Origin: Propionibacteriaceae bacterium
Lineage (GTDB): Bacteria; Actinomycetota; Actinomycetes; Propionibacteriales; Propionibacteriaceae
DNA: 64,000 nucleotides
Assembly: GCA_027492675.1 (NCBI GenBank)
Contig: JAPUEI010000086.1
Span: 1 to 64,000 of the forward strand
Direction: 5' to 3'
The notes under the pieces are model-generated. The model did no database searches, was not told the origin of the DNA, and saw nothing but the letters and a program-made list of their open reading frames with translations. The translations under genes and the position numbers were made by a program. Shown piece by piece: positions 1 to 64,000 of this stretch. Numbering within the stretch: position 1 is the stretch's first letter; every line of letters starts with the position of its first letter.

Positions 1-84
1 GTGCGCGAGAGAGGAGTTGAACCTCCACGCCCTTGCGGGCACTGGCACCTGAAGCCAGCGCGTCTGCCATTCCGCCACTCGCGC
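1..84 (-). tRNA. tRNA-Leu, anticodon CAG
   Basis: Read on the minus strand, the acceptor stem GCGCGAG at 84-78 pairs with CTCGCGC at 9-3. The anticodon stem CTGGC/GCCAG encloses the loop TTCAGGT, giving anticodon CAG for the CUG codon. A variable arm (GTGCCCGCAAGGGC) of class II length, typical of tRNA-Leu, and a T arm containing GGTTCAACTCC are present. The discriminator base is A at position 2. Position 1 would be the first C of CCA, so the 3' end runs off the window. CUG is the main leucine codon in this GC-rich sequence. I see no integrase or attachment-site duplication near it. Confidence 0.95.
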
Positions 85-189
85 ATGCTGCCGGTCACCC
101 GGCAGCCAGGAGAGATTACCACAGGGCAGGTGGGGGTTCGCGAGTCGGTTCCGGGCCCGCGACAGCGGTCCGTACCCGCTCGAACCGAG

Positions 190-336
190 TTCTGGTCGTT
201 CTCAGGGCGTAAGGCAGGGCGGGCCGTACTCCGAGCCACTTTCTGGTCGTTGTCAGGGCTGGATCGGGGCTGAGAGCGACCAGAAAGCCGTCCGGGGGTC
301 GAGGAACCCGCAGCCCGGCTCCCATAGCGACCAGAA
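190..336. repeat. Inverted repeat array A, two forward and two reverse words, 50-51-bp period
   Basis: The word TTCTGGTCGTT occurs at 190-200 and 241-251. Its reverse complement core CGACCAGAA occurs at 278-286 and 328-336. The forward pair is 51 bp apart and the reverse pair 50 bp. The array fills the 325-base gap between tRNA-Leu and the small gene at 410, in which I see no other gene. Folded as RNA, the two halves could pair. The layout matches the arrays at 6103-6265 and 29769-29933, although each locus uses a different word. Confidence 0.8.
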
Positions 337-409
337 CCTGGCTTGGCCCTGCGCCGCCTCCCTCCACCACGGATCCCCGACAGAACCGCCCGGCGCGTAC
401 AGTCCAGGC

Positions 410-655
410 ATGTCCGACGAGACCACCCCTGCCGACGAGCGCCCTGCCACCCAGGAGGAGATGCTCGCCATGCTCGAGGAACTGCGCGAGCTGTGGTGGC
501 AGGTGGAGAACGACCGCCGCCGCGTACGAGCCGGAGAGATCACCCGACTCGAAGGGCTCGTCGGGCAGGTGCCGGCCGAGGAGGAGCAGGAGATCGAGGC
601 CACGCTCGTCGAGCTTCGGGCCGAACAGGCGATCACGCCGACGCTCCCCTTCTGA
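410..655 (+). CDS. Small acidic hypothetical protein, 81 aa
   Basis: I do not recognise this protein. It is rich in Glu and Arg and predicted to be largely helical (segments such as EEMLAMLEELRELWWQVEN and EEEQEIEATLVELR), with no signal peptide, membrane segment or cysteine. A coiled-coil-like or partner-binding role would fit but is not shown. The start is supported by a leaderless promoter: hexamer TACAGT at 398-403, then six bases, then ATG. This is the same arrangement seen before several well-identified genes in the window. It lies alone between array A and the kinase gene on the same strand. Confidence 0.6.
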   Translation: MSDETTPADERPATQEEMLAMLEELRELWWQVENDRRRVRAGEITRLEGLVGQVPAEEEQEIEATLVELRAEQAITPTLPF

Positions 656-745
656 GCCGACTCCCTCGCCACGACCCCCTAGCCACCGAGCCCCCGCCGA
701 CTAGAATCCGACCTTGTCTCCACGGGAGTACGAATCGGGGTCAGC

Positions 746-2554
746 ATGGTCGCCGATGTGACGCGGGCCGGAGTGGTGCCCGACGGTCGCCGAGTCTCCG
801 GCGCGCGCGATGACCGTACGTCCCTGGACACCCTCACCGAACTGGCCAACGACCTGGCCGGCGAGTTCCGGCTGCGCCCCTTGCTCGAACGCATCCTCGC
901 CAGCGCCGTCGAGCTCCTGGACTGTACGAGCGGGTCGATCTGCCTCATCGACCAGCCCGCCCACACGTACCGCAAGGAGATCGACCTCGACGAAGGCTGC
1001 CAGACCGGGCTCGTGTTCTCCCTCGACGAGGGCATGACCGGCTGCGTTGCCCGGGAGGGCCAGCCGGTGATCTTCGACCGGTACGCCGACGTTCCCAACG
1101 GCCACATCGACCCGACAGAGAAGAGGTACGGGCGGGCCGTGATCGGCGTACCGATCCGCCGCCGCAACGACCTCATCGGCGCCGTCATCGTCTTCGCCTC
1201 CGCGAGCCACCCGCGCTTCGACGGCGAGGACGCCCAGCTCCTGCAGCGGTTCGCGACCCACGCGGCGATCGCGATCGCCAACTCCCGCCTTCACGCCGAG
1301 GCCGCCGAGCGCGAGCAGCAGGCCGCCGTCTCCGCGGAGCGGGAGCGCTCGATGCTCGAGATCCACGACACGATCGGCCGCGGTCTGGTGTCGGTCATGC
1401 TCGCCCTCCGCAGCGCCGAGCACGCTTCCGCCGACGGCGGTGACATCACCGCCACGCTGCTCCGGGCCGAACGGATGATCCAGTCCACGCTCGACGAGGG
1501 CCGCCAGGCCGCCCTCGGCCTCGGACCGACCAAGCTCGACGGACGCCCGCTCGACGAGGTGATCGAGCTCGAGCTCGCCTGGGTGCGGTCCACCTCCCTG
1601 GTGACCACCGGCCTGCGCGTGTTCGGGGATCGCCGCGAGATCGCCCATGAGGTACGGGTCCAGCTCATCCGCATCGTCCAGGAGTCGCTCACCAACGTGG
1701 CCCAGCACGCGGCCGCCACGTCCGTACGGGTCGGGCTGGTGTACGGCTCGGACGGCGTCTCCGTCATCGTCGAGGACGACGGGCGCGGCTTCGACCTCGT
1801 CGCCCGCGACGCCCACCCGCACGCCGGCATGGGGCTCGCCGGTCTCGTACGTCGCGCCTCCCAGGTCGGCGGCCGCGTCCAGATCGACTCCACCCCCGGC
1901 TGGGGCACGCGGATCCGGGCTGACCTGCCGTACGAGCAGCAGCTGAGCCGTCTCGCCGACCGGTCCCGTCTCCGCGTCATCGTCGCCCATGACCAGCCCG
2001 CGATGCGCGCCGGCCTGGTGAAGCTGCTCGACACCAGCGAGCCCGGCGTACAGGTGGTGGCCGAGGCCGCGGACGTGACCGCCGCCGTCGACGCCGTCGC
2101 GCTGCTCCACCCGGACGTCGTCATCGCCAGCCTCCGCCTGCCCGGTGAGCCGGGCCTGCTCGCCGCCCTGCGCGCGCTCGACCCCGAGGTCCCCGTGATC
2201 GGACTGGTCGACGATCCTGCTGCCGAGGCCGATGTCAGGGTCTGGGCCGCCGAGGGCGTTCGCGGTCTCGTACCCCGCGATGTCGACGCCACCTCCCTGG
2301 GGCGCGCGGTGCTCGCCGCGGCGCGCGGCGACGTGCTGGTCTTCGGCGGCCTGCTCGAGCAGCTGAGCCTGACGCCGACCGGCACGACCCTCACCCAGCG
2401 CGAGCTCGAGGTGCGATCGCTGCTCATCCAGGGCCTCGCCGACAAGCAGATCGCGAGCCGCCTGGGCATCTCCGCGAAGACCGTCGAGAAGCACGTGGGC
2501 GCCGTGCTGCGCAAGGAGAATGCCCGCAGCCGTACGGAGCTCGTCGCCCGCTGA
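746..2554 (+). CDS. GAF histidine kinase fused to degenerate receiver and LuxR output domain
   Basis: This 602-residue soluble protein combines sensor, kinase and DNA-binding output. A GAF domain spans about residues 28-180. A HisKA_3 dimerisation segment follows, with phospho-acceptor His207 in EIHDTIGRGL. The ATPase domain has an N box (QESLTNV, about 312-318), EDDGRGFD (343-350) and GMGLAGL. A receiver-like domain (about 408-525) and a LuxR-type HTH (about 545-602, LTQRELEV...KTVEKHV) complete it. The receiver's usual phospho-Asp is Ser462 (VVIASLRLP), and the acidic pair is His-Asp (VIVAHDQ), so it should not accept phosphate in the normal way. A promoter hexamer TAGAAT lies at 703-708, and GGGG precedes the ATG. 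No partner kinase or regulator is adjacent. The signal and targets are unknown. Confidence 0.9.
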   Translation: MVADVTRAGVVPDGRRVSGARDDRTSLDTLTELANDLAGEFRLRPLLERILASAVELLDCTSGSICLIDQPAHTYRKEIDLDEGCQTGLVFSLDEGMTGCVAREGQPVIFDRYADVPNGHIDPTEKRYGRAVIGVPIRRRNDLIGAVIVFASASHPRFDGEDAQLLQRFATHAAIAIANSRLHAEAAEREQQAAVSAERERSMLEIHDTIGRGLVSVMLALRSAEHASADGGDITATLLRAERMIQSTLDEGRQAALGLGPTKLDGRPLDEVIELELAWVRSTSLVTTGLRVFGDRREIAHEVRVQLIRIVQESLTNVAQHAAATSVRVGLVYGSDGVSVIVEDDGRGFDLVARDAHPHAGMGLAGLVRRASQVGGRVQIDSTPGWGTRIRADLPYEQQLSRLADRSRLRVIVAHDQPAMRAGLVKLLDTSEPGVQVVAEAADVTAAVDAVALLHPDVVIASLRLPGEPGLLAALRALDPEVPVIGLVDDPAAEADVRVWAAEGVRGLVPRDVDATSLGRAVLAAARGDVLVFGGLLEQLSLTPTGTTLTQRELEVRSLLIQGLADKQIASRLGISAKTVEKHVGAVLRKENARSRTELVAR

Positions 2555-2697
2555 CGGCACCATCCCCCATGCCCTCCCCCACCCTCTGGTGCGGGTAATT
2601 CCCCATTCTCCGGACGTCTCGCGCTGCCTACTGTCGAGCCAGTCGCCGACGTACCCCACCGCACGGCGGCGGCCGCTCAGCTTTCGAGAGGAGAGCC

Positions 2698-3555
2698 ATG
2701 CCTGTCACCCCCCTGCGGGACATGCTGAAGCCCGCGTTCGAGGCGCGGTACGGAGTGCCGGCGATCAACATCGTCAACGACCTCACCATGGAGAGCGTCC
2801 TCGCGGGCGCCGTCGAGGCGAGGTCGCCGGTCATCCTGCAGACGTCTGTGAAGACGGTACGGACGGTGACCGCGCCCGTGCTGTACGCCATGTGGAAGGC
2901 GATGACGGCCGGCATCGAGGTTCCGGTCTGCCTCCACCTCGACCACTGCCCCGACCGTGAGGTCATCTCGACCTGCCTTGCCGAGGGTTGGAACTCGGTG
3001 CTCTTCGACGCGTCCACGCTGCCCGTCGCCGAGAACCAGCGACAGACCGTGGAGGTCGTCGCCGAGGCCCGCCGGTACGGCGCGGACGTCGAGGGCGAGA
3101 TCGAGTCGATCACCGGCCAGGAGGACGGCGTCGGCAGCGACGAGGAGTCGCACCGGCAGACGCTCGAGGTCAGCCTCGCCTACCTCGAAGCCACCGGCGT
3201 CGACTGCTTCGCCCCCGCGATCGGGAACGCGCACGGCACGTACAAGCGCGCGCCCGTCCTCGACTTCCAGCGGGTGAGCGACATCGTGGCCGCCCACCCC
3301 GTCCCGATCGCGCTGCATGGCGGCAGCGGCCTCACCGACGCGCAGTTCCAGGACTGCATCGCCCGCGGCTGCGCCAAGGTCAACATCTCGACCGCGTTGA
3401 AGGAGACCTTCATGCAGTCGAGCCTGGCGTACCTGAAGACCGCCGAGGCCGCCGGGAAGTGGGACCCGCCCAGCCTGTTCGCGCCGGTCGCGAAGGCCGT
3501 ACGGGAGATGACCGTCTCGTACGCCACGGTCTTCGGCAGCGCGGGGAAGGCCTGA
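2698..3555 (+). CDS. Class II ketose-bisphosphate aldolase
   Basis: Class II aldolases reversibly cleave ketose bisphosphates to dihydroxyacetone phosphate plus an aldehyde, using zinc. The zinc ligands are visible as His83 (HLDHC, with catalytic Asp82), His179 (NAHGTY) and His207 (LHGGSG). At 285 aa it has the size of the fructose/tagatose-bisphosphate group (FbaA/GatY/KbaY) rather than the longer FbaA proteins. GAGAGGAGAGCC gives a good ribosome site before the ATG. A hexamer TACTGT at 2629-2634 may be the operon promoter. It is the first of four close genes with a HAD phosphatase, DhaL and DhaK, which points to triose/ketose phosphate metabolism. The true sugar substrate cannot be read from the sequence. 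Confidence 0.88.
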   Translation: MPVTPLRDMLKPAFEARYGVPAINIVNDLTMESVLAGAVEARSPVILQTSVKTVRTVTAPVLYAMWKAMTAGIEVPVCLHLDHCPDREVISTCLAEGWNSVLFDASTLPVAENQRQTVEVVAEARRYGADVEGEIESITGQEDGVGSDEESHRQTLEVSLAYLEATGVDCFAPAIGNAHGTYKRAPVLDFQRVSDIVAAHPVPIALHGGSGLTDAQFQDCIARGCAKVNISTALKETFMQSSLAYLKTAEAAGKWDPPSLFAPVAKAVREMTVSYATVFGSAGKA

Positions 3556-3558
3556 TCC

Positions 3559-4332
3559 ATGCCCGCCCTGATCTTCGACTGCGACGGCGTGCTCGCCGAC
3601 ACCGAGCGCGACGGGCACCTGCCGGCGTTCAACATCGCCTTCGCGGAGTTCGGGCTGCCGATCGACTGGGACGACGCGACGTACGCGACGAAGCTGCGCA
3701 TCGGCGGCGGCAAGGAACGGATCGCGAGTTCCCTGACGCCCGAGGCCATCGCGAACGCGGGCCTCAGCAACGACGCGGACGACCACGCCGACCTCATCAA
3801 ACGGCTGCACGCGCGCAAGACCGAGCTATTCACCGAGCGGGTCGAGGCGGGTCTGCTACCGGGTCGGCCCGGCATCCACCGGCTGATCGCCGAGGCGCTG
3901 GCCGCCCGGTGGACGGTCGCGATCGCGTCGACATCGGCCGAGCCGTCCGTACGGGCTGTGCTGCGACATGCGGTCGGCGAGCACTCGTACGCGCAGTGTC
4001 ACGTGTTCGCCGGCGACATCGTCGCCCACAAGAAGCCCGCACCGGACATCTATCTCAAGGTGCTCGCCGACCTCGACCTCGACCCGAGCGAGTGCGTGGT
4101 CGTCGAGGACAGCGGCATCGGGGTGGAGGCCGCGGTCGGTGCGGGGCTGACGGTGCTGGTGACCGTCAGCACGTACACCGCCGAGGACGACTTCTCGCAC
4201 GCCGCCGTCGTGCTGCCGAGTCTCGGTGACCCGGGTCGACCGTTCGCGGGAGGCCCTCTGCGCAAGCCGCCGACGTTCGCCCAGCCGGGCTACGTCTCCC
4301 TGTCCGATATCGCCCATCTCATCCACCACTAG
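3559..4332 (+). CDS. HAD-superfamily phosphatase, CbbY/Gph-like
   Basis: This 257-residue cytoplasmic hydrolase carries all HAD motifs: nucleophile Asp7 and acid/base Asp9 in FDCDGVLADTE, a motif II Ser/Thr in AIASTS, the lysine in HKKPAPDIY, and the metal-binding EDSGIG. Such enzymes remove phosphate from sugar phosphates, or act as phosphoglucomutases when they belong to the beta-PGM group. The ATG lies three bases after the aldolase stop, so the two are probably translationally coupled. In this operon it could dephosphorylate the aldolase product. The C terminus (about 225-257) extends beyond the core HAD fold and has no clear feature. Confidence 0.85.
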   Translation: MPALIFDCDGVLADTERDGHLPAFNIAFAEFGLPIDWDDATYATKLRIGGGKERIASSLTPEAIANAGLSNDADDHADLIKRLHARKTELFTERVEAGLLPGRPGIHRLIAEALAARWTVAIASTSAEPSVRAVLRHAVGEHSYAQCHVFAGDIVAHKKPAPDIYLKVLADLDLDPSECVVVEDSGIGVEAAVGAGLTVLVTVSTYTAEDDFSHAAVVLPSLGDPGRPFAGGPLRKPPTFAQPGYVSLSDIAHLIHH

Positions 4333-4341
4333 GAGAAACGC

Positions 4342-4974
4342 ATGACGGGAAACCTCACCGACGTCGAGTTCGTCATGTCGACCATCACCGCGACGATCCT
4401 CGACAACGAGACGTACTTCGGCGAGCTCGACGCCGTGGTCGGCGACGGCGACTTCGGCTACTCGCTGGCGCGCGGCTTCGAGATCGTGAAGGAGGACTGG
4501 GAGAACATCGATAGGTCCGACCCAGGCACGTTCCTCGTGAAGATCGCCGGCGCCGTGTCCGCCCGGATCGGCGGCACGTCGGGTCCGATCTGGGGTACGG
4601 CGATGCTGCGGGCCGGCACGCAGCTGCGCGGCAAGGACGAGTTCGACGCCGCCGATGTCGTACGGGCGCTGAGGGCCTCCGTCGAGGGCATCAAGGCCCG
4701 TGGCAAGGCGGAGCTCGGCGAGAAGACGCTGCTGGACTCGCTCGTACCGGCGATCGACACGCTCGAGGCCGAGTCGGCGGCAGGGAAGCCGCCCGTCGAA
4801 GTCGTACGCGCCATGGCGACCACCGCACGCGCCGCGGCGGAGAACACGAAGACGATGCAGGCCCGCCGGGGCCGTGCCTCGTACACCGGAGAACGGAGCA
4901 TCGGGTCGGTCGACGCCGGCGCGATGGCGATCGCCGTGCTCCTCGAGAAGCTGGCCGACGACTGGCCGAAGTGA
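4342..4974 (+). CDS. dhaL: Dihydroxyacetone kinase nucleotide-binding subunit DhaL
   Basis: DhaL binds the nucleotide and phosphorylates the ketotriose held by DhaK. The Mg-nucleotide Asp motif is visible as VVGDGDFGYSLARG (about residues 33-46), and the family's glycine loop as GGTSGPIWGTAMLRAG (about 77-92). The 210-aa length is normal. AGGAGAAACGC precedes the ATG, nine bases after the HAD stop. The genes encode separate DhaL and DhaK subunits, as in PTS-dependent systems, yet no dhaM, EI or HPr gene is in this window. The phosphoryl donor (PTS or ATP) therefore stays open. Related kinases act on erythrulose or other short ketoses. Confidence 0.9.
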   Translation: MTGNLTDVEFVMSTITATILDNETYFGELDAVVGDGDFGYSLARGFEIVKEDWENIDRSDPGTFLVKIAGAVSARIGGTSGPIWGTAMLRAGTQLRGKDEFDAADVVRALRASVEGIKARGKAELGEKTLLDSLVPAIDTLEAESAAGKPPVEVVRAMATTARAAAENTKTMQARRGRASYTGERSIGSVDAGAMAIAVLLEKLADDWPK

Positions 4975-5005
4975 CAGTGCCCACACCGACCGAAGGAGAA
5001 CGTCA

Positions 5006-6001
5006 ATGAAGAAGTTCGTCAACGATCCGAAGCAGTTCGTCCCCGAGATGCTCAAAGGCATCGCGCTCGCCAACCCGGACACCATCAAGTACGTGCCCGA
5101 GTACAACCTGATCATGCGGGCCGACGCGCCCAACAACAACAAGGTCAGCATCGTCCAGGGGTCGGGGTCCGGCCACGAGCCCGCCCACGTCATGGTGGTC
5201 GGACCCGGCATGCTCGACGCGGCCTGCCCGGGCGACGTGTTCGCCGCCCCGCCGTCGGACTACGTCTACCAGACGGCCAAGCTCGTGGCGTCCGACAAGG
5301 GCGTGCTGCTGCTGGTCAACAACTACACCGGTGACCGGATGGCGTTCGAGATGGCGCAGGAGCTCGCGGAGGCCGACGGGCTCAAGGTCACCACGCTGTT
5401 CATCGACGACGACGTCGCGGTCAAGGACTCCACCTGGACCGTCGGCCGCCGCGGCGTGGCCGGCAACTTCTTCGTCATGAAGGCCTGCGGGGCCAAGGCC
5501 GAGGAGGGCGCGGAGCTGGAAGAGGTCGTACGAGTGGGAGAGAAGGTCAACTCGGTCGCCCGCACGATGGGCATCGCGCTGACCGCCTGCACGCCTCCTG
5601 CCAAGGGCGCGCCGCTGTTCGACCTCGGCGACGACGAGATCGAGGTCGGCGTCGGCATCCACGGCGAGCCTGGCCGTCGTCGCGCCAAGATGGTGTCCGC
5701 GAACGAGATCGTCGACATCCTGCTCGACGCGGTCGTACCGGACCTGCCATTCGTCTCGGGCGACAAGGTCGCGCTGATGATCAACGGCCTGGGCGGCACG
5801 CCGATCAGCGAGCTGTACCTGCTGTACGGCATCGCCGCCGAGAAGCTCGCCGCCATGGGGATCACGGTCTCCCGCAGCTACGTCGGCGAGTACTGCACGT
5901 CCCTCGAGATGGCCGGCGCCTCCCTGACGCTCGTCAAGCTCGACGACGAGATCGACGCGCTGCTCGGCGCTCCCGCGAGTATCGTCAACCGGATCTTCTG
6001 A
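5006..6001 (+). CDS. dhaK: Dihydroxyacetone kinase substrate-binding subunit DhaK
   Basis: DhaK binds dihydroxyacetone covalently through a histidine. Here that residue is His219 in GVGIHGEPG, matching the E. coli position, and the second conserved histidine is His57 in GSGSGHEPAH. The 331-aa length equals the usual single-domain subunit. CGAAGGAGAACGTCA before the ATG is a strong ribosome site. It is the last gene of the aldolase-HAD-dhaL-dhaK operon. A working model is that DhaKL makes dihydroxyacetone phosphate (or a longer ketose 1-phosphate), which the aldolase condenses or cleaves, with the HAD enzyme removing a phosphate. The direction of flux is inferred, not shown. Confidence 0.92.
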   Translation: MKKFVNDPKQFVPEMLKGIALANPDTIKYVPEYNLIMRADAPNNNKVSIVQGSGSGHEPAHVMVVGPGMLDAACPGDVFAAPPSDYVYQTAKLVASDKGVLLLVNNYTGDRMAFEMAQELAEADGLKVTTLFIDDDVAVKDSTWTVGRRGVAGNFFVMKACGAKAEEGAELEEVVRVGEKVNSVARTMGIALTACTPPAKGAPLFDLGDDEIEVGVGIHGEPGRRRAKMVSANEIVDILLDAVVPDLPFVSGDKVALMINGLGGTPISELYLLYGIAAEKLAAMGITVSRSYVGEYCTSLEMAGASLTLVKLDDEIDALLGAPASIVNRIF

Positions 6002-6035
6002 CCCGAGCCCATCGACTGAGGACCTCCTCCGTGGC

Positions 6036-6071
6036 TGAGCACCCAGAACTCAGTCACGGAAGGGGTGCTCA
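6036..6071. terminator. Hairpin downstream of dhaK
   Basis: TGAGCACCC at 6036-6044 pairs with GGGTGCTCA at 6063-6071 across an 18-base loop. It sits 34 bases after the dhaK stop, where the operon should end. No T tract follows, so factor-independent termination is uncertain. The structure may equally stabilise the 3' end of the message. Confidence 0.45.
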
Positions 6072-6102
6072 GTCGGCGTTCCGGGCGCTCGCCCGGAACT
6101 CG

Positions 6103-6265
6103 GATCGGAGTTGTGGTCGGTATGGACGCCGGTGTCGGGAGGTCTGGCAGTTGGATCGGAGTTGTGGTCGCTATGGAGCCCAGATCCCGGCCGAGAACGA
6201 CCACAAGTCCGATCCGAGGCGAAGCGGCGCTCGCGACCCCCGGGATTCCGACCACAACTCCGATC
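6103..6265. repeat. Inverted repeat array B, two forward and two reverse words, 51-bp period
   Basis: GATCGGAGTTGTGGTCG occurs at 6103-6119 and 6154-6170. Its complement occurs at 6198-6214 (one difference) and 6249-6265 (exact). Both pairs are exactly 51 bp apart. The gap at 6002-6311 lies between two convergent genes (dhaK and the uridylyltransferase) and holds nothing else apart from the hairpin at 6036-6071. A site between convergent genes cannot be a promoter region for either neighbour. Confidence 0.9.
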
Positions 6266-6311
6266 GACACCGCGGGTACCGGCCTGATACCGGTTCGGGA
6301 CGCCCCGGGCG

Positions 6312-7673
6312 TTAGCGCAGAACTGAGCCGTTCTCCACGACCCCGCCCTCTGAGCCCAGCGTCACGTCGCCGACCGCGCTGACGCCGTCGCCGAAGCTCC
6401 AGTCGCCGTCCACGGTGAGCGAGGCGCAGTCGCGCAGCTCCAGCGCGTACGGCATCCGCGCCTCGAGGTCGCCGATCTTCTTGTACGCGCTCGACAGGCT
6501 CACGACCGGCAACGTGTCCACCGTGGCGCGCGGTACCTGGTCCTCGCCCCACTCGTACACATCGCTGCGCAGCAGCACCAGCTCGTTCGTCGTCTTCACG
6601 GGCAGGAAGCGGCTGCGCGGCACGACGATCGCCGTCGCGCCGTCGAACACCTCGATCGCCGCACCCATCGCCGACTCGATCTGGATCACAGCCGGGCTGG
6701 CGGGGTCCTTGGGGTCGACCGTCTTCTCGTTGCGGATGATCGGCAGGCCGAGCACGCCGCCGCGCTCCGTCAGGACGTCCCGCAGCTGCTGCAGGTCGAA
6801 CCAGAGGTTGTTGGTGGAGGCGTACGGGTGGATGTCGGGGTCCGTGAAGTACTGCATGTCCTCGGGCAGCGTCTGCGCCGTCTCGCGCAGGATCAGCCGG
6901 CCGTCGCTGCGGCGGCGGGCGAGGTGTCCACCCTTGACGTCCATCGGCGTGCGGGGGGTGATCTCGGCGGCGAAGGGCGCGCCTGTACGGGCGAACCAGC
7001 CGGCCAGCGCCGCGCTCGGCGACGCGCCGAGGTTGTCGGAGTTGGAGACGTTGGCGTACCGGAAGCCGGCATCGAGCAGCGCGTCCAGCACGCCGGAGTC
7101 GAGCAACGTCGGGTAGATGTCGCCGTGGCCGGGCGGGCACCACTCGAGCTTCGGGTCCGCTGGCCAGGAGACCGGGGTGAGATCGTCGCCGCGCAGCTTC
7201 GGCTCCTGCGACTGCACCATGTCGAGCGGCAATCCGTCGACGGGCAGGTCGGGGTACGCCGACAGCGCGGCCAGACAGTCCTCACGGGTGTTGAACGAGT
7301 GCAGGAACAACAACGGCAGCCGCACGCCGTACTCGGCGCGGGCCACCAGCACCTGCCGCGCGATGAGGTCCAGGAACGTGAGCCCGTCCCGTACAGGCAG
7401 AAGCGACTTCGCTTTGCTCAGCCCCATCGACGTACCCAGGCCGCCATTGAGACGGATCATGACCGTACGAGCGAAGGCGTCCACGTCCTCGGGCGTCTCG
7501 GCGATGTCGTCGAGACGGGGTACGTCGCCGATGGGGGCGATGGTCGACTCGGGAACGATGCCGGTCGCGCCCGAGACGAGCTGCGCGTAGTAGTCGGCGA
7601 AGATCGCGATCGCGGTGTCCGTGACGCCGGCGGCGCCCATCTTCTCGCGGGCCAGTGAGAGTCCGTCGCTCAT
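6312..7673 (-). CDS. UTP-glucose-1-phosphate uridylyltransferase, eukaryotic-type
   Basis: The enzyme makes UDP-glucose from UTP and glucose 1-phosphate. The nucleotide-binding signature is seen as LNGGLGTSMGLSKAK with LLPV following (about residues 74-92), then NSDNLG for metal/UTP binding and the late sugar-site segment FLPVKTTNEL. This is the UDPGP family of eukaryotes and some actinobacteria, not the shorter GalU type; the 453-aa length fits. The start is leaderless: TAGAGT (plus-strand 7680-7685) lies six bases before the ATG. It is divergent from galK across array C. Together they could feed galactose or glucose 1-phosphate into UDP-sugars, but galT and galE are not in this window. Confidence 0.9.
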   Translation of the reverse strand: MSDGLSLAREKMGAAGVTDTAIAIFADYYAQLVSGATGIVPESTIAPIGDVPRLDDIAETPEDVDAFARTVMIRLNGGLGTSMGLSKAKSLLPVRDGLTFLDLIARQVLVARAEYGVRLPLLFLHSFNTREDCLAALSAYPDLPVDGLPLDMVQSQEPKLRGDDLTPVSWPADPKLEWCPPGHGDIYPTLLDSGVLDALLDAGFRYANVSNSDNLGASPSAALAGWFARTGAPFAAEITPRTPMDVKGGHLARRRSDGRLILRETAQTLPEDMQYFTDPDIHPYASTNNLWFDLQQLRDVLTERGGVLGLPIIRNEKTVDPKDPASPAVIQIESAMGAAIEVFDGATAIVVPRSRFLPVKTTNELVLLRSDVYEWGEDQVPRATVDTLPVVSLSSAYKKIGDLEARMPYALELRDCASLTVDGDWSFGDGVSAVGDVTLGSEGGVVENGSVLR

Positions 7674-7720
7674 GCCCCGACTCTACTGGCGCCCTTTCGC
7701 CGCTGACCCTGGGAGCGTGC

Positions 7721-7958
7721 CGAGAGACTTTCACACCGTTACCGAGAGACTTTGAGCGCGCTGCCGAGAGAAGTTGGGCGCCTTGCCGAGAGAAGTACGG
7801 CCGCCAGCGGGACCAAACTCTCTCGGCAACGGACCCAAGTTCTCTCCCCGAGGGACCTAGGTTCTCTCCCCAAGGGACCCAAACTCTCTCGGCAACGGGC
7901 CCAAGTTCTCTCGGCAACGGACCCAACTTCTCTCTCCAAGGGACCTAAGTTCTCTCCC
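7721..7958. repeat. 22-bp-phased repeat array C: four forward then seven reverse units
   Basis: Forward cores (CGAGAGACTT or CGAGAGAAGT) start at 7721, 7743, 7765 and 7787, exactly 22 bp apart. After a 28-bp step the reverse form (A-A/G-A/G/C-YTCTCTC, followed by GG or CC) starts at 7815, 7837, 7859, 7881, 7903, 7925 and 7947, again exactly 22 bp apart. The half of each unit outside the core varies but recurs in versions such as CAACGGACCC and GAGGGACC. The array fills most of the 426-base gap between the divergent uridylyltransferase and galactokinase genes. Between 7959 and 8099 I see only a promoter-like hexamer TACAGT at 8065-8070. A 22-base period excludes a coding repeat. Confidence 0.95.
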
Positions 7959-8099
7959 CGACGGGCAGAAGCCCTCCGCACGGGGGCCTGAGTACCCCGC
8001 CACGATTTCCCGGGAGTTCCCCACCCTGGGTGAGCCCGCGAGGGCCGCTGCCGGGACCTGCCCGTACAGTGACGTGCAGTACGAGCGAAGGGGCCCGCC

Positions 8100-9260
8100 A
8101 TGAGCACTGTCACCGACCATTTCCGCAGCGTGTTCGGCGAGGAGCCCGAAGGCGTCTGGGAGTCGCCCGGTCGCGTGAACCTCATTGGCGAGCACACCGA
8201 CTACAACAACGGCCTGGTGCTGCCGATCGCGCTGCCGCAACGCACGTACGCCGCCGCCCGTCGCCGCGCCGACGGCCAGGTACGGATGAGCTCGACCTTC
8301 GGCGGACCCGTCATCGAGGTCGCCCTGCACGACATCGCGCCGGGGGTTCCCGCGGGCTGGGGTCGGTACGCGGCGGGCGTGCTCTGGGCCCTGCGCGAGG
8401 CGGGCCATCTCGTCGGCGGCCTCGACATCGCGATCCACTCCGACGTCCCGGTGGGCTCCGGCCTGTCCAGCTCGGCCGCGCTCGAAGGCGCCGTGGCGGC
8501 CGCCGCGAGCGACCTCTTCGGGCTGCACCTGCTGGCCGACGACGACACCCGCGCCCAGCTGGCCACCGTCTGCCAGAAGGCGGAGAACGTCATCGCCGAG
8601 GCGCCCACCGGAGGGATGGACCAGGCGGCCAGCCTGCGGTGCACCGAGGGCCACGCCATCCTGCTCGACTGCCGCAACGGCCACGTCTCCCAGATCCCGT
8701 TCGACCCCGCGCACCACGGTCTGGTCGTGCTGGTCATCGACACGAAGGCTGAGCACACCAACAGCGACGGGCAGTACGGCAACCGGCGCGCGGCCTGCGA
8801 GCGCGCCGCGAAGGTACTCGGCGTGGAGAGCCTCCGCGACGTCCCGTACTCCCACCTGGCCGACGCGCTCCACAAGCTCGAGCACGACCCGGAACTGTTC
8901 CGCCGTACGCAGCACGTGGTGACCGAGATCCAGCGTGTACGGGACACGGTCGAGGCGCTCGAACGCAACGACCTCGCCGAGGTGGGCCTGCTGTTCACGT
9001 CGTCGCACCTCTCGCTGCGCGACGACTTCGAGGTCTCCTGCGACGAGCTCGACGTGGCCGTCGATGCGGCGCTCGCGGCCGGCGCGCTCGGCGCCCGCAT
9101 GACCGGCGGCGGCTTCGGCGGCTCGGCCATCGCGCTCGTACCGAACGCCCTGGTGCCGGCGGTGACGCAGGCGGTCAAGGACAAGTACAAGGCGTGGGAC
9201 TTCGCCGAGCCGGTGTTCTTCCCGGCCGTGCCGGCGGGCGGCGCGCGCCGTACCGAGTGA
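8100..9260 (+). CDS. galK: Galactokinase
   Basis: Galactokinase phosphorylates alpha-D-galactose with ATP, the first committed Leloir step. All GHMP motifs are present: the galactose-binding GRVNLIGEHTDYNNG near the N terminus, the ATP loop PVGSGLSSSAALE, and the third motif GGGFGGSAIAL near the C terminus. At 386 aa it is of normal size. AGCGAAGGGG provides a ribosome site, and TACAGT at 8065-8070 a promoter hexamer with a short leader. Its stop lies one base from the stop of the convergent ADP-ribosylglycohydrolase gene. Confidence 0.94.
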   Translation: MSTVTDHFRSVFGEEPEGVWESPGRVNLIGEHTDYNNGLVLPIALPQRTYAAARRRADGQVRMSSTFGGPVIEVALHDIAPGVPAGWGRYAAGVLWALREAGHLVGGLDIAIHSDVPVGSGLSSSAALEGAVAAAASDLFGLHLLADDDTRAQLATVCQKAENVIAEAPTGGMDQAASLRCTEGHAILLDCRNGHVSQIPFDPAHHGLVVLVIDTKAEHTNSDGQYGNRRAACERAAKVLGVESLRDVPYSHLADALHKLEHDPELFRRTQHVVTEIQRVRDTVEALERNDLAEVGLLFTSSHLSLRDDFEVSCDELDVAVDAALAAGALGARMTGGGFGGSAIALVPNALVPAVTQAVKDKYKAWDFAEPVFFPAVPAGGARRTE

Positions 9261-9261
9261 G

Positions 9262-10218
9262 CTACGGCGCCAGCGCGACCAGACCCTCGTCCGTGAGACC
9301 GGGCCACCCATGTACGGCCCCGCGCCAGCACGCCGGCACGGCTGACGCTCCCCACCGGGCGCCGAGCAGCGCACCGGCGATCGCGGCCACGGTGTCGGTG
9401 TCGTCGCCGATGCGGACGGCGGCGTGGAGGGCTGCCGCTAGGTGGCCGGTGTCCATCGCGAGCGTCTGGGTGACCGCAGCGACCGCCGCCTGCACAGCCT
9501 TGACCGTGTAGCCGTTCGGGGAGAACCGACGACCGGGTACGCGTTCGTGCGTGGGCGACGACGCGTCGGCCAGCCACGTGGTCCACTGCTGCCGGCGCTC
9601 GTCGGGGACCATGTCGAGACCGGCGGTGACGTCGATGACTCCCTCCGCGATCGCGATCCGGATCGCCTCGGACCACAGCACGCACGAGTCCCCGGCCAGC
9701 GGGTCCGCGTGGGTCAGCTCCGCGACCGTACGCGCGGCGTCAGCGCACGCCTCCCGGTCGTCGGGATGGGCCCAGGCGATCGCGGCCGTGCGCATCACGG
9801 CCCCGTTGCCGGCGGAGTGCGCGTGGTACCGCGTGTACGTCACGGCCTCCTCGTGCATGACCCGACTCGTGCCGGTCTCACCACGGTCGAGCCGGCGGCG
9901 CGTCGCACCGAGCACGGCGGCCGTCTGGTTACCGATGTCGGCCGGCCCACCGTCGTACCACTCGAGGAATCCCTCGGCGATCGCGTCGAGCGCCGCCTCG
10001 GTGCGCAGGTCGGCTCCGGTCGCCGCCACTCGCGCGATCGCGACGGCCATCGAGGTGTCGTCGCTCCACTCGCCGGGCGCGAAGTGGCCGAGGCCGCCGC
10101 CGATCATCTCAGCGTGCTCGGAGACGCCGAGGGGGGTGGCGAACTCGTACGGCACGCCGAGGGCATCGCCCACAGCGGTTCCCAGCAGCGCGCCGGCGGA
10201 TCGGTCATGTGTCGTCAT
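9262..10218 (-). CDS. ADP-ribosylglycohydrolase family protein
   Basis: Members of this all-helical family remove ADP-ribose from proteins, nucleic acids or small molecules using two Mg ions. The metal motifs are visible: GTAVGDALG at about 13-21, WSDDTSMA at about 53-60, and the C-terminal GDDTDTVAAIAGALLGA. The 318-aa length is typical for DraG/ARH-like proteins. AGGAGTGACG precedes the ATG at 10218. The start lies inside the end of the upstream LysR gene (14-base overlap), so the two are a translationally coupled pair. The target is unknown: no nitrogenase and no ADP-ribosyltransferase gene is in the window. Confidence 0.87.
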   Translation of the reverse strand: MTTHDRSAGALLGTAVGDALGVPYEFATPLGVSEHAEMIGGGLGHFAPGEWSDDTSMAVAIARVAATGADLRTEAALDAIAEGFLEWYDGGPADIGNQTAAVLGATRRRLDRGETGTSRVMHEEAVTYTRYHAHSAGNGAVMRTAAIAWAHPDDREACADAARTVAELTHADPLAGDSCVLWSEAIRIAIAEGVIDVTAGLDMVPDERRQQWTTWLADASSPTHERVPGRRFSPNGYTVKAVQAAVAAVTQTLAMDTGHLAAALHAAVRIGDDTDTVAAIAGALLGARWGASAVPACWRGAVHGWPGLTDEGLVALAP

Positions 10219-11161
10219 CGTCACTCCTGTCCGCTCCCGAGTCTTGCAGTGCGCCGGGTCGCGGCGACCGCCGGGGTGAGGCGGTCTCGCGGAAAGCGTC
10301 GCCCAACGCCGCCCGGACGGCGTCCAGATCGGCCCGGCCCACCGACGCCGCACGGGTCGCGGTGAACACCTCGCGGGCGGGAGAACCAGGAAGGGGTACG
10401 AGTCGTACAGGCGGCTCCGTCCCCGCCCACAGCAGGTCGGGGAGCATGCCGACGGCGTGGCCGGCTGCGATCAGGCCCACGTGTGCGCTCAGGTCGGCGA
10501 GCTCGAACCGTACGTCGGGCTCGAACCCGGCCGCACGGCACTGCTGGACGGACCACTGCCTCGCCGCCGTACCCTCGGGCTCCATCACCCAGGCCCGGTC
10601 ACGGAGCTCGCGCAGGTGTTCGGCCTTGTCGGACCGCGAAAGCGCCAACCGCATCGGATCGGTGCCGAGTGGCTCGCGGTCGATGTCGTCGGGCCGCGCG
10701 CGGGTGTGGCCGGGGTACTGCTCGGCGACGACGAGGTCGAACGTACGGGCCGCCAGCTCGAACAGACCCGCCTCCGGCGCCAGCTCGCTGATCTCGACGC
10801 GAAGCCCCGGGAGCCGCTCCGCGAGCAGCGTGAGCGCCCGCGGCACGATGGCCTGCGCGGCCGTCTGGAGCACCGCGACCCGTACCGTCGCCAATCCCGC
10901 CTGTACGGACGCCAGCTCGGCCCGCACGGACTCCTCGAGATCCAGCACCCGCGCCGCGTGCGCCGCCAGCACCTCCCCGTGGGGCGTCAGCCGCACCCGC
11001 CGACCGTCCGGCTCCAGCAGCGGCAGCCCGGCCTCCTTCTCGAGCTGCGCGAGCTGCTGCGAGATCGTCGACGGACTGTACGAGAGGGCCTCGGCCACCG
11101 CCGCCAACGTGCCCCGCAGCCGCAGCTCGTGCAGCAGCCGCAACCTCCGCACCTCGAACAT
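10205..11161 (-). CDS. LysR-family transcriptional regulator
   Basis: The 318-aa protein has the N-terminal winged HTH of LysR regulators at about residues 1-60 (LHELRLRGTLAAVAEALSYS, then STISQQLAQLEKEAGLPLLE) and a periplasmic-binding-like effector domain from about 90. GGGGGAGTC precedes the ATG at 11161. It is divergent from putA across a 253-base gap containing a TTGGCAAGG palindrome array, so autoregulation and control of putA are natural guesses. Its stop overlaps the ADP-ribosylglycohydrolase start. The C terminus ends in an Asp-rich tail (SDDDDT). The effector is unknown; ArgP/LysG-type amino-acid sensing is possible but not shown. Confidence 0.88.
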   Translation of the reverse strand: MFEVRRLRLLHELRLRGTLAAVAEALSYSPSTISQQLAQLEKEAGLPLLEPDGRRVRLTPHGEVLAAHAARVLDLEESVRAELASVQAGLATVRVAVLQTAAQAIVPRALTLLAERLPGLRVEISELAPEAGLFELAARTFDLVVAEQYPGHTRARPDDIDREPLGTDPMRLALSRSDKAEHLRELRDRAWVMEPEGTAARQWSVQQCRAAGFEPDVRFELADLSAHVGLIAAGHAVGMLPDLLWAGTEPPVRLVPLPGSPAREVFTATRAASVGRADLDAVRAALGDAFRETASPRRSPRPGALQDSGADRSDDDDT

Positions 11162-11242
11162 GACTCCCCCGATCCCACGCTCAGCACTCCGGCCAGGACT
11201 CGCCCTACCGATTCCCACCCGCGCTCGCCAGCCCCCCGACGT

Positions 11243-11309
11243 GCTTGGCAAGGCGAGACGCGCTTGGCAAGGTGTCGGCGCCTTGCCAAGAGCGTGTTCC
11301 CTTGCCAAG
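11243..11309. repeat. 19-bp-phased TTGGCAAGG/CCTTGCCAA array between lysR and putA
   Basis: GCTTGGCAAGG starts at 11243 and 11262, and CCTTGCCAAG at 11281 and 11300. All four steps are exactly 19 bp. The middle pair forms a perfect 10-bp inverted repeat with an 8-base loop (11263-11290). The array lies in the divergent lysR-putA promoter region, where it could be an operator for the LysR protein or a structured leader. The two-forward, two-reverse design also matches arrays A, B and H elsewhere, which argues that it may be a general repeat type. Confidence 0.85.
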
Positions 11310-11414
11310 CTCGCGATACATCGATGCGGACGAAGAATACTCCTCGATAACAATCGCTTTTCACGAATGGTTGCAGCGCGGGAGACTGAGGCGAATCGAC
11401 AGAAGGGCTTCGCC

Positions 11415-14400
11415 ATGTCCGCTGACACCCAGAAGGCTTACGAGCCACGCACCGCAGAGCTGGCACAGCTCGCCGACGCCGCGATCGAGCAGGTCCGCAC
11501 CTGGCTGGTCGCCAGCCGTGACATCACGCCTGACCCCGCCGCAGCTCTCCTGGCCGACGTCCTCCGCGACCCGAACGGCCTGGACTTCACGGTCGGGTTC
11601 GTCGACGGCGTCGTGCGTCCCGAGGACCTGCACGTGGCCGCCCGCGCCCTCCACGAGCTGACGCCGATCATCCCGAAGTTCCTGCCCTGGCACCTGAAGA
11701 CGGCGGTACGCGTCGGGGCCGCGCTCGCTCCCGTACTGCCCGGCATCGTCGTGCCGACCTCCCGCCGCGTGCTGCGCCACATGGTGCGCCACCTCATCGT
11801 CGACGCCACCGACGACCGGCTCGGCGACGCGATCTCGAAGCTCCGCCGCGACGGCGTACGACTCAACGTCAACCTCCTGGGCGAGGCCATCCTCGGCGAG
11901 TCCGAGGCCGCGCGCCGGCTCGGCGGCACCCGCCGGCTGATGGAGCGCGAGGACGTCGACTACGTGTCGATCAAGGTCTCCGCGACCGTCGCGCCGCACA
12001 GCCCGTGGGCCTTCGACGAGGCCGTCGCGCACGCCGTGAAGGCGCTGCTGCCGCTGTACGGAATCGCCTCCGACAAGGGCACGTTCATCAACCTCGACAT
12101 GGAGGAGTACAAGGACCTCGACCTCACGATCGCGGTCTTCACGACGCTGCTGGACCGCCCCGAGTTCACGAACCTGAGCGCCGGGATCGTGCTCCAGGCG
12201 TACCTCCCCGATGCCCTTGGCGCCATGGTCCGGCTGCAGGAATGGGCCTCGGCGCGCGTGGCGGCGGGCGGTGCGCCGATCAAGGTGCGCGTCGTCAAGG
12301 GCGCCAACCTGCCGATGGAGACCGTCGACGCCGAGGTCCACGGGTGGCCGCTGGCCACCTGGCCGACCAAGCAGGCCAGCGACGCGTCGTACAAGGCGGT
12401 GCTCGACTACGCGCTGCGCCCCGAGCACACGAGCTCTGTACGGATCGGGGTCGCGGGCCACAACCTGTTCGACATCGCGCTGGCGCTGCTGCTGTCGCGG
12501 CAGCGGGGCGTCGCGGAGGGGATCGACATCGAGATGCTGCTTGGCATGGCGACGGCGCAGGCCGAGGTCGTACGCCGCGACGCGGGCTCGATCCTGCTGT
12601 ACACCCCGGTCGTGCACCCGGCCGAGTTCGACGTCGCGATCGCGTACCTGATCCGCCGCCTCGAGGAGGGCGCCTCCAGCGAGAACTTCATGTCGGCGGT
12701 CTTCGACCTCGATGATCCGGCCATGTTCGCCCGCGAGCGCGACCGCTTCCTCGCCGCGGTCGCCGCGATGCCGACCGAGGTCCCGCCGTCGAACCGCGTG
12801 CAGGACCGCACTGCCCGGGTCCCTGAGGAGCCTGTCGGCGACGCCGATCGGCGTCTCGAAGGGCCCTTCATCAACACCCCCGACACCGACCCGGCGATCG
12901 CGGCGAACCGCGCGTGGGGCGACGCCATCCGGGGCCGCATGGAGCACTCGACGCTCGGCACCGCGATCACGCACGTCGGCGACGCCACCGCGCTCGATGC
13001 CCTGGTCGCGCGCACCGTCGAGGCCGGCGCTGCCTGGCGCGATCTGCCCGTCGCCGAGCGCGTACGGATCCTGCACGCCGCCGGCGAGGCCCTCGAAGCC
13101 CACCGCGCCGACCTGCTCGAGGTCATGGGCGCCGAGTGCGGCAAGGTGCTCGAGCAGGGCGACCCCGAGGTCTCCGAGGCGATCGACTTCGCGCACTACT
13201 ACGCGGCGTCTGCGACGGCGTTGCACGAGGTCGACGGCGCGCGTCCCCGCCCCGTACAGCTCACCGTCGTCACCCCTCCCTGGAACTTCCCGGTCGCGAT
13301 CCCGGCCGGCTCGACGCTGGCCGCTCTCGCCGCCGGCTCGCCGGTGATCATCAAGCCGGCCGCTCAGGCACGCCGCTGCGGCCAGGTCATGGTCGAGGCG
13401 CTCTGGGAGGCGGGCGTGCCGCGCGACGTCCTGGCATGCGTCGCCCTCGACGAGCGCTCGCTCGGCACGCAGCTCGTCAGCGACTCCCGCGTGGAGCGGG
13501 TGATCCTGACGGGGTCGTACGAGACGGCGTCCCTGTTCCGTTCGTTCCGGCCCGAGCTCGCGCTGTTGGCCGAGACCAGCGGCAAGAACGCGATCATCGT
13601 CACCCCGAGCGCCGACCTCGACCTCGCGGCCAAGGACACCATCTACTCGGCATTCGGCCACGCCGGCCAGAAGTGCTCGGCGGCCTCGCTCGTGGTGCTC
13701 GTCGGCTCGGTCGCCACGTCCGAGCGGTTCCGCAGGCAGCTGGTCGACGCCGTGTCGGCGTACGCGGTCGGCATGCCATGGGACGCCTCGACGCGCATCG
13801 GCCCGCTCATCGGCCCGGCGGACGGCAAGCTGCTGTCCGCGCTCACGACCATCGAGCCCGGACAGTCGTGGCTGGTCGCGCCGGAGAAGCTCGACGCCGA
13901 CGGCACCCTGTGGCGCCCCGGCATCCGCGACGGCGTGCAGCGCGGTTCGGAGTTCCACCGCGTCGAGTACTTCGGGCCCGTCCTCGGCATCATGACCGCC
14001 GCCACGCTCGACGAGGCGATCGCCATCGTCAACGAGGTGGAGTACGGGCTGACGACCGGCCTCCACTCGCTCGACGAGGCCGAGATCGCGCAGTGGCTGG
14101 CGACGATCCAGGCCGGCAACCTGTACGTCAACCGCGGCACCACCGGCGCCATCGTGCAGCGCCAGCCTTTCGGTGGCTGGAAGAAGTCCGTCGTCGGTGC
14201 CGGCTGGAAGGCCGGAGGCCCTAACTACCTGTACGGCCTCACTGACTGGGCCGACTCGCCGACCTCGGCGACCCTCGCGACGACGGAGGCCCCCGCGGTG
14301 ACCGCCGCCAAGGCTGCCGGTGCCTCGGACGGCGACGTCGCCTGGCTGGCCGCCGCCCTGGCGACCGACCAGGCCGTGTGGGCCGAGGAGTTCGGCGTCG

Positions 14401-14870
14401 TACGGGACGTGTCCGGGCTGGTGCGCGAGCAGAACGCGTTCCGCTACCAGGCCGTGCCGGTGACCGTACGGTTCGGCGCCGGCCGCGCCGTCGAGCTGCT
14501 GCGGGTCGCCGCGGCGGGTCTGCGTGCCGGCTCGCGGCTCACCGTGAGCGCGGAGCAGTGGGCGCCCGGCGTGGAGTCGTACCTTGTCAGCGCGGGAGCC
14601 ACCTGCGTGACGGAGGACGAGGCCGCCTGGGCGAGGCGCGCGGGCGCGATGACTTCGACGGGTGGGCGGATCCGCCTGGTGGGCGCAGAGGTCGCGGCGA
14701 CCGCGGCGGCGACGGGCGGCTCGCCCGATGTCGCCCTGTACACGCACCCGGTCGTCGGGGCCGGTCGTGTCGAGTTGTTGACCTTCCTGCGGGAGCAGGC
14801 CGTCTGCATCACGGCTCACAGGTTCGGCACGCCACGCCACTACGCCGTTCCCGCGCTGCTGCCCGCTTGA
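11415..14870 (+). CDS. putA: Bifunctional proline dehydrogenase / P5C dehydrogenase
   Basis: PutA oxidises proline to glutamate in two steps, first FAD- and then NAD-linked. The proline dehydrogenase barrel covers roughly residues 80-440 and ends with the substrate motif YLIRRLEEG (about 409-417). The aldehyde dehydrogenase domain follows, with PPWNFP (about 620-625), Glu720 in LAETSGKN and the nucleophile Cys754 in GQKCSAAS. There is no N-terminal ribbon-helix-helix DNA-binding domain, so this PutA is not its own repressor. The C-terminal region of about 190 residues has no catalytic motif; similar tails occur in larger PutA proteins. At 1151 aa it matches long trifunctional-like or type B forms. 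It is divergent from the LysR gene, the likely regulator. Confidence 0.95.
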   Translation: MSADTQKAYEPRTAELAQLADAAIEQVRTWLVASRDITPDPAAALLADVLRDPNGLDFTVGFVDGVVRPEDLHVAARALHELTPIIPKFLPWHLKTAVRVGAALAPVLPGIVVPTSRRVLRHMVRHLIVDATDDRLGDAISKLRRDGVRLNVNLLGEAILGESEAARRLGGTRRLMEREDVDYVSIKVSATVAPHSPWAFDEAVAHAVKALLPLYGIASDKGTFINLDMEEYKDLDLTIAVFTTLLDRPEFTNLSAGIVLQAYLPDALGAMVRLQEWASARVAAGGAPIKVRVVKGANLPMETVDAEVHGWPLATWPTKQASDASYKAVLDYALRPEHTSSVRIGVAGHNLFDIALALLLSRQRGVAEGIDIEMLLGMATAQAEVVRRDAGSILLYTPVVHPAEFDVAIAYLIRRLEEGASSENFMSAVFDLDDPAMFARERDRFLAAVAAMPTEVPPSNRVQDRTARVPEEPVGDADRRLEGPFINTPDTDPAIAANRAWGDAIRGRMEHSTLGTAITHVGDATALDALVARTVEAGAAWRDLPVAERVRILHAAGEALEAHRADLLEVMGAECGKVLEQGDPEVSEAIDFAHYYAASATALHEVDGARPRPVQLTVVTPPWNFPVAIPAGSTLAALAAGSPVIIKPAAQARRCGQVMVEALWEAGVPRDVLACVALDERSLGTQLVSDSRVERVILTGSYETASLFRSFRPELALLAETSGKNAIIVTPSADLDLAAKDTIYSAFGHAGQKCSAASLVVLVGSVATSERFRRQLVDAVSAYAVGMPWDASTRIGPLIGPADGKLLSALTTIEPGQSWLVAPEKLDADGTLWRPGIRDGVQRGSEFHRVEYFGPVLGIMTAATLDEAIAIVNEVEYGLTTGLHSLDEAEIAQWLATIQAGNLYVNRGTTGAIVQRQPFGGWKKSVVGAGWKAGGPNYLYGLTDWADSPTSATLATTEAPAVTAAKAAGASDGDVAWLAAALATDQAVWAEEFGVVRDVSGLVREQNAFRYQAVPVTVRFGAGRAVELLRVAAAGLRAGSRLTVSAEQWAPGVESYLVSAGATCVTEDEAAWARRAGAMTSTGGRIRLVGAEVAATAAATGGSPDVALYTHPVVGAGRVELLTFLREQAVCITAHRFGTPRHYAVPALLPA

Positions 14871-14917
14871 GAAACATCTCCCTGAGATTTTCCTGAACGC
14901 CGTTCTTATGTAACGAT

Positions 14918-15583
14918 GTGCACGTGCCTTTGAGCCTTCCGTTGCGGCTAGCCGCCTCGCTGATCGCCGCGATCGCCGCGGCGACCGGCAGCGCGACGTC
15001 CGCGCCGGTAGCGCCCACCGAGCAGCCCGCCGCGGCCGTACGGTCGGTGTCCTCGGAGACGTACGACCGCAGTTCCGATCGTGTGACGGTTGATGTCGAC
15101 GCCGAGGTCGGTGCGCGCGACGGGGCGTTGTCCGCGCAGGCCGCTGAGATCAGCAAGGCATCGGACGCAGCCAAGGCCGCGGCCGCCGCCAAGGCAGCCG
15201 CGGACGCGAAGGCAGCCGCAGATGCGAAGGCCGCAGCCGCCAAGGTGGCCGCCGCGAAGGTCACCGTCGTGGTGGATCCGGGCAGCGCCCGCGACATCGC
15301 CCGCCAGATGATGCTCGCCAACTATGGCTGGGGCGACGACCAGTTCGTGTGCTTCGACAAGATCATCACGCAGGAGTCTGGCTGGAACGTGAGCGCGACG
15401 AACAAGAGTTCAGGCGCGTACGGGATCCCGCAGGCTCTTCCTGGCAGCAAGATGGCGTCCGCCGGTGCCGACTGGCAGACCAACCCCGCCACGCAGATCA
15501 AATGGGCGCTCGGCTACGTACAGTCCCGCTACGGCACCCCGTGCGGCGCGTGGTCGTTCAAGCTCGCCCACGGCTGGTACTGA
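14918..15583 (+). CDS. Secreted transglycosylase-like protein with Ala/Lys-rich linker
   Basis: A signal peptide (about residues 1-30, hydrophobic core LAASLIAAIAAATGSATSA) is followed by a disordered segment and an Ala/Lys/Asp helix-rich linker (about 84-115, repeats of AKAAAD). The C-terminal domain (about 125-221) carries a probable catalytic Glu153 in ITQESGWN and ends in GAWSFKLAHGWY, typical of SLT/RPF-like peptidoglycan-cleaving domains of actinobacteria. It should act in the cell wall. The start is a GTG at 14918, with an alternative GTG at 14924. The TATGTAACGAT stretch just upstream suggests a leaderless or very short leader transcript. Confidence 0.82.
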   Translation: MHVPLSLPLRLAASLIAAIAAATGSATSAPVAPTEQPAAAVRSVSSETYDRSSDRVTVDVDAEVGARDGALSAQAAEISKASDAAKAAAAAKAAADAKAAADAKAAAAKVAAAKVTVVVDPGSARDIARQMMLANYGWGDDQFVCFDKIITQESGWNVSATNKSSGAYGIPQALPGSKMASAGADWQTNPATQIKWALGYVQSRYGTPCGAWSFKLAHGWY

Positions 15584-15634
15584 CCCAATTCCGTTGGGCC
15601 GTCGGGCGGGCACCCCTGTAGCCTCGCCTCAATC

Positions 15635-17287
15635 ATGAGCACCCTTGTCGCCCGTAGCCTCGCCGCCGGGCACGGCGCCCGCACGCTCTTCACCGACCTC
15701 GACCTCGTCGTCGCTCCTGGCGACGTCGTCGGACTGGTCGGTGCGAACGGTGCCGGGAAGTCGACGCTGCTGCGGATGCTGGCCGGGCTGGCGCGACCCG
15801 ACAGCGGCGAGATCGTACGGTCCCCCGCCTCGTCGATCGTCGGCTACCTCCCGCAGGAGCCGGAGCGGCGTCCGGGCGAGACGGTGCTCGAGTTCCTGGG
15901 GCGGCGTACGGGCGTGACGGTCGCCCAGGCCGACCTCGACGTCGCGAGCCACGCGCTCGCGAGCGGCGATCTGGTCGACGGCGTGCCCGCCGACGATGCG
16001 TACAGCGCAGCCCTCGACCGCTGGCTCGCCCTCGGCGGCGCTGATCTGGACAGCCGCGCGGGAGCGGTGGTCGACGACCTGGGTCTGAGCGTCGAGCTCG
16101 ACCGGCCGATGACCGAGCTCTCGGGCGGCCAGGCCGCGCGGGCCGGCCTGGCGTCACTGCTGCTCAGCCGCTACGACGTGTTCCTGCTCGACGAGCCGAC
16201 CAACGACCTCGACCTGGACGGGCTCGCGCGGCTCGAGGACTTCGTCACCTCCCTGCGCGCCGGCGTCGTCGTCGTGAGCCACGACCGCGAGTTCCTGGCC
16301 CGTACGGTGAACCGGGTCGTCGAGCTCGACCTCGCGCAGCAGAAGATCGGCGTGTACGGGGGTGGCTACGGCGCGTACCTCGAGGAGCGCGAGGTCGCGA
16401 AGAGGCACGCGCGCGAGGAGTACGAGGAGTACGAGGACCGGCGTTCCTCCTTGACCGACCGCGCGCGGATGCAGCGGGCGTGGATGGACAAGGGCGTGCG
16501 CAACGCCGTGCGCAAGTCCAAGGACCCCGACAAGTTCATCAAGCACCACAACAAGGACTCGGCCGAGAAGCAGGCGGCGAAGGCCAAGCAGACCGACCGG
16601 CTGCTGGAGCGGCTGGAGGTCGTCGAGGAGCCGCGCAAGGAGTGGAAGCTCCAGATGGAGATCGCGGTCGCGCCGCGGGCCGGCGCGGTGGTGGCGACGG
16701 CGCGCGAGGTGGTCGTACGACGGGGCTCGTTCACGTTGGGCCCCGTGACGCTGCAGATCGACTGGGCCGACCGTGCGGCGATCACCGGTCCGAACGGGTC
16801 CGGCAAGTCGACGCTGCTCGCGGTGCTGCTGGGTCGGCTGGCTCCTGACGAGGGCGCCGTGAGCCTGGGTTCCTCGGTCGTGGTCGGCGAGATCGACCAG
16901 GCGAGGTCGCTGTTCGACGGCCACGAGGCGTTGCGCCAGGCGTTCGCGGCGCAGGTGCCGGACTGGTCGGACGCCGACGTACGAACGCTGCTCGCGAAGT
17001 ACGCGCTCGGGGCCGCGCACGTGGAGCGGCCGGCGTCGTCGCTGTCACCGGGCGAGCGGACGCGGGCCGCATTGGCGCTGCTGCAGGCACGCGGGGTGAA
17101 CCTGCTGGTGCTCGACGAACCCACCAACCACCTCGATCTGCCGGCGATCGAACAACTCGAGCAGGCCCTCGACTCGTACCCCGGCACCCTCCTCCTGGTC
17201 ACCCACGACCGCCGCCTGCTCGACGCCGTCCACCTCACGCGGCGGTTCGCCGTCGATGAGGGCACGGTCACGGAGATCGAGGCCTGA
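15635..17287 (+). CDS. ABC-F family ATPase, ribosome-associated
   Basis: This 550-aa protein has two ATP-binding cassettes and no membrane domain, the hallmark of ABC-F translation factors. The first Walker A is GANGAGKST (about 38-46) with signature LSGGQ and LLDEPTNDLD. The second is GPNGSGKST (about 388-396) with signature LSPGE and VLDEPTNHLD. Between them is the charged inter-domain linker (about 240-350), which contacts the ribosome in known members. Such proteins either tune translation or protect against ribosome-targeting antibiotics; the sequence does not decide which. TAGCCT at 15619-15624 gives a leader of only about four bases. Confidence 0.9.
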   Translation: MSTLVARSLAAGHGARTLFTDLDLVVAPGDVVGLVGANGAGKSTLLRMLAGLARPDSGEIVRSPASSIVGYLPQEPERRPGETVLEFLGRRTGVTVAQADLDVASHALASGDLVDGVPADDAYSAALDRWLALGGADLDSRAGAVVDDLGLSVELDRPMTELSGGQAARAGLASLLLSRYDVFLLDEPTNDLDLDGLARLEDFVTSLRAGVVVVSHDREFLARTVNRVVELDLAQQKIGVYGGGYGAYLEEREVAKRHAREEYEEYEDRRSSLTDRARMQRAWMDKGVRNAVRKSKDPDKFIKHHNKDSAEKQAAKAKQTDRLLERLEVVEEPRKEWKLQMEIAVAPRAGAVVATAREVVVRRGSFTLGPVTLQIDWADRAAITGPNGSGKSTLLAVLLGRLAPDEGAVSLGSSVVVGEIDQARSLFDGHEALRQAFAAQVPDWSDADVRTLLAKYALGAAHVERPASSLSPGERTRAALALLQARGVNLLVLDEPTNHLDLPAIEQLEQALDSYPGTLLLVTHDRRLLDAVHLTRRFAVDEGTVTEIEA

Positions 17288-17309
17288 GCAGGATTCGTAC
17301 AGTGTGGGC

Positions 17310-17639
17310 ATGGACCTGGACGAGTACCAGCGAGGCGCCCTCCGTACGGCCTCGCCCCGCGATGCGAAGAATGAGCTGCTGCACCTGGTGCTCGGGCTGG
17401 TCGGCGAGTCGGGCGAGATCGCGGAGAAGTTCAAGAAGTGGGTACGCGACCTCGACAGCGACGAGTCCCGCATCGACCGCGCCGACATCGCCAAGGAGCT
17501 CGGGGATGTGCTCTGGTACGCGGCCGTTCTGGCCGACTACCTCGACCTCTCCCTGAACGACATCGCCACCGCCAACCTCGCGAAGCTCGCCAGCCGTCAG
17601 CAGCGCGGGGTACTGGGCGGCAGCGGAGACAACCGCTGA
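17310..17639 (+). CDS. MazG-like nucleotide pyrophosphohydrolase
   Basis: This is a small all-alpha NTP pyrophosphatase of 109 aa. The Mg-binding pattern is seen as LVGESGEIAEKFKKW (EXXE, about 30-44) and KELGDVLWYAAVLADYLDL (EXXD, about 63-81). Relatives hydrolyse non-canonical or excess nucleoside triphosphates. The start at 17310 is set by a leaderless promoter, TACAGT at 17298-17303 plus six bases. The first 23 bases around this start are nearly identical to those of the next gene at 18005. It lies 22 bases after the ABC-F stop but has its own promoter. Confidence 0.83.
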   Translation: MDLDEYQRGALRTASPRDAKNELLHLVLGLVGESGEIAEKFKKWVRDLDSDESRIDRADIAKELGDVLWYAAVLADYLDLSLNDIATANLAKLASRQQRGVLGGSGDNR

Positions 17640-17668
17640 GGGAGATCGCTCCTCGCTGGGAGGCGTGT

Positions 17669-17701
17669 ACGGGGGTGGCCGCGTGGACGGGGGTGGCCGC
17701 G
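17669..17701. repeat. Short direct repeat, 15 bp twice
   Basis: ACGGGGGTGGCCGCG occurs at 17669-17683 and 17687-17701, an 18-bp period. It lies just upstream of the 22-bp array D in the 365-base gap 17640-18004. No other feature is seen in 17702-17761. Confidence 0.75.
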
Positions 17702-17761
17702 AGCCCTTCGAGACGTTGGCAGGCTCCGCCAGCCAACTCCTCAGGGACCCGGGCTCGTCGG

Positions 17762-17987
17762 GGAGAGGTCTCCTACCCCTCGGGGAGAGGGTTGGAACCC
17801 CTCGCGGAGAGGTCTCGTATCCTCGGGGAGAGGTCTCCTACCCCTCCAGGAGAGGTCTCGTACCCCTCGGGGAGAGGGTTGGAACCCCTCGGGGAGAGGT
17901 CTCCTACTCCCCGGGGAGAGGCTTCATGCCCCTCGGGGAGAGGGTTGGAACGCCTCGCGGAGAGGTCTCGTACCCTTGCCGGAGAGG
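17762..17987. repeat. 22-bp-phased repeat array D: eleven units, one orientation
   Basis: The core GGAGAGG starts at 17762, 17784, 17806, 17827, 17849, 17871, 17893, 17915, 17937, 17959 and 17981. Every step is 22 bp except one of 21. The typical unit joins CCTCGGGGAGAG to GTCTCGTACC, or to GGTTGGAACC in the variant. The last core ends six bases before the promoter hexamer of the gene at 18005. This is the same family as array C (shared CCTCGGGGAGAG) and the same word as array E. Confidence 0.95.
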
Positions 17988-18004
17988 TTCCGTACAGTGT
18001 GGCC

Positions 18005-19195
18005 ATGGATCTGCCCGTACTCGACGCGCATGAGCAAAGGGTTCTCGGGTGCCTGCTGGAAAAGCAGGTCACCGTGCCCGCCACGTACCCCCTGACGCTG
18101 AATGCCGTACGGACCGCCTGTAACCAGAGCTCGAGCCGGGACCCGATCGTCGACTGGTCGGAGTCGGAGGTCGACGAGTGCCTGCGGAACCTGAAGAAGC
18201 GCGATCTCGTACGTTTCATCTGGACCTCGGGCTCACGCGCCGTGAAGTACGCCCAGGCGCTCGATCAGGCGATCGCGCTCGACGAGGCTGAACGCGCGCT
18301 CCTCACGGTGTTGCTGCTCCGCGGTCCGCAGGCGCCGGGCGAGCTGCGAACCCGAACCGAGCGGCAGTACGTGTTCGCGGAACGCTCCGACGTCGAGGCC
18401 ACGCTCCACGTACTGGCCGAGCGCGGTCTCGTACGCGAGCTGGCTCTCCGTCCGCGCGAGCAGGATCGTCGCTGGGTGCACCTTCTCGGGCCTCTGCCGA
18501 CGGGCGAGGTCGCACCGGCCGCGGTCGAGGATCGCGAGGCGGCGCTGGCCCACGGAGCAGAGGCGCGCGACGCCTTGGTCGTGAGGACGTACGACGTGGT
18601 GGCCGAGGCGTACGCCGACCAGCTCGGCGACGAGCTCACCCACAAGCCGTTCGACACGTGGCTGCTGGACCGCATCGCCGCGCAGGCCGATGGTCCGGTC
18701 GCCGATGTCGGCACCGGTCCTGGCCACGTCGCCGCCTACCTGGCGTCGCACGGGCTCGACGTCACCGGCATCGACGTCTCGCCGGGCATGGTGGCCGAGG
18801 CCGGCATCCGCCACCCGGCCGTCACGTTCGAGGTCGGCGACTTCCGGCGCTTGCTTCGTCCTCGCTCAGCCGCTGGCTGGTCGGCGATCACCGCCTGGTA
18901 CGCCCTCGTGCACCTCACCGAGTCGGAACTTCCTACGACCCTGCGCGTGCTGGGCTCGACGTTGGTGTCCGGCGGCCTGCTCGCGCTGGCCACCCATGTC
19001 GGCCCCGAGACCCGTCACACCACGGACCTGCTCGGCCACGTCGTCGACATCGACTTCGTGCTGCACGACCCCGACGTCGTACGCGCTGCCGTCACGACCG
19101 CCGGTCTCGAGATCGCCGAGTGGTACGTACGGTCTCCGAACCAGGCCGTCGAGGCCGAGACCACCCGCCTGTACGTGGTGGCGCGCAAGCCCTAG
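18005..19195 (+). CDS. YceH (DUF480) domain fused to SAM-dependent methyltransferase
   Basis: The first ~175 of 396 residues form a YceH/DUF480 double winged-helix unit: it opens DAHEQRVLGCLLEKQ, then TYPLTLNAVRTACNQSSSR, and later LLLRGPQAPGELR. The rest is a class I methyltransferase with motif I VADVGTGPGHVAAYLA (about 234-249) and GIDVSPGMV. Stand-alone YceH is a conserved protein of unclear role. Joining it to a methyltransferase suggests nucleic-acid- or protein-linked methylation, but the substrate is unknown. The start is leaderless: TACAGT at 17993-17998, six bases, then ATG. The upstream gap is array D. Confidence 0.85.
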   Translation: MDLPVLDAHEQRVLGCLLEKQVTVPATYPLTLNAVRTACNQSSSRDPIVDWSESEVDECLRNLKKRDLVRFIWTSGSRAVKYAQALDQAIALDEAERALLTVLLLRGPQAPGELRTRTERQYVFAERSDVEATLHVLAERGLVRELALRPREQDRRWVHLLGPLPTGEVAPAAVEDREAALAHGAEARDALVVRTYDVVAEAYADQLGDELTHKPFDTWLLDRIAAQADGPVADVGTGPGHVAAYLASHGLDVTGIDVSPGMVAEAGIRHPAVTFEVGDFRRLLRPRSAAGWSAITAWYALVHLTESELPTTLRVLGSTLVSGGLLALATHVGPETRHTTDLLGHVVDIDFVLHDPDVVRAAVTTAGLEIAEWYVRSPNQAVEAETTRLYVVARKP

Positions 19196-19228
19196 TCAGC
19201 GTTGCATTCCGCTCCCCAACCGACCTCC

Positions 19229-21337
19229 TCACCCCACCGTCGCCAGCGCGAACGGCAGCACCTTTGAGGCTCCGGCGCCCCGGAGCAGCGTCGAGGCGAC
19301 GGTCAGCGTCCAGCGAGAGTCGCACAGGTCATCGACGAGCAACACCGGACCGTCGACACCGACCAGCGCCTCCGCCAACTCGTACCCCACCGCGAACCTC
19401 GACCAGACGTCAGCGAGCCGGAACGCACTGTTGCCGCCGGGGCCGGCGGACTCGGGACGTACGAGATCGAGCTGGCCCAGGTACTCCAACCGCCCCACCT
19501 GGGCCAATCCCTTGGCGAGACTGTCCACGAGCTGCGGCCGACTGGCCGACGGCATGGCCACAACGGCCACCGGCCTGGTCTCCCACGGCCAGGCCTTCAG
19601 CACCTGGACGCATGCCGAGGCGAGCTGCGCCGACACCGGCCCGTCCGGCGCCGCGAAGACCTCCCGCAACGCCGAGCCCCACCCAAGGTCGGTCAGGCGA
19701 GCCACCGCGCGACCCGTACTCGCCGCAATGATCTTGCCCTTGACCGACACCCCTAGCCGATCCATGCCGGTCGGCCACATGCCCCGCGGCTCGATCGGCA
19801 CGCCCACCTCGTCGAGGTGCTGCTGGGCAATGGAGACATTGGCGTCGTCGATGTACGCGTCGAACCACGACGGCTGCCCCGCGGCCGCCAGACAGGTGTC
19901 GCACCGGCCACAGCCCGCGGCCGTCGGGTCATCGAGCGACTCCTGCAGGAATCGCATCCGACACTGCGCCGTCGTCTCGTACGTCACCATCAGCTGCTGC
20001 TCACGATCCCTCGCGGCGGCCACCCGCTCGTACCGATCACTGTCGTACGTCCATGGCTGACCCGTCGCGAGCCAGCCGCCCTGCACCCTCCGTACGGCAC
20101 CCTCCACGTCGAGCACCTTCAACAGCAGCTCGAGTCGCGTGCGGCGGATGTCGACGATCGCCTCGATCGCGGCGGTCGACAAGGGCCTGTCCGCCTCGGA
20201 CAGCGCCCTGATCACCGCCTCGGCCAGCCGATGCTGGGGCATCGAGCTGGTCGCGAAGTAGTGCCAGATGTCGGCGTCCTCGCGCCCGGGCAGAAGGACG
20301 ACGTCGGCCCGGTCGGTGGCGCGCCCCGCGCGACCGACCTGCTGGTAGTACGCCACCGGCGACGACGGCGCACCCAGGTGCAGCACGAATCCGAGGTCCG
20401 GCTTGTCGAAGCCCATGCCCAAGGCGCTCGTCGCGACAAGGGCTTTCACGTCGTTCGTGCGCAACCGGTTCTCGAGCACCTCACGGTCGGCGGTGTCCGT
20501 GCGCCCGGTGTACGCCGCCACCTCGTGCCCGGCCGCGCGCAGGGCTGCCGCCACGTCCTCGGCACCCGCGACCGTGAGCGTGTAGATGATGCCGCTCCCG
20601 GGGAGGTCGCCCAGGTGGGTCAGGAGCCAGGCCAGGCGCTGTACGGGACTGGCGACGGGCAGCACACCCAGCCGCAGCGAGTCTCGCGCCAGGCCACCGC
20701 GCAGCGTCAGCACCTCGTGGGTCGTGCCGTTCGCACCGACGCTCAACTGCTCGGCCACGTCGGCCACCACCCGCGCGTTCGCCGTCGCCGTGGTCGCCAA
20801 CACCGGAGTCGTCGACGGCAGATCGGCGAGAAGGTCCTTGATGCGCCGGTAATCCGGCCGGAAGTCGTGGCCCCAGTCGCTGATGCAGTGGGCCTCGTCG
20901 ATGACCAGCAGCCCGCAGCGATCGGCCAACGCCGGCAGCTGGTGCTCGCGGAACGACGGGTTGTTGAGCCGCTCGGGACTCACCAAGAGCAGGTCGACCG
21001 AGTCGGTGCGCAGCGCCTCTCGTACGTCATCCCACTCCGTCGCGTTCGACGAGTTCATCGTCACGGCCCGAATCCCTGCCCGCTCTGCAGCGCCGATCTG
21101 GTCGCGCATGAGCGCGAGCAGGGGCGACACGATGAGCGTCGGGCCAGCGCCCTCGGCCCGACGGAGCATGGTGGTGACGAAGTAGACCGCTGACTTGCCC
21201 CACCCGGTGCGCTGGACGACCAGAGCCCGTCGGCGATCGGTCACCAGGGCGTCGATCGCCTCCGACTGCCCGTCGCGAAACGTCGCGCGGGGATTGCCGA
21301 CCAGCCGTCGGAGGGCGTCGAGCGCGTCGTCGTTCAT
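19229..21337 (-). CDS. RecQ-family DNA helicase with C-terminal phosphoribosyltransferase-like domain
   Basis: This 702-aa protein has a RecQ core: Walker A TGWGKS (44-49), DEAH box LLVIDEAHCISDWGHDFR, TTATAN, and motif VI YYQQVGRAGRATDRAD. A four-Cys zinc site follows (CRMRF, then CGRCDTC). Instead of an HRDC domain, the C-terminal ~180 residues end in a phosphoribosyltransferase-like fold with the PRPP-loop pattern GPVLLVDDLCDSRWT, resembling ComF/PRT proteins. Helicases of this plan occur in actinobacteria, but the role of the tail is not known to me. The start at 21337 has a leaderless promoter: TACGGT (plus-strand 21344-21349), six bases, ATG. Confidence 0.88.
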   Translation of the reverse strand: MNDDALDALRRLVGNPRATFRDGQSEAIDALVTDRRRALVVQRTGWGKSAVYFVTTMLRRAEGAGPTLIVSPLLALMRDQIGAAERAGIRAVTMNSSNATEWDDVREALRTDSVDLLLVSPERLNNPSFREHQLPALADRCGLLVIDEAHCISDWGHDFRPDYRRIKDLLADLPSTTPVLATTATANARVVADVAEQLSVGANGTTHEVLTLRGGLARDSLRLGVLPVASPVQRLAWLLTHLGDLPGSGIIYTLTVAGAEDVAAALRAAGHEVAAYTGRTDTADREVLENRLRTNDVKALVATSALGMGFDKPDLGFVLHLGAPSSPVAYYQQVGRAGRATDRADVVLLPGREDADIWHYFATSSMPQHRLAEAVIRALSEADRPLSTAAIEAIVDIRRTRLELLLKVLDVEGAVRRVQGGWLATGQPWTYDSDRYERVAAARDREQQLMVTYETTAQCRMRFLQESLDDPTAAGCGRCDTCLAAAGQPSWFDAYIDDANVSIAQQHLDEVGVPIEPRGMWPTGMDRLGVSVKGKIIAASTGRAVARLTDLGWGSALREVFAAPDGPVSAQLASACVQVLKAWPWETRPVAVVAMPSASRPQLVDSLAKGLAQVGRLEYLGQLDLVRPESAGPGGNSAFRLADVWSRFAVGYELAEALVGVDGPVLLVDDLCDSRWTLTVASTLLRGAGASKVLPFALATVG

Positions 21338-21479
21338 GGAGCCACCGTACGAGGCGGTACCGACAGAACCCGCCCGAACAACGGCTGTGGCCGGAATCTG
21401 CCAAGATCCCGGCTCCGAGGGCCTCGAAGGGGCCCGTACGAACGGATCCTGGCGGATTCCGGCCACCCGCTGACCAGGG

Positions 21480-21896
21480 TCAGCCCTCCGTGACCTCGCC
21501 CTCGATCGACGGCTGGGCCGCGGTGTGGTTGACCGCGATCTTGCGGGGCTTGGCGGCCTCGGCGACCGGGATCCTCAGGGTGAGCACGCCGTCGGCGTAG
21601 TCAGCCCCGACCTGGTCCAGCGCCAAGCCACTGCCGAGGGTGAGCTGCCGGGCGAAGGTGCCCGTCGGCCGCTCGCGTACGAGCCACTGCGCCCCCTCGC
21701 CCGCCTGGGTGTTGCGAGTCGCGCGGATGGTGAGCGTGCGCTCCTCGGCATCGATGTCGATGCTCTCCGGGTCGACGCCGGGAAGGTCGATCGAGACGAC
21801 GAACTCGTCGCCTGTACGGACCAGGTCCATCGGCATCCCGACAGTGCGGGGAGCGTCACCGAAGAGCTCCCGGAACGGATCGAACGTACGTGCCAT
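21480..21896 (-). CDS. Small heat-shock protein, Hsp20 family
   Basis: This 138-aa alpha-crystallin-domain chaperone holds unfolding proteins without ATP. It opens with MARTFDPFRELFG. The crystallin domain covers about residues 20-118, with VSIDLPGVDPESIDI and ADYADGVLTLRIPV (the conserved A-x-x-x-n-G-v-L motif). A short C-terminal tail carries KIAV, close to the I-x-I/V anchor. CAGGAGGACACC precedes the ATG. Directly upstream lie a perfect CIRCE and a HAIR-type inverted repeat, so it is very likely heat-induced and repressed by both HrcA and HspR. Confidence 0.93.
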   Translation of the reverse strand: MARTFDPFRELFGDAPRTVGMPMDLVRTGDEFVVSIDLPGVDPESIDIDAEERTLTIRATRNTQAGEGAQWLVRERPTGTFARQLTLGSGLALDQVGADYADGVLTLRIPVAEAAKPRKIAVNHTAAQPSIEGEVTEG

Positions 21897-21911
21897 GGTG
21901 TCCTCCTGTCG

Positions 21912-21938
21912 TTAGCACTCCAACAGTTCGAGTGCTAA
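21912..21938. promoter_or_regulatory. CIRCE operator (HrcA site)
   Basis: TTAGCACTC-N9-GAGTGCTAA, a perfect match to the HrcA-binding CIRCE element, lies 16 bases upstream of the hsp20 ATG on the minus strand. HrcA represses heat-shock genes from such sites. No hrcA gene is in the window. Confidence 0.95.
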
Positions 21939-21948
21939 CAATCTACAA

Positions 21949-21969
21949 CTTGAGCGCACCCCGCTCAAG
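21949..21969. promoter_or_regulatory. HAIR-type operator (HspR site)
   Basis: CTTGAGC-N7-GCTCAAG, a perfect 7-7-7 inverted repeat, differs from the HAIR consensus CTTGAGT-N7-ACTCAAG only at the inner base of each arm. HspR binds such sites in actinobacteria. It lies ten bases upstream of the CIRCE element, and the Nudix gene's promoter hexamer begins 31 bases to its right. Confidence 0.85.
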
Positions 21970-22012
21970 TCTTCCCGGACCTCGCCGCTCGCGCGGGTGT
22001 AGGTTCCCGACC

Positions 22013-22483
22013 GTGAGATTCCAGGTGGTCCCCGCGGCGTACGTCCTCTTCCTTCGCGAGCACGCGGGACGCCCGCAGATCCTGCTCCAGCAGCGGCAGA
22101 ACACGGGGTACTACGACGGCCACTGGGCAACCGCTGCCGCCGGGCACGTCGAGGCCGGCGAGTCGGTGCTGCAGGCGGCCGTGCGCGAGGCAGCCGAGGA
22201 GCTCGGCGTGACGATCGGCTTGTACGAACTCGAGCCGCTGACCGTCATGCACCGCACGCAGGGCACCGGCGACCCCATTGACGAGCGCGTCGACTTCTTC
22301 TTCGCGTGCCGCCAGTGGGACGGCAGCCCGCGCATCGTCGAGCCCGAGAAATGCTCAGGGCTCGAGTGGTACGACCTCGACGCACTCCCCGACCCCGTCG
22401 TACCCCACGAGCTCGTCGTCATCGGCACCTTGGCCCGCGGCGAGGAACTCCCGATGGTGCTTCCGTACGGGTTCGGGGCCTGA
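22013..22483 (+). CDS. Nudix hydrolase
   Basis: This 156-aa Nudix hydrolase contains the full box GHVEAGESVLQAAVREAAEE plus LGV (GX5EX7REUXEEXGU, about residues 42-64). These enzymes split X-linked nucleoside diphosphates with Mg. The segment ILLQQRQNTGYYDGHWATAAAG suggests the subgroup acting on small nucleotides or on isopentenyl-type diphosphates, but the substrate is not determined. The start is a leaderless GTG at 22013 (TAGGTT at 22000-22005, seven bases). It is divergent from hsp20. Confidence 0.87.
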   Translation: MRFQVVPAAYVLFLREHAGRPQILLQQRQNTGYYDGHWATAAAGHVEAGESVLQAAVREAAEELGVTIGLYELEPLTVMHRTQGTGDPIDERVDFFFACRQWDGSPRIVEPEKCSGLEWYDLDALPDPVVPHELVVIGTLARGEELPMVLPYGFGA

Positions 22484-22489
22484 TCTACC

Positions 22490-23134
22490 TCAGACCCCGT
22501 ACTGCTCGCGGTAGGCGCGCATGGCCGGCAGGTAATCGGCGAAGCGACCGGTCTCGACGAGGTACTCGACGACGTCGGCCATCGTGACGATCGCGCGCAC
22601 CTCGATCCCGTACTCGGCGCTCAGCTGCTGGATCGCGGAGACCTCGCCCGTACCGCGCTCCTGGCGGTCGATGGAGACCACCACGCCGGCGATCACGGCG
22701 CCCGCATCGCGGACCAGGTCGATGACCTCGCGGATCGCCGTACCGGCCGTCACCACGTCGTCCACGATCACCACGCGGCCGGCGAGGTTGGCGCCGACGA
22801 ACAGGCCGCCCTCGCCGTGATCCTTGGCTTCCTTGCGGTTGAACACCCACGGCATGTCGATGTGGAAGTCGCTGGCGAGCTGTACAGCGGTGGCGGCGAC
22901 GAGGGGGATGCCCTTGTAGGCCGGTCCGAGGAGGACGTCGCCCTCAAGGCCGTCCCACCCCGCGACCGCCGCCGCGTAGAAGTGGCCGAGCCCCGCGAGC
23001 GTGGCGCCCGTACGGAACTGGCCGGTGTTGAAGAAGTAGGGCGATGTACGGCCGGACTTGAGCGTGAACTCCCCGAACCTCAACGCGTCATGCTCGAGGG
23101 CGAACTCGATGAACTCCCGCTGGTACGCCTGCAT
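22490..23134 (-). CDS. pyrE: Orotate phosphoribosyltransferase
   Basis: PyrE joins orotate to PRPP in pyrimidine synthesis. The PRPP-binding motif is [13 protein letters not shown] (about residues 119-131). [14 protein letters not shown] (about 26-39) and [16 protein letters not shown] are the orotate/PRPP site segments. It is 214 aa from the ATG at 23134. That start is favoured over the one 30 bases upstream because TAGGCT (plus-strand 23142-23147) sits seven bases before it, as in other leaderless genes here. Array E lies immediately upstream. No other pyr gene is nearby. Confidence 0.93.
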
Positions 23135-23164
23135 GCTCGTCAGCCTAGAGGTCGCCGACGCCAC

Positions 23165-23349
23165 GAGACCTCTCCCGCAGGGTTACAAGACCTCTCCCGC
23201 AGGGGTACGAAACCTCTCCCCGGCGGGTACGAGACCTCTCCCCGAGGGGTACCAAACCTCTCCCGAGGGGCACGAGACCTCTCCCGCAGGGGTACGAGAC
23301 CTCTCCCGAGGGGCACGAGACCTCTCCCCGAGGGGTACGAGACCTCTCC
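23165..23349. repeat. 22-bp-phased repeat array E: nine units, one orientation
   Basis: CCTCTCC, the complement of GGAGAGG, starts at 23169, 23191, 23213, 23235, 23257, 23278, 23300, 23321 and 23343, with steps of 22 or 21 bp. The unit on the minus strand reads GGGGAGAGGTCTCGT followed by a C/G-rich end, the same word as array D. It runs from just after the MaoC gene's stop to just before the pyrE promoter, pointing in the direction of transcription, as array D does. Confidence 0.95.
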
Positions 23350-23355
23350 CCGAGC

Positions 23356-24237
23356 TCAGAGGGGGAGGACCGACGCGACCAGGTGGGACTTCTCGCCGGA
23401 CCTCGGGCGGACGACGGACGTCCAGGTGTCGCCCGTGCGTTCGGCGCCGAAACGTACCGACGAGGGCAGCAGGATCGGCTTCGTGAAGCGGACGTCCATG
23501 CGGTACGTGTCGGGCAGGCGCGGCTCGAGCGCCGCGAGCACCCTCGCGTGGGTCCACATGCCGTGGATGATCGTGCGCGGGAACCCAAACGCCCTTGCCG
23601 CGAGGGGGTTGAGGTGGATGGGGTTGAAGTCGCCGGACACCGCCGCGTACTGACGCCCCAGCCCCGCGGGCAGCCTCCAGACCGCGTCCGCCGCGACCTC
23701 CACATCACTGGGCAGCACGACCCCGTCCGGCTGCTGCTCGGGCAGCATGCCCGGCAGCGACCCACCCCGAACCAGGTACGCCGACACCCCGCGCCACACG
23801 AGTTCGTCACCCACGTACGCCTCGCCGATCATGTCGACCAGCACCCCGCGACGATGCTCCCGCGGCGGCCCGTACGAGCTGGTCAGCCGCAGCCGCTCCC
23901 CCACGGACACGGGCCTCAGCAGCGACATCGAGTTCGTGACGTGCACGATGCCGGCGAGCGAGAACGGCGAGTCGGGCGCCGACAACAGCGCCAGCTGCAG
24001 CGGGAACGCCTGGACGTGGATCCACGTCGCCGGCACGAGGTCGCGGACGGCGAAGCCGCACACCCGCGCGTACGTCGCCAGCCTCCCCGCGTCCTCAGCC
24101 ATCGACAGCTCCACGACCCGATCCGGCAGCACCTGTGGATGTCGCCCGGACACCTTCCGTACAGCCCCTCGGACCATCGACCCGCTCAGCATCCGCACCA
24201 TGTCCGGCGCGGACTCGAGCACGACGCGTTCGCTCAC
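23356..24237 (-). CDS. MaoC-like enoyl-CoA hydratase, HtdX-like
   Basis: This 293-aa hot-dog-fold protein carries the hydratase-2 motif YAAVSGDFNPIHLNP in its C-terminal half (Asp and His of the catalytic pair), then FPRTIIHGMW. The N-terminal half is a second, degenerate hot dog, as in actinobacterial HtdX. It should add water to trans-2-enoyl-thioesters. It is the last gene of the thiolase-reductase-hydratase run, nine bases after the reductase stop. The set matches the fadA2-fabG4-htdX genes known from mycobacteria. Confidence 0.85.
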   Translation of the reverse strand: MSERVVLESAPDMVRMLSGSMVRGAVRKVSGRHPQVLPDRVVELSMAEDAGRLATYARVCGFAVRDLVPATWIHVQAFPLQLALLSAPDSPFSLAGIVHVTNSMSLLRPVSVGERLRLTSSYGPPREHRRGVLVDMIGEAYVGDELVWRGVSAYLVRGGSLPGMLPEQQPDGVVLPSDVEVAADAVWRLPAGLGRQYAAVSGDFNPIHLNPLAARAFGFPRTIIHGMWTHARVLAALEPRLPDTYRMDVRFTKPILLPSSVRFGAERTGDTWTSVVRPRSGEKSHLVASVLPL

Positions 24238-24246
24238 GGCAACCCC

Positions 24247-25677
24247 CTACTGTCCGACCAGCGCCTGGCCGCAGACGCGGACCACCTGACCCGACACGGC
24301 CGCCGAGGCCGGATCTGCGAGGTACGCGATCGTCTCGGCCACGTCCACCGGCTTTCCCCCTTGTGACAGCGAGTTCGAGCGCGAGAAGACGACGCGCTGC
24401 AGGTACGGGATGGCGTTGGTCATGTCGGTCTCGATGAAGCCCGGGCCGACGGCGTTGATCGTGATGCCACGCTCGCCCAAGACCGGCGCCTGCGCCCGCA
24501 CCAATCCGACGATCGCCGCCTTCGTCAGCGCATAGTTCGCCTGGCCCTTGTTCCCCGCGATGCCTGACGTCGACGAGATGCCGACGATCGAGCCGCCGTC
24601 CGCGAGACCGCCGGGACGCCCGTCCAGCAGCGCCTCGTTGATCCGCAGCTGCGCCATGAGGTTCACCTCGATGACCGCGGCCCAGGCCTTCTCATCCAGG
24701 TTCGCGAGCATCCGATCGCGGGTGATGCCTGCGTTGTGCACGATCCCGTACAGGCGCGCATCCTCTCCGTATCTGCCCGCCACGTGCGCCGCGATCCGCT
24801 CGCCCGCATCCGCCACGGTGATGTCGAGCTGCAGCGCCGTGCCGTGGATCTCGTTCGCGACCTTCGCCAGCGACTCACCCGACGTCGGCATGTCGATGCA
24901 CACCACGATCGCGCCGTCGCGGGCGAACGTGTGCGCGATGGCCGCGCCGATGCCCCGAGCGGCGCCGGTGACGGCGACGATCCGACCGTGGTACGGGTGC
25001 GTGGACCGCACGGCTTCGAGCGGCACTTCCGCCTCGCCGACCCTCCACGACTGCCCGTCCACGTAGGCCGAGCGACCCTCCAGCAGGAACTTCAGCGTCG
25101 AGGCCAGCGCCTGCGGCGTGGTGCTCTCCTTGACCCAGATCAGGTTGGAGGTGGCGCCGCCACGGAGTTCCTTGGCGACCGTGCGGTTGAGGCCGTCGAG
25201 TCCCTGGGCGAGGATGCGGGGCTCCAGGTCGGTGTACGACTCGGGCTCGCGCGCGACGAAGATGACGCGACCGCTGCGTTCGAGGCCCTTCATGGCGGGA
25301 CGAAGCACGCCACGGAGAAGTTCTGTGCCCGAGAAAGACCGTAGCCCGGAGAGATCGATGACGAGAGCCCCCAAGCGGCTCTCGTACACCGGCGGCACAG
25401 AGCGGCCATTCTCACCGGGCATACGAGCGGAAGGAGTATCGATGATCGGGAGAACCGGATCGATGTCCAACAGGGAGAGAGTAGCCCCAACAAGGTCACT
25501 TTCACCCATCTCTGTGAGAGCAATCTTACCGACCGGTCGGGTAATTCCGCGCCGCAGCTCATCAGCTGGCGGAACGCCCATCCTCGTGGCCACCGAACGT
25601 CCCACTGACGAGCGTGCGATCGCCTTGCCCACGGAAGATGTCGCCAGCAGCTCCACGGGGTCCAGGCGCCTGGCCAT
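24247..25677 (-). CDS. FabG4-like 3-oxoacyl-thioester reductase
   Basis: The 476-aa protein is twice the size of ordinary FabG. The first ~200 residues form a flavodoxin-like domain without the active site. From about residue 215 there is a full short-chain dehydrogenase: cofactor motif TGAARGIGAAIA, NAG in IVHNAGITRD, and the catalytic Ser-Tyr-Lys set in GISSTSGIAGNKG followed by QANYALTKAA. This layout is that of FabG4 (high-molecular-weight FabG). It likely oxidises 3-hydroxyacyl-CoA or reduces the ketone. Its ATG overlaps the thiolase stop by one base (TGATG), showing tight coupling. Confidence 0.87.
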   Translation of the reverse strand: MARRLDPVELLATSSVGKAIARSSVGRSVATRMGVPPADELRRGITRPVGKIALTEMGESDLVGATLSLLDIDPVLPIIDTPSARMPGENGRSVPPVYESRLGALVIDLSGLRSFSGTELLRGVLRPAMKGLERSGRVIFVAREPESYTDLEPRILAQGLDGLNRTVAKELRGGATSNLIWVKESTTPQALASTLKFLLEGRSAYVDGQSWRVGEAEVPLEAVRSTHPYHGRIVAVTGAARGIGAAIAHTFARDGAIVVCIDMPTSGESLAKVANEIHGTALQLDITVADAGERIAAHVAGRYGEDARLYGIVHNAGITRDRMLANLDEKAWAAVIEVNLMAQLRINEALLDGRPGGLADGGSIVGISSTSGIAGNKGQANYALTKAAIVGLVRAQAPVLGERGITINAVGPGFIETDMTNAIPYLQRVVFSRSNSLSQGGKPVDVAETIAYLADPASAAVSGQVVRVCGQALVGQ

Positions 25678-26969
25678 CAGCACGCCTCCAGGATCGCGAC
25701 GGCCCCTTGGCCGCCCGCTGCGCAGATCGACACCAGGCCTCGCGCGGGCCGGCCGTCGACCGTCCCACGCTGGTGCAGCAGCTTCGCGAGCGTGGGCACG
25801 ATGCGCCCGCCGGTCGCCGCGAACGGATGCCCGGCGGCCAGCGAGGAGCCGTTGACGTTGAGCTTCGACCGGTCGATCTCCCCCAGCGCGCTGTCGAGGC
25901 CGAGGCGCTCCCGGCAGTACGTCTCGTCGCCGAGCGCCTGCAGCGTCGACAGCACGGTCGCGGCGAACGCCTCGTGGATCTCGTAGTAGTCGAAGTCCTG
26001 CCACGAGAGCCCCTGCCGGGCCAGCAGCCGCGCGATCGCGTACGTCGGCGCGAGCAGCAGGTCCTCGCCGCCGAGCGTGTAGTCGGAGGCGGCCACCTCG
26101 ACGTCGACGACCCGCGCGAGGGCGGGCAGGTGGTGCTCGGTGGCGTAGTCGGCGTCCGCCAGGTACGCCACCGATGCCCCGTCGAAGAAGCCCGTGGAGT
26201 TGCCGGCCGTCATCGTCGCGCCCTCCCCGCGGCCGAAGACCGGCTTCAGCGCGCCGAGCTTCTCCAGCGTGGAGTCCGCCCGTACGCCCTGGTCCTTGGT
26301 GACGCCGAGGTACGGCGTGACCAGATCGTCGAAGAAGCCGTCCGCCCACGCCCGGGCGAGGTTCAGGTGGCTTGCGAGGGCGAGCTCGTCCTGCGCCTGC
26401 CGGGTGATGCCCCAGCGCGTGGTCGTCAGTGCCTGGTGCTCGCCCATCGACAGCCCGGTGCGGGGCTCGGTGATGCCCGGCGGGTCAGGCACGAGGTCCG
26501 CCGGCCTGATCGCCGACAGCGCCTTCAGCCGGGCCGGCAGCGTCTTGGCCGCGTTGGCCGTGATGAGCGCGCGCCGCAACCCGTCCGACACCGCCATCGG
26601 GGCGTCCGAGACGCTGTCGGCGCCGCCCGCGATGCCGTCATCGATCTGGCCGAGCCGGATCTTGTTGGCGATGTAGATCGTGGCCTCGAGGCCGGTCGCG
26701 CAAGCCTGCTGGACGTCGCACGCCGGCGTGTGCGCGTCGAGCGAGCTGCCCAGGACTGCCTCGCGGGTGAGGTTGAAGTCGCGGCTGTGCTTCAGCACGG
26801 CACCGCCGACGACCTCGCCGACTCGATGCCCGGCCAGCCCATACCGAGCGGCCAACCCGTCGATCGCCGCGGTCAGCATGTCGACGTTGGTCGCGCGGCG
26901 GTACGCGGTGTGCGCTCGCGCGAACGGGATCCTGTTGCCCCCCACGACGACGGCGGTGCGGTCGGTCAT
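25677..26969 (-). CDS. Thiolase, acetyl-CoA acyltransferase (FadA2/FadI-like)
   Basis: The 430-aa thiolase has nucleophile Cys90 (DVQQACATGLE), the catalytic His of YYEIHEAFAA, the GHPFAATG loop and the second Cys in SICAAGGQG. The length fits FadI/FadA2 forms. It should split 3-ketoacyl-CoA to acetyl-CoA plus a shortened acyl-CoA. GAAGGAGACGC precedes the ATG. It leads the minus-strand run and faces a divergent TetR gene across a 110-base region with a clear operator. Confidence 0.92.
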   Translation of the reverse strand: MTDRTAVVVGGNRIPFARAHTAYRRATNVDMLTAAIDGLAARYGLAGHRVGEVVGGAVLKHSRDFNLTREAVLGSSLDAHTPACDVQQACATGLEATIYIANKIRLGQIDDGIAGGADSVSDAPMAVSDGLRRALITANAAKTLPARLKALSAIRPADLVPDPPGITEPRTGLSMGEHQALTTTRWGITRQAQDELALASHLNLARAWADGFFDDLVTPYLGVTKDQGVRADSTLEKLGALKPVFGRGEGATMTAGNSTGFFDGASVAYLADADYATEHHLPALARVVDVEVAASDYTLGGEDLLLAPTYAIARLLARQGLSWQDFDYYEIHEAFAATVLSTLQALGDETYCRERLGLDSALGEIDRSKLNVNGSSLAAGHPFAATGGRIVPTLAKLLHQRGTVDGRPARGLVSICAAGGQGAVAILEAC

Positions 26970-27029
26970 GCGTCTCCTTCGATTGGCGCGCGTGGCCACT
27001 CGGCGCCACGACGATCCGTACCCGAAAAA

Positions 27030-27052
27030 ACCTGATACGGACAGTAGCAGGT
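27030..27052. promoter_or_regulatory. Likely TetR operator
   Basis: ACCTG-N-TAC-N5-GTA-N-CAGGT is a 23-bp dyad in which all fixed bases pair. It sits in the divergent region between the thiolase and tetR genes, overlapping TACTGT (minus strand), a candidate hexamer for the thiolase promoter. The second promoter, TACCCT at 27068-27073 for tetR, lies 15 bases away. One bound TetR dimer could therefore control both sides. Confidence 0.8.
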
Positions 27053-27079
27053 ACATCCAGTACGGGGTACCCTCGCGAT

Positions 27080-27736
27080 ATGGAACATCGAGACGGCCGC
27101 GACACCAGGTGGCAGGAACATCGCGCCGAGCGCAGGGTGGCTCTCGTCGACTCGGCCCTTCGGGCCATCCGCGCGCACGGTGCCGGCGTCACCGTCGAGG
27201 AGATCGCCGTGGCCTCCGCGACGAGCAAGACGGTCATCTACCGCTACTTCACCGACAGGAACGGGCTGTACCTGGCGGTGGCCGACAAGGTGGCGTCCAA
27301 CATCCTCACCGAAGTACGGCCGCGCTTCTCGTCGTTGCGCTCGGGCGGCGTGGAGGGCATGGTGCGTGGCCTGGCCGAGGCGTACGTCGGCCTGGTCGAC
27401 CGCGACCCCGAGATCTACCTGTTCGTCATGAACCGGCCACCCGGACTGCCCGCCGGCGCAGGCGACCCGGCCACCGGCATCGCCGACCGCATCGCCATCG
27501 AGCTGGCCGAGGCCATCGGTGAGGAGCAGCGGGACCGCGGGACGTCGGGCGGCGGAGTGCAGCCGCTGTCGTTCGGCATCGTCGGGTTCATCCGGGCCGC
27601 CACGGGTCAGTGGCTGGCCGCCGGGGCCAACGCCCACCTGCCTCGCGAAGAGCTCGTACAGCTCATCACCTCGACGTTCACCCCCGTCGTGACCGCAACC
27701 ATCGAGGGCGTGACGACCACCCTCGTGCCTGCCTGA
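27080..27736 (+). CDS. TetR-family regulator of the lipid cluster
   Basis: The 218-aa protein has an N-terminal TetR HTH (about residues 18-65: VDSALRAIRAHGAGVTVEEI, then TSKTVIYRYFTDRNGLYLAV) and an all-helical ligand domain. The start is leaderless, TACCCT at 27068-27073 plus six bases. It lies between the thiolase run and the acyl-CoA oxidase gene and next to a strong dyad. By analogy with FadR/KstR-type regulators it may respond to an acyl-CoA, but the ligand is not known. Confidence 0.88.
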   Translation: MEHRDGRDTRWQEHRAERRVALVDSALRAIRAHGAGVTVEEIAVASATSKTVIYRYFTDRNGLYLAVADKVASNILTEVRPRFSSLRSGGVEGMVRGLAEAYVGLVDRDPEIYLFVMNRPPGLPAGAGDPATGIADRIAIELAEAIGEEQRDRGTSGGGVQPLSFGIVGFIRAATGQWLAAGANAHLPREELVQLITSTFTPVVTATIEGVTTTLVPA

Positions 27737-27774
27737 ACCATCCGCCCGTCAGAGTCGACGAAGGAGAAGAACAC

Positions 27775-29724
27775 GTGACCAGCACTGCCACTTCGATGGA
27801 GTTCGACCTCGACGGCGCCCCCCTCGGCGACGCGCTCATGGAGGCCCTCGACGGGCCGTACCACGCGGCCCGGCAGGAGGCCCGCGACACCCTCACGGTC
27901 GACGAGCTGCTCCGCGACCCAGGCATGACGATGGACCAGGCCCGCGCCTGGACGCTCGCCGCGCTCTCGCACCTGGCGACCAAGGGCTACGGCAACCGAG
28001 GCTTCCCGCTGCCCGGCCGCCCGGCCGACCCAGCGGCGGTGGTCGTGGGCTTCGAGGCGTTGTCGCACGGCGACCTCTCGCTGACGATCAAGGCCGGGGT
28101 GCAGTACGGGCTGTGGGGCGGCGCCATCGAGGGGCTCGGCACCGACGAGCAGATCGCGCGCTGGATGCCCGACATCGTCACGGCGACACACCTGGGCTGC
28201 TTCGCGATGACCGAGATGGGCCACGGCTCGGATGTGCAGAACCTCGAGACGACGCTGACGTACGACGCGGAGACCGACGAGATCGTCGTACACTCGCCGA
28301 CTCCCGCGGCCACGAAGACGTACATCGGCAATGCCGCGCTGCACGGCACGTCGGCGGCGGTCTTCGGGCAGCTGTGGGTGGGCGGGGTGTGCCACGGCGT
28401 CCACTGCGTCGTCGTGCCGTTCCGCAAGAAGGTGCGGGGCAAGGGCGTGGACCTGCCCGGCTGCGAGACCGGCGACAACGGACCCAAGGGCGGTCTGCTC
28501 GGCGTCGACAACGGCACGATCCGGTTCGACGCCGTCCGGGTGCCGCGGGCGAACCTGCTCAGCCGGTACGGCGGGGTGACCGAGGACGGTTCGTACAGCT
28601 CGCCCATCGCGAACCCGAACAAGCGGTTCTTCACCATGCTCGGCACGCTCGTGCGGGGTCGGGTGTGTGTGGGCGCCGGAGCGGCCATCGCGGGGCGCCG
28701 CGCGCTGTCGATCGCCACGCGTTACGCCTTGTCGCGCCGACAGTTCCCGAACCCGGACGGCAGCGGCGAGGTCGTGCTGCTCGACTACCTGTGGCACCAG
28801 CGCAGGCTGCTGCCGGGGATCGCGAAGGCGTACGCGTTCGGGTTCGCGCACAACGACCTCATCGACCTGCTGGTGCGGTGCCGGGCCGAGGCCGTGCCCG
28901 AGGAGCTGCAGCGCTCGCTCGAGAGCAGGGCCGCGGGGTTGAAGGCGGCCGAGTCGCGGTTCGCCAACGACATCGTGCAGGTGTGCCGCGAGGCGTGCGG
29001 CGGCGCGGGCTTCATCGCCGAGAACGGGCTCACCCAGTTGCGCTCGGACGTCGACATCTTCGCGACTTTCGAGGGTGACAACACGGTGCTCATGCAGCTG
29101 GTGGCGAAGGGGCTGTTGACCGGCTACAAGGAGCAGTGGACCGGCCTGGACAGGCGCGAGACCATGACCAAGACCGCCGACATGGTGGCGCGGATGGTGC
29201 TGGAACGTACGGCCGGGCGTGGACTCGTCGATGACCTCGTCGCGACGGCTCGACGCCGCAGCAGCGAGGCCTCGGTGCTGGATCGCGGGTGGCAGCTGCT
29301 GATGTTCGAGGCGCGCGAGCGCCATGTGCTGGAGTCGCTGGCCAGGCGGTACCAGCGGGCGGCCCGCGCGCCGAAGGGGCAGCTGTTCGACGCCGTGAAC
29401 GAGGTCCAGGACCACCTGCTCACGCTGGCGCGCGCCCACACCGACCGCGTCGTGCTGGGGTCGTTCGTCGCCGGCATCGAGACGTGCACCGACCAGGCCG
29501 CCAAGAGGATGCTCAACCGGATCTGCGATCTGTACGTGCTGGACAACCTCGAGTCCGACCGCGCCTGGTTCACCGACCACAGCCTCATGACGCAGGCTCG
29601 CTCGAAGTCGCTGACGAAGACGGTCAACCACCTGTGCGCCGAGCTCCGGCCCGACGCACTCGCGCTGGTCGAGGGCCTCGGCGTCCCGGAAGAGTGGCTC
29701 GGCTCGGCGATGCTCGTGGGCTGA
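27775..29724 (+). CDS. Acyl-CoA oxidase/dehydrogenase-like flavoprotein
   Basis: This 649-aa protein matches acyl-CoA oxidase size and order. The flavin-site segment CFAMTEMGHGSDVQNLET lies at about 142-159, and the catalytic Glu is in ATFEGDNTVLMQL (about 422-434), the acyl-CoA oxidase pattern. The C-terminal ~190 residues form the extra helical domain of oxidases and their relatives. AAGGAGAAGAACAC precedes the GTG at 27775, 38 bases after tetR, so the two are probably co-transcribed. It would supply step one of a beta-oxidation round whose other steps are the divergent hydratase, reductase and thiolase. Oxygen versus an electron-transfer flavoprotein as acceptor cannot be told from sequence. 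Confidence 0.88.
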   Translation: MTSTATSMEFDLDGAPLGDALMEALDGPYHAARQEARDTLTVDELLRDPGMTMDQARAWTLAALSHLATKGYGNRGFPLPGRPADPAAVVVGFEALSHGDLSLTIKAGVQYGLWGGAIEGLGTDEQIARWMPDIVTATHLGCFAMTEMGHGSDVQNLETTLTYDAETDEIVVHSPTPAATKTYIGNAALHGTSAAVFGQLWVGGVCHGVHCVVVPFRKKVRGKGVDLPGCETGDNGPKGGLLGVDNGTIRFDAVRVPRANLLSRYGGVTEDGSYSSPIANPNKRFFTMLGTLVRGRVCVGAGAAIAGRRALSIATRYALSRRQFPNPDGSGEVVLLDYLWHQRRLLPGIAKAYAFGFAHNDLIDLLVRCRAEAVPEELQRSLESRAAGLKAAESRFANDIVQVCREACGGAGFIAENGLTQLRSDVDIFATFEGDNTVLMQLVAKGLLTGYKEQWTGLDRRETMTKTADMVARMVLERTAGRGLVDDLVATARRRSSEASVLDRGWQLLMFEARERHVLESLARRYQRAARAPKGQLFDAVNEVQDHLLTLARAHTDRVVLGSFVAGIETCTDQAAKRMLNRICDLYVLDNLESDRAWFTDHSLMTQARSKSLTKTVNHLCAELRPDALALVEGLGVPEEWLGSAMLVG

Positions 29725-29736
29725 GCGGCACACGGG

Positions 29737-29754
29737 CCCGGCGGTGCCGCCGGG
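29737..29754. terminator. GC hairpin after acyl-CoA oxidase gene
   Basis: CCCGGC-GGTGCC-GCCGGG forms a compact perfect stem 12 bases after the stop codon. No T tract follows. It is a plausible transcript end or stabiliser. Confidence 0.5.
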
Positions 29755-29768
29755 AGGCTCGACCCAGG

Positions 29769-29933
29769 TTCGGCGGGTTATGGGGCCACTCACCGGGCAT
29801 GATCACCGACCAACCCGGTTTCGGCGGGTAATGCGAGCCGTCCGCGGCGGTTCACGGGCTCATAACCTGCCGAAACCGGGTTCCCATCCGACGGGCCCTC
29901 AGCGCCTCGTCCATAACCCGCCGAAACCGGGTT
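29769..29933. repeat. Inverted repeat array H, two forward and two reverse words, 51-bp period
   Basis: TTCGGCGGGTTATG at 29769-29782 and TTCGGCGGGTAATG at 29820-29833 are 51 bp apart. The complementary CATAACCTGCCGAA starts at 29861 and CATAACCCGCCGAA at 29912, again 51 bp apart. The inner pair extends to the longer word AACCCGGTTTCGGCGGGT. It lies between the acyl-CoA oxidase stop and the MFS promoter (gap 29725-30009), which otherwise holds only the hairpin at 29737. Confidence 0.92.
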
Positions 29934-30009
29934 TCGCCCGTTCGCGCGGCGGCCCTGGCGCCACGATCCGTACCCGAAGCCCTCTTCCACCCACGGGTAC
30001 CGTCCGTAC

Positions 30010-31374
30010 ATGACCTCGCCCCCCATGAGCCGGGACCAGCGGCTGGTGCTGGCCATCGCGGTGCTGGCGTCGTTCGTGTCGTTCCTCGACGGCACGATCG
30101 TCAACGTCGCGCTGCCGGCGATCATGCGCGAGCTGGGCGGCGGGCTGACGACGCAGCAGTGGGTGGTCGACGCCTACCTGGTGACGCTCGGCGCGCTGAT
30201 CCTGGTGGCCGGGTCGCTGAGCGATGTGTACGGGCGGTTGCTGATCCTCCGGGTCGGCGTGATCGGCTTCGGCGTGGCCTCGATCGCGATCGCCGCCGCC
30301 CCGACGCCGGTGATCCTGATCGTGGCGCGCGCGGTCCAGGGCGTCGCGGGCGCGCTGCTCGTGCCCAGCTCGCTCGCGCTCATCACGTCGACGTTCCGCG
30401 GTCCCGCGCAGGCCAGGGCGATCGGCATCTGGACCGCGATGACGACCGGGGCCATGGTCGCCGGACCGCTGATCGGGGGCCTGTTCGTCGACTTCCTGTC
30501 GTGGCGGTTCGCGTTCCTCATCAACGTGCTGCCGATCGCCGCCGTGCTCGTGCTGCTCAGGGTGCTCGGCCACGAGAACGTACGTCACGCGGACGCCCGC
30601 GTGGACTGGCTGGGTGCCGTCCTGTGCACCGTGGGTCTGGGCGGCCCGGTGTACGCGCTGATCGAGCAACCCCACCTCGGCTGGGGCCACCCCGGGATCT
30701 ACCTCACCCTCGGCCTCGGCGTGCTCGCGTTCGCCGGGTTCCTGGTCCGCCAGCACCTCGCCGCGGCCCCGATGATGCCGCTGTCGCTGTTCCGGGTACG
30801 GAACTTCCTCGCGGGCAACCTCGCGACCGCCTTCATCTACGGCGCGCTCTCCCTCAACGGGTTCATCCTCAGCGTCTACCTGCAGCAGGGCGCCGGCCTT
30901 CGCGCCACGTACGCCGGCCTCGCGTTCCTGCCCTCCACGGTCATCATGATCGTCTTCAGCTCGCGCGTCGGCGCCCTGGCCGGCCGGTACGGGTCGCGGC
31001 TGTTCATGACGATCGGCCCGATCATCATGGGCGCCGGCTCGCTGTTGCTACTCACCGTGTCGAAGGACTTCAGCTATTGGTGGCAGGTCCTGCCGTACAT
31101 CCTGGTCTTCGGTGTCGGCCTGACCCTCACGGTCTCCCCGCTGACCTCGGCGATCCTCGGATCCATCGACACCGAGCGGTCCGGCATCGCGAGCGCGGTC
31201 AACAACGCCGTCTCCCGGGTCGCCGGCCTGCTGGTGATCGCGATGCTCGCGACGATCCTCGGGGGCCAGCTCGACCTCGCCGGCTTCCACCGCGGGGTCG
31301 TCGTGACCACCGTGATGATGATCGTGGGTGGCCTGGTGTCGTACGCCGGCATCCGTCGATCGGTGGATGCCTGA
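30010..31374 (+). CDS. MFS drug efflux transporter, DHA2/EmrB-QacA type
   Basis: The 454-aa protein has about 14 hydrophobic segments. Motif A-like GSLSDVYGRLLILRVG follows TM2. SFLDGTIVNVALP in TM1 is the DHA2 motif D1, and GVAGALLVPSSLALI and GPLIGG in TM5 are the antiporter-type motif. It would export drugs or other small molecules with proton antiport. The start at 30010 is leaderless (TACCGT at 29998-30003, six bases). It is followed by an ABC exporter and its regulators but with a separate promoter. Confidence 0.88.
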   Translation: MTSPPMSRDQRLVLAIAVLASFVSFLDGTIVNVALPAIMRELGGGLTTQQWVVDAYLVTLGALILVAGSLSDVYGRLLILRVGVIGFGVASIAIAAAPTPVILIVARAVQGVAGALLVPSSLALITSTFRGPAQARAIGIWTAMTTGAMVAGPLIGGLFVDFLSWRFAFLINVLPIAAVLVLLRVLGHENVRHADARVDWLGAVLCTVGLGGPVYALIEQPHLGWGHPGIYLTLGLGVLAFAGFLVRQHLAAAPMMPLSLFRVRNFLAGNLATAFIYGALSLNGFILSVYLQQGAGLRATYAGLAFLPSTVIMIVFSSRVGALAGRYGSRLFMTIGPIIMGAGSLLLLTVSKDFSYWWQVLPYILVFGVGLTLTVSPLTSAILGSIDTERSGIASAVNNAVSRVAGLLVIAMLATILGGQLDLAGFHRGVVVTTVMMIVGGLVSYAGIRRSVDA

Positions 31375-31435
31375 GGGTCGCGAACCCACCGGTACACGGC
31401 TGCCGTCGACGCGCCGCCCCGACCACGCTGGTCCC

Positions 31436-32299
31436 ATGACAGCAGACGCGGCCGTACAGGTCAGAGATCTCCACAAGCACTACGGCACTCTCCGAGCGGT
31501 GGACGGTCTCGACCTCACCATCCTGCGCGGCGAGACCTTCGCCCTCCTCGGCCCCAACGGGGCCGGCAAGTCCACCACCATCGAGATCCTCGAGGGCTAC
31601 CGGCGTCGGACGTCCGGCGTCGTGCAGGTCCTCGGCGTCGACCCCGACCACGGCGGTCTGCCCTGGAAGGCGCGACTCGGGATCGTCAGCCAGTCGACCG
31701 TCGAGTCCGACCAGGCGACCGTACGGGAGCTGCTCACGCTCACCCGCGGCCTGTACCCCGATCCTCGTGACGTCGAGGAGGTCATCAGCGCGGTCGGTCT
31801 GGAGAAGAAGGCCGACACCCGGTGCAACCGGCTCTCGGGAGGCCAGCGCCGCCGCGTCGACGTCGCGATGGGCGTCATCGGCCGCCCGGAGCTGCTGTTC
31901 CTCGACGAGCCGACGACCGGGTTCGATCCCGAGGCCCGCCGCGAGTTCTGGGACCTCATCCGCTCGCTCAAGGACGACGGCACGACGATCATCCTCACGA
32001 CGCACTACCTCGATGAGGCGGCCGAGCTGGCCGACCGCGTAGGCATCATCACCGGCGGCCGCCTGGTCGACGTGGGCGCGGTCGACGAGATCGGCGGCGC
32101 CGAGGCCCGGCGACCCGTCGTCCGCTGGCGCACAGAGGACGGCGACCGACGTACGACGGTGACCGACACCCCTGCCTCCGTGGTCGCCGAGCTCTCGGCC
32201 CAGGCCGGCGGGGAGCCCCGTGACCTCGAGGTCATCCGGCCGAGCCTCGAAGACATCTACCTGACCATGATCGACGCCACCTCGAAGGACGCAGCATGA
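31436..32299 (+). CDS. ABC-2 type exporter ATPase
   Basis: This 287-aa ATPase has Walker A GPNGAGKSTT (about 40-49), the Q loop in IVSQST, signature LSGGQRRRVD, Walker B LLFLDEPTTGFD and the switch His in TTHYLDEA. The C-terminal extension (about 225-287) is of the DrrA/daunorubicin-exporter type. It pairs with the permease whose ATG overlaps its TGA by four bases. The substrate is unknown. Confidence 0.92.
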   Translation: MTADAAVQVRDLHKHYGTLRAVDGLDLTILRGETFALLGPNGAGKSTTIEILEGYRRRTSGVVQVLGVDPDHGGLPWKARLGIVSQSTVESDQATVRELLTLTRGLYPDPRDVEEVISAVGLEKKADTRCNRLSGGQRRRVDVAMGVIGRPELLFLDEPTTGFDPEARREFWDLIRSLKDDGTTIILTTHYLDEAAELADRVGIITGGRLVDVGAVDEIGGAEARRPVVRWRTEDGDRRTTVTDTPASVVAELSAQAGGEPRDLEVIRPSLEDIYLTMIDATSKDAA

Positions 32300-33171
32300 C
32301 CGCCGCACTGACCACCGCCGCACCTGTCCGCAGCACCCGCAGGCCGACACCCAGCCCCGGCGGTGTCGTCGGCCGTTGCCTGCGCCAGATCCGCTTCGAG
32401 ATCACCACGTACGCCCGGTCGATGGACACGCTCGTGTTCACCTTCGGGTTCCCGATCATCATGCTGGCGATCTTCACCTCGGCCTTCGCATCGCAGGGCA
32501 CGATCCCCAACCCCGACGGCGTCGGAGCCGGGCTCAGCGTCGGCGCGTACTACCTGCCTGGGATGGTCGCCGCCGGCATCCTGCTGTCCGGCGTCCAGAA
32601 CCTGGCCATCGACATCGCCCACGAGAAGAGCGACGGCCGGCTCAAGCGCTGGGGCGGTACGCCGATGTCGCCGCTGGTCTACTTCATCGGCAAGATCGGT
32701 CAGGTCATCGTGACCGCCGTGACGCAGACGGCTCTGCTGCTGATCGTGGCGCGCTTCGGCCTCGGCATCTCGCTGCCGTCGACCGCCGAGGCCTGGCGCA
32801 CGTTCGCGTGGGTCTGGCTGCTCGGCCTGACCACCAGCTGCCTGCTCGGAATCGCGCTCTCGGCCCTGCCGCGCAGCGGCCGTACAGCCTCCGCGGTCGT
32901 GCTGCCGATCACGCTCGTGCTGCAGTTCATCTCGGGCGTCTACCTGCAGTTCAACGGGCTCCCCACGTGGATGCAGAACATCGCCTCGGTCTTCCCGCTC
33001 AAGTGGATGGCCCAGGGCATGCGGGCGGCGTTCCTGCCCGACGGTTTCAGCCAGCTCGAGGTCGGGCAGGCATGGCACCTCAGTCAGGTCGGCGTGGCGC
33101 TGGTCGTCTGGCTCGTGGTGGGTCTCGTCGTCACCCGGCTCACGTTCCGCTGGATCCGCCGCGATGCGTGA
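32296..33171 (+). CDS. ABC-2 type exporter permease
   Basis: The 291-residue protein has six predicted membrane segments (for example TLVFTFGFPIIMLAIFTSAF, LLLIVARFGLGISL, and AVVLPITLVLQFISGVYL). A short cytoplasmic N terminus and the conserved amphipathic SDGRLKRWGGTPMSP loop after TM2 are typical of DrrB-like permeases. It is coupled to the ATPase by an ATGA overlap. A histidine kinase and response regulator follow, as in many self-sensing export systems. Confidence 0.9.
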   Translation: MTAALTTAAPVRSTRRPTPSPGGVVGRCLRQIRFEITTYARSMDTLVFTFGFPIIMLAIFTSAFASQGTIPNPDGVGAGLSVGAYYLPGMVAAGILLSGVQNLAIDIAHEKSDGRLKRWGGTPMSPLVYFIGKIGQVIVTAVTQTALLLIVARFGLGISLPSTAEAWRTFAWVWLLGLTTSCLLGIALSALPRSGRTASAVVLPITLVLQFISGVYLQFNGLPTWMQNIASVFPLKWMAQGMRAAFLPDGFSQLEVGQAWHLSQVGVALVVWLVVGLVVTRLTFRWIRRDA

Positions 33172-33190
33172 GCGTCCGCGCGGCGACCGT

Positions 33191-33216
33191 CCTCGCCCAC
33201 ACATCAGTGGGCGAGG
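33191..33216. promoter_or_regulatory. Hairpin covering the ribosome site of the histidine kinase gene
   Basis: CCTCGCCCAC (33191-33200) and GTGGGCGAGG (33207-33216) are a perfect 10-bp inverted repeat with a 6-base loop. The right arm ends in GAGG, eight bases before the kinase ATG, so the fold would hide the ribosome site. It could also serve as an operator or a partial terminator between exporter and sensor genes. Confidence 0.7.
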
Positions 33217-33224
33217 ATAGGGCC

Positions 33225-34388
33225 ATGTCGACCACTCGACGGATCCCCTGGGGATGGGACGCGGCCGTTGCCGGGTCGTGCCTCGTGGTCGCGAGCATCG
33301 TCGGCTTCAGCGAGCCCCATGAGCCCGACTCGTGGGCAACGATCGCCTGCATCGCCTGCCTGCTGCTGTCGTACGTCCTCGCGGCGCGGCCCGCGTTGTC
33401 CCACGGCTCTCACATGGGGCTCGCCTGGTGGGCCGCCACGTTGCTGATCGCAGCCACCGTGCTCGCCACCTGGTTCACCCCGGTGGCCGCGACCTTGCAG
33501 GCGATCGTGTACCCCTTGCTGTGGAGCGTGTCGTTGACGACCCGCTCGGCGATCACGCGGTCGGCGATCCTGGCCGTGGGCATCGCGGTCGCGACCGGGA
33601 CGCGTACGGGATCGGTGCCAGCGGCCTTCCTGGCCGCCGCTCTGACCCTCGCCTTCACCATCGCCCTCGGCCTGTGGATCACCGGGATCGCCCGGTACGG
33701 CACCGAGCGCGACCGCCTGCTCACCGAGTTGCGTGCAGCCCAGGACGAGGTGGCGTCGCTGGAGCGGCAGGCGGGCATCACCGAGGAGCGCGCGCGAGTC
33801 GCCCGCGAGATCCACGACACGATCGCGCAATCGCTCACCGGCCTGGTGATGACGGCCCAGCGGGCCAGGACCGTCGCCGTGCGGGATCCGGAGTCGCTCG
33901 AGCCGACCCTGGGGCTCATCGAGAGCCTCGCGACCGAGGCGCTGGCCGAGGCCAGGTCGCTCGTCGCCGCGTACACACCGGTCTCCGTCTCCGGCGGCCT
34001 GTCGGCGGCGCTCACCTCGCTCGGCGACAGGTTCACCCAGGAGACGGGTGTCGTCGTCACCGTGGGCGGCGAGGCGACCATCGCCGACCGCGAGGCGGAG
34101 GTCGTGCTGCTCCGCTGCGCCCAGGAGGCGCTGGCCAACGTGCGCAAGCACGCGCACGCCAAGAACGTGACGATCGGCGTCCGCGACACCGATCAGGGAC
34201 CGGAGCTGACCGTGACCGACGACGGGGTGGGGATCGACGACCAGGCGAGCGGGGGGTACGGGCTCGCGGGCATGGCCGAACGCGTACGGATCGCCGGTGG
34301 CACGCTCCACGTCGGCCCGGTGGCGGCGGGCGGCACCGTCGTCCAGGTCGTCCTGCCTGGTCGCAGCGCGAACGAGGTGGTCGCATGA
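33225..34388 (+). CDS. Sensor histidine kinase, NarL-system type
   Basis: This 387-aa membrane kinase has five or so N-terminal membrane helices (about residues 12-150), then a coiled coil (RDRLLTELRAAQDEVASLER). HisKA_3 follows with His197 in AREIHDTIAQSL, and an ATPase domain with the N box QEALANVRKHA and DDGVGID. There is almost no extracellular region, so it may sense within the membrane, as intramembrane kinases tied to drug exporters do. The next gene's ATG overlaps its stop. Confidence 0.9.
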   Translation: MSTTRRIPWGWDAAVAGSCLVVASIVGFSEPHEPDSWATIACIACLLLSYVLAARPALSHGSHMGLAWWAATLLIAATVLATWFTPVAATLQAIVYPLLWSVSLTTRSAITRSAILAVGIAVATGTRTGSVPAAFLAAALTLAFTIALGLWITGIARYGTERDRLLTELRAAQDEVASLERQAGITEERARVAREIHDTIAQSLTGLVMTAQRARTVAVRDPESLEPTLGLIESLATEALAEARSLVAAYTPVSVSGGLSAALTSLGDRFTQETGVVVTVGGEATIADREAEVVLLRCAQEALANVRKHAHAKNVTIGVRDTDQGPELTVTDDGVGIDDQASGGYGLAGMAERVRIAGGTLHVGPVAAGGTVVQVVLPGRSANEVVA

Positions 34389-35032
34389 TCAGGGTGCTGG
34401 TCGCCGACGACCACCCGATCGTCCGGGCGGGGATCGTCGGGCTGTTGGCCGATGCCGACGACATCGACGTCGTCGGGGAGGCCGCCGACGGGGCCGAGGC
34501 CGTGGCCCAGGCCCGGCTGCTACGGCCCGATGTGGTCGTGGTCGACCTGCGGATGCCGGTCATGGACGGCGTGGCCGCGACGGCCGAGATCGTCGCCGGA
34601 GGGCTGGGCCGCGTGCTCGTACTCACGACGTACGAGTCGGATGAGCAGATCCTCGGCGCGATCGGTGCGGGTGCGGCCGGCTATCTGCTGAAGGCGTCGC
34701 CGCAGAGCGAGATCCTGGCAGGCGTACGGGCGGTGGCCGAGGGCGAGTCGGCGCTGTCTCCCACGGTGGCCGCGAGACTGGTCCGCCATGTCCAGACGGG
34801 GCCGGTCGAGCCGGTGACGCCGCCCGACCTGCTCAGCCCGCGAGAGCTCGAGGTGCTCGGGTTGGTCGCCACCGGACGGACGAACGCCGAGATCGGGCGC
34901 GAGCTGTACATCGGGGAGGCCACGGTGAAGTCGCACCTGCTGCGCGTGTTCGCCAAGCTCGAGGTGTCCGATCGGACGCGCGCCGTGATGCGCGGCATCG
35001 AGCTCGGCCTCATCGAGGCGCCGCGCAGCTGA
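34385..35032 (+). CDS. NarL/LuxR-family response regulator
   Basis: The 215-aa regulator has a complete receiver (acidic pair Asp8-Asp9, phospho-Asp54 in VVVDLRMP, Thr in LTTYES, Lys in LLKAS) and a LuxR HTH (about 150-210, LSPRELEVLGLVATGRTNAE with TVKSHLLRV). It overlaps the kinase gene by four bases (ATGA), so the pair is co-translated. The adjacent ABC exporter is the obvious target. Unlike the fused protein at 746-2554, its phosphorylation site is intact. Confidence 0.93.
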   Translation: MIRVLVADDHPIVRAGIVGLLADADDIDVVGEAADGAEAVAQARLLRPDVVVVDLRMPVMDGVAATAEIVAGGLGRVLVLTTYESDEQILGAIGAGAAGYLLKASPQSEILAGVRAVAEGESALSPTVAARLVRHVQTGPVEPVTPPDLLSPRELEVLGLVATGRTNAEIGRELYIGEATVKSHLLRVFAKLEVSDRTRAVMRGIELGLIEAPRS

Positions 35033-35035
35033 GCC

Positions 35036-35821
35036 TCAGGGCGCCGTGGGGTCGTCGTACGGAAGCTGACCGTCGTACCAGCAGGTGACCTGTACGCCGC
35101 CGAACGTCGTCGACCCCGAGTGTTGCGTCAGGAACGCGGTGTCGGCGGCGTCGCGACCGGTCGCGATCCGGATCATCGTCTGCCGCGGCGCCAGCCGGGT
35201 CGCGTCGACGATCTGCCACTGTCCGTCCAGGCACACCTCGGCCACCGCGTGGAAGTCCATCGGGAACAGCCCCGGCGCGTACATGCTCACCATCCTCGCC
35301 GGCAGCCCGCAGGCGCGGCTGAGCCCGACGACGAGGTGGGCGAAGTCGCGGCAGATGCCCTGCTGGTTGAGGTACGCGTCGACGGCGCCGTCGCTCGGCA
35401 TCGAGATGCCCGAGACGTAGTGCAGGTTCTCGTTGACCCACTGCCCGATGCCGGTGACGAGGTCCTGGCCCTGCAGGTGCGCGAACCGCTTCTGGGCGAT
35501 GACTCCGAGACGATCAGACTCGACGTAGCGGGAGGGCCGTCTGTACAGGATCTGGTCGGCGACGGTCGGCTGACCGGCGAGGATGCTCCCCTCGACCGTC
35601 GCCTCGTACGTGAACCGCAGCGCGCCCACTGGTGCCTTCACGAGGTGCAGCCGCGTGCCGACCGGACCCGCGTACTCCTCGACCGGCACGGCGACCCCGT
35701 CGACGACGCACTCGACCCGCTCGCCGGGCACGGCCATCTCGGACGCGGCGACCACCGAGAAGACGAGTTCAGCGGGGTCGTCGACGGTGAGCGTGATCTG
35801 CGCTGACAAGGTGGTGGACAT
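35036..35821 (-). CDS. Transglutaminase-like cysteine protease-fold protein
   Basis: The 261-aa protein contains the transglutaminase-like triad: Cys in QQGICRDFAHL, His in PMDFHAVAEV and Asp in IVDATRLAP. An N-terminal beta domain (about 1-95) is like those in bacterial transglutaminase-like proteins of the SCO-type group. No signal peptide is seen. Bacterial relatives act as proteases, amidases or cross-linkers, and the substrate here is unknown. CAGGAGCCGCCG lies before the ATG at 35821. The gene converges on the response regulator with three bases between stops. Confidence 0.8.
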   Translation of the reverse strand: MSTTLSAQITLTVDDPAELVFSVVAASEMAVPGERVECVVDGVAVPVEEYAGPVGTRLHLVKAPVGALRFTYEATVEGSILAGQPTVADQILYRRPSRYVESDRLGVIAQKRFAHLQGQDLVTGIGQWVNENLHYVSGISMPSDGAVDAYLNQQGICRDFAHLVVGLSRACGLPARMVSMYAPGLFPMDFHAVAEVCLDGQWQIVDATRLAPRQTMIRIATGRDAADTAFLTQHSGSTTFGGVQVTCWYDGQLPYDDPTAP

Positions 35822-36029
35822 CGGCGGCTCCTGGTCGACGGTGGTGCCGTCAGCCTCCATCGCGGGTGACGGAACAGCCAGCATGCCCGACGGGTGGGAC
35901 ATTTCGCGTTCGACCGCGGCCTGAGACTCGCCCGACGAGTCCGCCGTACTGCGTGACAGCGTGCGCCGACCTCCCTAGGCTGGCATGGGGTGCCCTGTCG
36001 CACCCGCCCCCGCACTGAGGAGTACCAGC

Positions 36030-38336
36030 GTGAGCAACACCCGCTTCGGAGAGGACCGCCCGTTCGGGGCGATCGACGATGACGACGACTTCATCGAGGA
36101 GTGGCGCTCCAGCTGGGAACCCACACCGCGCGCAGTGATCGACGAGGTCATCGACCCGGTGAGCGTCGGCTCGTACGCGTCCGAGCAGGACCTCTACCGT
36201 CCTGAGCCGACCCCCGTCGTACCGCCTGCACCTGCTGCGCCGGTGTACGGCTACGTGTCGAAGTGGTCGTCGTACGCCTCCCAGCCGGTCCCCGCCGCGC
36301 CCGAGCCCGAGCCCGTGCCCGCCGCCGTCGAGGAGCCGGCGTCGTACGAGGCTCCTGCCGACGACGTCCCGGCCGTCCCCGCGCTGAGCGAGGCGGAGGT
36401 GGAGCGCGTGTACGACGAGGGGATGTACGCGGCGTCGCTGGGCGCCGCAGTTCCTGAGCCCGAGATCGTCCAGGAGCCCGTCGCCGAGGAGCCGCAGCCC
36501 GAGGTTGCCGAGGAGCCCGTCGCCGAAGGGGCCGTCGAGGAGCCCGCGGCGTTCGCGCAGCCTGCCCCCGCCGCGCCTGAGCCTGACCCGTACGACATCG
36601 AGTCGATCCACGCCGCGGCCGCGGCGGACACGGGGCTGCAGAGCCTCGCCGACGGCATCGTGGCGAACCATCCGCTGACCGTCGTCGCCCCCGAGGCGCA
36701 GTTCGCTCCCGAGCCTCAGTTCGCTCCCGCGCCGGAGGCCGTCGAGCCCGACGCCGAGCCGGAGGTCGTGGCCGCCGAGGCGTTCGCTACCGAGCCCGTC
36801 GAGGAGATCGCGCCAGAGCCGGAGCCTGAGGCTCTTGCGGCCGCGGACGAGCCCGACGTCGCGCCGCTCGAGGCGCCGGACGACTACAACAGCACGGACC
36901 TTGTGGACTGGGAGCCGGAGCCTGCCATCGCCGCGACGGTGGAGCCCGAGCCCGTTGCCGAGGTTGTCGTTGAGCCCGACGCAGCCGCCGAGCCCGAGTC
37001 CGTTCCCGAGTCCGAGTCCGAATCCGAGTTCGTTGCCGAGCCCGAGCCCGAGGCAGCAGCCGCGCCCACCGAGGAAGAGCCCGACCACGCGCTGGGTCTG
37101 ACGGGGGCTGCCGCTGCCGCGCTGGCCGCCGCCGCGGCATGGGGAGTCCTGCGTCGTCCTTCCGATCCCGAGCCCGTGGCCGAGACGGAGTTCGCCGTCC
37201 CCGCCGAGGAGCCCGTCCTCGCCGAGGAGCCCGCCGCCGCTGACGAGCCCGTCGCTGCCGAGGAGCTTCCGTCCGACGTCGTCTCCGTTGAGGAGCCCGT
37301 CGCCGAGGAGGCCGTCTCCACCCCCGCGCCCGAGCCGGAGCCGTACGTTGTCCCGGAGCCCGAGCCGGTGGAGCCCGAGGCCTGGATCGCGCCAGCTCCC
37401 GAAGGCCTGGCCATTCCCGAGCCCAGCGCGTTCGCCGCCCCGGTCGAAGCGCCCGTGGAGGTCCCGCCGAGCGTCGAGTCCGAGGTTGTGGCTGCCCCCG
37501 ACGCCTCGTACGCGCCCGAGCCCATCGAGGAGCCGACGCCGGAGCCGGTGACCGTCCCTGTGTTGGCTCCTGAGCTCGCTGCCCACGAGCAGATCCACAC
37601 GATGGCGAGTCAGTCGACCGCGTACGACCTGCCGGTCGACACGTCGAGCATCCTCGGCACGGCCATGCACTTCGCTCCGGCCGAAGCCCCCGGCGTCGCG
37701 CCCCAGGCGACTGAGTCGCAGCGACAGATCGTCGTGAACGACGACCTGGCCGAGGCCATCTTCAACCGGGACACGGAACCGGAGCCGACAGCCGAGCCCT
37801 CCTGGCAGCCGCAGGCCGCCGCGCCGGCGTACGAGGCACCTGCCGAGATCGCCGCGCCCAGCCCGTTCGAGCCTGTGGTGTCCGCGCCGAGCCCGTTCGA
37901 GCCCGTGGTGTCCGCGCCCAGCCCGTTCGAGCCCCCGACCTCCCCGGTCAGCTCGTTCGAGCCCCCGGCGTACGTGACGCCACCTCAGCCGTCGTTCGAG
38001 GTCCCCACCGACTACAGCGCGCCGACCGCCTCGGCGTACGCACCGCCGGCCTCGCCGTTCGCGCCCCCGGAATCCTCGCCGTTCGCCCCGCCCGTACAGG
38101 CGCCGGCTCCCGACGCACCTGCGTGGCCCGAGCCTGTTCAGCAGGCCCCGGCGTGGGAGCCCGACGAGGTTCGGCCGCCGTTCTCGGAGGATGCGGAGTC
38201 GCCGGAGCACCACGGGTCGGGCTGGCTGGAGCGCGCGAAGGCGCGGGTCTCGGACATCTTCTACGACCCCGACGCGCCGGCCGCGAACCCCGAAGGTTCC
38301 GTCATCGGCGACGCCGAGGACAACCAGCACCGATGA
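36030..38336 (+). CDS. Long Glu/Pro/Ala-rich disordered protein with central hydrophobic segment
   Basis: I do not recognise this 768-aa protein. It begins with an acidic patch (AIDDDDDFIEEW) and is dominated by EPE/PEP/AEEP runs, so most of it should be disordered and very acidic. One hydrophobic stretch, ALGLTGAAAAALAAAAAWGV (about 354-373) followed by LRR, could be a single membrane helix. Three tandem APSPFEPVVS-type units lie at about 609-638 (30-base DNA period, 37855-37944). The C terminus is a short ordered-looking GWLERAKARVSDIFYDP. The GTG at 36030 has GAGGAG in front. Promoter candidates are TGACAG near 35955 and TAGGCT at 35976. A cell-envelope or scaffold role is only a guess. 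Confidence 0.72.
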   Translation: MSNTRFGEDRPFGAIDDDDDFIEEWRSSWEPTPRAVIDEVIDPVSVGSYASEQDLYRPEPTPVVPPAPAAPVYGYVSKWSSYASQPVPAAPEPEPVPAAVEEPASYEAPADDVPAVPALSEAEVERVYDEGMYAASLGAAVPEPEIVQEPVAEEPQPEVAEEPVAEGAVEEPAAFAQPAPAAPEPDPYDIESIHAAAAADTGLQSLADGIVANHPLTVVAPEAQFAPEPQFAPAPEAVEPDAEPEVVAAEAFATEPVEEIAPEPEPEALAAADEPDVAPLEAPDDYNSTDLVDWEPEPAIAATVEPEPVAEVVVEPDAAAEPESVPESESESEFVAEPEPEAAAAPTEEEPDHALGLTGAAAAALAAAAAWGVLRRPSDPEPVAETEFAVPAEEPVLAEEPAAADEPVAAEELPSDVVSVEEPVAEEAVSTPAPEPEPYVVPEPEPVEPEAWIAPAPEGLAIPEPSAFAAPVEAPVEVPPSVESEVVAAPDASYAPEPIEEPTPEPVTVPVLAPELAAHEQIHTMASQSTAYDLPVDTSSILGTAMHFAPAEAPGVAPQATESQRQIVVNDDLAEAIFNRDTEPEPTAEPSWQPQAAAPAYEAPAEIAAPSPFEPVVSAPSPFEPVVSAPSPFEPPTSPVSSFEPPAYVTPPQPSFEVPTDYSAPTASAYAPPASPFAPPESSPFAPPVQAPAPDAPAWPEPVQQAPAWEPDEVRPPFSEDAESPEHHGSGWLERAKARVSDIFYDPDAPAANPEGSVIGDAEDNQHR

Positions 38337-38363
38337 GCTGAGGCATCGGCTACGGTGCCCCAT

Positions 38364-39794
38364 GTGGTCAGTGTTGAGCGCCGCCTGGCGTACGGAGTCC
38401 TGCTCGCCCAGTTTCCCGGCCTGAGCGTGCCGGCGTGGCTCGACGAGCCGCTGCGCCACGGTCTGGCGGGCATCATCCTGTTCGGCGAGAACACACCGGA
38501 CATCGAGACGACAAGGCATGTCGTCGAGCAGTTCCAGGCTGTACGGGCATCGGCCGGAGGTCCGTCACTCATCGTCGCCAGCGACGAAGAGGGTGGCGAC
38601 GTGACGCGGCTGCAGGTCACGACGGGCTCGTCGCTGCCCGGCAACGCCGCCCTCGGCGCCGTCGACGACGTGGCCCTCACCGAGCGCTGCGCGCGGGCGT
38701 TCGGGGCGCTGCTGGCCTACGCCGGGATCACGTACGACCTGGCTCCCTGCCTGGACGTCGCCAGCGAGCCGCTCAACCCGGTCATCGGCGTGCGATCGTT
38801 CGGCGCCGACCCGGCTCTGGTCGCGAGGCACGGCGCCGCATTCGCGACGGGTCTTCGCGCCGCGGGCGTACGGTCCTGCGGGAAGCACTTCCCCGGACAC
38901 GGCGCGACCCGCACGGACAGCCACCTCGCGCTGCCACGCCTGGATGTGCCGCTCGACGTGCTCGCCATGCGTGATGAGGCCCCGTTCGCGTGCGGCGTCG
39001 ACTCGGTGATGACCGCACACGTCGTCGTACCTGCCCTCGGCCCCGACCCCGCGACCCTGTCGGCGTGGGCCGCCCAGCGCGTCCGCGCGCTCGGCATCGA
39101 AGGCCCGATCATCACCGACGCCTTGGGGATGCGGGCGGTCGCCGATCTGTACGAGATGGGTGAGGCGGCCGTACGGGCGCTGGAGGCCGGCGCCGACCTG
39201 CTGTGCCTGGACGCGCCGACCGGCCGTGACCCGCAGCGGGACTTCGAGTCGGCCGTGTCCGGCATCGAGGCCGCCCTGACCAGTGGGCGTCTCTCGGCGC
39301 AGTCGCTGGCGGAGAAGTACGAGCGGAACCTGACGCTGACCGGCACCCCGGCACCCGACGCGTCGCTGCCCGACCTGCTCGCTGAGCTGGAGATGCTGGG
39401 GGCCGAGGCCGCCACGCGCGCCGTGCGTACATCCGGCTCCGTCCGGCGCGACGGGCCCGTCGTGCTGGCCGACCTGCGTCATCGGGTCTCGATCGCGGCG
39501 GGTCCGGCGCCGCTGGCGCTTGCGGCGGCGCTGGAGACGCGTGGGGCGCTGGCAACGGTGGTGCACGACGTACAGGCGGCTGTCGCGGCGTCGGACACTG
39601 TGGTGGCGGTGGTCCGCGAACCGCTCGCCGACGAGGTGGAAGGCGCAGCGCTCGCCGCGCTGCTCGCCGCCCGCCCGGACACCATCGTCGTACATACCGG
39701 TCTCGCCTCGGCGGCCCCCCAGGCCACCCGCCTCGTGCTCGCCCACGGCGCCGGCCGCGTCAACGCCGAAGCGGTCGCGGCGCTGCTCGTCTGA
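38364..39794 (+). CDS. Glycoside hydrolase family 3, NagZ-like beta-N-acetylhexosaminidase
   Basis: GH3 NagZ enzymes remove N-acetylglucosamine from cell-wall fragments. The NagZ signature GKHFPGHGATRTDSH is present (His-Asp acid/base dyad of the family), with the nucleophile Asp in PIITDALGM. A C-terminal extension (about 330-476) lacks motifs. No signal peptide is seen, so it is likely cytosolic peptidoglycan recycling. I prefer the GTG at 38364, seven bases after TACGGT (38351-38356), a leaderless start; an upstream in-frame GTG at 38355 overlaps that hexamer. Confidence 0.87.
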   Translation: MVSVERRLAYGVLLAQFPGLSVPAWLDEPLRHGLAGIILFGENTPDIETTRHVVEQFQAVRASAGGPSLIVASDEEGGDVTRLQVTTGSSLPGNAALGAVDDVALTERCARAFGALLAYAGITYDLAPCLDVASEPLNPVIGVRSFGADPALVARHGAAFATGLRAAGVRSCGKHFPGHGATRTDSHLALPRLDVPLDVLAMRDEAPFACGVDSVMTAHVVVPALGPDPATLSAWAAQRVRALGIEGPIITDALGMRAVADLYEMGEAAVRALEAGADLLCLDAPTGRDPQRDFESAVSGIEAALTSGRLSAQSLAEKYERNLTLTGTPAPDASLPDLLAELEMLGAEAATRAVRTSGSVRRDGPVVLADLRHRVSIAAGPAPLALAAALETRGALATVVHDVQAAVAASDTVVAVVREPLADEVEGAALAALLAARPDTIVVHTGLASAAPQATRLVLAHGAGRVNAEAVAALLV

Positions 39795-39795
39795 C

Positions 39796-40578
39796 TTACG
39801 TCCAGACCCAGCTCGTCGCCAGAGCATCCATCGCGGCGACGGGCGGCTCGTTCGACCCCGTGGGCAACCCGACCATCTCGTACGTCCCGCCGGCGACATC
39901 CACGCACCGGAGCTGACCGGTGAGCGTGCCGGAGCGGAACGTCGCCCTGGCGGCCGTCCTGCCACCCCAGGTCGTGGCAGGCAAGGGGGTAGCCCCCGTG
40001 GCGCCGGACAACGCGCCGCAGGCTTGATCGCTCGACCGATGAGTGTCGATCCCCACCACGATCAGGGATGTTCCGCCCCGGAGCACCAGCTCGCCGCCGC
40101 CAGGCGCGCCAACACACGACCAGCCTGCCGGAACCGTCGCCGTCCACGCGGCGCCGACCACCCTGTCACCGGCGGCACAGGTCCGCGGCGCCGCGGGGAT
40201 CTGACCGGGCCACGTGGCGCCGCTGCCCGTCGGCCTGGGCATCGGCAGCCCCGACAACCCGACGTACGGCGTGGCTGGCGGCGAGCTCGGCTGCAGGGTC
40301 CCTGCCGTCGGGGTCACCGTGCCGTCGCGGGGCTGCGGAGTCCCCTCGCCGGCGCCATCGGAGGGCGTCAGGGTGGTGGATCCCACTGGCGCCGTCCACG
40401 CCGGGGGGATGACGGGCCGTGGGGTGGTGCTGGCGGCCCGCACTCCCAGGGTGACGCCGACCACCACGACGGCGACCAGCACGCAGGCGACGAGCACCGC
40501 TGCCCGGGGCGTGACCCGCGGACGGGTCCCGTCGTTCCCTCGCGCCGGGGTGACCTCGGACAGGGGTGAGTCAGCCAT
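39796..40578 (-). CDS. Membrane-anchored extracellular hypothetical protein
   Basis: I do not recognise this 260-aa protein. A short cytoplasmic N terminus is followed by one membrane helix (AVLVACVLVAVVVVGVTLGV, about 27-46), a Pro/Thr-rich linker (about 48-115), and an outside domain with cysteines in PRTCAAGD, GWSCVGAP, DQACGALS and QLRCVDVAG, which may form two disulphides. AGGAAG lies ten bases before the ATG; a GTG nine bases upstream is the alternative start. It converges on the NagZ gene with one base between stops. Confidence 0.68.
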   Translation of the reverse strand: MADSPLSEVTPARGNDGTRPRVTPRAAVLVACVLVAVVVVGVTLGVRAASTTPRPVIPPAWTAPVGSTTLTPSDGAGEGTPQPRDGTVTPTAGTLQPSSPPATPYVGLSGLPMPRPTGSGATWPGQIPAAPRTCAAGDRVVGAAWTATVPAGWSCVGAPGGGELVLRGGTSLIVVGIDTHRSSDQACGALSGATGATPLPATTWGGRTAARATFRSGTLTGQLRCVDVAGGTYEMVGLPTGSNEPPVAAMDALATSWVWT

Positions 40579-40741
40579 CGTTGCCACTTCCTGACAGGCG
40601 TACGGTCGCCACTCTGACGCCTCACGGTTCGGGATTCACCTGCTGTGGCACGGTTCTCATCGTCGACGACTCACCCCCCGGGACGATGGCAACCGCATTC
40701 CTAGGGTCCGGGTGTACGGTCGCTCGAGAGGTGATGTGAGA

Positions 40742-42013
40742 GTGGCTGCACCAGCGCGTTCGTCGATGTTCGCGTCCCTCGCAGTACCCAATTACCGCAA
40801 ATACTTCTCCGGAGCGCTGGTCTCCAACATCGGCACGTGGGTGTCGCGCATCGCCCAGGACTGGCTCGTACTGACCATCCTCACCCACAACTCCGCCGTG
40901 GCCCTCGGCCTCATCACCACCATCCAGTTCATCTGGGTGCCGCTGATGTCGCCGTGGACCGGCACGGTCGCCGACCGGTTCCCGAAGCACCGGGTGATGC
41001 TCGTCACGCAGTCGGTGATGCTGCTCACGTCGCTGACGCTGGCGCTGCTCACCATGTCCGGCCACATCACGCTGATGGAGGTGTACGGGCTGGCCGCGAT
41101 CCAAGGCATCGCGATGGCGTTCGACGGACCCGCGCGCATGACGCTCGCCTCGGAGATGGTGCCGCCCGACCAGATCATGAACGCGGTGAGCCTCAACTCC
41201 GCGTCCTTCAACGCGGGCCGCTTGCTCGGACCTGCCCTCGGCGGCCTGATCATCTCCCAGTGGAGCGTCGGCGTGGGCATGCTGGTCAACTCGGCGTCGT
41301 TCCTGGCCGTACTGATCGCGCTGCTCTCGCTCGACGTCGACGCGCTCCACCCCTCGCCGCCGCGGCGCGGATCGGGTGCGCTGAACGAGGCGGTGCTGTA
41401 CCTCAAGGGGCGCCCCGACCTTCAGCTCATCATGGCGACGATCTTCTGCCTCACGATGTTCGCGATGAACTTCCAGGTGACCAACGCGCTCATGGCGACA
41501 TCCGCGTTCGGCAAGGGCGCGACCGAGTACGGGCTGCTCGGCTCGATGCTCGCCATCGGGTCACTGACGGGCGCGCTGCTCAACGCCCGTCGTACGGTGC
41601 CCAAGCTGCGCACGCTCCTGATCGCGATGACCAGTCTCGCCGTGTGCACGATGCTCATGGCGATCGCGCCCTCGTACTGGTTCTTCGCCATCGTGCTCAT
41701 CCCCAGCGGGCTGTCGAGCATGACCGCGCTCACCACGTCGAACTCCACCGTGCAGCTGACGAGCGACCCGGCGATGCGCGGGCGCGTGATGGCGCTCTAT
41801 ATGGCGATCAACCAGGGCAGCGCCCCGATCGGCGCGATGATCATCGGCCTGATCGCTGAGCACCTGGGCGTGAGGTACGCGCTGGGGCTGGCCAGCATCG
41901 TCGTCCTTCTGGCCGCGGGCGTCTCGACCCTCGTCGTACGTCGCCGCAACGTCGAGACGCGCCCCGAGCCGGCCATGGACCCGGCCGCGATCGCGGACGA
42001 GGGCGCGGCCTGA
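40742..42013 (+). CDS. MFS transporter, EntS-like
   Basis: This 423-aa protein has twelve membrane segments. The conserved RKYFSGALVSNIGTWVSRIA before and in TM1 and the motif A-like loop TGTVADRFPKHRVMLV place it in the enterobactin-exporter/DHA3-like group. The substrate is unknown. An extended Shine-Dalgarno AGAGGTGAT sits at 40727-40735. It allows GTG starts at 40742 (preferred by spacing) or 40736. TAGGGT at 40702-40707 may be the promoter hexamer. Confidence 0.85.
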   Translation: MAAPARSSMFASLAVPNYRKYFSGALVSNIGTWVSRIAQDWLVLTILTHNSAVALGLITTIQFIWVPLMSPWTGTVADRFPKHRVMLVTQSVMLLTSLTLALLTMSGHITLMEVYGLAAIQGIAMAFDGPARMTLASEMVPPDQIMNAVSLNSASFNAGRLLGPALGGLIISQWSVGVGMLVNSASFLAVLIALLSLDVDALHPSPPRRGSGALNEAVLYLKGRPDLQLIMATIFCLTMFAMNFQVTNALMATSAFGKGATEYGLLGSMLAIGSLTGALLNARRTVPKLRTLLIAMTSLAVCTMLMAIAPSYWFFAIVLIPSGLSSMTALTTSNSTVQLTSDPAMRGRVMALYMAINQGSAPIGAMIIGLIAEHLGVRYALGLASIVVLLAAGVSTLVVRRRNVETRPEPAMDPAAIADEGAA

Positions 42014-42044
42014 GAGCCCCTCGGGGAGCCGCCGCCTGACGTGC

Positions 42045-43106
42045 TCAGCCCTGGTTGGTGTTGATCACCGGGGTGGCGCGGGAGTCGCCGCACAGCACGA
42101 GCAGCAGGTTGGCGACCATCTGGGCCTTGCGATCCTCGTCCATCTTCACGACCGAGTCGGCCTCGAGCCGGCGCAGGGCCTGCTCGACCATGCCGACCGC
42201 GCCCTCGACGATCATCGACCGGGCCGCGATCACGGCGGCCGCCTGCTGGCGCTGGAGCATGGCGTGGGCGATCTCCGGTGCGTACGCCAGCGACGAGATC
42301 CTGGCCTCCACGATCTCGATGCCGGCGATCGCGACGCGTGCCGCAACCTCTTCCGCGAGCTCTTGAGCGACCAGCTCGGTCGAGCCGCGCAGGCTCTCCT
42401 CGCCGGGATCGGCATTGTCGTACGGGTGGGTCGAGGCCACGTGCCGCAGCGCGGCCTCCGCCTGCACCTCGACGAAGTGCTGCGAGTTCTCGACGGCGAA
42501 CGACGCCTTCGCGGTGTCGGCGATCTGCCACACGATGATCGCGGCGATGTTCACCGGGTTGCCGTCGGAGTCGTTGACCTTGAGCTCGTGGGTCTCGAAG
42601 TTGTTGACCTTCACCGAGACCTTGCGCTTGCTCGTGAAGGGAACCGTGAGCTGCAGACCCGGGCGCCGCACCGTACCGACGTAGCGGCCCAGGAACTGCA
42701 GCACCTTGGTCTCACCCGGCTGCACGACGGTGAGCGACGTGAAGCCGAAGTACATCGCCACGAACATCAGGACGCCGAGCACGGCGAGCACGGGCGCCTC
42801 GGCCATGGCGCCGAAGACGGTCACGCCGATGGAGGCGACGCCGAGGATCAGCAACAACACCAGCGCCAGGCCGCCGTTGACCGACCACGCCGCGTGCTCG
42901 TCGACGTTCACCCGGACGCCGCTGTGACCGACCGGAGCCGCGGTCGGTTCGGGGGTCAACGCGTCAACCTGCTGGTGTGGGTACTGGACACCATCGGGCC
43001 CCGCCGGCTGATACCCCTGTTCGAGCTGGGCCGACACCGGGGGTGCGGGCCAGACGCCTTCGGGCGTCCGCGTCGTGGTGGGCGTGAACTCTGGCTGGGT
43101 GGTCAC
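42045..43106 (-). CDS. SPFH/Band 7 (stomatin-like) membrane protein
   Basis: The 353-aa protein has a Pro/Gln-rich N terminus (about 1-60), two close membrane segments (about 77-125), then an SPFH domain with [20 protein letters not shown] and EVEAR-type motif [30 protein letters not shown] split over about 235-275. Such proteins scaffold membrane microdomains and often bind proteases. The GTG at 43106 has GGAG eight bases ahead, and TACACT (plus-strand 43134-43139) as a promoter hexamer. Upstream lies the large noncoding block with hairpins. Confidence 0.88.
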
Positions 43107-43311
43107 AGAAGACTCCAATCGTTGTCTTCCTCGAGTGTAGGAAGTCCCCGGACCTCGCTCATCGGTGACCTCCCCCACGGTCCCCCTGACCTGGGGGGGC
43201 CGCCATGTCCGAGGTGTGGCGCGGGCGGCGCTGGAGGATCTTGATGTGGGAGTCGGCCCTCGGTACGCCAGCGCGTACGTCGCGCCAGCACGTCACACCC
43301 CGGACAAAGGC

Positions 43312-43353
43312 GAAGGGCCCGCAAACGAGTATGAGTCGTTCGTCGGGCCCTTC
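43312..43353. repeat. Duplicated hairpin element, copy 1 (hairpin)
   Basis: GAAGGGCCCG (43312-43321) pairs with CGGGCCCTTC (43344-43353). Inside, AACGA (43324-43328) pairs with TCGTT (43336-43340) around the loop GTATGAG. Seventeen bases around the loop (CGAGTATGAGTCGTTCG) are identical in copy 2, 365 bp away. Further shared sequence follows each hairpin: CCCTTGCGGG at 43478 and 43839, then an AT-rich ATTTNTA stretch. The whole element is about 330 bp. I find no convincing gene in 43107-44004. Confidence 0.85.
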
Positions 43354-43572
43354 TGTTCGGCCGGCCTGGTGGCTGCCATGCCGACAACTCGCTTTCCCGA
43401 CCAGCCCCGCACCCACCGTGCGGCTCCTCGGACCGAAGTCCTCAGCACCAGTCGTTCTGTCGTGTTGCCCCGCTTCCCCCTTGCGGGTTCCGCGTAAGAG
43501 ATTTATATCGCCCCCGAGAAGCGCTGCGCAAGTAAATCGCACGAATTACATCCCTGGAATTTGAACGGATAT

Positions 43573-43636
43573 TTGTGCACCGAGTATCGGATGTTGTGCA
43601 CCATTTATCCACCGAATATCCACAGAGTTGTACACA
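43573..43636 (+). other. DnaA-box-like cluster, copy 1 (five nonamers)
   Basis: All of these are on the plus strand and close to the consensus TT(G/A)TCCACA: TTGTGCACC at 43573 and 43594, TTATCCACC at 43605, ATATCCACA at 43616, TTGTACACA at 43628. The region is noticeably more AT-rich than the rest of the window. No dnaA, dnaN, parAB or rpmH gene is near, so this is not a standard oriC context. Calling them DnaA sites is inference from the nonamers. Confidence 0.5.
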
Positions 43637-43675
43637 TGCCGGCGAGGGTCGAGCGAAGGCGTGGGGAGGGCATGC

Positions 43676-43718
43676 GAAAGGGCCCGCGAGCGAGTATGAG
43701 TCGTTCGACGGGCCCTTC
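43676..43718. repeat. Duplicated hairpin element, copy 2 (hairpin)
   Basis: AAGGGCCCG (43678-43686) pairs with CGGGCCCTT (43709-43717), with the same CGAGTATGAGTCGTTCG core as copy 1 (loop GTATGAG at 43694-43700). Copy 2 continues through CCCTTGCGGG at 43839 and GATATTTCTACCC at about 43859 to the nonamers at 43923-43998. The copies are well diverged outside these blocks, so the duplication is not recent. Confidence 0.85.
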
Positions 43719-43922
43719 CAGGTGACCGCGCGATGGTGCACAGCCGGTGGCCAGTCTCCCTGCCCCCACGGCCCACCATCGAGCGGCGCGACGGGCGAAC
43801 CCGCCGTACGGAGCAATTCCTCTGTCCTCCATCACATTCCCTTGCGGGCTTGCGATGGGATATTTCTACCCGTCCTCAAACGCCTCGTCAAGCCGTTTCG
43901 GGAACTTTTTCGAAGCACTTAC

Positions 43923-43998
43923 TTATCCACCGTCTGCCTCGCTGAGAAGCCGGAAATACTCACACCCTGTCCACATACCGTGCACCGATTCGTCCACA
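43923..43998 (+). other. DnaA-box-like cluster, copy 2 (three nonamers)
   Basis: TTATCCACC at 43923, CTGTCCACA at 43967 and TCGTCCACA at 43990 each differ by one base from TT(G/A)TCCACA and share the orientation of the copy 1 set. The last lies seven bases from the stop of the ferredoxin reductase gene (minus strand, 44005). Confidence 0.5.
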
Positions 43999-44004
43999 GG
44001 TGCC

Positions 44005-45354
44005 TCACCTCGGGTCGGAGGCCTCGCCCGGCGTCCGTCGCGCCCGAGCGATCTCCAGCAGCTCCGACCAGGCCTCGATCTTCGTCCTGGCCCTGCCACG
44101 GCTCGCGCCGAGGGTGGACTCCGCCGCGTCGATGCGCTCCCAGTCGCCGTACGAGGTGGGCTGGAGGCCGAGTCTGCGCCACAGGGCGTCGACGGGCTCG
44201 ATCGAGGGTCCGGTGGTCTCCAGGTCCGCGAGCAGGGCCTCCACGGTCTCGGCCGCGTCGTGCTTGTTCGTGCCGATCACGCCCGTCGGTCCGCGCTTGA
44301 TCCAGCCGACCACGTACTCCCGCGGCCGTACCGCGCCGGTCACCTCGGTCACCCGGCCGACGACGTGCGGGATCACGTGCCGCGCCTCGTCGAACGGCAC
44401 GTCAGGCAGCGGCCGCGCGCGGTAGCCAATCGCTCGAAGCACCAGCTCGCACGGCACTCGCCGCTCCACGCCCGTGCCGACCAGACGCCCATCCTCGTCG
44501 AGCCGCGTGCCCTCGAGCACGATCGCCGTCACCCGGTCGGCTCCTTCGATCCGCACCGGCCGCGCCCAGAACGCGAGGTGCAACCGGCGCGTCGCCCCCG
44601 GCACCACGCGCTGCTGCGCCTCCCGCAGCGCCTCCACGTTGCCCCGGACGCGACGATCGAGGTCGGTCTCGTCGATCTCGTCCAGCCCCGCGTCGTACAG
44701 CACGGGCTGTACGTCGGGGAGCGTGAGCAGCTCGCGCAGCTCGTGGGTGGTGAACGAGGCGTGCAGCGGTCCGCGGCGACCCACGAGCCAGACATCCTCG
44801 ATCCGATGCCCACGCAGCTCGTCGAGCACCGCGCTGGGCATGTCGGTCGTCGCCAGTTCGTCGTGGTCCTTGCAGAGGATGCGGGACACGTCCACGGCCA
44901 CGTTGCCGACACCCACGGTGACCGCCGTCCGGACGTCACCGAGGAACTGTACGGACGCGTCCGGGTGCCCCGAGTACCAGGCGACGAAGGCTCGCGCCGA
45001 CTCGCTGCCGGGCAGCTGCTCACCCGGGATCGCCATCCCGATGTCGTCGGCGGCGCCCACCGCGTAGATCACCGCGTCGTACGCGCCCAGCAGGTCGGTG
45101 CGCGTCACGTCCGTACCGAACTCCACCAGCCCGACGAACCGCGTCTGACCGGTCGCGAACACCTTGGCCAACGAGTCGGCGACGCCCTTCATCGCGATGT
45201 GATCGGGCGCGACCCCGTACCGCAGCAGCCCGTAGGGCGTGGGCAGCCGGTCGTACAGGTCGACCTGCACGTCGGACTGCCGCGTCAACGCCTGGGCGGC
45301 GAAAATGCCCGACGGGCCGGCGCCGACGATGGCCACGCGTCTGGGCTGCGACAT
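44005..45354 (-). CDS. Ferredoxin/adrenodoxin-type NADP+ reductase (FprA-like)
   Basis: The FAD enzyme moves electrons between NADPH and ferredoxin. The FAD motif is VAIVGAGPSGIFAAQAL (about 7-23), then PTPYGLLRYGVAPDH (about 38-52). The NADP motif is VGVGNVAVDVSRIL, and the C-terminal flavin contact is VVGWIKRGPTGVIGTNKHDA. The 449-aa length equals mycobacterial FprA/adrenodoxin reductase. The start is leaderless: TACGAT (plus-strand 45361-45366), six bases, ATG. It may serve cytochromes P450 or other ferredoxin users elsewhere; none is in the window. Confidence 0.93.
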   Translation of the reverse strand: MSQPRRVAIVGAGPSGIFAAQALTRQSDVQVDLYDRLPTPYGLLRYGVAPDHIAMKGVADSLAKVFATGQTRFVGLVEFGTDVTRTDLLGAYDAVIYAVGAADDIGMAIPGEQLPGSESARAFVAWYSGHPDASVQFLGDVRTAVTVGVGNVAVDVSRILCKDHDELATTDMPSAVLDELRGHRIEDVWLVGRRGPLHASFTTHELRELLTLPDVQPVLYDAGLDEIDETDLDRRVRGNVEALREAQQRVVPGATRRLHLAFWARPVRIEGADRVTAIVLEGTRLDEDGRLVGTGVERRVPCELVLRAIGYRARPLPDVPFDEARHVIPHVVGRVTEVTGAVRPREYVVGWIKRGPTGVIGTNKHDAAETVEALLADLETTGPSIEPVDALWRRLGLQPTSYGDWERIDAAESTLGASRGRARTKIEAWSELLEIARARRTPGEASDPR

Positions 45355-45418
45355 GGCCGCATCGTACGTGCCAGGCAGCGCCGCCGACAGAGATCGACGT
45401 ACGGGCGTGGCGTGGCGC

Positions 45419-45760
45419 CTAGGCCGGTTGCCGCGCGCCGTCGAGGAGGGCGGCGAGCTCGGCGAGCGCCTCGTGGCGCGCCCAGTAGTAGACGAAGGTC
45501 CCTCGCCGTTCGCAGTCGACCAGGCCCGCCTCACGCAGTGTCTTCAGGTGATGCGAGATGGTGGCCGATGACAGGGTGAACGCCGGGGCGATCTCGCACA
45601 CGCAGAGCTCGGGTACGGCCGCGATCATGGCTGCCATCCGCAGCCGCGCCGGGTCTCCGAGCGCCTTGAACATGCCGGCCATACGGTCGGTCTCCTGCGA
45701 CGCCTCCGCATCAGGTAGGCGGCTCGCGGGGGCCGCGCAACACGTTGAGGCATCGTTCAT
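45419..45760 (-). CDS. arsR: ArsR/SmtB-family arsenite-responsive repressor
   Basis: The 113-aa winged-helix repressor has a metal site Cys53-Val-Cys55 in ELCVCEI, the classic alpha-3 arsenic sensor motif. Extra cysteines occur at the N terminus (STCCAAP) and in the late VDCERRG, one of which may supply a third ligand. The recognition helix is SSATISHHLKTLREAGLV. It is divergent from arsM, and the gap holds a 9-bp inverted repeat. Arsenite binding should release it and turn on arsM-arsC. Confidence 0.92.
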   Translation of the reverse strand: MNDASTCCAAPASRLPDAEASQETDRMAGMFKALGDPARLRMAAMIAAVPELCVCEIAPAFTLSSATISHHLKTLREAGLVDCERRGTFVYYWARHEALAELAALLDGARQPA

Positions 45761-45780
45761 GGGTCCTATCTTGACAGATG

Positions 45781-45817
45781 TCGAATCAAGCGGCCAGGCT
45801 ATGGATCGTTGATTCGA
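45781..45817. promoter_or_regulatory. Likely ArsR operator
   Basis: TCGAATCAA (45781-45789) and TTGATTCGA (45809-45817) form a perfect 9-bp inverted repeat with a 19-base spacer, between the arsR start and the arsM start. ATCAA/TTGAT half-sites are typical of ArsR operators. Confidence 0.82.
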
Positions 45818-45841
45818 TGACCATCGATACAAGGAGAGCGA

Positions 45842-46711
45842 ATGACCACCGAACCGTCGATCCTCGAGGTCGTAGCCCAGCGGTACGGAGCGGCCGCCCG
45901 GACACAGCTGCAGCTGTTGGACACCTCCGCGTCGAGCTGCTGCGGTGGCGGCGGATGCTGTGGGGAGTCGGCCAAGACGGCGACCATCAACGCCGTCGAC
46001 CCGATCTCCCGTGATCTGTACGACCCGGACACTCCCTTCGACGCGGCGCTCGCCGCCTCACTGGGATGTGGCAACCCGACCGCGCTGGCTGAGCTCCACC
46101 CCGGCGAGGTCGTCCTGGACCTGGGCTCCGGCGGAGGGCTCGACGTCCTGCTCTCTGCGCGCCGCGTCTCGCCCGACGGCCACGCGTACGGCCTCGACAT
46201 GACCGACGACATGCTGGCGCTGGCCCGCCGCAACCAGGCCGACTCCGGGGTCACCAACGCCACCTTCCTCAAGGGCCAGATCGAGTCCGTACCCCTGCCT
46301 GACGCCTCCGTCGACGTGGTCATCTCCAACTGCGTGATCAACCTGTCGCCGGACAAGGACGCCGTGCTGAGCGAGGCGTTCCGCGTACTCCGTCCGGGCG
46401 GCCGGTTCGCCGTCTCTGACATCGTGCTGCTCCGCGACATCCCCGAGGCGCTCCGCGGCGTCATGGCCCTGTGGACCGGCTGCATCTCCGGGGCGCTGCG
46501 CGACAGCGACTACCTCGACCGGCTCAGCAGCGCCGGGTTCGACGACCCGAGCATCCAGATCACCCGTACGTACCGGCGGGGCGAGCTCGACGAGCTCGCG
46601 GGATCGCTCGAGCCCGCCCAGCTGCCCGTCGGCATGACGATGGCCGAGGCCGTCGACGCTCTCGATGGCGCGTTCGCCAGCGGTTTCGTCCGCGCCACCA
46701 AGCCCGCCTGA
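45842..46711 (+). CDS. arsM: Arsenite S-adenosylmethionine methyltransferase
   Basis: ArsM methylates As(III), giving methylated and partly volatile arsenicals. The 289-aa protein has motif I VLDLGSGGGLDVL (about 90-102) and conserved cysteines: the N-terminal CCGGGGCCG cluster (about 34-42), the Cys in SNCVINL, and the Cys in WTGCISGAL. These thiols bind arsenite in the family. AAGGAGAGCG precedes the ATG. It is the first gene after the ArsR operator and 12 bases before arsC. Confidence 0.93.
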   Translation: MTTEPSILEVVAQRYGAAARTQLQLLDTSASSCCGGGGCCGESAKTATINAVDPISRDLYDPDTPFDAALAASLGCGNPTALAELHPGEVVLDLGSGGGLDVLLSARRVSPDGHAYGLDMTDDMLALARRNQADSGVTNATFLKGQIESVPLPDASVDVVISNCVINLSPDKDAVLSEAFRVLRPGGRFAVSDIVLLRDIPEALRGVMALWTGCISGALRDSDYLDRLSSAGFDDPSIQITRTYRRGELDELAGSLEPAQLPVGMTMAEAVDALDGAFASGFVRATKPA

Positions 46712-46723
46712 AAGGACAGCTCC

Positions 46724-47122
46724 ATGCTCAAGCCATCCATCCTCTTCGTCTGCATCCACAACGCGGGGCGGTCCCAGATGGCGGCCGCCTACGCCCACCA
46801 CCTGTCGGGAGGGGCCGTCGAGGTCCGCTCGGCAGGGTCGGCGCCGGCGGACTCCATCAACCCCGCCGTACGGGAGGTCATGCTCGAAGAGGGCATCGAC
46901 ATCTCCGGGGAGAAGCCCAAGATCCTCACGCCCGACGCCGTACAGGCCTCTGATGTGGTCGTGACCATGGGCTGTGGCGACACCTGTCCGTACTATCCGG
47001 GGAAGCGTTACGAGGACTGGACGCTCGACGATCCGGCCGGTCAGGGGGTCGACGCCATCCGCCCGATCCGGGACGAGATCAAGGCCCGGGTGCAGTCGTT
47101 GGTCGATGAGCTGCTCGGGTGA
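46724..47122 (+). CDS. arsC: Arsenate reductase, low-molecular-weight phosphatase type
   Basis: The 132-aa enzyme has the P-loop CX5R as Cys10-IHNAGR-Ser17 and two further redox cysteines, Cys84 and Cys88 (MGCGDTCPYYPGK). It should reduce As(V) to As(III) with thioredoxin or mycothiol/mycoredoxin as partner. AAAGGACAGCTCC lies before the ATG. With arsM it forms a reduce-then-methylate pair. No arsB or acr3 pump is next to it. Confidence 0.92.
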   Translation: MLKPSILFVCIHNAGRSQMAAAYAHHLSGGAVEVRSAGSAPADSINPAVREVMLEEGIDISGEKPKILTPDAVQASDVVVTMGCGDTCPYYPGKRYEDWTLDDPAGQGVDAIRPIRDEIKARVQSLVDELLG

Positions 47123-47158
47123 CGGGACGCGTCGGGTAGGTCGCTAGCATCGGTTGAC

Positions 47159-48508
47159 GTGCCCATAGCCGATTTCCTCGACGCCGCCGCCGCTGATCCG
47201 CGCGTCAACCTCCACTCGCTCATCGTCCGCAACCCGACGGGGATCCTCGCCGAGGCGTACTGGGCGCCGTACACCTCCACCGACGAGCAGCTCGTCTACT
47301 CGGTGAGCAAGACGTTCTCCGCGACCGCGGTGGGGTTCGCGGTCGCCGAGGGGCTGGTCCACCTCGAGGACCGGGTCGTCGACCTCATCGAGCCGCCGTT
47401 CCCCGTCGACGGCCGGCGGCGTGAGATCACGCTGCACCACCTGCTGTCGATGACGACCGGGCACGACGCCGACACCTTGGACCAGACGCCCGGCGGGGTG
47501 GGCGACATCGCACGACAGTTTTGGGGTACGGATCCGCAGACGCCCGTCGGCTCCCGCCACGTCTACAACAACGGCGCCAGCTGGGCGCTCGGCGAGGTCG
47601 TCCGGAAGGCGTCGGGCCAGTCCCTGGTCGAGTACCTCCGACCCCGTCTGCTCGAGCCGCTCGGCGTCGACCTCACGTGGGACACCGATCCGTACGGACG
47701 CGAGCTGGGCTTCTCCGGCGTCCACATCGCCACGCGCACGCTCGCCGCGATGGGCCAGCTGTACGCATCGGACGGTCGCTGGGAGGGTCGGCAGGTGCTG
47801 CCCGCCGGTTGGGCCGCGCTCGTCGGTACTTGCCACACGCCCACTACCGAGCCGAACCCGGAGTGGAACCTCGGCTACGGCTACCAGGTCTGGATGGGCC
47901 GCGACGGGTTCCGCCTCGACGGCGCCTACGGCCAGTACGCCTTCGTGCTCCCCGAGTCGCAGACCGCGATCGCGATCATGGCCGCGCAGGCCGTCGAGTC
48001 GCAACCGGTGATCGACCTGGTCTGGCAGCACCTCGTACCTCACCTCAGCGAGACCCCGACCCCAGAGCTCAGCGAACGGATGGCCACGCTCGCCCTGCCG
48101 ACGCCGCGGGACTCCGGCGTGTACGGGACGTGGCTGCACGCCGGACCCGTACCGGTCGCACGGTCGTTGGCGGTGGGCGTCGAACAGTTCCACCTGCCCG
48201 ACCTCGCCGACCTGGCCGTCACCCGCGACGAGGACGGGTTCTCGGTGTCGTTCGTGCTCGAGGGCCGTCGCACCACGCTGGTCACGGCCGGCGGCTGGCA
48301 GCGGCAGAGCATCGACGCGCCGTCCGGGGTGGTGCCGGTCGCGCTGGCGGCGGGTGTCAGCTCGCGTGGCGGGGTGCGGCTGCTGCTGTGCGTGACCGAC
48401 ACGCCGCACGTGCTGATCATCGACGTGCTGGACTCACAGGCCGGGATGGCATGGCAGACGACGCCGCTGCACGGACCTCGGCTGGGAGACCTCGCCTCGC
48501 GGCCGTGA
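47159..48508 (+). CDS. Serine hydrolase, class C beta-lactamase/DD-peptidase fold
   Basis: The 449-aa protein has the SXXK motif Ser48-Val-Ser-Lys51 and the YXN motif in HVYNNGASWALGE. The third motif is likely HxG-like in the LDGAYGQYAF region. There is no signal peptide, so it is probably a cytosolic esterase/peptidase of the EstB group rather than a resistance enzyme. The last ~130 residues form a lipocalin-like or regulatory extension seen in some family members. The GTG at 47159 follows TAGCAT (47145-47150) by eight bases. Confidence 0.84.
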   Translation: MPIADFLDAAAADPRVNLHSLIVRNPTGILAEAYWAPYTSTDEQLVYSVSKTFSATAVGFAVAEGLVHLEDRVVDLIEPPFPVDGRRREITLHHLLSMTTGHDADTLDQTPGGVGDIARQFWGTDPQTPVGSRHVYNNGASWALGEVVRKASGQSLVEYLRPRLLEPLGVDLTWDTDPYGRELGFSGVHIATRTLAAMGQLYASDGRWEGRQVLPAGWAALVGTCHTPTTEPNPEWNLGYGYQVWMGRDGFRLDGAYGQYAFVLPESQTAIAIMAAQAVESQPVIDLVWQHLVPHLSETPTPELSERMATLALPTPRDSGVYGTWLHAGPVPVARSLAVGVEQFHLPDLADLAVTRDEDGFSVSFVLEGRRTTLVTAGGWQRQSIDAPSGVVPVALAAGVSSRGGVRLLLCVTDTPHVLIIDVLDSQAGMAWQTTPLHGPRLGDLASRP

Positions 48509-48514
48509 GTGCGG

Positions 48515-48697
48515 TCAGTCCTTCGTCGGAGCCTCGGTCTGCTTCTTCACCGGGATCTTGATGTGGCCAGAGGCCAGATCGACGCGTCCCAGACCGTCGG
48601 CCCCCTCGGGGGTGTCGACGACGAAGACCTTCTCGAGCTCGCGCTGCTCACGCTGGTAGCGCAGGCTCGGCTGGATGATCTCGAGCGGATTGGTCAC
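48515..48697 (-). CDS. Small hypothetical protein, 60 aa
   Basis: I do not recognise this protein. Its sequence includes PLEIIQPSLRYQREQRELEK and ends in a Lys-rich IKIPVKKQTE tail, with no cysteine, signal or membrane helix. The GTG at 48697 is favoured because GAGGAGG lies six to seven bases upstream; an earlier GTG at 48703 would overlap that site. Its stop is seven bases from the stop of the convergent serine hydrolase gene. Confidence 0.55.
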   Translation of the reverse strand: MTNPLEIIQPSLRYQREQRELEKVFVVDTPEGADGLGRVDLASGHIKIPVKKQTEAPTKD

Positions 48698-48760
48698 GTC
48701 CACCTCCTCGGCATCCTCCAGTCTGCCCTACGACGTCAATCTCGGACACCGACACGGCAC

Positions 48761-48789
48761 GAGGCCCGCAGCGTGCTGCTGCGGGCCTC
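48761..48789 (-). terminator. Strong hairpin terminator
   Basis: GAGGCCCGCAGC (48761-48772) and GCTGCGGGCCTC (48778-48789) form a perfect 12-bp stem with a 5-base loop. It lies 26 bases past the stop of the gene at 48815 on the minus strand. No T run follows, which is usual in GC-rich actinobacteria. Confidence 0.8.
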
Positions 48790-48814
48790 ATGAGTCGCAC
48801 GGGGTCGGGCTGGG

Positions 48815-49360
48815 TCAGTCGGCGACGATGAAGGCGCCGGTCTTGTCAGCCAGGGCCTGCAGCGAGGCGCGACCGGGCGTGCCGTCCGCGTCGGCGCCGG
48901 AGTAGCCGAGGGACTCCTGGAAGCGGGCGTACGCGGCCTTGAAGCCCGTGCCGAGCGCGCCGTCGACCGCACCCGTGTCGCCGACCACCGAGGCGAGGGC
49001 CTGCTCCACGATGAGGCCGGCTGCCTTGTTGAGGCCGTCACCGGTGGCGACGGACGGATCTGCGTCGTGAGCGACCATCGCCTGAAGACCCGCGAGGGAG
49101 ATCGTGGGCTTGGCCGCGGCGGCCTGCTCAGCAGCCGTGGCTGCCTCCATGGCGGCGGTCTGCTCGGCGACCCGAGCCTGCGCCTCGGCCTGCGACGTGG
49201 CCTCGGCCTCAGCGGCGACCGCAGCGTTCGCGGCGTCCATCGCGGCCTGGTTCTGGGCGGCGATCGAGTCGGCGGCGGCCTGGTCGGCCGCTGCCTGCTG
49301 AGCGGCAGCCTTCTCGTCCTCGTTGGAGAACGTGTCCTTGATCTTGTCGAAGAGGTTCAT
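48815..49360 (-). CDS. Ala/Gln-rich protein with peptidoglycan-binding-like C terminus
   Basis: The 181-aa protein starts with an amphipathic segment (MNLFDKIKDTFSNEDEK), followed by a long Ala/Gln/Glu helical stretch (about 17-85), probably coiled. The C-terminal half resembles a PG-binding-1-like fold: GTGFKAAYARFQESLGYSG, ADADGTPGRASLQALADK. No signal peptide is visible, so either it acts inside the cell or export is non-classical. GAAAGAGTGATGCG lies before the ATG, and a strong hairpin follows the gene, so it is a single-gene unit. Confidence 0.65.
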   Translation of the reverse strand: MNLFDKIKDTFSNEDEKAAAQQAAADQAAADSIAAQNQAAMDAANAAVAAEAEATSQAEAQARVAEQTAAMEAATAAEQAAAAKPTISLAGLQAMVAHDADPSVATGDGLNKAAGLIVEQALASVVGDTGAVDGALGTGFKAAYARFQESLGYSGADADGTPGRASLQALADKTGAFIVAD

Positions 49361-49627
49361 CGCATCACTCTTTCCTCTAGGACAGGGGCGGGCGCACACT
49401 GCCCAGGGCAACCCCCGTCGGTAGCGGCCCACCGTACCGGTCCGGAGGTCTCGTCGCAGTCCTCCCGGAAGTTCGCTTCAAGTGGAGGAGAGCGCTTCCG
49501 CCACGCTCCCGTACCTCTCTGGGCGGTGTTCATGATGACCTTGTCATCTTCCTCGCCGGTGTCGACGTCCCTCCCTACTGTCTGGGTCGTGGCCTTCTGG
49601 AGAGGCCGCCAGGGGGAAGGACAAGCC

Positions 49628-50395
49628 GTGGGGATCTTCAGCTGGTTGCGCGGGGGGTCGACGATGGTCGATACCGCCGAGTACGGGCGCTTCGGCGTCG
49701 GCCGTGATCTCAAGGCGCTGCCGCGCACCATCGTCAAGGATCTCGACTTCTTCGGTCGCTTCTGGATCCGTCGCGCCGAGGCCGCCCCCCTCGCCGAGGA
49801 CCGGGCGCTCGACCTGTGCGCCGACCTCGAGATCTACGCCAAGTCCGATCCCGCCCGCTTCTGCCACGAGCTTCGGCTGGTCGCCGAGCCGATCGGCGGA
49901 TGGGTCGAGTACGGCGCGATCCGCCTCATCGCCGAGCTCCTCGGTGGCATCGAGACCCCTGACACCGACTACCTCATGGAGTCGAGCCTGGCGTTCCTGC
50001 GGATGCGTACCATCCCGTGGAGCAACCTGTCCTCGGACGCCCACACGTGGTGGCTGTCCAACCTTGCCGGCGTGGCATGGCTGCCCCCCAAGCAGGTCCC
50101 GCTGCGCGGCGCCTCTCCGTTCACCGATGTCCGCTTCGGCGAGGAGCGCGTGCTCGCCCGCATCGAGTTCAACTCCAGCACGTTCATCTGCCGTCGTGAG
50201 GGCTACGAGTACGTCGTCGTGCAGCAGTACCCGGGCCCCGACGAGTACAGCGAGCCGATCGAGTTCGTCGACGAGCGCTCCACCGACATGTACGACCTGT
50301 ACGTCAAGGTCGGCCGCGGCTTCACCAGCCAGCCTGATTGGGTCGACGCGCAGCTCGCCCCCTTCGTCACCGTGCACCGCGGCGACTTCCGCTGA
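49628..50395 (+). CDS. Hypothetical protein, 255 aa
   Basis: I do not recognise this protein. It is a soluble mixed alpha/beta sequence rich in Trp and Tyr (FWIRRAEAAPLAEDRALDLC, WWLSNLAGVAW, EYVVVQQYPGPDEYSEP) with no signal or membrane segment. GAAGGACAAGCC precedes the GTG at 49628; an ATG at 49664 is an alternative. In the gap 49361-49627 I see only a short dyad GATGAC-CTT-GTCATC at 49534-49548 and a promoter-like TACTGT at 49576-49581. Confidence 0.7.
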   Translation: MGIFSWLRGGSTMVDTAEYGRFGVGRDLKALPRTIVKDLDFFGRFWIRRAEAAPLAEDRALDLCADLEIYAKSDPARFCHELRLVAEPIGGWVEYGAIRLIAELLGGIETPDTDYLMESSLAFLRMRTIPWSNLSSDAHTWWLSNLAGVAWLPPKQVPLRGASPFTDVRFGEERVLARIEFNSSTFICRREGYEYVVVQQYPGPDEYSEPIEFVDERSTDMYDLYVKVGRGFTSQPDWVDAQLAPFVTVHRGDFR

Positions 50396-50475
50396 TCCTC
50401 TGACCTCGCGCCCGTCGGCGTCCCCGGAGGCGTGGCCCTTTCCTCGCGTGACCTGAGCCAATAGCGTTCGGCGCC

Positions 50476-51213
50476 ATGGGCTTCTTCAGCGTCGCGTGGT
50501 CCGGCGCCCCGTTCGTCATGCTGTCCGCGCCGCACGTCGCCGCGCTGCTCGGCCTGATCCTGGTCAACGTCGCTCTGAGCCGGTTCTCCCGGTCATCGGA
50601 GACCGTCACGCGCCGGATCCGCATCGGCATCGTCGCGGTCCTGTGGACCAACGAGGTGATCTGGCACGTGTGGCTGATGCGCTCGGGCACCTGGGACCTC
50701 CAGCACGCGCTGCCCCTGGAGCTGTGCTCGATCTTCGTCTGGGTCGGCGGCGCGATGCTGCTGACACGATCGCGGGTGCTGTACGACCTCACGTACTTCC
50801 TCGGCGCGGCCGGCGCACTGCAGGCGCTCGCCACCCCGAACATCGGCGTCTACGGGTTCCCTCACTACCGCTACTGGGCGTTCTTCATCTCCCACGGGCT
50901 GATCGTCACGACGGTCGCCTGGATGACGTACGGGGAGGGATTCCGGCCCACGTGGCGCTCGCTGGTCAGGTCCGTCGTGGCCGGAGCAGCCCTGATGGGC
51001 GTCGTGCTGGGGATCGACCTCGCCCTCGGAGCGAACTACATGTTCCTGGGCCACAAGCCGGACACCGCGAGCTTGCTCGACGCACTGCCGGCGTGGCCGT
51101 ACTACCTTCCCTGGCTGCTCGTCGTGGGAGTGGTGATGTTCGCGGCGATGTACGCGCCGTGGGAGATCGCCGATCGCCTGCGTGCGCGGAAGAATCGCGC
51201 GGTGAGGGTGTAG
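50476..51213 (+). CDS. TIGR02206/YwaF-like integral membrane protein
   Basis: The 245-aa protein has seven membrane segments. It carries the conserved features of the TIGR02206 group related to eukaryotic TMEM164: LQHALPLELCSIFVW (His and Cys), the Asn/Gly-rich PNIGVYGFPHYRYW and FFISHGLIV (His). TMEM164 is a Cys-dependent acyltransferase, but for the bacterial proteins the reaction is unproven. TAGCGT at 50462-50467 precedes the ATG by eight bases, near-leaderless. Confidence 0.82.
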   Translation: MGFFSVAWSGAPFVMLSAPHVAALLGLILVNVALSRFSRSSETVTRRIRIGIVAVLWTNEVIWHVWLMRSGTWDLQHALPLELCSIFVWVGGAMLLTRSRVLYDLTYFLGAAGALQALATPNIGVYGFPHYRYWAFFISHGLIVTTVAWMTYGEGFRPTWRSLVRSVVAGAALMGVVLGIDLALGANYMFLGHKPDTASLLDALPAWPYYLPWLLVVGVVMFAAMYAPWEIADRLRARKNRAVRV

Positions 51214-51301
51214 TTCGCTATAGATCAAGGCCGACGCGCTCTCGCACTACTGCCGTGCGAACCGTCAGCCCGCTAACGTGTGCCTCGGCGAGAGGAGAGC
51301 A

Positions 51302-51751
51302 ATGGATGCGGCTGCGTTGACCTGCGCCACCTGCAGGACCAAGAACCACGTGCCCTTCGTTGCCGACGACGCCCCCCGCTGCATCCAGTGCCAGGGATTC
51401 CTGCCGTGGATCACCGAGGCGACCGATGCCGATTTCAAGCTCGTTGCCGACAGCACCAACGTGGTCGTCTGCGTCGATCTGTGGGCGGCCTGGGCCCAGC
51501 CGAGCCGACTCGTCGGACCGCTGCTGGACCGCGTCGTGGCTGAGCGGGCGGGACGGGTGAAGCTCGTGCGGGTGAACGTGGAGAACGCGCGCCGCGTGCA
51601 GTCGAAGTTCGAGGCGAGGCTGATCCCGACGATGCTGCTGCTGTGGCGGGGCGAGGAGATCGGTCGCCACGCCGGTGCGCTGCAGCTCCCCCAGTTGCGC
51701 CGCTGGATCGACCAGGGCATCGCCACGGCCTTCCGCAAGCCGGTGGCCTGA
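51302..51751 (+). CDS. Thioredoxin-2-like protein lacking both catalytic cysteines
   Basis: The 149-aa protein has the N-terminal zinc ribbon of thioredoxin 2 (Cys8-X2-Cys11 and Cys27-X2-Cys30), then a thioredoxin fold with VVVCVDLWAAWAQPSRLV, VKLVRVNVENAR and the cis-proline segment EARLIPTMLLLWRGEE. The redox motif WCGPC is WAQPS (Ala65, Ser68), so it cannot do thiol-disulphide exchange at that site. A binding or chaperone role is likely. GAGAGGAGAGCA precedes the ATG. The AmmeMemoRadiSam genes follow after 52 bases. Confidence 0.86.
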   Translation: MDAAALTCATCRTKNHVPFVADDAPRCIQCQGFLPWITEATDADFKLVADSTNVVVCVDLWAAWAQPSRLVGPLLDRVVAERAGRVKLVRVNVENARRVQSKFEARLIPTMLLLWRGEEIGRHAGALQLPQLRRWIDQGIATAFRKPVA

Positions 51752-51803
51752 ACCACTCGTCTCGCCCCTCCCGGACCCCATGGGCCGTGACTAGATTGGG
51801 GTG

Positions 51804-52589
51804 ATGACCGTACGGCCTGCTGCCGTCGCCGGGCAATTCTACCCCGCCGAGCCTGCACGTCTGCGGGCCCTGGTGACCGGGCTGCTCGCGGAGGTCGCCC
51901 CCGAGCCCACACCCGCGGCGGGCTACGTCGTACCCCACGCCGGCTACGTCTACTCCGGCTCCACGGCCGCCCACGCGTACGCCGCGCTCGCGCTCGACCC
52001 GCCCGAACGGATCCTACTGCTCGGGCCGACGCACCGGGTGTACGTGGCGGGCATGGCCCTGTCCGGCGCCGAGGGCTTCGAGACGCCGCTGGGCGTGGTC
52101 ACCGCCGACCGGGAGCTCGTCATGGCGGTGAGCGCGTCGTCGGCCATGTCTGTACGACCGGACGTCCACGCCGAGGAGCACTCGCTCGAGGTGCAGCTGC
52201 CGTTCCTGCAGGTGGTCGCGCCGTACGTGCCGGTGGTGCCCGTGGCCGTCGGCGATGTGGACGCCCAGGCGGTGGGAGACATCATCGAGGCCGCCCTCGC
52301 ACTCCCCGGCACCGGTGTGCTGGTCTCCACCGACCTCAGCCACTACCACCCGTACGCCGACGCGGCCGCGCTCGACGCCGACACCATCGAGCGGATCACG
52401 GCGCTCGACCGCACCATCCCCCACAACCGCGCCTGCGGAGCGTCTCCGCTCAACGGCGCCCTGGTCGCGGCGCAGCGCCACGGCTGGACCCCGGAGCTGC
52501 TGTTCGCGTGCAGCTCCGGCGACACGGCCGGTACCCGCGACCGAGTAGTCGGCTACGCGGCCTTCCGGCTGAGGAACGGCCATGGCTGA
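51804..52589 (+). CDS. amrB: AmmeMemoRadiSam system protein B (MEMO1-like)
   Basis: The 261-aa MEMO family protein resembles class III extradiol dioxygenases. Metal-ligand histidines are visible in YVVPHAGYVYSG, LLGPTHRVY and STDLSHYHPY, with HAEEHSLEVQLPFLQ. The start is leaderless at the ATG 51804 (TAGATT at 51792-51797, six bases). Its end overlaps the AMMECR1 gene by eight bases. Human MEMO1 binds iron and copper; in bacteria the set of B, A and a radical SAM enzyme has unknown chemistry. Confidence 0.9.
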   Translation: MTVRPAAVAGQFYPAEPARLRALVTGLLAEVAPEPTPAAGYVVPHAGYVYSGSTAAHAYAALALDPPERILLLGPTHRVYVAGMALSGAEGFETPLGVVTADRELVMAVSASSAMSVRPDVHAEEHSLEVQLPFLQVVAPYVPVVPVAVGDVDAQAVGDIIEAALALPGTGVLVSTDLSHYHPYADAAALDADTIERITALDRTIPHNRACGASPLNGALVAAQRHGWTPELLFACSSGDTAGTRDRVVGYAAFRLRNGHG

Positions 52590-53196
52590 GCTGCCCGACG
52601 GGGCGGGCGAGGTCCTCTGCGGGATCGCGCGAGAGGCGATCGCGGCGAGGTTGGGTGCGCGGGATCCGAGTTTCGGCGGTGGAGACGGCGCCGAGGGGTA
52701 CGCATGGGGCCATTCGCCCCGACTGGACCGCGAAGACTCGGATCCCTGGTTCGAGACCCCCCGGGCCGCGTTCGTCACGCTGACACTCGACGGCCAACTC
52801 AGAGGCTGCATCGGCTCGCTCAGCGCCCATCGCCCGCTGCGCGAGGACGTGGCCGAGAACGCGGTCCACGCGGCGTTCCGCGACCCGCGCTTCGCTCCGC
52901 TGACCGCCGACGAGCTCCCCCGCGTCCACGTCGAGGTCTCCGTGCTGAGCGAGCCCGAGCCGTACCCCTTCACCGACCGTGCGGATGCCCTCTCCCGGCT
53001 GCGCCCGGGCGTCGACGGGATGATCCTCGAGTACGGCACCCACCGCGGCACGTTCCTCCCACAGGTCTGGGACCAGCTCCCCAACCCCGACGACTTCCTG
53101 GCCCACCTCGTCCGCAAGGCCGGCCTGCCCGCGGGCTGGTGGGACGACGACGCCCGCCTGTCTCGCTACACCGTCACCGCGTTCGAGGAGCCGTGA
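52582..53196 (+). CDS. amrA: AmmeMemoRadiSam system protein A (AMMECR1 domain)
   Basis: The 204-aa protein carries the AMMECR1 signature GQLRGCIGSL (about 69-78) and the later LRPGVDGMILEYGTHRGTFL and PQVWDQLPNP. Structure-known relatives have a two-subdomain fold with an invariant Cys in this LRGCIG loop. The ATG overlaps the MEMO gene's end and its stop overlaps the radical SAM start (GTGA), so the three are co-translated. The catalytic role is unknown. Confidence 0.92.
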   Translation: MAELPDGAGEVLCGIAREAIAARLGARDPSFGGGDGAEGYAWGHSPRLDREDSDPWFETPRAAFVTLTLDGQLRGCIGSLSAHRPLREDVAENAVHAAFRDPRFAPLTADELPRVHVEVSVLSEPEPYPFTDRADALSRLRPGVDGMILEYGTHRGTFLPQVWDQLPNPDDFLAHLVRKAGLPAGWWDDDARLSRYTVTAFEEP

Positions 53197-54254
53197 CCAC
53201 CGCGCGCTGGTGGCACGAGGTCGGCGACGGCCGGCTCCAGTGCGACGTCTGCCCCCGCGAGTGTCGACTGCGGGACGGCCAGCGCGGCTTCTGCTTCGTA
53301 CGGGCCCGCGAGGGCGACGAGCTGGTGCTCAGCACGTACGGACGGTCGTCGGGCTTCTGCGTCGACCCCATCGAGAAGAAGCCGCTGAACCACTTCCACC
53401 CGGGCACCTCGGTGCTCTCGTTCGGCACGGCCGGCTGCAACCTCGGCTGCAGGTTCTGCCAGAACTGGGACATGTCGAAGGCCCGCGAGCTGGACCGGCT
53501 GATGGACCAGGCGTCGCCCGCGCTGATCGCCGACAGCGCCGTCGAGCTGGGCTGCCGGAGCGTCGCCTTCACGTACAACGACCCCGTGATCTTCGCGGAG
53601 TACGCGATCGACACGGCTCTCGCCTGTCACGAGCGCGGGGTGGCGTCGGTGGCGGTCACCGCCGGCTACGTGAACCCCGAGACGCGCGCGGATCTGTTCG
53701 CCGTGATGGACGCGGCGAACGTCGACCTCAAGGGCTTCACGGACGCGTTCTACGAGCGGGTGACCGGGGCGAGGCTGAGGCCGGTGCTGGACACGCTCGC
53801 CTACCTCGCGACCACCGACTGCTGGTTCGAGATCACCACCCTGCTCATCCCGGGCCACAACGACTCCGACGACGAGCTGCGCGCGATGGGGAGGTGGGTC
53901 ATGGCCGAGCTCGGCCCCGACGTACCCCACCACGTGACCGCGTTCCACCCCGACTGGCGGATGCGCGATGTGCCACCGACACCCGCCGCGACGCTGCTGC
54001 GCGCCCGAGAGATCCTGCGCGGCGAAGGCCTTCACCACGTCTACATGGGCAACGTCTCGCACCGGCACGGCGAGATCACGTACTGCTCCTCCTGCGGCCT
54101 CGAGCTGATCGCACGCGACCGCTACGCGATCCTGAGGTACGCGCTCACCGAGAACGGCCACTGCCCCGACTGCGGCGAGACGCTGCCCGGGGTGTACGAC
54201 CGGGCGCCGGGCCACTTCGGTCCCCGCCGCATCCCCGTTCGGCTGTCTCGCTGA
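53193..54254 (+). CDS. amrS: AmmeMemoRadiSam system radical SAM enzyme
   Basis: The 353-aa enzyme has the radical SAM cluster motif Cys82-NLG-Cys86-RF-Cys89. It also has an N-terminal Cys set (LQCDVCPRECRL, RGFCFVR, GFCVDP) and a C-terminal four-Cys zinc-like pair (YCSSCG and HCPDCGE). It resembles pyruvate formate-lyase activating enzymes in its core. It probably creates a radical on, or modifies, one of the partner proteins or an unknown substrate. It is the last of the three overlapping genes. Confidence 0.93.
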   Translation: MTTARWWHEVGDGRLQCDVCPRECRLRDGQRGFCFVRAREGDELVLSTYGRSSGFCVDPIEKKPLNHFHPGTSVLSFGTAGCNLGCRFCQNWDMSKARELDRLMDQASPALIADSAVELGCRSVAFTYNDPVIFAEYAIDTALACHERGVASVAVTAGYVNPETRADLFAVMDAANVDLKGFTDAFYERVTGARLRPVLDTLAYLATTDCWFEITTLLIPGHNDSDDELRAMGRWVMAELGPDVPHHVTAFHPDWRMRDVPPTPAATLLRAREILRGEGLHHVYMGNVSHRHGEITYCSSCGLELIARDRYAILRYALTENGHCPDCGETLPGVYDRAPGHFGPRRIPVRLSR

Positions 54255-54306
54255 CGAAGGCGCTGACCTGTACGGAGCTGTCGCCCCCGCGTCGTAGGGT
54301 CATCGG

Positions 54307-54354
54307 GTGACTGAGGACCTGCGAGATCCGACCGTGGCCGGTGCGGCATGGTGA
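54307..54354 (+). CDS. 15-codon leader peptide ahead of the transporter
   Basis: A GTG at 54307 follows the hexamer TAGGGT (54295-54300) by six bases, the leaderless pattern of this genome. It opens a frame of 15 codons (VTEDLRDPTVAGAAW) ending in TGA at 54352-54354, just past the transporter ATG at 54348. The transporter has no ribosome site of its own, so its translation may depend on ribosomes finishing this peptide. This is inferred from layout only. Confidence 0.55.
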   Translation: MTEDLRDPTVAGAAW

Positions 54355-55262
54355 ACCTCGTCGCCATCGCGCTGGCGGTGTTCGTCGGCGCCACGATCCC
54401 GGCGCAGACCGCGATCAACTCCCGGCTCGCCCGCCACCTCGGCGTCACCCTCCTGGCGAGCCTGGTGTCGTTCTTCGTCGGCACCGTGGGGCTTGGGCTG
54501 GCCGTGGTCGTCACCGGTACGAGGATGCCGCTGATCTCCGTCGCGACCAGCCAGCCCTGGTGGGTGTGGATCGGCGGCGTCTGCGGCTTGGTGTTCCTGA
54601 CGATGAACATGGTGCTGCTGCCGCGCATCGGCGCGTCCGCCACCGTGATCCTGCCGCTGTTCGGGCAGGTCGTCGGTGGTCTGGTCATCGACGTGCTCGG
54701 GGCCTTCGGCACGACGGCCCGCCCGCTGACCGTCGGTCGCGTGATCGGGGTGCTCCTCGTGGCCGCGGGTGCCGTGCTGGTCAACCTCCGCCCGCGGACG
54801 GCCGAGAAGTCCCGCATCGGGTGGTCGACGGTCATCCTCTGGGCGTCGGGCATCGGCGCGGGCGTGCTGGGCGCGATCCAGGCCACGGTCAACGGACGCC
54901 TCGGCCACGAGCTCGGGTCGCCGCTCGCGGCTGCCCTGGTCTCGTTCGCCGTCGGCATGGTCGGCCTGCTCATCATCAACCTCGTCGCCCGCAACCGCCC
55001 CACGCTCACCGGTCGGCCGCCATGGTGGGGCTACTCCGGCGGCCTGATCGGCGCGGCGTTCGTCTTCGTCATCGCGTACGTCACGCCGCTGCTCGGCACC
55101 TCGCTCGCGATCTCCGCCGCGCTGCTGGGCCAGGTCGCCGGTGGCCTCACCATCGACCACCGCGGCGCCTTCGGCATCACGCCCAGGCCCCTGTCCGTCC
55201 AGCGTCTCGCCGGCGCCCTGCTCGTGCTCGTCGGCGTCCTGCTCGTACGGTTCGCAGGCTGA
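54348..55262 (+). CDS. DMT-superfamily transporter, double YdcZ (DUF606) domain
   Basis: The 304-aa protein has ten membrane segments as two homologous halves. Each starts with a small-residue helix (VGATIPAQTAINSRLARHLG and GVLGAIQATVNGRLGHELG) and contains a GQV-[AV]-GGL motif (LPLFGQVVGGLVID, ALLGQVAGGLTID). Many YdcZ proteins are single-unit pairs of ~145 aa; here the two units are fused. The substrate is unknown. Its stop abuts the stop of convergent efeB (TGATCA). Confidence 0.87.
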   Translation: MVNLVAIALAVFVGATIPAQTAINSRLARHLGVTLLASLVSFFVGTVGLGLAVVVTGTRMPLISVATSQPWWVWIGGVCGLVFLTMNMVLLPRIGASATVILPLFGQVVGGLVIDVLGAFGTTARPLTVGRVIGVLLVAAGAVLVNLRPRTAEKSRIGWSTVILWASGIGAGVLGAIQATVNGRLGHELGSPLAAALVSFAVGMVGLLIINLVARNRPTLTGRPPWWGYSGGLIGAAFVFVIAYVTPLLGTSLAISAALLGQVAGGLTIDHRGAFGITPRPLSVQRLAGALLVLVGVLLVRFAG

Positions 55263-56507
55263 TCAGGCGAACAAGGCCTGGCCCAGGAACTCACCCTCGC
55301 GGGCGCCCGGCGGTACGGCCCAGAGCCCGGAGCCGATGTGCTGGAGGTACTCGCTCATGAGGTCGTTCGCCGCGAGCTTGGTCTGCATCGGGATGTAGTG
55401 CGTGCGCGGGTCTGTGACGAACGCCACGAAGAACAGGCCCGCCGCCAGCCGCCCCAGCGAGGTCGAGCCGTCGACGTAGTTGTAGCCCCGCCGCAGCATC
55501 CGTACGCCGTCGTTGTGCTGCGGGTTGGCGAGCGCGAGGTGCGAGTGGGGGTCGATGACCGGTGCGCCGCCGCGTCCCGGCAGCGCGAAGTCCGGCGTCG
55601 CGAACTCCCCGCCACCCGACAGGGGCGAGCCCTCGGCCTTGGTGCGGCCGACGATGCGCTCCTGCTCGCGCATCGAGCTGCGGTCCCAGGTCTCGGCGTG
55701 CATGGCGATCTTGCGGGCGACGAGGTACGAGCCGCCCTCGAGCCAGGTCGCCTTCGGGTCCGCCCCTGCCTGCACCCAGACGTGGGCGTCGATCTCGGCC
55801 GTCTGCTCGGCGCGCAGGCTGTTCGTGCCGTCCTTGAAGCCGAAGAGGTTTCGCGGCGTGACTTGGGAGGACGTCGTCGACGACGTACGTCCGAAGCCCA
55901 GCTGCGACCAGCGCAGGGATGCCCGCCCGAACGCGATCCGGGTGAGGTTGCGGATCGCGTGCACCGCCACCTGCGGGTCGTCCGAGCATGCCTGTACGCA
56001 CAGGTCACCGTTGCTGGCCGCCTCGACCAGGGCGTCACCGGGGAACAGCGGCAGCGGCGCGAGCGCCTCGGGCCGACGGTCGGCCAGCCCGTACCGCGTG
56101 AACAGCGACGGTCCGAACCCGACCGTGATCGTGAGGTTGCCGGGGTCCAACCCGATCGCCTCGCCGGTGTCGTCGGGCGGCGCGTCGTACGGACCGCTCA
56201 GCGGCCCGAGCGGCCCGGCACCCTCGCCCTGCGTCATCCGCGCGGCCGCGACCGTCCAGTCCTTGAGCAACGCGACCAGCTCGGCCCGCGTCGTCGACGG
56301 GTTCACGTCGAACGCCGCGAAGTGCATCCGATCCTGCGCGGCGGTGACGATCCCGGCCTGATGAGCGCCGTGGAAGGGGACCGTACGCGCCGTGCTCGCG
56401 CCCTGTTCCGTACGGCTCGCAACCATCGCCCCCGCCACTCCCACAGCGGCGACGGCCCCGGCGCCGGCGGCCCCGAGCAGACCGCGGCGCGAGACGCCCT
56501 GAGTCAC
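55263..56507 (-). CDS. efeB: EfeB, Tat-exported Dyp-type haem peroxidase
   Basis: The 414-aa deferrochelatase/peroxidase of the EfeUOB system has a twin-arginine signal (SRRGLLGAAGAGAVAAVGVA, Arg7-Arg8). The Dyp distal motif is in FGFKDGTNS, and the proximal haem His lies in the DPHSHLALANPQ region, followed by RRGYNYVDG. It works outside the membrane to support ferrous iron import, possibly by oxidising Fe(II). The GTG overlaps the efeO stop by four bases. Confidence 0.93.
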   Translation of the reverse strand: MTQGVSRRGLLGAAGAGAVAAVGVAGAMVASRTEQGASTARTVPFHGAHQAGIVTAAQDRMHFAAFDVNPSTTRAELVALLKDWTVAAARMTQGEGAGPLGPLSGPYDAPPDDTGEAIGLDPGNLTITVGFGPSLFTRYGLADRRPEALAPLPLFPGDALVEAASNGDLCVQACSDDPQVAVHAIRNLTRIAFGRASLRWSQLGFGRTSSTTSSQVTPRNLFGFKDGTNSLRAEQTAEIDAHVWVQAGADPKATWLEGGSYLVARKIAMHAETWDRSSMREQERIVGRTKAEGSPLSGGGEFATPDFALPGRGGAPVIDPHSHLALANPQHNDGVRMLRRGYNYVDGSTSLGRLAAGLFFVAFVTDPRTHYIPMQTKLAANDLMSEYLQHIGSGLWAVPPGAREGEFLGQALFA

Positions 56508-57658
56508 AGGAGCACCGCGGCAGTCATCTTCGACAGGGGCTCGCTGAGCGCGTTGACCGTGTCGGACAGTGCCTTGACCTGGGCGGGCGAGAGCGTGTCG
56601 TACGTCACGAAGCCCGTCCCGGCCTTGTGGCTGTCGAGGAGCGTCTGCAGCTCCGCGAACCGGGTCTGGAGCTCCTTGTCGAGAGCGGCGTCCTTGCGCT
56701 GCAGCAAGGGCTGGAGCGCCTGCCACGCGATCCGAGCGCCGTCGACGTTGGCCTGCACGTCGTACAGATCGGTCCTCGACCAGTACTCCTCCTCGCCGGT
56801 GACCTTGCCCGTCGCGACCTCGTCGAGCAGGCTCTTCGCACCGTTGCCCAGCGCGTCGGCGGTGAACGTGATCGTGCGCGTCCGGTCGTACAGCACGGTG
56901 GTGTTCGCGACCAGGTCGTCGGCGTACGTCTTCCTCTCCGCGGCCGTCAGCGGCGTGTACGAGGTCGCGCGCTGCGGCCAGAGGTCCTTCTCGATGCGGT
57001 GCCAGCCGGTCCACTCCTCGCCGGCCTCGAGGTCGGCCTCGCGGGCGTCCATCTTCGGATCGAGGTCGCCGAACGACTCCGCCACCGGCTCGATGCGCTC
57101 CCAGTGGGCGCGCGCCACCGGGTACAGGGCCCGGGCCTCGTCGTCCTTGCCCGCCACGTACAGCTCGGCGAACGTCCGCGTGGCCGTGAGCAGCTGGTCG
57201 GTCTGGTCACGCACGTACGAGGCGTACTGGCTCGTGGCCGTGGCCACCAGCGCCGCGTCGTCGCCGGTCGGCCCGACGGACTGGCCGGTGTCGGTGACGG
57301 TGAACGGCGTACGGATGCCGTCGCCGACCATGCCGGGCTTGCAGGCGGTGATGTACGAGCCGGCGGGTGCGCTCAGCACGAGGTCACGCCGGATGCCGGG
57401 GCCGATGTTCTCGATCTCGGCCACGACGCGCAGGCCGTCGGAGGCGAGCACGTAGAACTCGGTGACCTTGCTCCCGTCGTTGGTCACGGAGAACGTCAGC
57501 GTGCCCGCAGGAGCGGTTGCGGCGCTCACGCGGCAGGCCGTGTCGGTGGCCGAGACGGTGAGCGTACGGGGGTCTCCCGGGGCGGTGGTGGCGGCGTTGC
57601 TCGTGCATCCGGCCGCCACGAGGGCAGCGAGGACGAGCGCCATGGCGCGAATGGTCAT
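56504..57658 (-). CDS. efeO: EfeO, iron-binding lipoprotein (cupredoxin plus M75 domain)
   Basis: The 384-aa protein has a lipoprotein signal with lipobox LVAAGC (Cys18). An N-terminal cupredoxin-like domain (about 30-130, with the late cysteine in YITACKPGM) is followed by the helical M75 peptidase-like domain (about 140-384) containing GWHRIEKDLW, the HxxE metal motif of the family. It binds ferrous iron outside the membrane and hands it to EfeU. It lies 26 bases after efeU. Confidence 0.92.
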   Translation of the reverse strand: MTIRAMALVLAALVAAGCTSNAATTAPGDPRTLTVSATDTACRVSAATAPAGTLTFSVTNDGSKVTEFYVLASDGLRVVAEIENIGPGIRRDLVLSAPAGSYITACKPGMVGDGIRTPFTVTDTGQSVGPTGDDAALVATATSQYASYVRDQTDQLLTATRTFAELYVAGKDDEARALYPVARAHWERIEPVAESFGDLDPKMDAREADLEAGEEWTGWHRIEKDLWPQRATSYTPLTAAERKTYADDLVANTTVLYDRTRTITFTADALGNGAKSLLDEVATGKVTGEEEYWSRTDLYDVQANVDGARIAWQALQPLLQRKDAALDKELQTRFAELQTLLDSHKAGTGFVTYDTLSPAQVKALSDTVNALSEPLSKMTAAVLL

Positions 57659-57684
57659 GAACGTAACTTTCGGATCGAGTGGTG

Positions 57685-58536
57685 TCAGACGGAGACGGAC
57701 TGCTTCGCCGGCGCGCTGGGGCTGTGGCTGCGGCGGACGGTGCGGAGGAAGAAGAAGCCGACCACGGCGACGTACGCCACCCAGACGCCGACCTCGAGGA
57801 CGGTCGGCGCGGCCGAGAAGTTGAAGATGCCCTTGAGCAGCGTGCCGACCACCGAGGTGGGCGGGATCACCGAGGAGATGTCCCACGCGAGCAGATGCTC
57901 ACCGGGCACGAGATCGGCCTCCTGGAGGTCGTGGAAGCCGTAGGCCAGCACACCCGCCGCGACCACGATGAGCGCGCCGCCGGTGACGGTGAAGAACTTG
58001 CTGAGGTTGATCCGCACGGCACCGGCGTAGATCGCGTACCCCAGCCCGATCGCGATGACGATGCCGATCAGCGCGCCGACAAGGGGCTCGACCGTGGACT
58101 GGCCGTCCTGGATCGCGGCGCGGGAAGCCGCCCAGAGGAAGACAGCGGTCTCGATCCCCTCCCGGCCGACGGCCAGCGCGGCGATGACGATGAGCGACCA
58201 GGGCTTGCCGTCGCTGGCGTCCATGCGGGCGCGGAGGTCGGTGGCCAGCGAGCGCGACGCCTTGGCCATCCAGAAGATCATCCAGGTCACCAGGCCGACT
58301 GCGAGGATCGACAGGATCCCGCCGATCGCCTCCTGCGCCTCGAAGGTGAGTCCGGAGGGGCCGAATGTGAGGGCCGCGCCGACTGCCAGGGAGATCGCGG
58401 CGGCCGAGCCGGTGCCGATCCAGACCAGCGGCAGCTGGTGGCGGCGACCAGACTTCACGAGGTAGGCGACCAGCACGCTCACCACGAGCGCGGCCTCGAG
58501 GCCCTCCCGCAGGCCGATCAGCAGGTTCGCGATCAC
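57685..58536 (-). CDS. efeU: EfeU, ferrous iron permease (FTR1 family)
   Basis: The 283-aa permease has seven membrane helices. The two iron-binding REXXE motifs are REGLE (10-14) and REGIE (in ALAVGREGIETAV). It imports Fe(II), probably after oxidation and re-reduction through EfeO and EfeB. TGAGGAGCTGAC precedes the GTG. The iron box 14 bases upstream makes iron repression likely. efeU-efeO-efeB is a complete operon. Confidence 0.94.
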   Translation of the reverse strand: MIANLLIGLREGLEAALVVSVLVAYLVKSGRRHQLPLVWIGTGSAAAISLAVGAALTFGPSGLTFEAQEAIGGILSILAVGLVTWMIFWMAKASRSLATDLRARMDASDGKPWSLIVIAALAVGREGIETAVFLWAASRAAIQDGQSTVEPLVGALIGIVIAIGLGYAIYAGAVRINLSKFFTVTGGALIVVAAGVLAYGFHDLQEADLVPGEHLLAWDISSVIPPTSVVGTLLKGIFNFSAAPTVLEVGVWVAYVAVVGFFFLRTVRRSHSPSAPAKQSVSV

Positions 58537-58550
58537 GTCAGCTCCTCAAG

Positions 58551-58569
58551 TTAGGTATGCCTTACCTGG
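58551..58569. promoter_or_regulatory. IdeR/DtxR-type iron box
   Basis: TTAGGTATGCCTTACCTGG is close to the DtxR/IdeR consensus TTAGGTTAGGCTAACCTAA and keeps its dyad TTAGGT/ACCT. It overlaps the likely efeU promoter. Iron-loaded IdeR/DtxR would repress efeUOB here. Confidence 0.85.
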
Positions 58570-58582
58570 GACCGATTGAATA

Positions 58583-58602
58583 TGACAACGAGCATGTTGT
58601 CA
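58583..58602. promoter_or_regulatory. Dyad TGACAAC-N6-GTTGTCA
   Basis: A perfect 7-6-7 inverted repeat lies 14 bases upstream of the iron box, in an AT-richer segment. It could be a second operator for efeUOB (for example of a Fur/Zur-like regulator) or part of another promoter. The regulator is unknown. Confidence 0.55.
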
Positions 58603-58689
58603 ATTTCGGATCTCATCGTGGCCGCCCGTGCGGCCTCTTGCGGGCCCTCACGAAGGGGCTACTCCGCGCCGCGTACCGCGTGACTGCTC

Positions 58690-58703
58690 TTAGATCGATC
58701 TAA
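58690..58703. promoter_or_regulatory. Perfect palindrome TTAGATCGATCTAA at the debranching-gene promoter
   Basis: The 14-bp palindrome ends four bases before the hexamer TAGCGT (58708-58713), covering the -35 side of the promoter of the gene at 58743. The site has the size of a LacI- or TetR-type operator. No such regulator gene is adjacent. Confidence 0.65.
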
Positions 58704-58742
58704 TCGGGTAGCGTTCTCCCCTGTAACCGTGGAGGTGGAGCA

Positions 58743-60728
58743 ATGGAGCAACCGTTCCTGCATGCCCTGAGCGTCGTACTGGCGGCGCCTCAGCAGTGTT
58801 GGTCCCAGCCCGACGGGCACGTGGCCCCGTCGCCGATCCAGGGCGTGTACTGCTGTGACGTACGGATCGCCTCCGAGGTCGTGCTGGGAGCCGGCGACCA
58901 GGTCGTCGAGGCCATCGGCACCGTCGAGTCGGGCGGCGGGTTCGCGCGCTATGACGCGGTCGCGCGGACGCCGGAGTACGGGGCCGACCCGGCCATCGTC
59001 TGGTCTCGCGAGCGCACGCTCACCGCGGACGGGATCCGGGAGCGCGTCGTCGTCCGCAGCTCGGCGCCCGAGGCCCGCACGTTCCCCCTGCTGCTCATCG
59101 TGCGGCCCGACGCCACACCGATGTCGGCCGTACGGGCCAGCGTCACCGTCAACGACCCGCCGATGCCCCGTCCGACCGGCGACGGCTCGTACACCTGGAC
59201 GTTCGGCCACGCCGGGCGCGCCACGCTGAGCGCTCCCGGCGCGCGCCTGTTGGACCGGGCAGGGGCGGTGTACGCGCTGTGGCAGGTCTCCGTACCGGCG
59301 CGCGGCACGACCTCGGTGGAGTGGCGACTGGACGCGGCGGACCCCGGGTTCCCGTTCGTCCACAGCCCCTCGGTGGTGGTGGAGGCCACCGGCAGCGAGC
59401 CGCTGGACCTCCTCGTACAGACCGCACGTCACGACCTGGCCGCCCTGCGGATGACCGATCGCGACAACCCGGACCACACGTTCTACGCGGCCGGCGCCCC
59501 GTGGTTCCTCACCTTGTTCGGCCGCGACTCGCTGCTCGCCGCGCGGCTGGCGCTGCCGTGGGCCCCCGAGGTCGCGCTCAGCACGCTCAAGGTGCTCGCC
59601 GCGCGGCAGGGCACCGCGACCGACCCCGCCACCGCCGAGCAGCCGGGCAAGATCCCTCACGAGGTGCGCGGCGAATCGCTCCGCCTGTACGGAACAGCGT
59701 CCCGCGCGCCCGGCGCCGAGGACATCGTGCTGCCGCCGGTCTACTACGGCACCATCGACGCCACCTGCCTGTGGATCAGCCTCCTGGGCGATGTCGTCGA
59801 GGCGGGACTCCCCCAGGACGACCTGGACGCGTTGATGCCGAACCTGCGCGCGGCACTGGGGTGGCTGCGCGACCACGCGGACGCGGACGGCGACGGCTTC
59901 CTCGAGTATCACGACACCGGCGACGGGCTGGTCAACCAGGGGTGGAAGGACTCCGGCGACTCGATCCGATGGGCCGACGGCAGCCTGGCCGAGTCCCCGA
60001 TCGCGCTCTGCGAGGTGCAGGGGTACGCGCACGAGGCCGCGGTGGTCGGCGCCCGGTTGCTGGACCGCGCCGGCGACTCCGTCGGGGCGAGGTTCTGGCG
60101 CCACTGGGCGGCCGACCTGGCGACCCGGTTCCGCGAGAAGTTCTGGACGTTCGACGACGCCGGCCTCTACCCGGCGATCGCCCTCGACGCCTCGAAGCGG
60201 CCCGTCACCGGCGTCGCGTCCAACATGGGCCACCTGCTCGGCACCGGCATCCTCACCGAGGCCGAGTCCCGTACGGTCGTCTCCCGGCTCATGAACCCGA
60301 CCATGCGGTCCGGTTTCGGCATCCGCACCTTGTCGTCGGACAACGGCGGCTACTGGCCGCTGGGCTACCACGTCGGCAGCATCTGGACCCACGACAACGG
60401 CGTCATCCTGCACGGCATGCTGCGCGACGGCTTCGCCGCAGAGGCCAAGACGCTCGCCTCCGAGCTGCTGCGAGCGGCGATCGCGTACGACTACCGGCTG
60501 CCTGAGCTGTACGCGGGCTACGGCGCCGACGAGACGCAGAGCCCCCTGCCGTTCCCGGCCGCCTGCCACCCGCAGGCCTGGGCGGCGGCGACGGCCGCGG
60601 TCATCGAGCGGGTGCTGCGACCGTGGCCGCTGTGGCGCCTGGCCGAGGACATCCGCTACGCCAGGGAGCAGGCCGCGCCGGCCAGATCGGTCGAGAGCCC
60701 CGCCACGTACGATGACCCCACCGACTGA
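58743..60728 (+). CDS. Glycogen-debranching-like amylo-alpha-1,6-glucosidase
   Basis: The 661-aa protein has an N-terminal beta domain typical of glycogen debranching enzymes (about 1-210, starting HVAPSPIQGVYCCDVR) and a C-terminal (alpha/alpha)6 barrel (about 225-645). The barrel carries FLTLFGRDSLLAA, VNQGWKDSGDSIRW and WPLGYHVGSIWTHDNG, with probable catalytic acids in these segments. It would hydrolyse alpha-1,6-branched glucans or a related glucoside. GTGGAGGTGGAGCA is a strong ribosome site. A palindrome at 58690 suggests sugar-responsive control. Confidence 0.85.
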   Translation: MEQPFLHALSVVLAAPQQCWSQPDGHVAPSPIQGVYCCDVRIASEVVLGAGDQVVEAIGTVESGGGFARYDAVARTPEYGADPAIVWSRERTLTADGIRERVVVRSSAPEARTFPLLLIVRPDATPMSAVRASVTVNDPPMPRPTGDGSYTWTFGHAGRATLSAPGARLLDRAGAVYALWQVSVPARGTTSVEWRLDAADPGFPFVHSPSVVVEATGSEPLDLLVQTARHDLAALRMTDRDNPDHTFYAAGAPWFLTLFGRDSLLAARLALPWAPEVALSTLKVLAARQGTATDPATAEQPGKIPHEVRGESLRLYGTASRAPGAEDIVLPPVYYGTIDATCLWISLLGDVVEAGLPQDDLDALMPNLRAALGWLRDHADADGDGFLEYHDTGDGLVNQGWKDSGDSIRWADGSLAESPIALCEVQGYAHEAAVVGARLLDRAGDSVGARFWRHWAADLATRFREKFWTFDDAGLYPAIALDASKRPVTGVASNMGHLLGTGILTEAESRTVVSRLMNPTMRSGFGIRTLSSDNGGYWPLGYHVGSIWTHDNGVILHGMLRDGFAAEAKTLASELLRAAIAYDYRLPELYAGYGADETQSPLPFPAACHPQAWAAATAAVIERVLRPWPLWRLAEDIRYAREQAAPARSVESPATYDDPTD

Positions 60729-60740
60729 CGGGAGAGGCGG

Positions 60741-61282
60741 ATGGGCGCACAGTTCTAGGGACTGACCGATCGGCACAAGGACTTCATCGCCGAGCAGCAC
60801 GTGTTCTTCGTGGCGACCGCTGCGCGCGATGGCCGCGTCAACGTGTCGCCGAAGGGCCTCGACGCGCTGCGGATCGTCTCCGACACGCGCGCCGTCTGGC
60901 TGAACGGCACCGGCAGCGGCAACGAGACCGCGGCCCACCTGCTCGACACCCCGCGAATGACCGTCATGCTGTGCTCGTTCGTGAGGGAGCCGCTGATCCT
61001 GCGGATGTACGGGACGGCGCGTGCCGTCCATGTGGGCGACCCCGAGTGGGACGAGCTGTACGGGCTGTTTCCGCCGATGAAGGGCGCGCGCAACATCTTC
61101 GTGCTCGACATCGACCTCGTACAGACGTCCTGCGGCTACGGCGTCCCCTTCATGGAGTTCACCGGCGACCGCCCGCTCATGGACTCGTGGGCGGAGAAGA
61201 AGGCCCCGAGGGCCTCCACGCCTACCAGCAGGCGAAGAACCGCGTCAGCCTCGACGGGATGCCGACGGGCCTGCCTAGCTGA
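60741..61282 (+). pseudogene. Pyridoxamine 5'-phosphate oxidase-like gene with nonsense and frameshift lesions
   Basis: The frame from the ATG at 60741 (good ribosome site GGGAGAGGCGG) reads MGAQF, hits TAG at 60756-60758, then continues GLTDRHKDFIAEQHVFFVAT and further conserved sequence (NVSPKGLD, GSGNETAAHL). Near 61202 the frame fails: the expected end GPEGLHAYQQAKNRVSLDG appears only in another frame, consistent with one missing G after GAGAAGAA. The frame then closes at TGA 61280-61282. The residues after the TAG are well conserved, so the damage is recent, or one or both changes are sequencing errors. Downstream GTG 60801 could restart a shortened protein. Its end overlaps the convergent beta-CASP gene. 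Confidence 0.8.
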
Positions 61283-63059
61283 TGATCTTCGGTACGTGCG
61301 CGAGCAGGGCCACGATCGACTGACCGCCCGGCGTCTCCACCGCACCGGCCGCCGCGTACAGCGCCAGGTTCACTCCCTCCCGCACCTGTGCGAGATCGGG
61401 GCTCTCCGCGCGCACCAGGTCGAGCACGCCGTGCAGCAGCTCGGACACCTCGGCCTGTTTCTCCGCCGGCAGGAACGCGATCTGCCCGATGGCGGTCTCG
61501 ATGATCACCGCGACCTGCTCCATGTCGTCGGCGTGGGTGTCGGCGACCTTGCGCACCGGCAACGAACCGCCGGGCGAGGGGCGGGTCACGGTCGGCGCCG
61601 GCTTCGTCGGCCGCTCAGGCACCGGCGCCGGTTCCCTCGGCACCTCACCTGACAAGGGGCTCAACGGCGCGTACGTGCCGGTGGCGCTCAGCGTGACGCG
61701 CTCGCCGTACCTCGGGACCGTGGCCGTCAGGCCGAGTTCTGTACGGATGCGGGCGGCGAGCGCCTCCGCCGAGCCCTCCTCGCCGTGGGTGACGAAGACC
61801 GTCTCGGGCTTCGGTGAGAGGTCGCGCAGCCAGTCGATGAGGTCGGAGCCGTCGGCGTGCACCGAGAACTCGCCGTCCTGGACGATCTCCGCCTTGACCG
61901 GCACGTACCGTCCCCTGAACTTCATCTCCGTGGCTCCCTGGAGCAGGGTGCGGCCGCGGGTGCCGACGCCCTGGTAGCCGGTGAAGATCACGGCGTTGCG
62001 CTCGTTCGGCAGCATCGCCTCGAGGTGGTGCAGCACGCGACCGCCGGTCGCCATGCCCGAGGAGCTGATGATGATCGACGGCTGGTTGGGGTGGTTGAGC
62101 TGCTTGGACTGCTCGGCGTCGGTGACCTCGTGGAGGTTGCGCAGGTTGAAGAAGTCCTCGGGCTCGATGTCGTCGCGGAGCTCGCCGCGGGACTCGGCCT
62201 CGCGGTAGACGGCCAGGGCGGCGACCGCCATCGGGCTGTTGACGTAGATGGGGACGTCGCGCGGGATCCGCCCCTGCTCGCGCAGCTCGGTGAGCGCCTT
62301 GAGCACGTTCTCCGTACGGTCGACGGCGAACGCCGGGACGAGCACCGACCCGCCGCGCGCGATGGTGTGGCGGATGGTCTCGGCCATCATCTCGTGCTCG
62401 GGACCGTCGGGTTCGGGGTGCTCGCGATCGCCGTACGTGCTCTCGATGAGCACGAAGGGCGAACCAGGCGGCACGTCGCGGGGACGCAGCACCGGGTGGT
62501 CGTGACGGCCGAGGTCGCCGGAGAAGAGCACCGACCCTTCCGCGGTGGAGAGCGTGACCGACGAGGAGCCGAGGATGTGGCCGGCGCGCGTGAAGCGGAT
62601 CGCGATGCCGTCACCCAGGTCGAGGTCGGTGTCGTACGCGCTGGCCTTGAACAGCGGGACCGTCTGCTCGACGTCGGCGACGGTGTACAGGGGCATGGGC
62701 GGGTTGTGCTTGGAATAGCCACCCTCGGCCGCGTTCTCCGCCTCGCGCTCCTGCAGATGCCCGGCGTCCATGAGCACGATCGCGGCGAGCTTGCTCGTCC
62801 CCTCCGTACACCACACCGGACCCGAGAACCCGTCCCTGACAAGGGCAGGGAGGTACGCGCAGTGGTCGGCATGGGCATGCGTCAGGATCACGTCGTCGAT
62901 GGAGCTCGGCGGCACCGGGAAGTCGGCCCAGTTCATCTCGCGCCACTGCTTCTCGCCCTGGAACATCCCCGCGTCGACGAGGATCCGCCGATCTCCGAGA
63001 TCGACCAGATACTTGGAACCCGTGACGGTGCCCGCAGCACCGAGGAATGTCAGCGTCAT
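61275..63059 (-). CDS. Beta-CASP metallo-beta-lactamase ribonuclease-like protein
   Basis: The 594-aa protein has metallo-beta-lactamase motif HAHADHC (His61-Ala-His63-Ala-Asp65-His66), then SGDLGRHDHPVL and a beta-CASP insert with PAFAVDRTENVL, SSSGMATGGRVLHHLEAML and EFSVHADG. This is the bacterial/archaeal CPSF-like group of RNA-cleaving enzymes. A linker (about 470-505, Pro-rich) and a C-terminal helical domain of ~90 residues are additional. I chose the ATG at 63059 because GGAGG lies ten bases before it; an ATG at 63068 lies too close to that site. The exact RNA target is unknown. Confidence 0.86.
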   Translation of the reverse strand: MTLTFLGAAGTVTGSKYLVDLGDRRILVDAGMFQGEKQWREMNWADFPVPPSSIDDVILTHAHADHCAYLPALVRDGFSGPVWCTEGTSKLAAIVLMDAGHLQEREAENAAEGGYSKHNPPMPLYTVADVEQTVPLFKASAYDTDLDLGDGIAIRFTRAGHILGSSSVTLSTAEGSVLFSGDLGRHDHPVLRPRDVPPGSPFVLIESTYGDREHPEPDGPEHEMMAETIRHTIARGGSVLVPAFAVDRTENVLKALTELREQGRIPRDVPIYVNSPMAVAALAVYREAESRGELRDDIEPEDFFNLRNLHEVTDAEQSKQLNHPNQPSIIISSSGMATGGRVLHHLEAMLPNERNAVIFTGYQGVGTRGRTLLQGATEMKFRGRYVPVKAEIVQDGEFSVHADGSDLIDWLRDLSPKPETVFVTHGEEGSAEALAARIRTELGLTATVPRYGERVTLSATGTYAPLSPLSGEVPREPAPVPERPTKPAPTVTRPSPGGSLPVRKVADTHADDMEQVAVIIETAIGQIAFLPAEKQAEVSELLHGVLDLVRAESPDLAQVREGVNLALYAAAGAVETPGGQSIVALLAHVPKIIS

Positions 63060-63098
63060 CGCAGCCATGCCTCCACGATGGCACGCGGAGGGTGCTAC

Positions 63099-63248
63099 CG
63101 AGAGACTTCCGACCCCTTACCGAGAGACTTCTGAACCACTCGCGAGAGACTTTCGGTCTCGCTGGGGCAGAAGTTCTCTCGGCAGCGGTGTGGAAGTCTC
63201 TCGGTAACGGTGTGGAAGTCTCTCGGTAACGGTGTGGAAGTCTCTCGG
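63099..63248. repeat. 22-bp-phased repeat array F: three forward then four reverse units
   Basis: CGAGAGACTT starts at 63099, 63121 and 63143. The reverse CTCTCGG starts at 63176, 63198, 63220 and 63242. All steps within a block are exactly 22 bp. The word is the same as in array C, about 55 kb away, and three of the reverse units are nearly identical (TCTCGGTAACGGTGTGGAAG). The array fills the 203-base gap between the FtsX-type gene's end and the beta-CASP gene's start. Confidence 0.95.
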
Positions 63249-63271
63249 TAAGCGGGCGGGAGACCCCCCCG

Positions 63272-64000
63272 CTACTCCGCGGCGAGGGCCGTGGCCGGCT
63301 GCACCTTCCCCGCCCGGATCGACGGCAGTACGGACGCGAGCCAGCCGGCCCCCAGCCCGAAAGCCAGGATGCCCGCCAGCATCAGCCACGGCATGGACAC
63401 CACGACCGCCGAGACCTGCTGGCCGAGGAGGGCGTAGCTTCCGGCGATGCCGTACCCGACCCCCAGCCCGATCCCGAGCAGCACGCCGACGCCGGCCAGC
63501 ACCATGGCCTCGGTGCCGAACATCCCGCGGAGCTGGCCGCGCGTCAGACCCAGCGCCCGCAGCAGCGCCGACTCCCGCGTGCGCTCCAGCACGGACAGCC
63601 CGAGCGTGTTCGAGATGCCGACGATGGCGACGAGTACGGATGCGGCGAGCAGCCCGATCACGACACCGAGCACGATGTTGAGGATCTGCTGGATCTGCTG
63701 GCGCGCCTGGATCCCACCCGCGACCTGGAGCCCTTCGACGTCCTGCAGTTCATTCGTGATCGCTTCGATCTTCGAGTCAGGGTTGTTGGTGTCCGTGAGC
63801 TTCAGCCACGCCGACGACATCGAGGTGGTGGAGATCTTGGCCACGTTGGCGAGCGTGATCACGGGCTGGTTCGGCGACACCGGCAGCACGACGACCCGCA
63901 GGGACACCGAGCCCTTGTCGCCCGTCACGGTGATCGTCGATCCGTCCGGGATCTTCATCCCCTTCGGCACGATGACGGTGTCCTCGGCGAGGCCGTCGAT
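63272..64000 (-). CDS. FtsX-type ABC transporter permease, 3' part (partial)
   Basis: The frame is open to the window edge at 64000, so the N terminus is missing. The visible 242 residues show the C-terminal MacB/FtsX core: a periplasmic portion, then three membrane helices. The characteristic RTRESALLRALGLTRGQLRGM loop follows SNTLGLSVLE, and it ends in SIRAGKVQPATALAAE. This is the LolCE/MacB-like group of permeases working with a separate ATPase, which would lie beyond the window. The substrate is unknown. Confidence 0.87.
   Translation of the reverse strand: MDGLAEDTVIVPKGMKIPDGSTITVTGDKGSVSLRVVVLPVSPNQPVITLANVAKISTTSMSSAWLKLTDTNNPDSKIEAITNELQDVEGLQVAGGIQARQQIQQILNIVLGVVIGLLAASVLVAIVGISNTLGLSVLERTRESALLRALGLTRGQLRGMFGTEAMVLAGVGVLLGIGLGVGYGIAGSYALLGQQVSAVVVSMPWLMLAGILAFGLGAGWLASVLPSIRAGKVQPATALAAE

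What the first reader, a model, noticed from the sequence alone, without database searches (positions are those of the whole stretch)
43312..43998. Duplicated hairpin element carrying eight DnaA-box-like nonamers away from any dnaA gene
Between the SPFH and ferredoxin reductase genes, about 0.9 kb is noncoding and AT-richer. Two diverged copies (offset about 361-365 bp) each have a GGGCCC hairpin with an identical CGAGTATGAGTCGTTCG core, a CCCTTGCGGG block, an AT-rich stretch and then TTATCCACC-like nonamers, all on one strand (43573, 43594, 43605, 43616, 43628; 43923, 43967, 43990). This could be a DnaA titration or reactivation site comparable in concept to datA or DARS, a replication origin of an integrated element, or a structured RNA pair.
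Basis: partly seen in the sequence, partly recalled or inferred. Interest (0 to 1): 0.8.

Follow-up and report, generated by a model that had tools for sequence, protein, structure and literature searches.

The report
Twin small-RNA genes behind DnaA-like boxes
The "duplicated hairpin" is a tandem pair of genes for a small structured RNA that is spread across many actinobacteria but missing from the RNA family catalogue; each gene has its own promoter with a row of sites resembling those of the replication initiator DnaA in front of it, which suggests an RNA whose production is tied to DnaA.

Summary
Each unit runs: phased DnaA-box-like nonamers; promoter (TTGCGC-N18-TATAAAT or TTGACG-N17-TAGAAAT); ~185-nt structured RNA; the GGGCCC hairpin as its terminator. 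All seven sampled genomes of the genus carry it, and copies occur at unrelated loci in at least 14 families of the class. No Rfam family matches and it is not at the Ms1 locus. The terminator's 7-nt loop CUCAUAC is nearly invariant while its stem changes with compensation; a promoter-only search re-found it. Across 51 members there are 107 sense boxes against 11 expected, phased by 11-12 bp at fixed distances from the -35. In 1.2 Mb of a relative's chromosome the two densest TCCACA clusters are this array and oriC, and only this array is phased. Best reading: a new actinobacterial small RNA, probably acting through its U-turn loop, with transcription controlled by DnaA or a factor of like specificity. 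Transcription, target and DnaA binding are inferred, not shown. datA/DARS and integrated-origin readings are not supported.

The parts
43312..43500 (-). predicted small RNA A (start about 43500, end at terminator)
   Evidence: promoter and terminator placement, conservation in five relatives
43312..43354 (-). terminator hairpin of RNA A; loop CUCAUAC at 43329-43335 (minus strand)
43471..43494 (-). 5' hairpin P1 of RNA A with GCAA tetraloop
43368..43417 (-). helix III of RNA A (arms GGTGG near 43413-43417 and CCACC near 43368-43372)
   Evidence: covariation in the family alignment
43501..43531 (-). promoter A: TTGCGC (43526-43531), 18 nt, TATAAAT (43501-43507)
   Evidence: conserved as CTTGnn-N16-18-TAnAAnT in 51 members
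43543..43561 (-). conserved block AATTCCAGGGATGTAATTC upstream of promoter A
   Evidence: conserved in all unit-A relatives
43573..43636 (+). array A of five DnaA-box-like nonamers (43573, 43594, 43605, 43616, 43628)
43676..43861 (-). predicted small RNA B (start about 43861-43855, end at terminator)
43676..43718 (-). terminator hairpin of RNA B; loop CUCAUAC at 43694-43700 (minus strand)
43830..43857 (-). 5' hairpin P1 of RNA B with GCAA tetraloop
43731..43781 (-). helix III of RNA B (arms at 43774-43781 and 43731-43738)
43862..43891 (-). promoter B: TTGACG (43886-43891), 17 nt, TAGAAAT (43862-43868)
43923..43998 (+). array B of DnaA-box-like nonamers (43923, 43967, 43978, 43990)

Best explanation
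Two tandem copies of one small structured RNA gene, both on the minus strand. Each is made from its own primary-sigma-type promoter. From about 40 to 116 bp upstream of the -35 each promoter carries a helically phased row of DnaA-box-like sites, where DnaA (or a factor with the same specificity) most likely binds as a head-to-tail row and sets transcription. The RNA (5' tetraloop hairpin, variable middle, covarying helix III) ends at an intrinsic terminator whose near-invariant 7-nt loop CUCAUAC, a YUNR U-turn, is probably the contact site for a target RNA or a protein. Shown by computation: gene anatomy, spread, box enrichment and phasing, stem covariation, loop conservation. Inferred: that it is transcribed (about 0.9), that the loop acts in trans (about 0.5), that DnaA is the regulator (about 0.5).
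For: Same anatomy in all seven genomes of the genus and, with other neighbours (recO), in another genus. Loop-in-stem pattern in 40 of 395 class genomes, 47 matches against 5 for the reversed control. A promoter-only search re-finds the genes and the loop. 5' hairpin in 34 of 51 members against 17% of shuffles; helix III 89.6% paired with both-sided changes, permuted arms at most 86.7%, slid registers at most 71%. Boxes 107 against 11.1 expected, at fixed phased distances from the -35. Own oriC boxes of relatives share the words. In 1.2 Mb of G075 this array and oriC are the two densest TCCACA clusters.
Against: No transcript is shown. In the window's own genus the clear oriC boxes keep one base at position 5, while array A varies there. 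Genus g6 has a different 11-bp repeat (GACACGCCGAC) in place of the boxes. Two genomes have the same loop hairpin directly behind a protein gene, and one likely member has another loop (L218). The helix III register was chosen by eye in two groups.
Confidence: 0.72

Rival explanations
1. The same small-RNA genes, but the phased array binds another regulator with 11-bp head-to-tail sites, for example an OmpR/PhoB-type response regulator, and DnaA is not involved.
For: 11-bp direct repeats at fixed distances from a promoter suit response regulators; position 5 and 9 of array A differ from native oriC boxes; g6 replaces the word but keeps the 11-bp phase.
Against: The words match the class's oriC boxes, and in G075 the array and oriC are the two densest clusters of the same hexamer.
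Confidence: 0.4
2. DnaA titration or reactivation site (datA/DARS-like); the hairpins are incidental.
For: Dense DnaA-like boxes away from dnaA; E. coli datA and DARS are noncoding box clusters (PMC4585315).
Against: Boxes keep their phase to a promoter and move with the RNA gene; RNA stems covary and the loop is kept; no fixed distance from dnaA.
Confidence: 0.1
3. Replication origin of an integrated element, or a leader/riboswitch of the SPFH gene.
For: AT-rich stretch and boxes; the SPFH gene starts about 135 bp downstream of terminator A on the same strand.
Against: Annotated neighbours are ordinary chromosomal genes; oriC lies at dnaA-dnaN; in other genera the downstream gene differs; viral-contig hits of the hairpin pattern lack the promoter.
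Confidence: 0.03

Closest known systems
Ms1 RNA (MTS2823, scr3559) of actinobacteria (PMC9130861, PMC4191392)
   Same: Widespread actinobacterial structured small RNA with its own sigma-A-like promoter and terminator; similar size range.
   Different: Ms1 lies beside a HAD hydrolase gene and has a 6S-like bubble; this RNA has no fixed neighbours, is not at the HAD genes, and has separate hairpins with an invariant terminator loop.
DnaA-box clusters outside oriC (datA, DARS of E. coli; PMC4585315)
   Same: Dense DnaA-like nonamers far from dnaA.
   Different: Here the boxes front a promoter with fixed helical phase and move with an RNA gene.
Tandem sister small RNAs such as OmrA/OmrB (own knowledge)
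   Same: Adjacent copies with shared ends and diverged middles.
   Different: The shared contact site here is the terminator loop, and the family is actinobacterial.
YUNR U-turn loops of antisense RNAs (own knowledge; e.g. pMV158 RNAII, PMC4485353)
   Same: 7-nt loop fitting YUNR (CUCA).
   Different: Kept across a whole class in many loci; no complementary RNA encoded opposite.
CoRP RNA of Corynebacterium (PMC11077062)
   Same: Abundant structured actinobacterial RNA unknown until recently.
   Different: 516 nt, flanked by tRNA genes, close homologues only in Corynebacterium.

Membership tests
Ms1 RNA | Locus beside a HAD-IB hydrolase gene | tested here: not met
   HAD-IB genes in eight carriers lie elsewhere and show no loop hairpin within 1.5 kb; flanks vary
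Ms1 RNA | Binds RNA polymerase core | not testable with these tools
   no binding data
6S RNA and any other Rfam 15 family | Covariance-model match above the gathering score | tested here: not met
   none over the element in the window or in 18 relatives
datA / DARS | Cluster of DnaA boxes | tested here: met
datA / DARS | Stable place relative to oriC | tested here: not met
   0.05 to 0.46 of a genome from dnaA in six single-contig relatives
datA / DARS | DnaA-ATP hydrolysis or ADP-DnaA reactivation | not testable with these tools
   needs biochemistry
Replication origin (oriC) | dnaA-dnaN neighbourhood | tested here: not met
   own oriC is at dnaA-dnaN on another contig
Bacterial small RNA gene | Promoter and intrinsic terminator bounding a conserved, covarying structure without ORF conservation | tested here: met
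Bacterial small RNA gene | A transcript | not testable with these tools
   no expression data at hand

The most novel reading that the evidence does not exclude
A class-wide actinobacterial small RNA, unlisted in Rfam, whose promoter is controlled directly by a DnaA row on phased boxes, coupling replication-initiation state to post-transcriptional control through the U-turn loop CUCAUAC (complement GUAUGAG, possibly at translation starts).
Probability: 0.35. Interest if true: 0.88.

Novelty: new variant of a known kind. Interest (0 to 1): 0.7.

Why it matters
Few small RNAs are known to be conserved across actinobacteria, and hardly any are linked to the cell cycle. A structured RNA in many families, with a near-invariant contact loop and a promoter fronted by the densest DnaA-like cluster outside oriC in the relative examined, gives a directly testable link between the replication initiator and gene control. 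It also shows that a DnaA-box cluster far from oriC can be a promoter array rather than a titration site.

Tried and rejected
The strict sigma-70 scan missed both promoters. Rfam at relaxed E-value gave only chance-level matches. A pseudoknot before the terminator looked conserved by eye, but the best-scoring version was no better than in shuffles (median p 0.46), so it was dropped. Viral contigs: 20 pattern hits, none with the promoter and most without a stem. Ms1 identity was rejected by location. Weaker terminator-model hits without the loop were not counted as members, since GGGCCC terminators are common. Literature searches found no paper describing this RNA or loop; most subscription journals are absent from the library, so this is weak evidence of novelty.

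Full report
Check of the observation. The two hairpins (43313-43353, 43678-43718) are 93% identical and 365 bp apart and absent from shuffled windows. The nonamers are at the stated positions; 11 sites within one mismatch of TTRTNCACM fall in 43501-44004 against a shuffle mean of 0.94 and a maximum of 6 in 1000. Genome-wide, a run of three such sites phased by 11 bp occurs only here.

What it is. Read on the minus strand, each unit has the order of a small-RNA gene: boxes, -35/-10 promoter, RNA, terminator. RNA A runs from about 43500 to 43312, RNA B from about 43861 to 43676; the GGGCCC hairpins are their terminators. B folds far better than its shuffles (z -5.57), A moderately (z -2.66). Order on the minus strand: Pyr_redox_2 (ferredoxin-reductase-like) gene, B, A, SPFH gene (domains).

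Relatives. The exact loop core retrieves Propionibacteriaceae/Propionibacteriales assemblies, three of them with both copies. DNA search of the family finds all seven sampled genomes of the genus, and one genome of another genus (G304) with a single unit next to recO. There the promoter, terminator loop and phased boxes are kept although the neighbours differ, so the boxes belong to the RNA gene and not to the locus. A covariance model of the terminator and a pattern for the loop in its stem extend the family to at least 14 families of the class: 47 matches against 5 for the reversed control in 395 genomes. Flanking genes are not conserved. Genus g6 has a second, independent duplication with the two copies convergent.

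Independent confirmation. A search with the promoter alone (CTTG-N-TAGAA-N-TCYYACG), which does not mention the loop, matched in 20 genomes; most places are the same genes. New ones (L215, L216, L219, L220, L231) also end in hairpins with loop CUCAUAC, some with other closing pairs. One plausible member (L218) has another loop, one (L233) showed none within 600 bp, and L221, L222 and L234 look like chance matches. The 7-nt loop is thus kept while the stem changes with compensation, which points to the loop as a functional part. It fits YUNR, the U-turn motif of antisense loops, and resembles a CAU anticodon loop; both are resemblances, not tests.

RNA structure. P1, a 5' two-tier hairpin closed by a tetraloop, is present with at least 7 bp in 34 of 51 members against 17% of shuffles, with varying tetraloops. 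Helix III shows both-sided changes (G-C/A-U, A-U/G-C, U-A/C-G) with 89.6% of cells paired; permuting arms within groups reaches at most 86.7% and slid registers at most 71%. The register was chosen by eye in two groups of alignment A4, which favours the structure; the permutation control keeps that choice. Related sequences also make this control lenient.

The boxes. In the 200 bp upstream of 51 promoters there are 107 sense boxes against a shuffle mean of 11.1 (maximum 21), and 28 on the other strand. Pair spacings peak at 11-12, 21-23, 32-34 and 44 bp, and the boxes sit at about -40, -51, -74, -84, -95, -105 and -116 from the -35. These 51 are not all independent (several are close relatives). 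The regions behind dnaA in 23 genomes use the same words, such as TGTGGACAA, TGTGGATGA and TGTGCACAA. In 1.2 Mb (38%) of the G075 chromosome the two densest TCCACA clusters are this array (6 sites from 1733310) and oriC (5 sites from 1734); the next have 3, and no other phased array is found. That is the best evidence for DnaA. Against it: in the window's own genus the clear oriC boxes keep one base at position 5 while array A varies there, and in g6 a different 11-bp repeat takes their place. I put DnaA as regulator at about one half.

Position. In single-contig relatives the RNA gene lies about 0.05 (G346, G211), 0.32 (G011), 0.40 (G304) and 0.45-0.46 (G075, G105) of a genome from dnaA (positions). 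There is no fixed distance.

Comparison with the known. Rfam 15 has no family for it. Ms1, the widespread actinobacterial RNA, is recognised by synteny with a HAD hydrolase (PMC9130861); eight carriers have that gene elsewhere, without this hairpin. CoRP (PMC11077062) is a 516-nt Corynebacterium RNA flanked by tRNA genes. A weak match of the terminator to the plasmid antisense RNA ctRNA_p42d (E 0.48) is below that family's threshold and is not used as evidence.

Limits. No transcript is shown and the target is unknown. Patterns and filters were strict, so absence in a genome is not shown. The same loop also stands behind an adenosine-deaminase-like gene in two genomes.

Noticed in passing
L158 (G011:C1 about 3090600) and L142 (G029:C2 about 5100): The same CUCAUAC-loop hairpin sits directly behind an adenosine-deaminase-like gene, with no small-RNA promoter; the loop may serve as a plain terminator loop too, or was copied.
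   Followed up: partly
L077-L083, L092-L096 (genus g6): The upstream array is replaced by another 11-bp direct repeat, GACACGCCGAC GACACGCCGAG, in both convergent copies.
   Followed up: partly
L087 (G290:C167), upstream of position 1516: A CUCAUAC-loop hairpin follows a long structured stretch resembling a group II intron or similar RNA rather than this family (by eye).
   Followed up: no
L119, L120, L122, L219, L089: Long forms of about 400-475 nt with many small GGNAACC-type hairpins in the middle, next to short forms of about 190 nt elsewhere.
   Followed up: no
window 45419-47122: Genes that look like an arsenic cluster: ArsR-like regulator, ArsM-like methyltransferase and low-molecular-weight phosphatase/ArsC-like protein (domains of the last two).
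   Followed up: no
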